11,348 nt of DNA from contig JAFXAV010000040.1 of the NCBI GenBank assembly GCA_017516785.1, forward strand, positions 1 to 11,348, written 5' to 3'. The stretch comes from Oscillospiraceae bacterium. GTDB lineage: Bacteria; Bacillota_A; Clostridia; Oscillospirales; Oscillospiraceae. Within the stretch, counting starts at the first letter, position 1, and each line of letters starts with the position of its first letter. Positions 1 through 11,348 of this stretch are shown here, in pieces. The notes beneath the pieces were generated by a model. It saw only the letters and a program-made list of their open reading frames with translations. It did not search any database and was not told the origin of the DNA. The translations under genes were made by a program, and so were the position numbers.

Positions 1-1067
1 TCGCCGGTCAGAACGCCGCCCTGGATGGCTGCGCCCAGAGCAACACACTCGTCGGGGTTGATGCCCTTGAAGCCTTCCTTGCCGGTGATGGACTTGACGG
101 CTTCCTGGACAGCGGGGATACGGGTGGAACCGCCGACCAGCAGAACCTTGTCCAGGTCGGATGCCTTCAGACCGGCGTCGGCCATAGCCTGACGGACGGG
201 CTTCATGGTGCGCTCGACCAGGTCAGCAGTCAGTTCGTTGAACTTGGCGCGGGAGATGGTGACGTCCAGGTGCTTGGGGCCGGTAGCGTCAGCGGTGATA
301 TAGGGCAGGTTGACAGCGGTGGTGGTCATGCCGGACAGCTCAATCTTGGCCTTCTCGGCAGCTTCCTTCAGACGCTGCATGGCAACGCGGTCATTGCTCA
401 GGTCGATGCCCTCAGCCTTCTTGAACTCGGCAACCAGATAGTTCATGATTCTCTGGTCGAAGTCATCGCCGCCCAGGTGGGTGTCGCCGGAGGTGGCCAG
501 AACGTCAAACACGCCGTCGGAGATTTCCATGATGGAGACGTCGAAGGTGCCGCCGCCCAGGTCGTAGACCATGATCTTCTGCTCGCCTTCCTTATCCAGG
601 CCGTAGGCCAGAGCAGCTGCGGTGGGCTCGTTGATGATACGCTTGACGTCCAGACCTGCGATGCGGCCTGCGTCCTTGGTGGCCTGGCGCTGAGAGTCAG
701 AGAAATATGCGGGAACAGTGATGACAGCTTCGGTAACAGTGGTGCCCAGATAAGCCTCAGCGTCTGCCTTCAGCTTCTGCAGGGTCATGGCACTGATCTC
801 CTGGGGAGTGTAACCCTTGCCGTCGATGGTGACCTTGTAGTTTTCGCCCATGTGGCGCTTAATGGAAGCCACAGTGCGGTCGGAGTTGGTAACAGCCTGG
901 CGCTTTGCAACCTGGCCGACCATACGCTCGCCGGTCTTGGAGAAAGCAACAACAGAGGGAGTAGTGCGGCCGCCTTCAGCGTTTGCGATGACGACAGCTT
1001 CGCCGCCTTCCATAACGGCGACACAAGAGTTGGTAGTACCTAAGTCAATACCGATGATCTTACCCAT
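1..1067 (-). CDS. dnaK: Molecular chaperone DnaK (Hsp70), 5' part only
   Basis: ATP-dependent Hsp70 chaperone of the cytosol that binds unfolded segments and works with GrpE (nucleotide exchange) and DnaJ. Only the first 355 codons are present; the substrate-binding domain lies beyond the window start. The visible part is almost the whole actin-like ATPase domain: the phosphate-1 loop GIDLGTTNS at residues 6-14, the VITVPAYF strand, the phosphate-2 loop [12 protein letters not shown], the adenosine motif [10 protein letters not shown], and the linker-proximal [11 protein letters not shown] where it is cut. The ATG at 1067 is preceded by AGGAGGA (1076-1082) at a good distance. It is the third gene of the hrcA-grpE-dnaK operon, separated from grpE by about 160 bp that hold a palindromic repeat. 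No separate promoter is clear in front of it, so CIRCE/HrcA control from upstream of hrcA is expected. Family identity is certain. Confidence 0.98.
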
Positions 1068-1114
1068 AATAAAAATCCTCCTATATATTAAAGCAAAAAT
1101 TGTATACAGATTAG

Positions 1115-1233
1115 TAATGCAGAATGCTTAATGCAAAATGCAAAATTGAGGTATCCGCTGCGCGGATTATTTCAAATCATGCCCGCGGGGCATACATTCA
1201 TTCTGCATTTAGCATTTTACATTTTGAATTCAG
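1115..1233. repeat. TGCAAAA-type palindromic (MITE-like) repeat, copy A
   Basis: The gap between grpE and dnaK is filled by an imperfect palindrome. The left arm (1115-1148) and right arm (1195-1232) are built from repeated AATGCAAA-like heptamers in inverted orientation. The centre holds two small perfect hairpins: ATCCGC/GCGGAT around 1153-1167 and ATGCCC/GGGCAT around 1179-1193. A second copy with the same arms lies at 9709-9796, also between two co-directional minus-strand genes. The edge reading AACTGAAT on the minus strand is common to both copies, and in this copy it contains the TGA stop of grpE. There is no coding capacity. In RNA it would form a long AU-rich stem within the operon transcript. 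It is probably a non-autonomous mobile or REP-like element; no transposase is present to confirm this. Confidence 0.8.
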
Positions 1234-1769
1234 TTCGCGACCTGAACCATTGCAAACCGGATGACCTTGTCAGCGGTCTTGAAGCCCTTCTGGAACACCA
1301 TGGAGATGGTGTTCTCACCAAGTTCTTCATTCTCGGTGTGCATCACGGCGTTGTGCAGGTTGGGGTCGAATTCGTCGCCCACATTGCCGTAAACCTCGAC
1401 GCCCAGAGAGGTGAAGATCTTGAGCAGCTCGCTCATAGTCATCTCCACGCCCTTTTTGAAGGCGGCGTCTTCGGTTTCCTGGGCCAGGGCACGCTCCAGA
1501 TTGTCGTAGACAGGGAGCATCTTGGCAACCGCGTCGGCCTTGCCGTGGGAGTAGGATGCATCCTTCTCCTTGGCGGTGCGCTTGCGGTAGTTTTCGTATT
1601 CTGCGGCCAGACGCAGGTGCGCGTCGTGCTCGGCGTTATATTTTTCCTCGAAGGGATTCACTTCGACAACTTCTTCGGCTTCAGGAATTACTTCTTCCTG
1701 AACCTCGGGAGTCTCGGTGGTTTCCTCGACGGGGGTGGTTTCCTTGGTTTCCATGTCCTTCTTAGCCAC
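1230..1769 (-). CDS. grpE: GrpE nucleotide exchange factor
   Basis: Cytosolic co-chaperone that releases ADP from DnaK and acts as a thermosensor. The 179-residue product has the family layout: a low-complexity acidic N-terminus rich in Glu and Thr (about 1-50), a long coiled-coil helix containing EYENYRKRTAKEK, and a C-terminal beta-domain with GVEVYGNVGDEFDPNLHNAV and the terminal VIRFAMVQVAN. The start is the GTG at 1769, because GAGGAGG (1777-1783) sits 7 nt upstream; the in-frame ATG five codons later has no comparable site. The ribosome binding site lies inside the end of hrcA and only 2 nt separate the hrcA stop from this start, so translation is probably coupled. The TGA stop lies in the edge of the downstream palindromic repeat, but the protein ends where GrpE proteins usually end, so it is not obviously truncated. 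Confidence 0.97.
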   Translation of the reverse strand: MAKKDMETKETTPVEETTETPEVQEEVIPEAEEVVEVNPFEEKYNAEHDAHLRLAAEYENYRKRTAKEKDASYSHGKADAVAKMLPVYDNLERALAQETEDAAFKKGVEMTMSELLKIFTSLGVEVYGNVGDEFDPNLHNAVMHTENEELGENTISMVFQKGFKTADKVIRFAMVQVAN

Positions 1770-1771
1770 GG

Positions 1772-2851
1772 TTATGCCTCCTCATTGGATTCTTCTTCAG
1801 CAACCGGGGTCGGAAGCTGGGGTGCCTCGGGTTTGGCGAACATCTTCGACAAGCTCTCGGCAAAATAGCTCAGTCTTGCGGTGACCTTGGCATAGTCCAT
1901 GCGGGTGGGGCCAACCACACCGATCATGCCCTGCATGCCGTCACCGATGTCAAACTTTGTCATGACCACGGAGGTGTCCTTCAGCTCTTCCGCCACGTTT
2001 TCGGGGCCCACCAGAACCTTCGTTCCGTTGGCGCCCTGCATGACGGCGGGGAGATTGCTGAGGGCATCTTCGTCCAGTCCGCTGATGACCCGCTGGGCCT
2101 TGTCGATGTTCCGGTACTCAGGATGGCTTAAAAGCCGCATCTGACCGGCGACAGCCATATTGGCGCTGCCGGAGCGGCGAAGGGTGTCCGTGGTGAACTC
2201 CACGATCACCGGCACGAGACTTGCAACACCGCCTGCGGAGCGCATCACCCGATCCATCAGGCCGGGGGTGAACTCTTCCAGGGGAATTTCCGTCATGGTG
2301 GCGTTCAGCAGCGCGCTCAGTACCTTCAGGTCCTGCTCTTCCGCGTGAAGCGGCAGCTTGATCAGCTTGTTGACCACCTCGTCGTTACTCAGCATCACCA
2401 CCAGGATGAAGCTTCCGGAGCCTGCGGCGATCAGCTCAAAGCGCTTGACCGTTGCATCGCCCTGACGGGACGAGATGGAGATGGCGGGAAGGTCTGTGGC
2501 CTGGGAGACAAGCTTTGCGACCTTTTCGACCATCTTATCCACCCGCTGCATCTTTTCTTCGATGGCGTTGGAGATGGACTTGGTTTCGTCCATGCTCAGG
2601 CGGTAGTCCGCCATCAGCTCATCGACGTACAGCCGGTAGCCTGCGGCGGAGGGAATCCGTCCGGCGCTGGTGTGGGGCTGTTCCAGATAGCCGAGGTTTG
2701 TCAGGTCGGCCATCTCATTGCGGATGGTGGCGGAGGAATACTTCATGTCCGGCAGCTCGGCGATTGCCTTGGAGCCGACGGGTTCCGCCGTCCGGATATA
2801 CAGATCCACGACGGAGCGCAGAACTTTCTTTTTCCGTTCAGTCAGTTGCAT
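1772..2851 (-). CDS. hrcA: Heat-inducible transcription repressor HrcA
   Basis: Dimeric repressor that binds CIRCE operators and is kept active by GroEL in related Firmicutes. The 359-residue product has an N-terminal winged-helix region (SSATIRNEMADL at 39-50, then PHTSAGRIPS at 59-68, a hallmark of HrcA) followed by the GAF-like and dimerisation domain. The ATG at 2851 is preferred: GGAGG (2857-2861) lies 5 nt upstream and the product then begins MQLTERK, as family members do. An in-frame ATG at 2863 would add four residues and has only a weak upstream site. It is the first gene of hrcA-grpE-dnaK, and its own promoter carries two CIRCE sites, implying autoregulation. Family identity is certain; only the start choice is open. 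Confidence 0.97.
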   Translation of the reverse strand: MQLTERKKKVLRSVVDLYIRTAEPVGSKAIAELPDMKYSSATIRNEMADLTNLGYLEQPHTSAGRIPSAAGYRLYVDELMADYRLSMDETKSISNAIEEKMQRVDKMVEKVAKLVSQATDLPAISISSRQGDATVKRFELIAAGSGSFILVVMLSNDEVVNKLIKLPLHAEEQDLKVLSALLNATMTEIPLEEFTPGLMDRVMRSAGGVASLVPVIVEFTTDTLRRSGSANMAVAGQMRLLSHPEYRNIDKAQRVISGLDEDALSNLPAVMQGANGTKVLVGPENVAEELKDTSVVMTKFDIGDGMQGMIGVVGPTRMDYAKVTARLSYFAESLSKMFAKPEAPQLPTPVAEEESNEEA

Positions 2852-2867
2852 GATGTCCTCCATTTCT

Positions 2868-2894
2868 TTAGCACTCCATATCCTTGAGTGCTAA
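2868..2894 (-). promoter_or_regulatory. CIRCE operator 1 (perfect)
   Basis: A perfect TTAGCACTC-N9-GAGTGCTAA inverted repeat, the canonical HrcA operator. It covers the predicted transcription start and early leader of hrcA, 16 nt upstream of the hrcA start codon at 2851. Bound HrcA here would block initiation at the promoter 2899-2927. Confidence 0.97.
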
Positions 2895-2918
2895 GCACAC
2901 TATACCAGAGAGTGCTAA
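2892..2918 (-). promoter_or_regulatory. CIRCE operator 2 (one degenerate half-site)
   Basis: A second operator-like repeat, TAAGCACAC-N9-GAGTGCTAA. The distal half (2910-2918) is perfect and the proximal half matches the CIRCE arm at 7 of 9 positions. The 9-nt spacer equals that of the first site. It shares 3 bp with operator 1, so the two centres are 24 bp apart. It spans the -10 box and much of the spacer of the hrcA promoter. Whether HrcA binds the degenerate half is inference. Confidence 0.75.
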
Positions 2919-2927
2919 AAAAGTCAA
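2899..2927 (-). promoter_or_regulatory. Sigma-A promoter of hrcA-grpE-dnaK
   Basis: On the minus strand: -35 TTGACT (2922-2927), a 17-bp spacer, and -10 TATAGT (2899-2904) preceded by a TGn extension. Both boxes are near consensus with ideal spacing, and the predicted start falls at the edge of the perfect CIRCE element. The strong promoter plus operator arrangement is that of a repressed heat-shock operon. Confidence 0.9.
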
Positions 2928-3158
2928 TAGGACGAATTTGAATTATTGGTTAACATTCTTTGATGGGATGTTCAAAATTCAAATATCGATGGAGGAAAGT
3001 GTCAAAAACGGCGCTGTGGCCAAGATTACTGTGTCATTGCGAACCAGTGCGCACACTGGTGTGGCAATCTCGACGGCAGGCAGGAACGATACCGAGCGTC
3101 GAAGGGCAGTAACGACGACGTATGCACCGAGCACGCATTAGCTGTCGGGCTTACCGAC
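2928..3158. other. Gene-free stretch between the hrcA promoter and the rqcH terminator
   Basis: No convincing gene is present. An 85-codon plus-strand frame starts inside the CIRCE region, has no ribosome binding site and resembles nothing. Visible structures are a loose AT-rich inverted repeat (CGAATTTGAATT at 2933-2944 against AATTCAAATATCG at 2976-2988), the REP-like palindrome at 3036-3068, and a short hairpin TGTCGG/CCGACA at 3143-3159 just beyond the rqcH terminator. Confidence 0.6.
3036..3068. repeat. REP-like palindrome with ATTGC/GCAAT ends
   Basis: A near-symmetric palindrome: ATTGC (3036-3040), then ACCAGTG (3043-3049), a CGCA loop, CACTGGT (3054-3060), then GCAAT (3064-3068). The outer and inner arms pair exactly apart from small internal loops. 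Its wording (cattgcga...ggcaatctc) resembles palindromic interspersed repeats known from several bacterial genomes. Only one copy occurs here, so calling it a repeat rests on its form, not on copy number. Confidence 0.5.
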
Positions 3159-3183
3159 AAAAAGGACGGAGTTTCCTCCGTCC
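3159..3183 (-). terminator. Intrinsic terminator after rqcH
   Basis: Read on the minus strand, an 8-bp GC-rich stem GGACGGAG/CTCCGTCC with a 4-nt loop is followed directly by TTTTT (complement of 3159-3163). It starts 12 nt after the rqcH stop codon. Confidence 0.92.
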
Positions 3184-3195
3184 TATAGTATCGCG

Positions 3196-4953
3196 TTATT
3201 CTTCCGGTTTATGCTCGGCGTTCAGTTCGTCCACCACGATATCCTTGTAGGGGTTGACGATGACCGTCCGGTAGGTGTGATAGATGACCATACCCGGCTT
3301 GGCGCCGGTGAGCTTTTTCACCTGCTTGACAGGGGTCACATCCACCGGGATGTTCTGACCGCCCATGGTCTCGGCGTAGTAGGCCGCCAGCTGGCAGGCC
3401 TGGGTAATGGTGTCGTCCGGGGGCGTGGTGCCGCCGCAGGAGATGATCACATGGGAGCCGTGAACCTTGGAGGCGTGGCACCAGATGTCGTCCTTCCGGG
3501 CCGCCTTGAAAGTCAGCTCGTCGTTCTGTTGGTTGTTCCGGCCCACATAGATGGGATAGCCGTCGGTGGACTCAAAGCGCATGGGCTTGGACTTTGCCTG
3601 CTTCATCTTCCGCTTTCCGGAATCGGCCTTCAGGTAGCCGCCGGACTGCAGCTCCTGGCGGATTTCCTCCAGCTCCGCTTCCGTTTCGGCCCGGTTCAGC
3701 TCCTCCAGAACGCTCTTTAAATAATGGAGCTCCTGCTCGCCCATAGTGATCTGCTTGGTCAGTTCCTTTTCGGCGGTTTTCAGCTTGGCGTAGTCCTTGT
3801 AGAATTTCGCCGCATTCTGCTGGGGGGACAGGATGGGGGAAATGGGAATGTCAATGACCTTCATTTCCTCATCGTAGAAGTCCTCACACTGAACCATGGT
3901 CTGGCCCTTCACGATTCTGTGGATATTGGCAGTGACGATGTCGCCCAGCTGGCGCAGCCGCTCCCGGTCGAAGGTGGCCACCAGTTCCTTTTCCTGAATG
4001 GCCAGCTTTCTGGTGATGCGCTGGCAGAGATTCTGAACGGTCTTTCGCACCGTCTGGCTCTTCTGGCGCATGGCGTCTTTCCGGTCCCGGACGGTGTAGT
4101 ACATGTCCAGCAGCGCCCCGAAGGAAGCGGCTTCCGTGAAGCTGCCGTACTGCCGGATGGGGCAGAAGGCAAACTGCTTGGGGGTGCCGTCGGGGAGGGC
4201 GTAGTAGTAAGGCTTCGGGTGATTCAGATGCTCGTGGAAGAAAAGGGCCAGCTTGTCAGCTGCAGCTTCTTCGTTGAGGTCTTCCACCCGGGTATCCACG
4301 CTTCCTGCCGCGAAGAGGGCAGCTTCCCGGCAGACCAGGGGAGAAAGGCCACCGATACAGTCCATCAGCCGCTCATGGAGCAAATCCCGCCCGATGTCCT
4401 GAAGCAGATTCTGATACTCTGCGGCAGTCCAGTCTGTGGCGTCCGCCTTGGTGATGGGTTCCGGCAGCTGATAGTTGAGGCCCGGGAGGGCGGCTCGCTT
4501 GGCGCTTTCGTCAAGGCCAATGCGCCGCAGGCAGTCAATGATCCGGCCCTCGGGGCTCAGCAGATACAGATTGCAGGTTCTGCCCATCAGCTCGGCAACC
4601 AGGGTTTTCTTTACATGGTCGCCCATCTCGTCGATACAGTCGAAGGTGAACATGGCGCAGCGCTCCATGGGAATCTGCTGCATCTCGATCAGCCGCGCGC
4701 CCAGCAGGTGCTTTCTCAGCAGCATGCAGAACATGGGAGGCTCCGGCGGATTTTCGGGGCTGGCGGTGGTCAGGTGGAGCCGGGGGGCGGTGGGATTCAG
4801 GGCGAAAAGCAGCTTTTCACGGCCTTCCCGGCATTTCAGTTGAATGATTACGGTATCCCGGCTGGGCTGATGGATCTTGTCCACCCGGGCATCGGCAGTG
4901 CGGGAGCGAATTTCACCCATCACGGCTGCCAGAAATGTTGCATCAAAGGCCAT
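3196..4953 (-). CDS. rqcH: RqcH/NFACT family ribosome quality-control protein (Rqc2/NEMF homologue)
   Basis: The family binds 50S subunits carrying a stalled peptidyl-tRNA and recruits tRNA-Ala to add C-terminal alanine tails that mark the chain for proteolysis; older annotation calls it fibronectin-binding protein. The 585 residues match the family length. NFACT-N begins MAFDATF; the motif LVAELMGRTCNLYLL follows, then a long helical coiled-coil middle, and an NFACT-R domain with GYPIYVGRNNQQNDELTFKA, DIWCHASKVHGSHVII and PGMVIYHTYRTVIVNP. The ATG at 4953 is chosen because GGAGG (4960-4964) lies 6 nt upstream and NFACT-N starts there; the open frame runs on to 5193 only by reading through a repeat element. 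At residues 97-98 the highly conserved Asp-Arg pair is Glu-Arg (codons GAG CGC). It lies downstream of mrnC on the same strand with about 280 bp of repeat DNA between. Confidence 0.95.
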   Translation of the reverse strand: MAFDATFLAAVMGEIRSRTADARVDKIHQPSRDTVIIQLKCREGREKLLFALNPTAPRLHLTTASPENPPEPPMFCMLLRKHLLGARLIEMQQIPMERCAMFTFDCIDEMGDHVKKTLVAELMGRTCNLYLLSPEGRIIDCLRRIGLDESAKRAALPGLNYQLPEPITKADATDWTAAEYQNLLQDIGRDLLHERLMDCIGGLSPLVCREAALFAAGSVDTRVEDLNEEAAADKLALFFHEHLNHPKPYYYALPDGTPKQFAFCPIRQYGSFTEAASFGALLDMYYTVRDRKDAMRQKSQTVRKTVQNLCQRITRKLAIQEKELVATFDRERLRQLGDIVTANIHRIVKGQTMVQCEDFYDEEMKVIDIPISPILSPQQNAAKFYKDYAKLKTAEKELTKQITMGEQELHYLKSVLEELNRAETEAELEEIRQELQSGGYLKADSGKRKMKQAKSKPMRFESTDGYPIYVGRNNQQNDELTFKAARKDDIWCHASKVHGSHVIISCGGTTPPDDTITQACQLAAYYAETMGGQNIPVDVTPVKQVKKLTGAKPGMVIYHTYRTVIVNPYKDIVVDELNAEHKPEE

Positions 4954-5015
4954 TGGTAACCTCCATAGGAAAAGACGAATTGCAGTTTGGCGAGCAGCTT
5001 GGTGGCGAAGCCACC

Positions 5016-5194
5016 CTTGGCCCCCTCTCTGAGGGGGCTGGCAAAAATCTTTGATTTTTGACTGGGGGAGTGTCGCATAATCGATAGGGCACTCCCTCCG
5101 TCTCGCCTTACGGCGAGCCACCTCACCCAAAGGGACTAAGCGTCCGTAAGCCGCGATGCGGCAACGGTCGCTAAGCCTCAGAGAGGGAGGCAAG
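5016..5194. repeat. Large palindromic repeat element, copy 1 (with 51-bp module)
   Basis: A 179-bp element with 19-bp terminal inverted repeats (5016-5034 and 5176-5194, 17 of 19 complementary). Inside are three hairpins: CAAAAATC/GATTTTTG (5042-5060), GGGAGTG/CACTCCC (5066-5096) and CTCGCC/GGCGAG (5102-5117). Then comes a 51-bp module (5125-5175) that is itself an imperfect hairpin. A further hairpin GGTGGC/GCCACC (5001-5015) flanks the left end and is shared with copy 3. Weaker inverted similarity around CAGTTTG near 4982-4988 and 5216-5222 suggests outer edges at about 4974 and 5232, so the whole gap between mrnC and rqcH may be element. It creates a spurious 80-codon in-frame extension upstream of rqcH. 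Other copies lie at 8140-8314 and 11193-11348. Confidence 0.85.
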
Positions 5195-5232
5195 TGGTAC
5201 GGTATAAACTCCCAGACAAACTGCTCTTTGTC

Positions 5233-5637
5233 TTACATCTCATTCGTCACAATATTAAAAATCTCATTGGCCCGGTCTTTCTGTCCGGAGAGGAACAGAT
5301 AGCCAAACAGCGCCTCCAGGCCGGTGGCCTTGGCGTACTCGGCGGGGGTGGCGGACTTGGGTACTGCGTGGACGTGGGAATTTTTGCCCCGGCGGTAGTA
5401 GGTCAGCTCCTCGTCCGTCAGCAGGGGGAGCATCTTGTCCACAAATTTGGCCTGAAAAGTGGCCTTCACCATCTGGATGGTTTCCCGGTGGAGCCGCTCC
5501 ACGGTCTTGTTTCCCTTGGAGCAGAGATAAGCCCGACAGAGAATCTCATAGACACAGTCGCCCATATGGGCAAGGCCCAGGTTGGAGATGGCGTCGATCT
5601 CCGATTTGGGCATATTCATTTCAAAAAAGTTTTCCAC
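5233..5637 (-). CDS. mrnC: Mini-ribonuclease III (MrnC)
   Basis: Dimeric endonuclease of the RNase III superfamily without a double-stranded RNA-binding domain; in Bacillus it trims 23S rRNA precursors in the assembling 50S subunit. The 134 residues have LGLAHMGDCVYEILCRAYL, with Asp27 at the catalytic position, then YYRRGKNS (80-87), and KATGLEALFGYLFLSG with Glu108 as the second metal ligand. The key residues are intact. The GTG at 5637 has a GAGG site 9 nt upstream and gives MENFFEMNMPK; an alternative ATG at 5619 would overlap the upstream stop as ATGA but has a poor ribosome binding site. With the GTG start it overlaps the Gx-transporter gene by 22 nt, indicating one transcript and coupled translation. 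Downstream, past repeat DNA, is rqcH, which also acts on the 50S subunit. Confidence 0.95.
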   Translation of the reverse strand: MENFFEMNMPKSEIDAISNLGLAHMGDCVYEILCRAYLCSKGNKTVERLHRETIQMVKATFQAKFVDKMLPLLTDEELTYYRRGKNSHVHAVPKSATPAEYAKATGLEALFGYLFLSGQKDRANEIFNIVTNEM

Positions 5638-6125
5638 AGATCATTTCCTCGATTCAGCAGAAGTTGGGCGCAGAGTCCCGTAAAGGTGCCGGTGACGATG
5701 CTGCAGGCAATCATCACGGGAAGATAGGCGGCCAAACCGACCGTTGCGGTAACTGCTATGGCCATGGCCATCTGGCCGATAGAGTGGGCCATGGCGCCCA
5801 GCGCGCCGGCAACCCAGAGCTGTTTGACGGTGAGAATCCGCTTCAGGCCGATGGTGGTGAATATCGCAAGAAGTCCTCCCGCGCCGGAATAGAGAATGGT
5901 GCTGAAATTTCCGGCAAAGACCGCGCCCAGGAAGATGCGGACGAATAAAATCATGGCCGCTTCCCTGGATCCCAGGGCGAAGACCGCGAACACCGTCACG
6001 ATATTGGCAAGTCCCAGCTTGATGCCGGGGACGGGCACCAGGGGCGGGATCTGAGCTTCGATCATGAAGATCGTCAGGGCGATGGCCGTCAGCAGGGCCA
6101 TGAAGGTCAGTTTTCTCGTTTTCAT
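5616..6125 (-). CDS. Gx transporter family membrane protein (heptaprenyl diphosphate synthase component I-like)
   Basis: A 169-residue, largely hydrophobic protein with about five to six membrane segments. The family pattern is visible: PGIKLGLANIVTVFAVFALGSREAA, then ILFVRIFLGAVFAGNFSTILYSGAGGLLA. Members are often annotated as heptaprenyl diphosphate synthase component I, but the fold resembles ECF-type S components, so small-molecule uptake is an alternative; the substrate cannot be read from sequence. The ATG at 6125 (MKTRKLTF) is chosen: AGGTGG lies about 9 nt upstream and a basic N-terminus followed by a membrane helix begins there, whereas the longer open frame to 6212 runs across the promoter. 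First gene of a probable operon with mrnC, whose start it overlaps. Confidence 0.85.
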   Translation of the reverse strand: MKTRKLTFMALLTAIALTIFMIEAQIPPLVPVPGIKLGLANIVTVFAVFALGSREAAMILFVRIFLGAVFAGNFSTILYSGAGGLLAIFTTIGLKRILTVKQLWVAGALGAMAHSIGQMAMAIAVTATVGLAAYLPVMIACSIVTGTFTGLCAQLLLNRGNDLWKTFLK

Positions 6126-6151
6126 GGCATCAGGCCACCTTTCAAAATGAT

Positions 6152-6180
6152 AGCATATCAGATTTTTTGGAAATTGTAAA
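6152..6180 (-). promoter_or_regulatory. Promoter of the Gx transporter-mrnC transcript
   Basis: On the minus strand: TTTACA (6175-6180), a 17-bp spacer, and TATGCT (6152-6157) with a TGa extension. It lies about 27 nt upstream of the start codon at 6125 and is divergent to the promoter at 6263. Confidence 0.65.
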
Positions 6181-6262
6181 GCCGGGGGAATTTCAGAAGT
6201 ATTTTTCCCCATTCAATCGTATAAAAAATGAGAAGCAGCTATACGCTGCGGATAAGTTATGG

Positions 6263-6268
6263 TATAAT
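6263..6268 (+). promoter_or_regulatory. Extended -10 promoter of the DUF4349 lipoprotein gene
   Basis: A consensus TATAAT preceded by TGG (an extended -10). No good -35 is seen at 16-18 bp. A short inverted repeat GCAGC/GCTGC (6235-6249) sits where the -35 would be and could be an operator. The start codon at 6302 is 33 nt downstream. Confidence 0.7.
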
Positions 6269-6301
6269 GAAGATGCAAATCCACGAGAGGAGGAAATGAA
6301 T

Positions 6302-7222
6302 ATGAAAAGACGTCTGTTAACCCTGCTTCTGGCCCTTCTGATGATGACCGCGATCCTTTCCGGCTGCGGCGCAAGCAGCAAGACCGAAGCCATGGACATG
6401 GCAATGCCCGAAGCGGAGGCACCGAGAGAAGAATACGCAGAGGAAGTCATCTATGACAGTTCCACGGCGGATTCTGCCACCGGCTCCATCGATACCACGA
6501 ATCAGAAGCTTATCAAGAAAGTCTACATCGATGCCGAAACCGAGGACATGGACACCCTGATGCAGCAGCTGACGGAGCAGATCAAGGCTCTGGGCGGCTA
6601 TGTGGAAAGTCAGGAGATTTACAACGGCAGCAATTATTCCTCCTACCGTTACCGGAATGCGAACATGACCATCCGCATCCCGGCAGAGCGGCTGGACAGC
6701 TTTGTGGGAGAAGTGAAGGGCGCTTCCAATGTGGTCAATTACAATGAGACCACCGATGACGTGACCCTCACCTATGTTTCCACCGAAAGCCGCATCGCGG
6801 CTCTGGAAATCGAGCAGGAGCGGCTGCTGGCCCTCCTGGCCAAGGCGGAAAAGCTGGAAGACCTGCTGACCATCGAGGAACGGCTGACGGAAGTGCGATA
6901 TGAGCTGGAGCGGGTACACTCCCAGCTGCGGGTTCTGAGCAATCAGGTCAGCTACGCAACGGTCAATCTCAATATCCAGCAGGTGAAGGTCTACACCGAG
7001 GTGGAGGAGCAGACCGTCTGGCAGAGAATCTCCAGCGGCTTCGGAACGAACCTCCGAAACATCGGCGAGAGCCTGGTGAATTTCTTCGTCTGGCTGGTCA
7101 CCTATTCTCCCCAGCTGATTTTCTGGGCCGTGATCATCACCATCATCGTGGTGGTTGTCCGCCGCCGCTTCAAGCGCCGGAAGGTCAAGTTCATCCCGCC
7201 CCAGCAGAATGAGGAAAAATAA
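6302..7222 (+). CDS. DUF4349 domain lipoprotein with C-terminal membrane anchor
   Basis: A 306-residue envelope protein of unknown function. A basic start and hydrophobic stretch end in the lipobox LSGC, so Cys22 would be lipidated after signal peptidase II cleavage. An acidic linker follows, then the DUF4349 domain beginning at NQKLIKKVYIDAETEDMDTL, with a VTLTYVSTESRIAALEIEQERLL segment leading into a charged coiled coil (about residues 160-205) and a beta-rich end. Near the C-terminus are a transmembrane helix (FWAVIITIIVVVVRRRFKRR) and a positively charged tail that should face the cytoplasm. The protein would therefore be held in the membrane at both ends. Start choice: AGGAGG (6288-6293) is 8 nt before the ATG at 6302 but only 2 nt before the ATG at 6296. 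Monocistronic, with its own promoter and terminator. Domain assignment is from recognised pattern; the role is unknown. Confidence 0.9.
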   Translation: MKRRLLTLLLALLMMTAILSGCGASSKTEAMDMAMPEAEAPREEYAEEVIYDSSTADSATGSIDTTNQKLIKKVYIDAETEDMDTLMQQLTEQIKALGGYVESQEIYNGSNYSSYRYRNANMTIRIPAERLDSFVGEVKGASNVVNYNETTDDVTLTYVSTESRIAALEIEQERLLALLAKAEKLEDLLTIEERLTEVRYELERVHSQLRVLSNQVSYATVNLNIQQVKVYTEVEEQTVWQRISSGFGTNLRNIGESLVNFFVWLVTYSPQLIFWAVIITIIVVVVRRRFKRRKVKFIPPQQNEEK

Positions 7223-7230
7223 ATGACAGA

Positions 7231-7258
7231 AGGGCGCTCCAAAGTGAGCGCCCTTTTC
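7231..7258 (+). terminator. Intrinsic terminator of the DUF4349 gene
   Basis: A 9-bp stem AGGGCGCTC/GAGCGCCCT (7231-7239 and 7246-7254) with a 6-nt loop, running into TTTTCT. It starts 8 nt after the stop codon. Confidence 0.92.
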
Positions 7259-7285
7259 TCTATGAAAAAGAGGTGGAATTTCAAA

Positions 7286-7314
7286 TTGAATCCGGTGGCC
7301 GCATTTTCTATAAT
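7286..7314 (+). promoter_or_regulatory. Sigma-A promoter of the MerR-like gene
   Basis: TTGAAT (7286-7291), a 17-bp spacer and a perfect TATAAT (7309-7314). The predicted start is near 7321, giving a leader of about 34 nt. Confidence 0.87.
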
Positions 7315-7354
7315 ACAGGTAAGAACCGCGGGAACAATTTGAAAGGAGCAAGCT

Positions 7355-7801
7355 ATGCAAGACACTGGCAATTACTATGTACTCAACCATTTGAAGCTGA
7401 TTACCGGACTGACAGACCGAACGCTCCGCAATTATCTCGCCTCCGGGATTTTGCAGGGAGAAAAGATCGATGGTCTTTGGCACTTCACGGCGGAGCAGGT
7501 GGAGGAATTCGTTCGCCATCCGGCAGTCCGGCCCAGCATCGTGGCGAAGAACCATGGAATTGTGTACGATTTCCTTCTGGATAACAAAAAGCAGGCAGAG
7601 GAAATCTGCATCATTCTGGACATGCCCGGCGCGAATCGGGCAGAAACGGCGGATTTTTTCTGCAGTCGTATCTGTGAGGGAGATTATCGGAACATACGGT
7701 TTGCGTTTGATGGTATTTCCTCCACATCCCGGGTGATTCTGCGGGGCAATACCGCCGATGTGCTGGGACTGGTTAATGCCTTCAAACAGAAAATGAAATA
7801 A
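7355..7801 (+). CDS. MerR-like helix-turn-helix protein with an unrecognised C-terminal domain
   Basis: A 148-residue protein. Residues 1-55 read as a MerR/excisionase-type winged helix: a recognition-helix pattern LTDRTLRNYLASGILQG, then a wing with GLWHFTAEQVEEFV. The rest (about 60-148) has no motif I recognise. It is alpha/beta in character with a conserved-looking SRVILRGNTADVLGLVNAF end, and could sense a ligand or serve as a dimer interface. The ATG is preceded by AAGGAG (7343-7348) at 6 nt. It has its own near-consensus promoter and a strong terminator, so it is monocistronic. It may regulate itself or one of the neighbouring genes; no operator can be assigned. DNA binding is a pattern-based inference. 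Confidence 0.75.
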   Translation: MQDTGNYYVLNHLKLITGLTDRTLRNYLASGILQGEKIDGLWHFTAEQVEEFVRHPAVRPSIVAKNHGIVYDFLLDNKKQAEEICIILDMPGANRAETADFFCSRICEGDYRNIRFAFDGISSTSRVILRGNTADVLGLVNAFKQKMK

Positions 7802-7846
7802 AGAATGCCTGCACAGCTTGGCTGTGCAGGCATTCTTCGCGTTTTT
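7801..7846. terminator. Bidirectional terminator with a 17-bp perfect stem
   Basis: A perfect 17-bp stem (7801-7817 with 7821-7837) and a TTG loop, lying between convergent genes. The last base of the plus-strand TAA stop is the first base of the stem. On the plus strand TTTTT follows four nt after the stem; on the minus strand a TTTATTTCATTTT tract follows directly. Both genes can use it. Confidence 0.93.
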
Positions 7847-8114
7847 AGAATCGGTAACCTGCGTCCAGAAGGCGCATCAGGGCCTCGTTGGCTTCCTCGT
7901 CGGTGAAGAGGCCGGTGAACCGCTTGTCCACCACCAGGGCCTCCAGGCTCAGCTTCAGCTGGCCCTTCTTGGCCAGATCGTTGAAGCCGTCGCTGAGACG
8001 GGTGCCGGAGAGGATCCGCTTGGCCTGTTTTAAGTCCAGGGGGCGCATCCGGATGCCCATGAGATTTGCCGCGGCCCGGTTACTTTCCCAGGCGGCGATG
8101 AATTTCTGTTCCAT
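7845..8114 (-). CDS. Small basic protein of unknown function (89 residues)
   Basis: I do not recognise this protein. It is a soluble-looking 89-residue product with no signal peptide or membrane segment. It has a polar helical N-terminus (AAWESNRAAANLMGIRMRPLDL), many Lys and Arg residues, and a helical C-terminus (FTDEEANEALMRLLDAGYRF). Coding status is supported by a strong ribosome binding site, GGAGGT (8121-8126) 6 nt before the ATG, and by a stop codon placed just ahead of the shared terminator. It follows hisS on the same strand, but a repeat element lies between them, and no separate promoter is evident. Confidence 0.8.
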   Translation of the reverse strand: MEQKFIAAWESNRAAANLMGIRMRPLDLKQAKRILSGTRLSDGFNDLAKKGQLKLSLEALVVDKRFTGLFTDEEANEALMRLLDAGYRF

Positions 8115-8139
8115 AGAATTACCTCCGTATCAGAAAACA

Positions 8140-8314
8140 CTTGGCCCCCTCGCTGAGGGGGCTGGCACAGCGAAAGCTGTGACTGGGGGAGTGTCGTAAA
8201 GTCGATAGGACACCCCCTCCGTCAGCCCTTCGGGCTGCCACCTCACCCAAAGGGACTAAGCGTCCGTAAGCCGCGATGCGGCAACGGTCGCTAAGCCTCA
8301 GAGAGGGAGGCAAG
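8140..8314. repeat. Large palindromic repeat element, copy 2 (with 51-bp module)
   Basis: A 175-bp element bounded by the same 19-bp inverted ends as copy 1 (8140-8158 and 8296-8314). The hairpin slots are conserved but two have a different sequence: CACAGC/GCTGTG (8166-8181, GAAA loop on the plus strand) replaces the CAAAAATC hairpin, and CAGCCC/GGGCTG (8223-8237) replaces CTCGCC/GGCGAG. The 51-bp module at 8245-8295 is identical to that of copy 1. It lies 8 nt after the hisS stop and ends 13 nt before the ribosome binding site of the 89-residue gene, in the same orientation relative to transcription as copy 1. Confidence 0.88.
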
Positions 8315-8322
8315 TTGGCGGT

Positions 8323-9681
8323 TTACTTTTCCAGAATCACAGGGCCGTTGTTGGCACTGAGGGCAGCCTTGATGTGAGCGGCAGCATCGGAAGGATTGAG
8401 CTTCACCTGCTCGCCGGTCACCATGTTCTTGACGGAGCAGACACCCTCGGCGATCTCGTCCTCACCCAGCAACACGGCGAAGGGAACGCCCAGCTTGTTG
8501 GCGTAGGTCATCTTCTGCTTGAACTTCTTCTGCTCGCCGTAGAGCTGAACCTTCAGACCTGCGCTTCTCAGGCTCTGGGCCAGAGCAATGGCGGGAGCGG
8601 GATCGGAGGTCATGGGCAGCACCAGAGCGTCAGCGGGAGCGCTGGGCAGCGCGGGATTCAGCAGCTTCTGCTCGTCCAGAACGTAGAACAGACGGGTCAG
8701 GCCGATGGAAATACCCACGCCGGGCAGCTGCTTTTCAATGTAGTAGCCCGCCAGGTTGTCGTAGCGGCCGCCGGAGCAGACGGAGCCGATTTCGGGATGA
8801 TCAAGCAATGTGGTCTCGTAAACGGTGCCGGTGTAGTAGTCCAGGCCTCTTGCGATGGTCAGGTCAACGGCAAAGTTCTCTTCGGGAACGCCGAAAGCGG
8901 CCAGATTCACGGTGACAGCCTTCAGTTCAGCGAGGCCCAGATCGAAGATCTCGTTGCGGCCTGCGTAGCCTTCCAGAGCGGCAAGGACTTCTGCATTGGT
9001 GCCGGTGATGGCGATGAACTTCAGAATTTCATCAGCCTGGGTCTCAGTCAGGCCGCACTCTTCGCCCATCAGGATGGCCTTGACCTTCTCGGTACCGATC
9101 TTATCCAGTTTGTCCACGGTGCGCATGATTTCGCCGGACTTTTCGGAAAGCTCCATCATGGCGTAGAAGCCGTTGAGGATCTTGCGGTTGTTGACCCGGA
9201 TCTGGAAACGGCTCAGGCCGAAGCCCTTGAAGACGTTGTAGATGATGGCGGGGATCTCGGCCTCGTTCAGAATATCCAGCTTGCCGTCGCCGATGATGTC
9301 GATGTCGGCCTGGTAGAACTCACGGAAGCGGCCGCGCTGTGCCCGCTCACCACGGTAGACCTTGGAGATCTGGAAGCGGCGGAAGGGGAAGGCCAGGTCA
9401 TTGCAGTGCAGGGCAACGTACTTTGCCAGAGGCACGGTCAGGTCGAAGCGCAGGGCCAGATCGGAGTCGCCCTTCTGGAAGCGGTAGATCTGCTTTTCGG
9501 TGTCGCCGCCGCCCTTGGCAAGCAATATCTGGGCATCCTCGATCACAGGGGTGTCCAGGGGGGCGAAGCCGTAGGAGGAGTAGGTATTGCGGAGGATTTC
9601 AACCATCCGCTCGAACTGAATCTGCTTGGCCGGCAGCAGTTCCATGAAACCGGACAGAGTCCGGGGCTTAATGATGTCCAT
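8323..9681 (-). CDS. hisS: Histidine--tRNA ligase
   Basis: Class II aminoacyl-tRNA synthetase that charges tRNA-His in the cytosol. In the 452 residues: LRFDLTVPLAKY (77-88), motif 2 with VYRGERAQRGRFREFYQADIDIIG (108-131), the HisRS-specific ARGLDYYTGTVYE (277-289, with the catalytic Arg278), the second signature SGGRYDNL (303-310), motif 3 GVGISIGLTRL (321-331), and an anticodon-binding domain from about residue 350. The MDIIKPRTLSGFMELLP start marks it as the HisRS subgroup that is somewhat longer than the Escherichia coli type. The ATG has AAAGGAA about 9 nt upstream. No T-box leader is visible; a palindromic repeat fills the gap to the upstream mgsA-family gene, with which it is probably co-transcribed. 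Confidence 0.97.
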   Translation of the reverse strand: MDIIKPRTLSGFMELLPAKQIQFERMVEILRNTYSSYGFAPLDTPVIEDAQILLAKGGGDTEKQIYRFQKGDSDLALRFDLTVPLAKYVALHCNDLAFPFRRFQISKVYRGERAQRGRFREFYQADIDIIGDGKLDILNEAEIPAIIYNVFKGFGLSRFQIRVNNRKILNGFYAMMELSEKSGEIMRTVDKLDKIGTEKVKAILMGEECGLTETQADEILKFIAITGTNAEVLAALEGYAGRNEIFDLGLAELKAVTVNLAAFGVPEENFAVDLTIARGLDYYTGTVYETTLLDHPEIGSVCSGGRYDNLAGYYIEKQLPGVGISIGLTRLFYVLDEQKLLNPALPSAPADALVLPMTSDPAPAIALAQSLRSAGLKVQLYGEQKKFKQKMTYANKLGVPFAVLLGEDEIAEGVCSVKNMVTGEQVKLNPSDAAAHIKAALSANNGPVILEK

Positions 9682-9708
9682 GTATCTAAATTCCTTTCAG
9701 GATATTGG

Positions 9709-9796
9709 TAATGCAAAATTCAAAATGCAAAATGCATAATTGCTGTATCCGGTTTCCGGACATTTTGCATTCTGCATTCTGCATTTTGCATTCAGT
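9709..9796. repeat. TGCAAAA-type palindromic (MITE-like) repeat, copy B
   Basis: A near-perfect palindrome: a 34-nt left arm (9709-9742) and 34-nt right arm (9761-9794), pairing at roughly 29 of 33 aligned positions, around a central TCCGG/CCGGA hairpin (9748-9760). The arms are runs of AATGCAAA-like units in inverted orientation. The family is the same as at 1115-1233, but this copy is shorter because it has one central hairpin rather than two. It lies between the mgsA-family stop codon and hisS, so it would form a long stem in the shared mRNA. Confidence 0.85.
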
Positions 9797-9800
9797 TTTC

Positions 9801-10214
9801 TCAGAATCTGGGCTTGGTATGGAGCATTTCTCTCCAGTCCAGATCGCCCCGCTGCAGACCCATGATGGACATTTCGGCGGAGGCCAGGTTGGTGGCGATG
9901 GGCACATTGTGCTTGTCGCAGTGCCGGATGGTTTCGATCATCTGGGCATCATCCCAGGGATCGGTGGTATTGGGGTCGGTAAACAGAAGCACCAGGTCGA
10001 TCTCATTGTAGGCGATGCGGGCGTTGATCTGCTGGTGGCCGCCCTGCTTGTGGGAAAGCAGCAGGGTGATGGGCAGACCCGTGTTGTCCGCGATCAGGCG
10101 GCCGGTGGTGGCCGTTGCAAAGAGATTGTGCTTCATGAGAACGCTTTTATAGGCAGTGCAGAACTGAACCATCAGTTCCTTTTTCTTGTCATGGGCCAGA
10201 AATGCGATATTCAC
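9801..10214 (-). CDS. mgsA: Methylglyoxal synthase family protein with altered active site
   Basis: A 137-residue, single-domain MGS-fold protein. Methylglyoxal synthase turns dihydroxyacetone phosphate into methylglyoxal and phosphate. Family features kept are IAFLAHDKKKELM (His8, Asp9, Lys12), ATATTGRLI for phosphate binding (ATGTTG in active enzymes), Asp80-Pro81, and NVPIATNLASAE. The residues matching the E. coli catalytic set are changed: Asp71 is His60 (GGHQQ instead of GGDQQ), His98 is Trp87 and Asp101 is Ala90. The usual SGP segment reads SHK. Synthase activity is therefore doubtful; a ligand-sensing or structural role is possible. The GTG start has AAGGAG about 9 nt upstream, and the gene begins 24 nt after minD, so the two form an operon. 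The symbol names the family, not a proven activity. Confidence 0.85.
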   Translation of the reverse strand: MNIAFLAHDKKKELMVQFCTAYKSVLMKHNLFATATTGRLIADNTGLPITLLLSHKQGGHQQINARIAYNEIDLVLLFTDPNTTDPWDDAQMIETIRHCDKHNVPIATNLASAEMSIMGLQRGDLDWREMLHTKPRF

Positions 10215-10238
10215 AACATCTCACTCCTTACTGATATA

Positions 10239-10979
10239 TCACCGGAGAGCGATAGGCTCCGGAAGTCCTTGAATTCGTCTGGCAATGCGCCGGAAAGCCT
10301 TGGCGGCAGCGCAGCGCCTGCGGTAGTGAAGCAGGGGATGGCCGAAGGTGGCGGCGAGGGTCATGTTCAGATCCTCAGGGATCACGCCCAGCAGCGGCAG
10401 TCCTGCGGTGTCCATCACATCGTCCACGGTCACGTCGGTGGCGTTGACCATCTTCCGGCTGACACGGTTGACGATGAGACGGATGTTGGTTTTTCCCATG
10501 AGCTCCAGAAGATCGCCCACCCGGGCGGCATCCCGGATGGCGGCGGGACCGGGGCCAGTTACCAGAATGCAACGGTCGGCGTAGCTTGCGGTGAGCCGGA
10601 AACCGGCTTCCACTCCCGCGGGGGCATCCAGGAAGATGTAGTCAAATTCCTTCCGGGCGGCGAGCATCAGCTGGCCGAAAGCGATTGTGTCAATGGATGC
10701 GGCGGGGCAATTCATGGGAGCGGTGAGGAAATGGAGGTTTTGAACGGAAGGATGGGATGCGGCCTGGGGCAGCAGCTTTTCCTCCGGATTCACTTCCAGG
10801 AAGGACAGGGCGCCGCAGTCGGACATTCCCAATGAGATATCCAGATTCCGCAGACCCACATCGCAGTCGATGCAGAGCACCTTTTTTCCCGCGGCGGCCA
10901 GAGCGGTGGTAATACCGGCGCAGACCGAAGTTTTTCCTGTTCCGCCCTTGCCGGACAGAACTGCGATCAATTCACCCAC
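10239..10979 (-). CDS. minD: Septum site-determining ATPase MinD
   Basis: Peripheral-membrane ATPase that positions the division septum by recruiting MinC. The 246 residues show the deviant Walker A SGKGGTGKTS (9-18, with Lys11 and Lys16), switch I DCDVGLRNLDISLG (Asp40), and Walker B/switch II FLDAPAGVE (Asp118). A basic, potentially amphipathic C-terminal helix (AKAFRRIARRIQGL) could serve as the membrane anchor. The GTG at 10979 is chosen: AAGGAG (10988-10993) lies 8 nt upstream and the product begins MGELIAVLSGKGG as MinD proteins do; the longer open frame runs through the promoter and a repeat. It is followed by the mgsA-family gene rather than minE, and repeat DNA rather than minC lies upstream, although minD and mgsA are neighbours in many Clostridia. 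Confidence 0.94.
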   Translation of the reverse strand: MGELIAVLSGKGGTGKTSVCAGITTALAAAGKKVLCIDCDVGLRNLDISLGMSDCGALSFLEVNPEEKLLPQAASHPSVQNLHFLTAPMNCPAASIDTIAFGQLMLAARKEFDYIFLDAPAGVEAGFRLTASYADRCILVTGPGPAAIRDAARVGDLLELMGKTNIRLIVNRVSRKMVNATDVTVDDVMDTAGLPLLGVIPEDLNMTLAATFGHPLLHYRRRCAAAKAFRRIARRIQGLPEPIALR

Positions 10980-11012
10980 AGGGCAGACTCCTTCCATATA
11001 CCATATGGGTTC

Positions 11013-11041
11013 ATTATAAAGGGATATCGCACAAAAAGCAA
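11013..11041 (-). promoter_or_regulatory. Promoter of minD-mgsA
   Basis: On the minus strand: TTGCTT (11036-11041), a 17-bp spacer and a perfect TATAAT (11013-11018). The predicted start is near 11006, giving a short leader of about 27 nt before the GTG at 10979. It implies that minD heads its own transcript. Confidence 0.75.
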
Positions 11042-11192
11042 GGGGAAATCCAGGATTTTCCAAAGATTTTTCATCAGAATTAACAAAAGCATGAATATGG
11101 GAACGTTTCCATCTGTCATATCGCGATTTTGAGACAGAAGGAAAAGGCACCCCCGGAGAGAAACCGTTTGCACAGGTTCTCGCCGGACAGAT
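11042..11192. other. Gene-free stretch upstream of the minD promoter
   Basis: No convincing coding frame or RNA gene is visible. The only structured site is the 14-bp near-palindrome TGGGAACGTTTCCA at 11098-11111, which looks like a LacI/CcpA-type operator, with one mismatch to the cre pattern TGNAANCGNWNNCA. It lies about 57 bp upstream of the minD -35 box, and no gene can be tied to it. Confidence 0.4.
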
Positions 11193-11348
11193 AAATTGCA
11201 GTTTGTAGAGCTGTTTGGTGGCGAAGCCACCCTCGGCCCCCTCTTTGAGGGGGCTGGCAAAAATCTCTGATTTTTGACTGGGGGAGTGTCGTAAAGTCGA
11301 TAGGACACTCCCTCCGTCAGCCCTTCGGGCTGCCACCTCCCTCAGAGA
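11193..11348. repeat. Large palindromic repeat element, copy 3 (short form, cut by window end)
   Basis: It shares with copy 1 the left flank (AAATTGCAGTTTG from 11193), the GGTGGC/GCCACC hairpin (11217-11231) and the left terminal repeat (11232-11250). The hairpins CAAAAATC/GATTTTTG (11258-11276), GGGAGTG/CACTCCC and CAGCCC/GGGCTG follow. The 51-bp module present in copies 1 and 2 is absent: the sequence goes directly from GCCACCTC (11332-11339) to CCTCAGAGA (11340-11348), where the window ends. Orientation relative to the downstream minus-strand gene (minD) matches the other copies. Confidence 0.85.

Follow-up and report, generated by a model that had tools for sequence, protein, structure and literature searches.

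What does a protein of the methylglyoxal synthase (MGS) family do when the residues of the known reaction have been replaced and its gene lies next to minD? The window analyzed here, by which we mean the whole stretch of 11,348 nucleotides from an Oscillospiraceae contig, raises this question with an MGS-like gene for which the preliminary description had proposed a non-catalytic sensor or regulator, or an enzyme with a new reaction. The strand of this gene, which had not been named, is the minus strand (GTG at 10214, stop at 9801), and Table 1 collects the features around it. Besides its Pfam match, the MGS-like protein passed the equivalog cutoff of NF003559 (114.8 bits against 84) and missed that of TIGR00160 (114.8 bits against 146.9). 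The MGS fold was supported by Pfam together with comparison to solved structures and fold ranking, and the latter ruled out a PurH/CarB fragment as the identity of the protein. An Rfam search at gathering thresholds gave no match to an RNA feature.

Table 1. Features of the MGS-like gene and its neighbors in the window
Feature	Positions	Strand	Basis
MGS-like CDS, 137 aa, GTG start	9801..10214	-	ORF; Pfam MGS 2.7e-11; NF003559; TIGR00160
RBS-like AAGGAG of MGS-like gene, nine bases 5' of start	10224..10229	-	sequence
His60 codon CAC (Asp71 of E. coli MgsA)	10035..10037	-	alignment; H in 86/86 clade rows
His55-Lys56 (Gly66-Pro67 of E. coli MgsA)	10047..10052	-	H55 85/86, K56 82/86 clade sequences
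Ala35, phosphate loop TATTG (Gly46)	10110..10112	-	alignment; 86/86 clade rows
Loop Trp87-Asp-Asp-Ala-Gln91 replacing His98...Asp101, one residue longer	9942..9956	-	alignment and clade conservation
C-terminal RGDLDWR motif (residues 122-128) of min-linked lineage	9831..9851	-	sequence comparison
minD-like CDS, 246 aa, inferred GTG start, deviant Walker A (GKGGTGKTS), usual C-terminal membrane tail absent	10239..10979	-	ORF, TIGR01968, structure match
RBS-like AAGGAG of minD-like gene	10988..10993	-	sequence
hisS-like gene, downstream of MGS-like gene	8323..9681	-	named by reading; no family search

Aligned with solved MgsA proteins, the MGS-like protein reads GGHQQ for GGDQQ, SHK for SGP, TATTG for TGTTG, and PWDDAQ for PHEPD. 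The earlier placements of His60 at Asp71, of Ala35 at the phosphate-loop Gly, and of SHK at SGP were borne out by these same-family alignments. The residue numbering is that of the C. difficile enzyme, for which the available text of the assay study names D60, H8, H87, G55, K12, S54, and T34-G38 (PMC7843640). The same text describes Asp71 as the catalytic base, His98 as catalytic but accessory or conformational, and G66-P67 as part of a loop over C1-C2 of DHAP (PMC7843640), and the available part of another study assigns H19, D71, and H98 to catalysis and D91 and D101 to substrate recognition (PMC1877815). The loop D80-C99 has one residue more than its counterpart in classical MgsA, and because of this extra residue the position of Asp101 is taken by Gln91 (or Ala90). 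The HMMER alignment set W87 opposite His98 and Q91, not A90, opposite Asp101; an ungapped helix register set D88 opposite His98, and A90 faced Asp101 only when no gap was allowed. Position 91 was Q in 83 of the 86 sequences of the window's clade, and position 90 was variable (S 52, A 23, Q 4, N 3, and four others). Under every alignment considered, the Asp/His/Asp triad (E. coli Asp71, His98, and Asp101) was gone. Thus, the earlier pairing of Trp87 and Ala90 with His98 and Asp101 was right about the loss of both residues, but the HMMER partner of Asp101 is Q91, and in an ungapped helix register that of His98 would be D88. Likewise, the phrase "three catalytic positions replaced" holds insofar as all three residues are absent and is too strong insofar as the literature available to us gives Asp101 a role in substrate recognition and His98 an accessory one. 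The phosphate-site residues K12, T34, T36, T37, and S54 (K23, T45, T47, T48, and S65 in E. coli) were retained, as were H8, D9, and D80.

The replacements were not peculiar to one assembly. The 80 loci with 84-99% identity were the best of 566 relatives retrieved from a genome collection with six peptide patterns taken from the MGS-like protein, a set that leans toward the motif because one of the six patterns holds GGHQQ. They were labeled Oscillospiraceae, Faecousia, Clostridia, Clostridiales/Eubacteriales, or only Bacillota/bacterium, and one of them (L035, 93% identity) belongs to an isolate, Pseudoflavonifractor sp. MSJ-30. After addition of the window and of five members at greater distance (n = 86), His60, Gln61, Gln62, H8, D9, K12, T34, A35, and T37 were invariant and W87 was present in 82 sequences; mean entropy was 0.05 at pocket sites up to residue 80 versus 0.35 over all sites. 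The string LSHKQGGHQQ occurred in 115 of 121 stored proteins and LSHKQGGHHQ in one; the five without a match to the pattern include P0001, a plus-strand translation. The median dN/dS was 0.075 (pairwise NG86; 797 pairs with dS of 0.1 to 1.2 among 1,500 drawn). Among the genomes of the 80 loci, 30 were searched for further copies, and the gene was the sole MgsA-like gene in 29. The 30th (G016; L029 and L040), one MAG, holds two different variant copies on two contigs, both of the window type, and represents either a mixed bin or a true duplication. The preliminary description thus fared well here: GGHQQ marks a conserved clade that forms a single branch on the tree with His60 throughout, the dN/dS of about 0.075 bears out purifying selection, no second intact mgsA was found in 29 of the 30 genomes searched, and the 137-aa frame is clean and not decaying. 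Sequencing error or decay as the origin of the replacements was ruled out by His60 in all 86 sequences and the low dN/dS across many assemblies. As judged from these alignments, the pocket of the window's own clade is re-set and frozen, not eroded.

A conserved pocket could still belong to a methylglyoxal synthase that is weak or that relies on other residues for the reaction (such as Asp88/Asp89, or His60 in the role of base). Such a protein would be expected to pass NF003559, to keep H8, D9, D80, and the phosphate site, and to be the only mgsA-like gene of most genomes, all of which we observed, and the description of His98 as accessory in the available text of PMC7843640 also fits. However, not one of the 86 clade sequences has the base Asp71, changes also affect G66-P67 and the position of Asp101, and the TIGR00160 cutoff was missed, so that we consider this explanation very unlikely.

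We then followed the MGS lineage across the order. The order and class samples were centered on the genome of L035 (G014) with a completeness filter of 90, and the sampled order, judged from its members, is presumably Oscillospirales. The residue counts below were taken over 107 evenly sampled genomes; the locus sets collected first (L141-L250) are biased toward similarity to the window. The lineage was present in 105 of the 107 genomes. Residues were counted at fixed offsets from the aligned start, with no realignment, and a few ambiguous rows differ between two tallies. Asp71, His98, and Asp101 were all kept in 12 of 105 and Asp71 in 50 of 105; position 60, which was read by pattern, otherwise held E (17), A (8), S (6), G (5), I (5), N (3), H (2), T (2), M (2), or L (1) and was unclear in 4. 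Retention at the phosphate site was high for K12 (104/105), T34 (102/105), and T37 (103/105), but T36 was kept in only 81; among other pocket residues, D9 was present in 97 and H8 in 84. An extra full-length match of the classical type was found in 12 of the 105 genomes, none of which has the full triad in its min-linked copy, and a thirteenth genome (G378) gave a short fragment match. In two loci (L391 and L393), positions 33-38 of the phosphate loop carry a new sequence (SSSALG and SASALG) and SA or GA stands in place of GG, with the frame open.

A quick LG+G4 tree (112 rows, with long-branch warnings) was built from MGS and MinD columns after those of the catalytic residues had been taken out. 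It placed the nine rows of the window's clade on one branch (SH-aLRT 100) and required at least 15 changes between Asp and not-Asp at position 60, a count from which the four rows without a clear residue were omitted. The base was altered many times and most of the phosphate site was kept, and this is the pattern expected if selection keeps binding and not catalysis. On these comparisons, a min-cluster MGS lineage tends to have its catalytic residues replaced throughout the order. The same data bear on the possibility of a new enzyme, in which a pocket of H8/D9/H55/H60/D80/W87 would catalyze another reaction, with a small phosphorylated compound as substrate, and the neighborhood of minD would be historical. 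The (near-)invariant pocket of the window's clade, more conserved than the protein average and with A35, H55, K56, H60, and W87 fixed together, is what such an enzyme would show. Across the order, however, position 60 takes D, E, A, S, G, I, N, H, T, M, or L with no single new constellation, while the gene and its pairing stay; additionally, the flanking ORF clusters, read by eye without family annotation, held no recurrent metabolic neighbor. We consider a new enzyme unlikely.

The pairing in question is that with minD. In the window, the minD-like gene lies 24 bp upstream of the MGS-like gene on the same strand, and in 98 of the 105 order-sample loci a minD-like gene lay at most 600 bp upstream on the same strand, so that the proposed retention beside minD was supported. 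In a larger set, which is partly redundant (some genes appear under two locus ids) and has flanks of partly only 1.5 kb, a minD-like gene was upstream in 189 of 197 loci with an RGDLDWR-type tail versus 0 of 54 without it, at gaps of -4 to 237 bp. The tail itself, RGD[LF]xWR in the min-cluster lineage and present in the MGS-like protein, had been described with RGDLDWRE as the family C terminus; this did not hold, as the motif is lineage specific and absent from 30 classical Clostridia copies (L111-L140). The tail motif as a signature of MinD binding was dropped because MgsA of Bacilli carries tails of the same kind. Among the 105 MGS-bearing genomes, a MinD-like score match was not found in five (G392, G258, G365, G387, and G323), and in two others (G414 and G333) minD was 3 to 4 kb away on the other strand; among the 107, G340 had MinD without MGS and G341 had neither. 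The loci L217, L361, L377, L378, and L389, in which the MGS-like gene persists without a MinD-like match, are natural tests of obligate pairing. Long open frames had hinted at a natural MinD-MGS fusion, but L281 (G174) and L282 (G377) show separate genes. In a minority of loci (L008, 4639-4929, and about 30 others, read by eye), GroES-like and GroEL-like ORFs were seen upstream of minD.

The MinD-like neighbor was itself unusual. Its best solved-structure match was MinD (4v03, 1.5e-40), but at 194.6 bits the window protein missed the TIGR01968 cutoff of 212.9, which was passed in 17 of the 107 order genomes; the 19 of 24 control Clostridia with MinD over the cutoff scored 390 to 422 bits. The window protein carries GKGGTGKTS, CDVGLRNLD, and DAPAG and thus keeps the deviant Walker A lysines and the switch aspartates. 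With positions numbered by what we take to be the E. coli MinD sequence, K11 and K16 were kept in 96, D40 in 97, and D120 in all of the 98 MinD-like proteins encoded next to MGS in the order (without the window copy); at position 154, Asp in 19 of 19 controls, these proteins had E (42), Q (20), or A (19). After the glycine of RLxGE, 3 to 16 residues remained in 186 of 189 MinD-like proteins, a set that includes the window and some genes twice, and 20 to 21 in three. In 19 of 19 controls this tail had 21 to 28 residues, with ends resembling the membrane helices of MinD, whose C-terminal amphipathic helix is described in the available part of PMC4429545. Neither MinC nor MinE scored over its cutoff in any of 117 order genomes, a sample outside which the window's own genome lies; three weak matches to MinE and six to MinC lay inside long frames. 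MinE and MinC each passed in 19 of 24 control Clostridia, the same five controls being without MinD, MinC, and MinE over the cutoff. Based on these profile searches and tail lengths, the MinD-like ATPase of the order is one that has lost its partners MinC and MinE and the usual membrane tail. For a correlation of MGS and MinD distances against HisS, 20 genomes were usable.

These neighborhoods also allowed us to weigh a pseudoenzyme whose job is unrelated to MinD, with adjacency being an old mreB...minCDE...mgsA cluster that was never broken. PBP2-like and hisS-like genes are commonly linked too, L286 shows the order maf-mreB-mreC-mreD-PBP2-minD-MGS-hisS by eye, and MGS stands without a MinD-like gene in 5 of 105 genomes; the minD-MGS pair may be a remnant of that old gene order. 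However, the pair was found in 98 of 105 loci, compared with 73 of 105 for a hisS-like ORF 3' on the same strand and 41 of 91 loci with at least 1,500 bases upstream for a PBP2-like ORF, the latter two being lower bounds owing to short flanks. Furthermore, no PBP2 was read by eye, without a dedicated search, in the ORF list of L008, a locus of the window type, and minC and minE vanished while minD and MGS both stayed. An unrelated job therefore seems quite unlikely to us.

How far back the association reaches was examined in 64 class-sample loci, which were picked and not random. A minE gene directly preceded MGS in 34 (28 with a changed triad, 6 intact) and lay about 1 kb away in 9 (4 changed, 5 intact); minD directly preceded it in 11 (7 changed, 4 intact) and lay farther away in 1, which was intact; and no min gene was seen before MGS in 9 (6 changed, 3 intact). 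The triad was thus intact in 16 of the 55 min-linked loci. In other Clostridia, an MGS paralogue lies downstream of minC-minD-minE. Twelve two-copy genomes had a classical MgsA with GGD and HDxD (L114, L121-L127, L130, L131, L138, and L139) alongside a min-linked copy whose GGDQQ was altered (L440-L448 and L451-L453). In G284, the MGS copy that was opened was min-linked and changed, and in five further two-copy genomes (G222, G187, G053, G250, and G096) a min gene was not found in the fetched stretch. Taken together, the class-sample linkage and the two-copy genomes indicate that the MGS gene was most likely already part of the min cluster when the window's order lost minC and minE, and that its catalysis was dispensable there. 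Linkage to min requires no loss of catalysis, since min-linked copies with an intact site exist (12/105 in the order and 16/55 in the class sample).

In MinCDE-type Clostridia (L440-L447, L452, L453, L460, L461, L463-L469, and L473), MGS directly after minE was without GGDQQ, which was replaced in such paralogues by GHLGEEQ, GSLGAQQ, GKLGEQQ, and similar strings; a shortened motif, GLMGEQQ, was found in Acetivibrio saccincola, A. straminisolvens, and A. mesophilus.

The explanation that we tentatively prefer, at a likelihood just short of even, is that the MGS-like protein is a non-catalytic, probably phosphometabolite-binding partner of an orphan MinD-like ATPase. It belongs to an MGS lineage housed in the min gene cluster of Clostridia and has most likely lost the known synthase reaction, because Asp71 is His and both His98 and Asp101 are gone. 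What is kept is the MgsA fold with the phosphate-binding side chains and a fixed new pocket (H55, K56, H60, and W87), in which a phosphorylated metabolite could be bound without turnover, dihydroxyacetone phosphate or phosphate being candidates. Binding of this ligand would control, or couple to, the neighboring and putatively soluble MinD-like ATPase, which has lost MinC, MinE, and the membrane tail and has a putative role in the control of division or cell shape. The observed basis is the sequence, its conservation, the gene pairing, the absence of MinC and MinE over the cutoff, and the missing tail; synthase inactivity, ligand binding, contact with MinD, solubility of MinD, and the role in division or shape are what we infer from it. 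Ligand binding may not be general, as H8 (84/105) and T36 (81/105) are partly lost in the order.

The MGS domains of carbamoyl-phosphate synthetase and PurH (IMP cyclohydrolase) have the same fold as the MGS-like protein, and that of carbamoyl-phosphate synthetase provides an earlier case of an MGS fold that binds a ligand without catalyzing a reaction; one PDB title among the fold matches names IMP as an allosteric ligand. With MgsA itself (NF003559/TIGR00160; B. subtilis 6f2c, E. coli 1b93/1egh, and C. difficile in the available text of PMC7843640), the protein shares fold, length, phosphate site, H8, D9, and D80, whereas Asp71, His98, Asp101, Gly66, Pro67, and Gly46 are replaced, the loop has one more residue, the C terminus carries RGDLDWR, and the gene is 3' of a minD-like gene. 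Similarly, the MinCDE system of Clostridia (PMC4905992, in its available part) is matched by a MinD-like neighbor in the window and by copies in the order that keep the Walker A lysines, D40, and D120, but the order has no MinC or MinE over the cutoff and no usual tail, and the window copy is below the TIGR01968 cutoff. The main text of that C. difficile Min paper contains no mention of methylglyoxal, mgsA, or rodA. The available part of PMC10714963 reports that B. subtilis MgsA is regulated by Crh, a precedent for contact between MgsA and a regulatory protein, although there MgsA is an active enzyme and the regulated party. Among titles and the beginnings of abstracts, with subscription literature mostly outside this coverage, we found nothing on an MgsA linked to min genes or on one with altered catalytic residues.

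A broader proposal, which we regard as rather doubtful, is that the min-cluster MGS is an unrecognized component of the Clostridia Min system, at first a moonlighting enzyme beside MinCDE that was then repeatedly stripped of catalysis, leaving the order with a tail-less MinD and an MGS partner as a device of two proteins that would pass the glycolytic state, as bound triose phosphate or phosphate, to a division or shape ATPase. If this is true, gut bacteria would have converted a textbook enzyme family, repeatedly and in parallel lines, into partners of a division ATPase that have no catalysis of their own, and predictions of methylglyoxal production in the order would be misled by many of its "methylglyoxal synthase" annotations. 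It would also reveal the function left to a MinD that has neither MinC, MinE, nor the membrane tail and open a direct way into the coupling of metabolism and division.

Other features of the window include a dispersed intergenic repeat family (GGGGGAGTGTCGTAAAGTCGATAGG... with CCCTCTCTGAGGGGG) at 4973-5195, 8137-8315, and 11189-11347, near the NFACT gene, hisS, and minD, with units that are 71-95% alike. Another type of repeat, based on AATGCAAAATGC and bearing inverted arms, was found at 1110-1166 near dnaK-like and grpE-like genes and at 9704-9801 in the gap between MGS and hisS (gene names by reading). Two small putative genes, ORFs at 7845-8114 (minus strand, 89 aa) and 7355-7801 (plus strand, 148 aa), matched no Pfam family.
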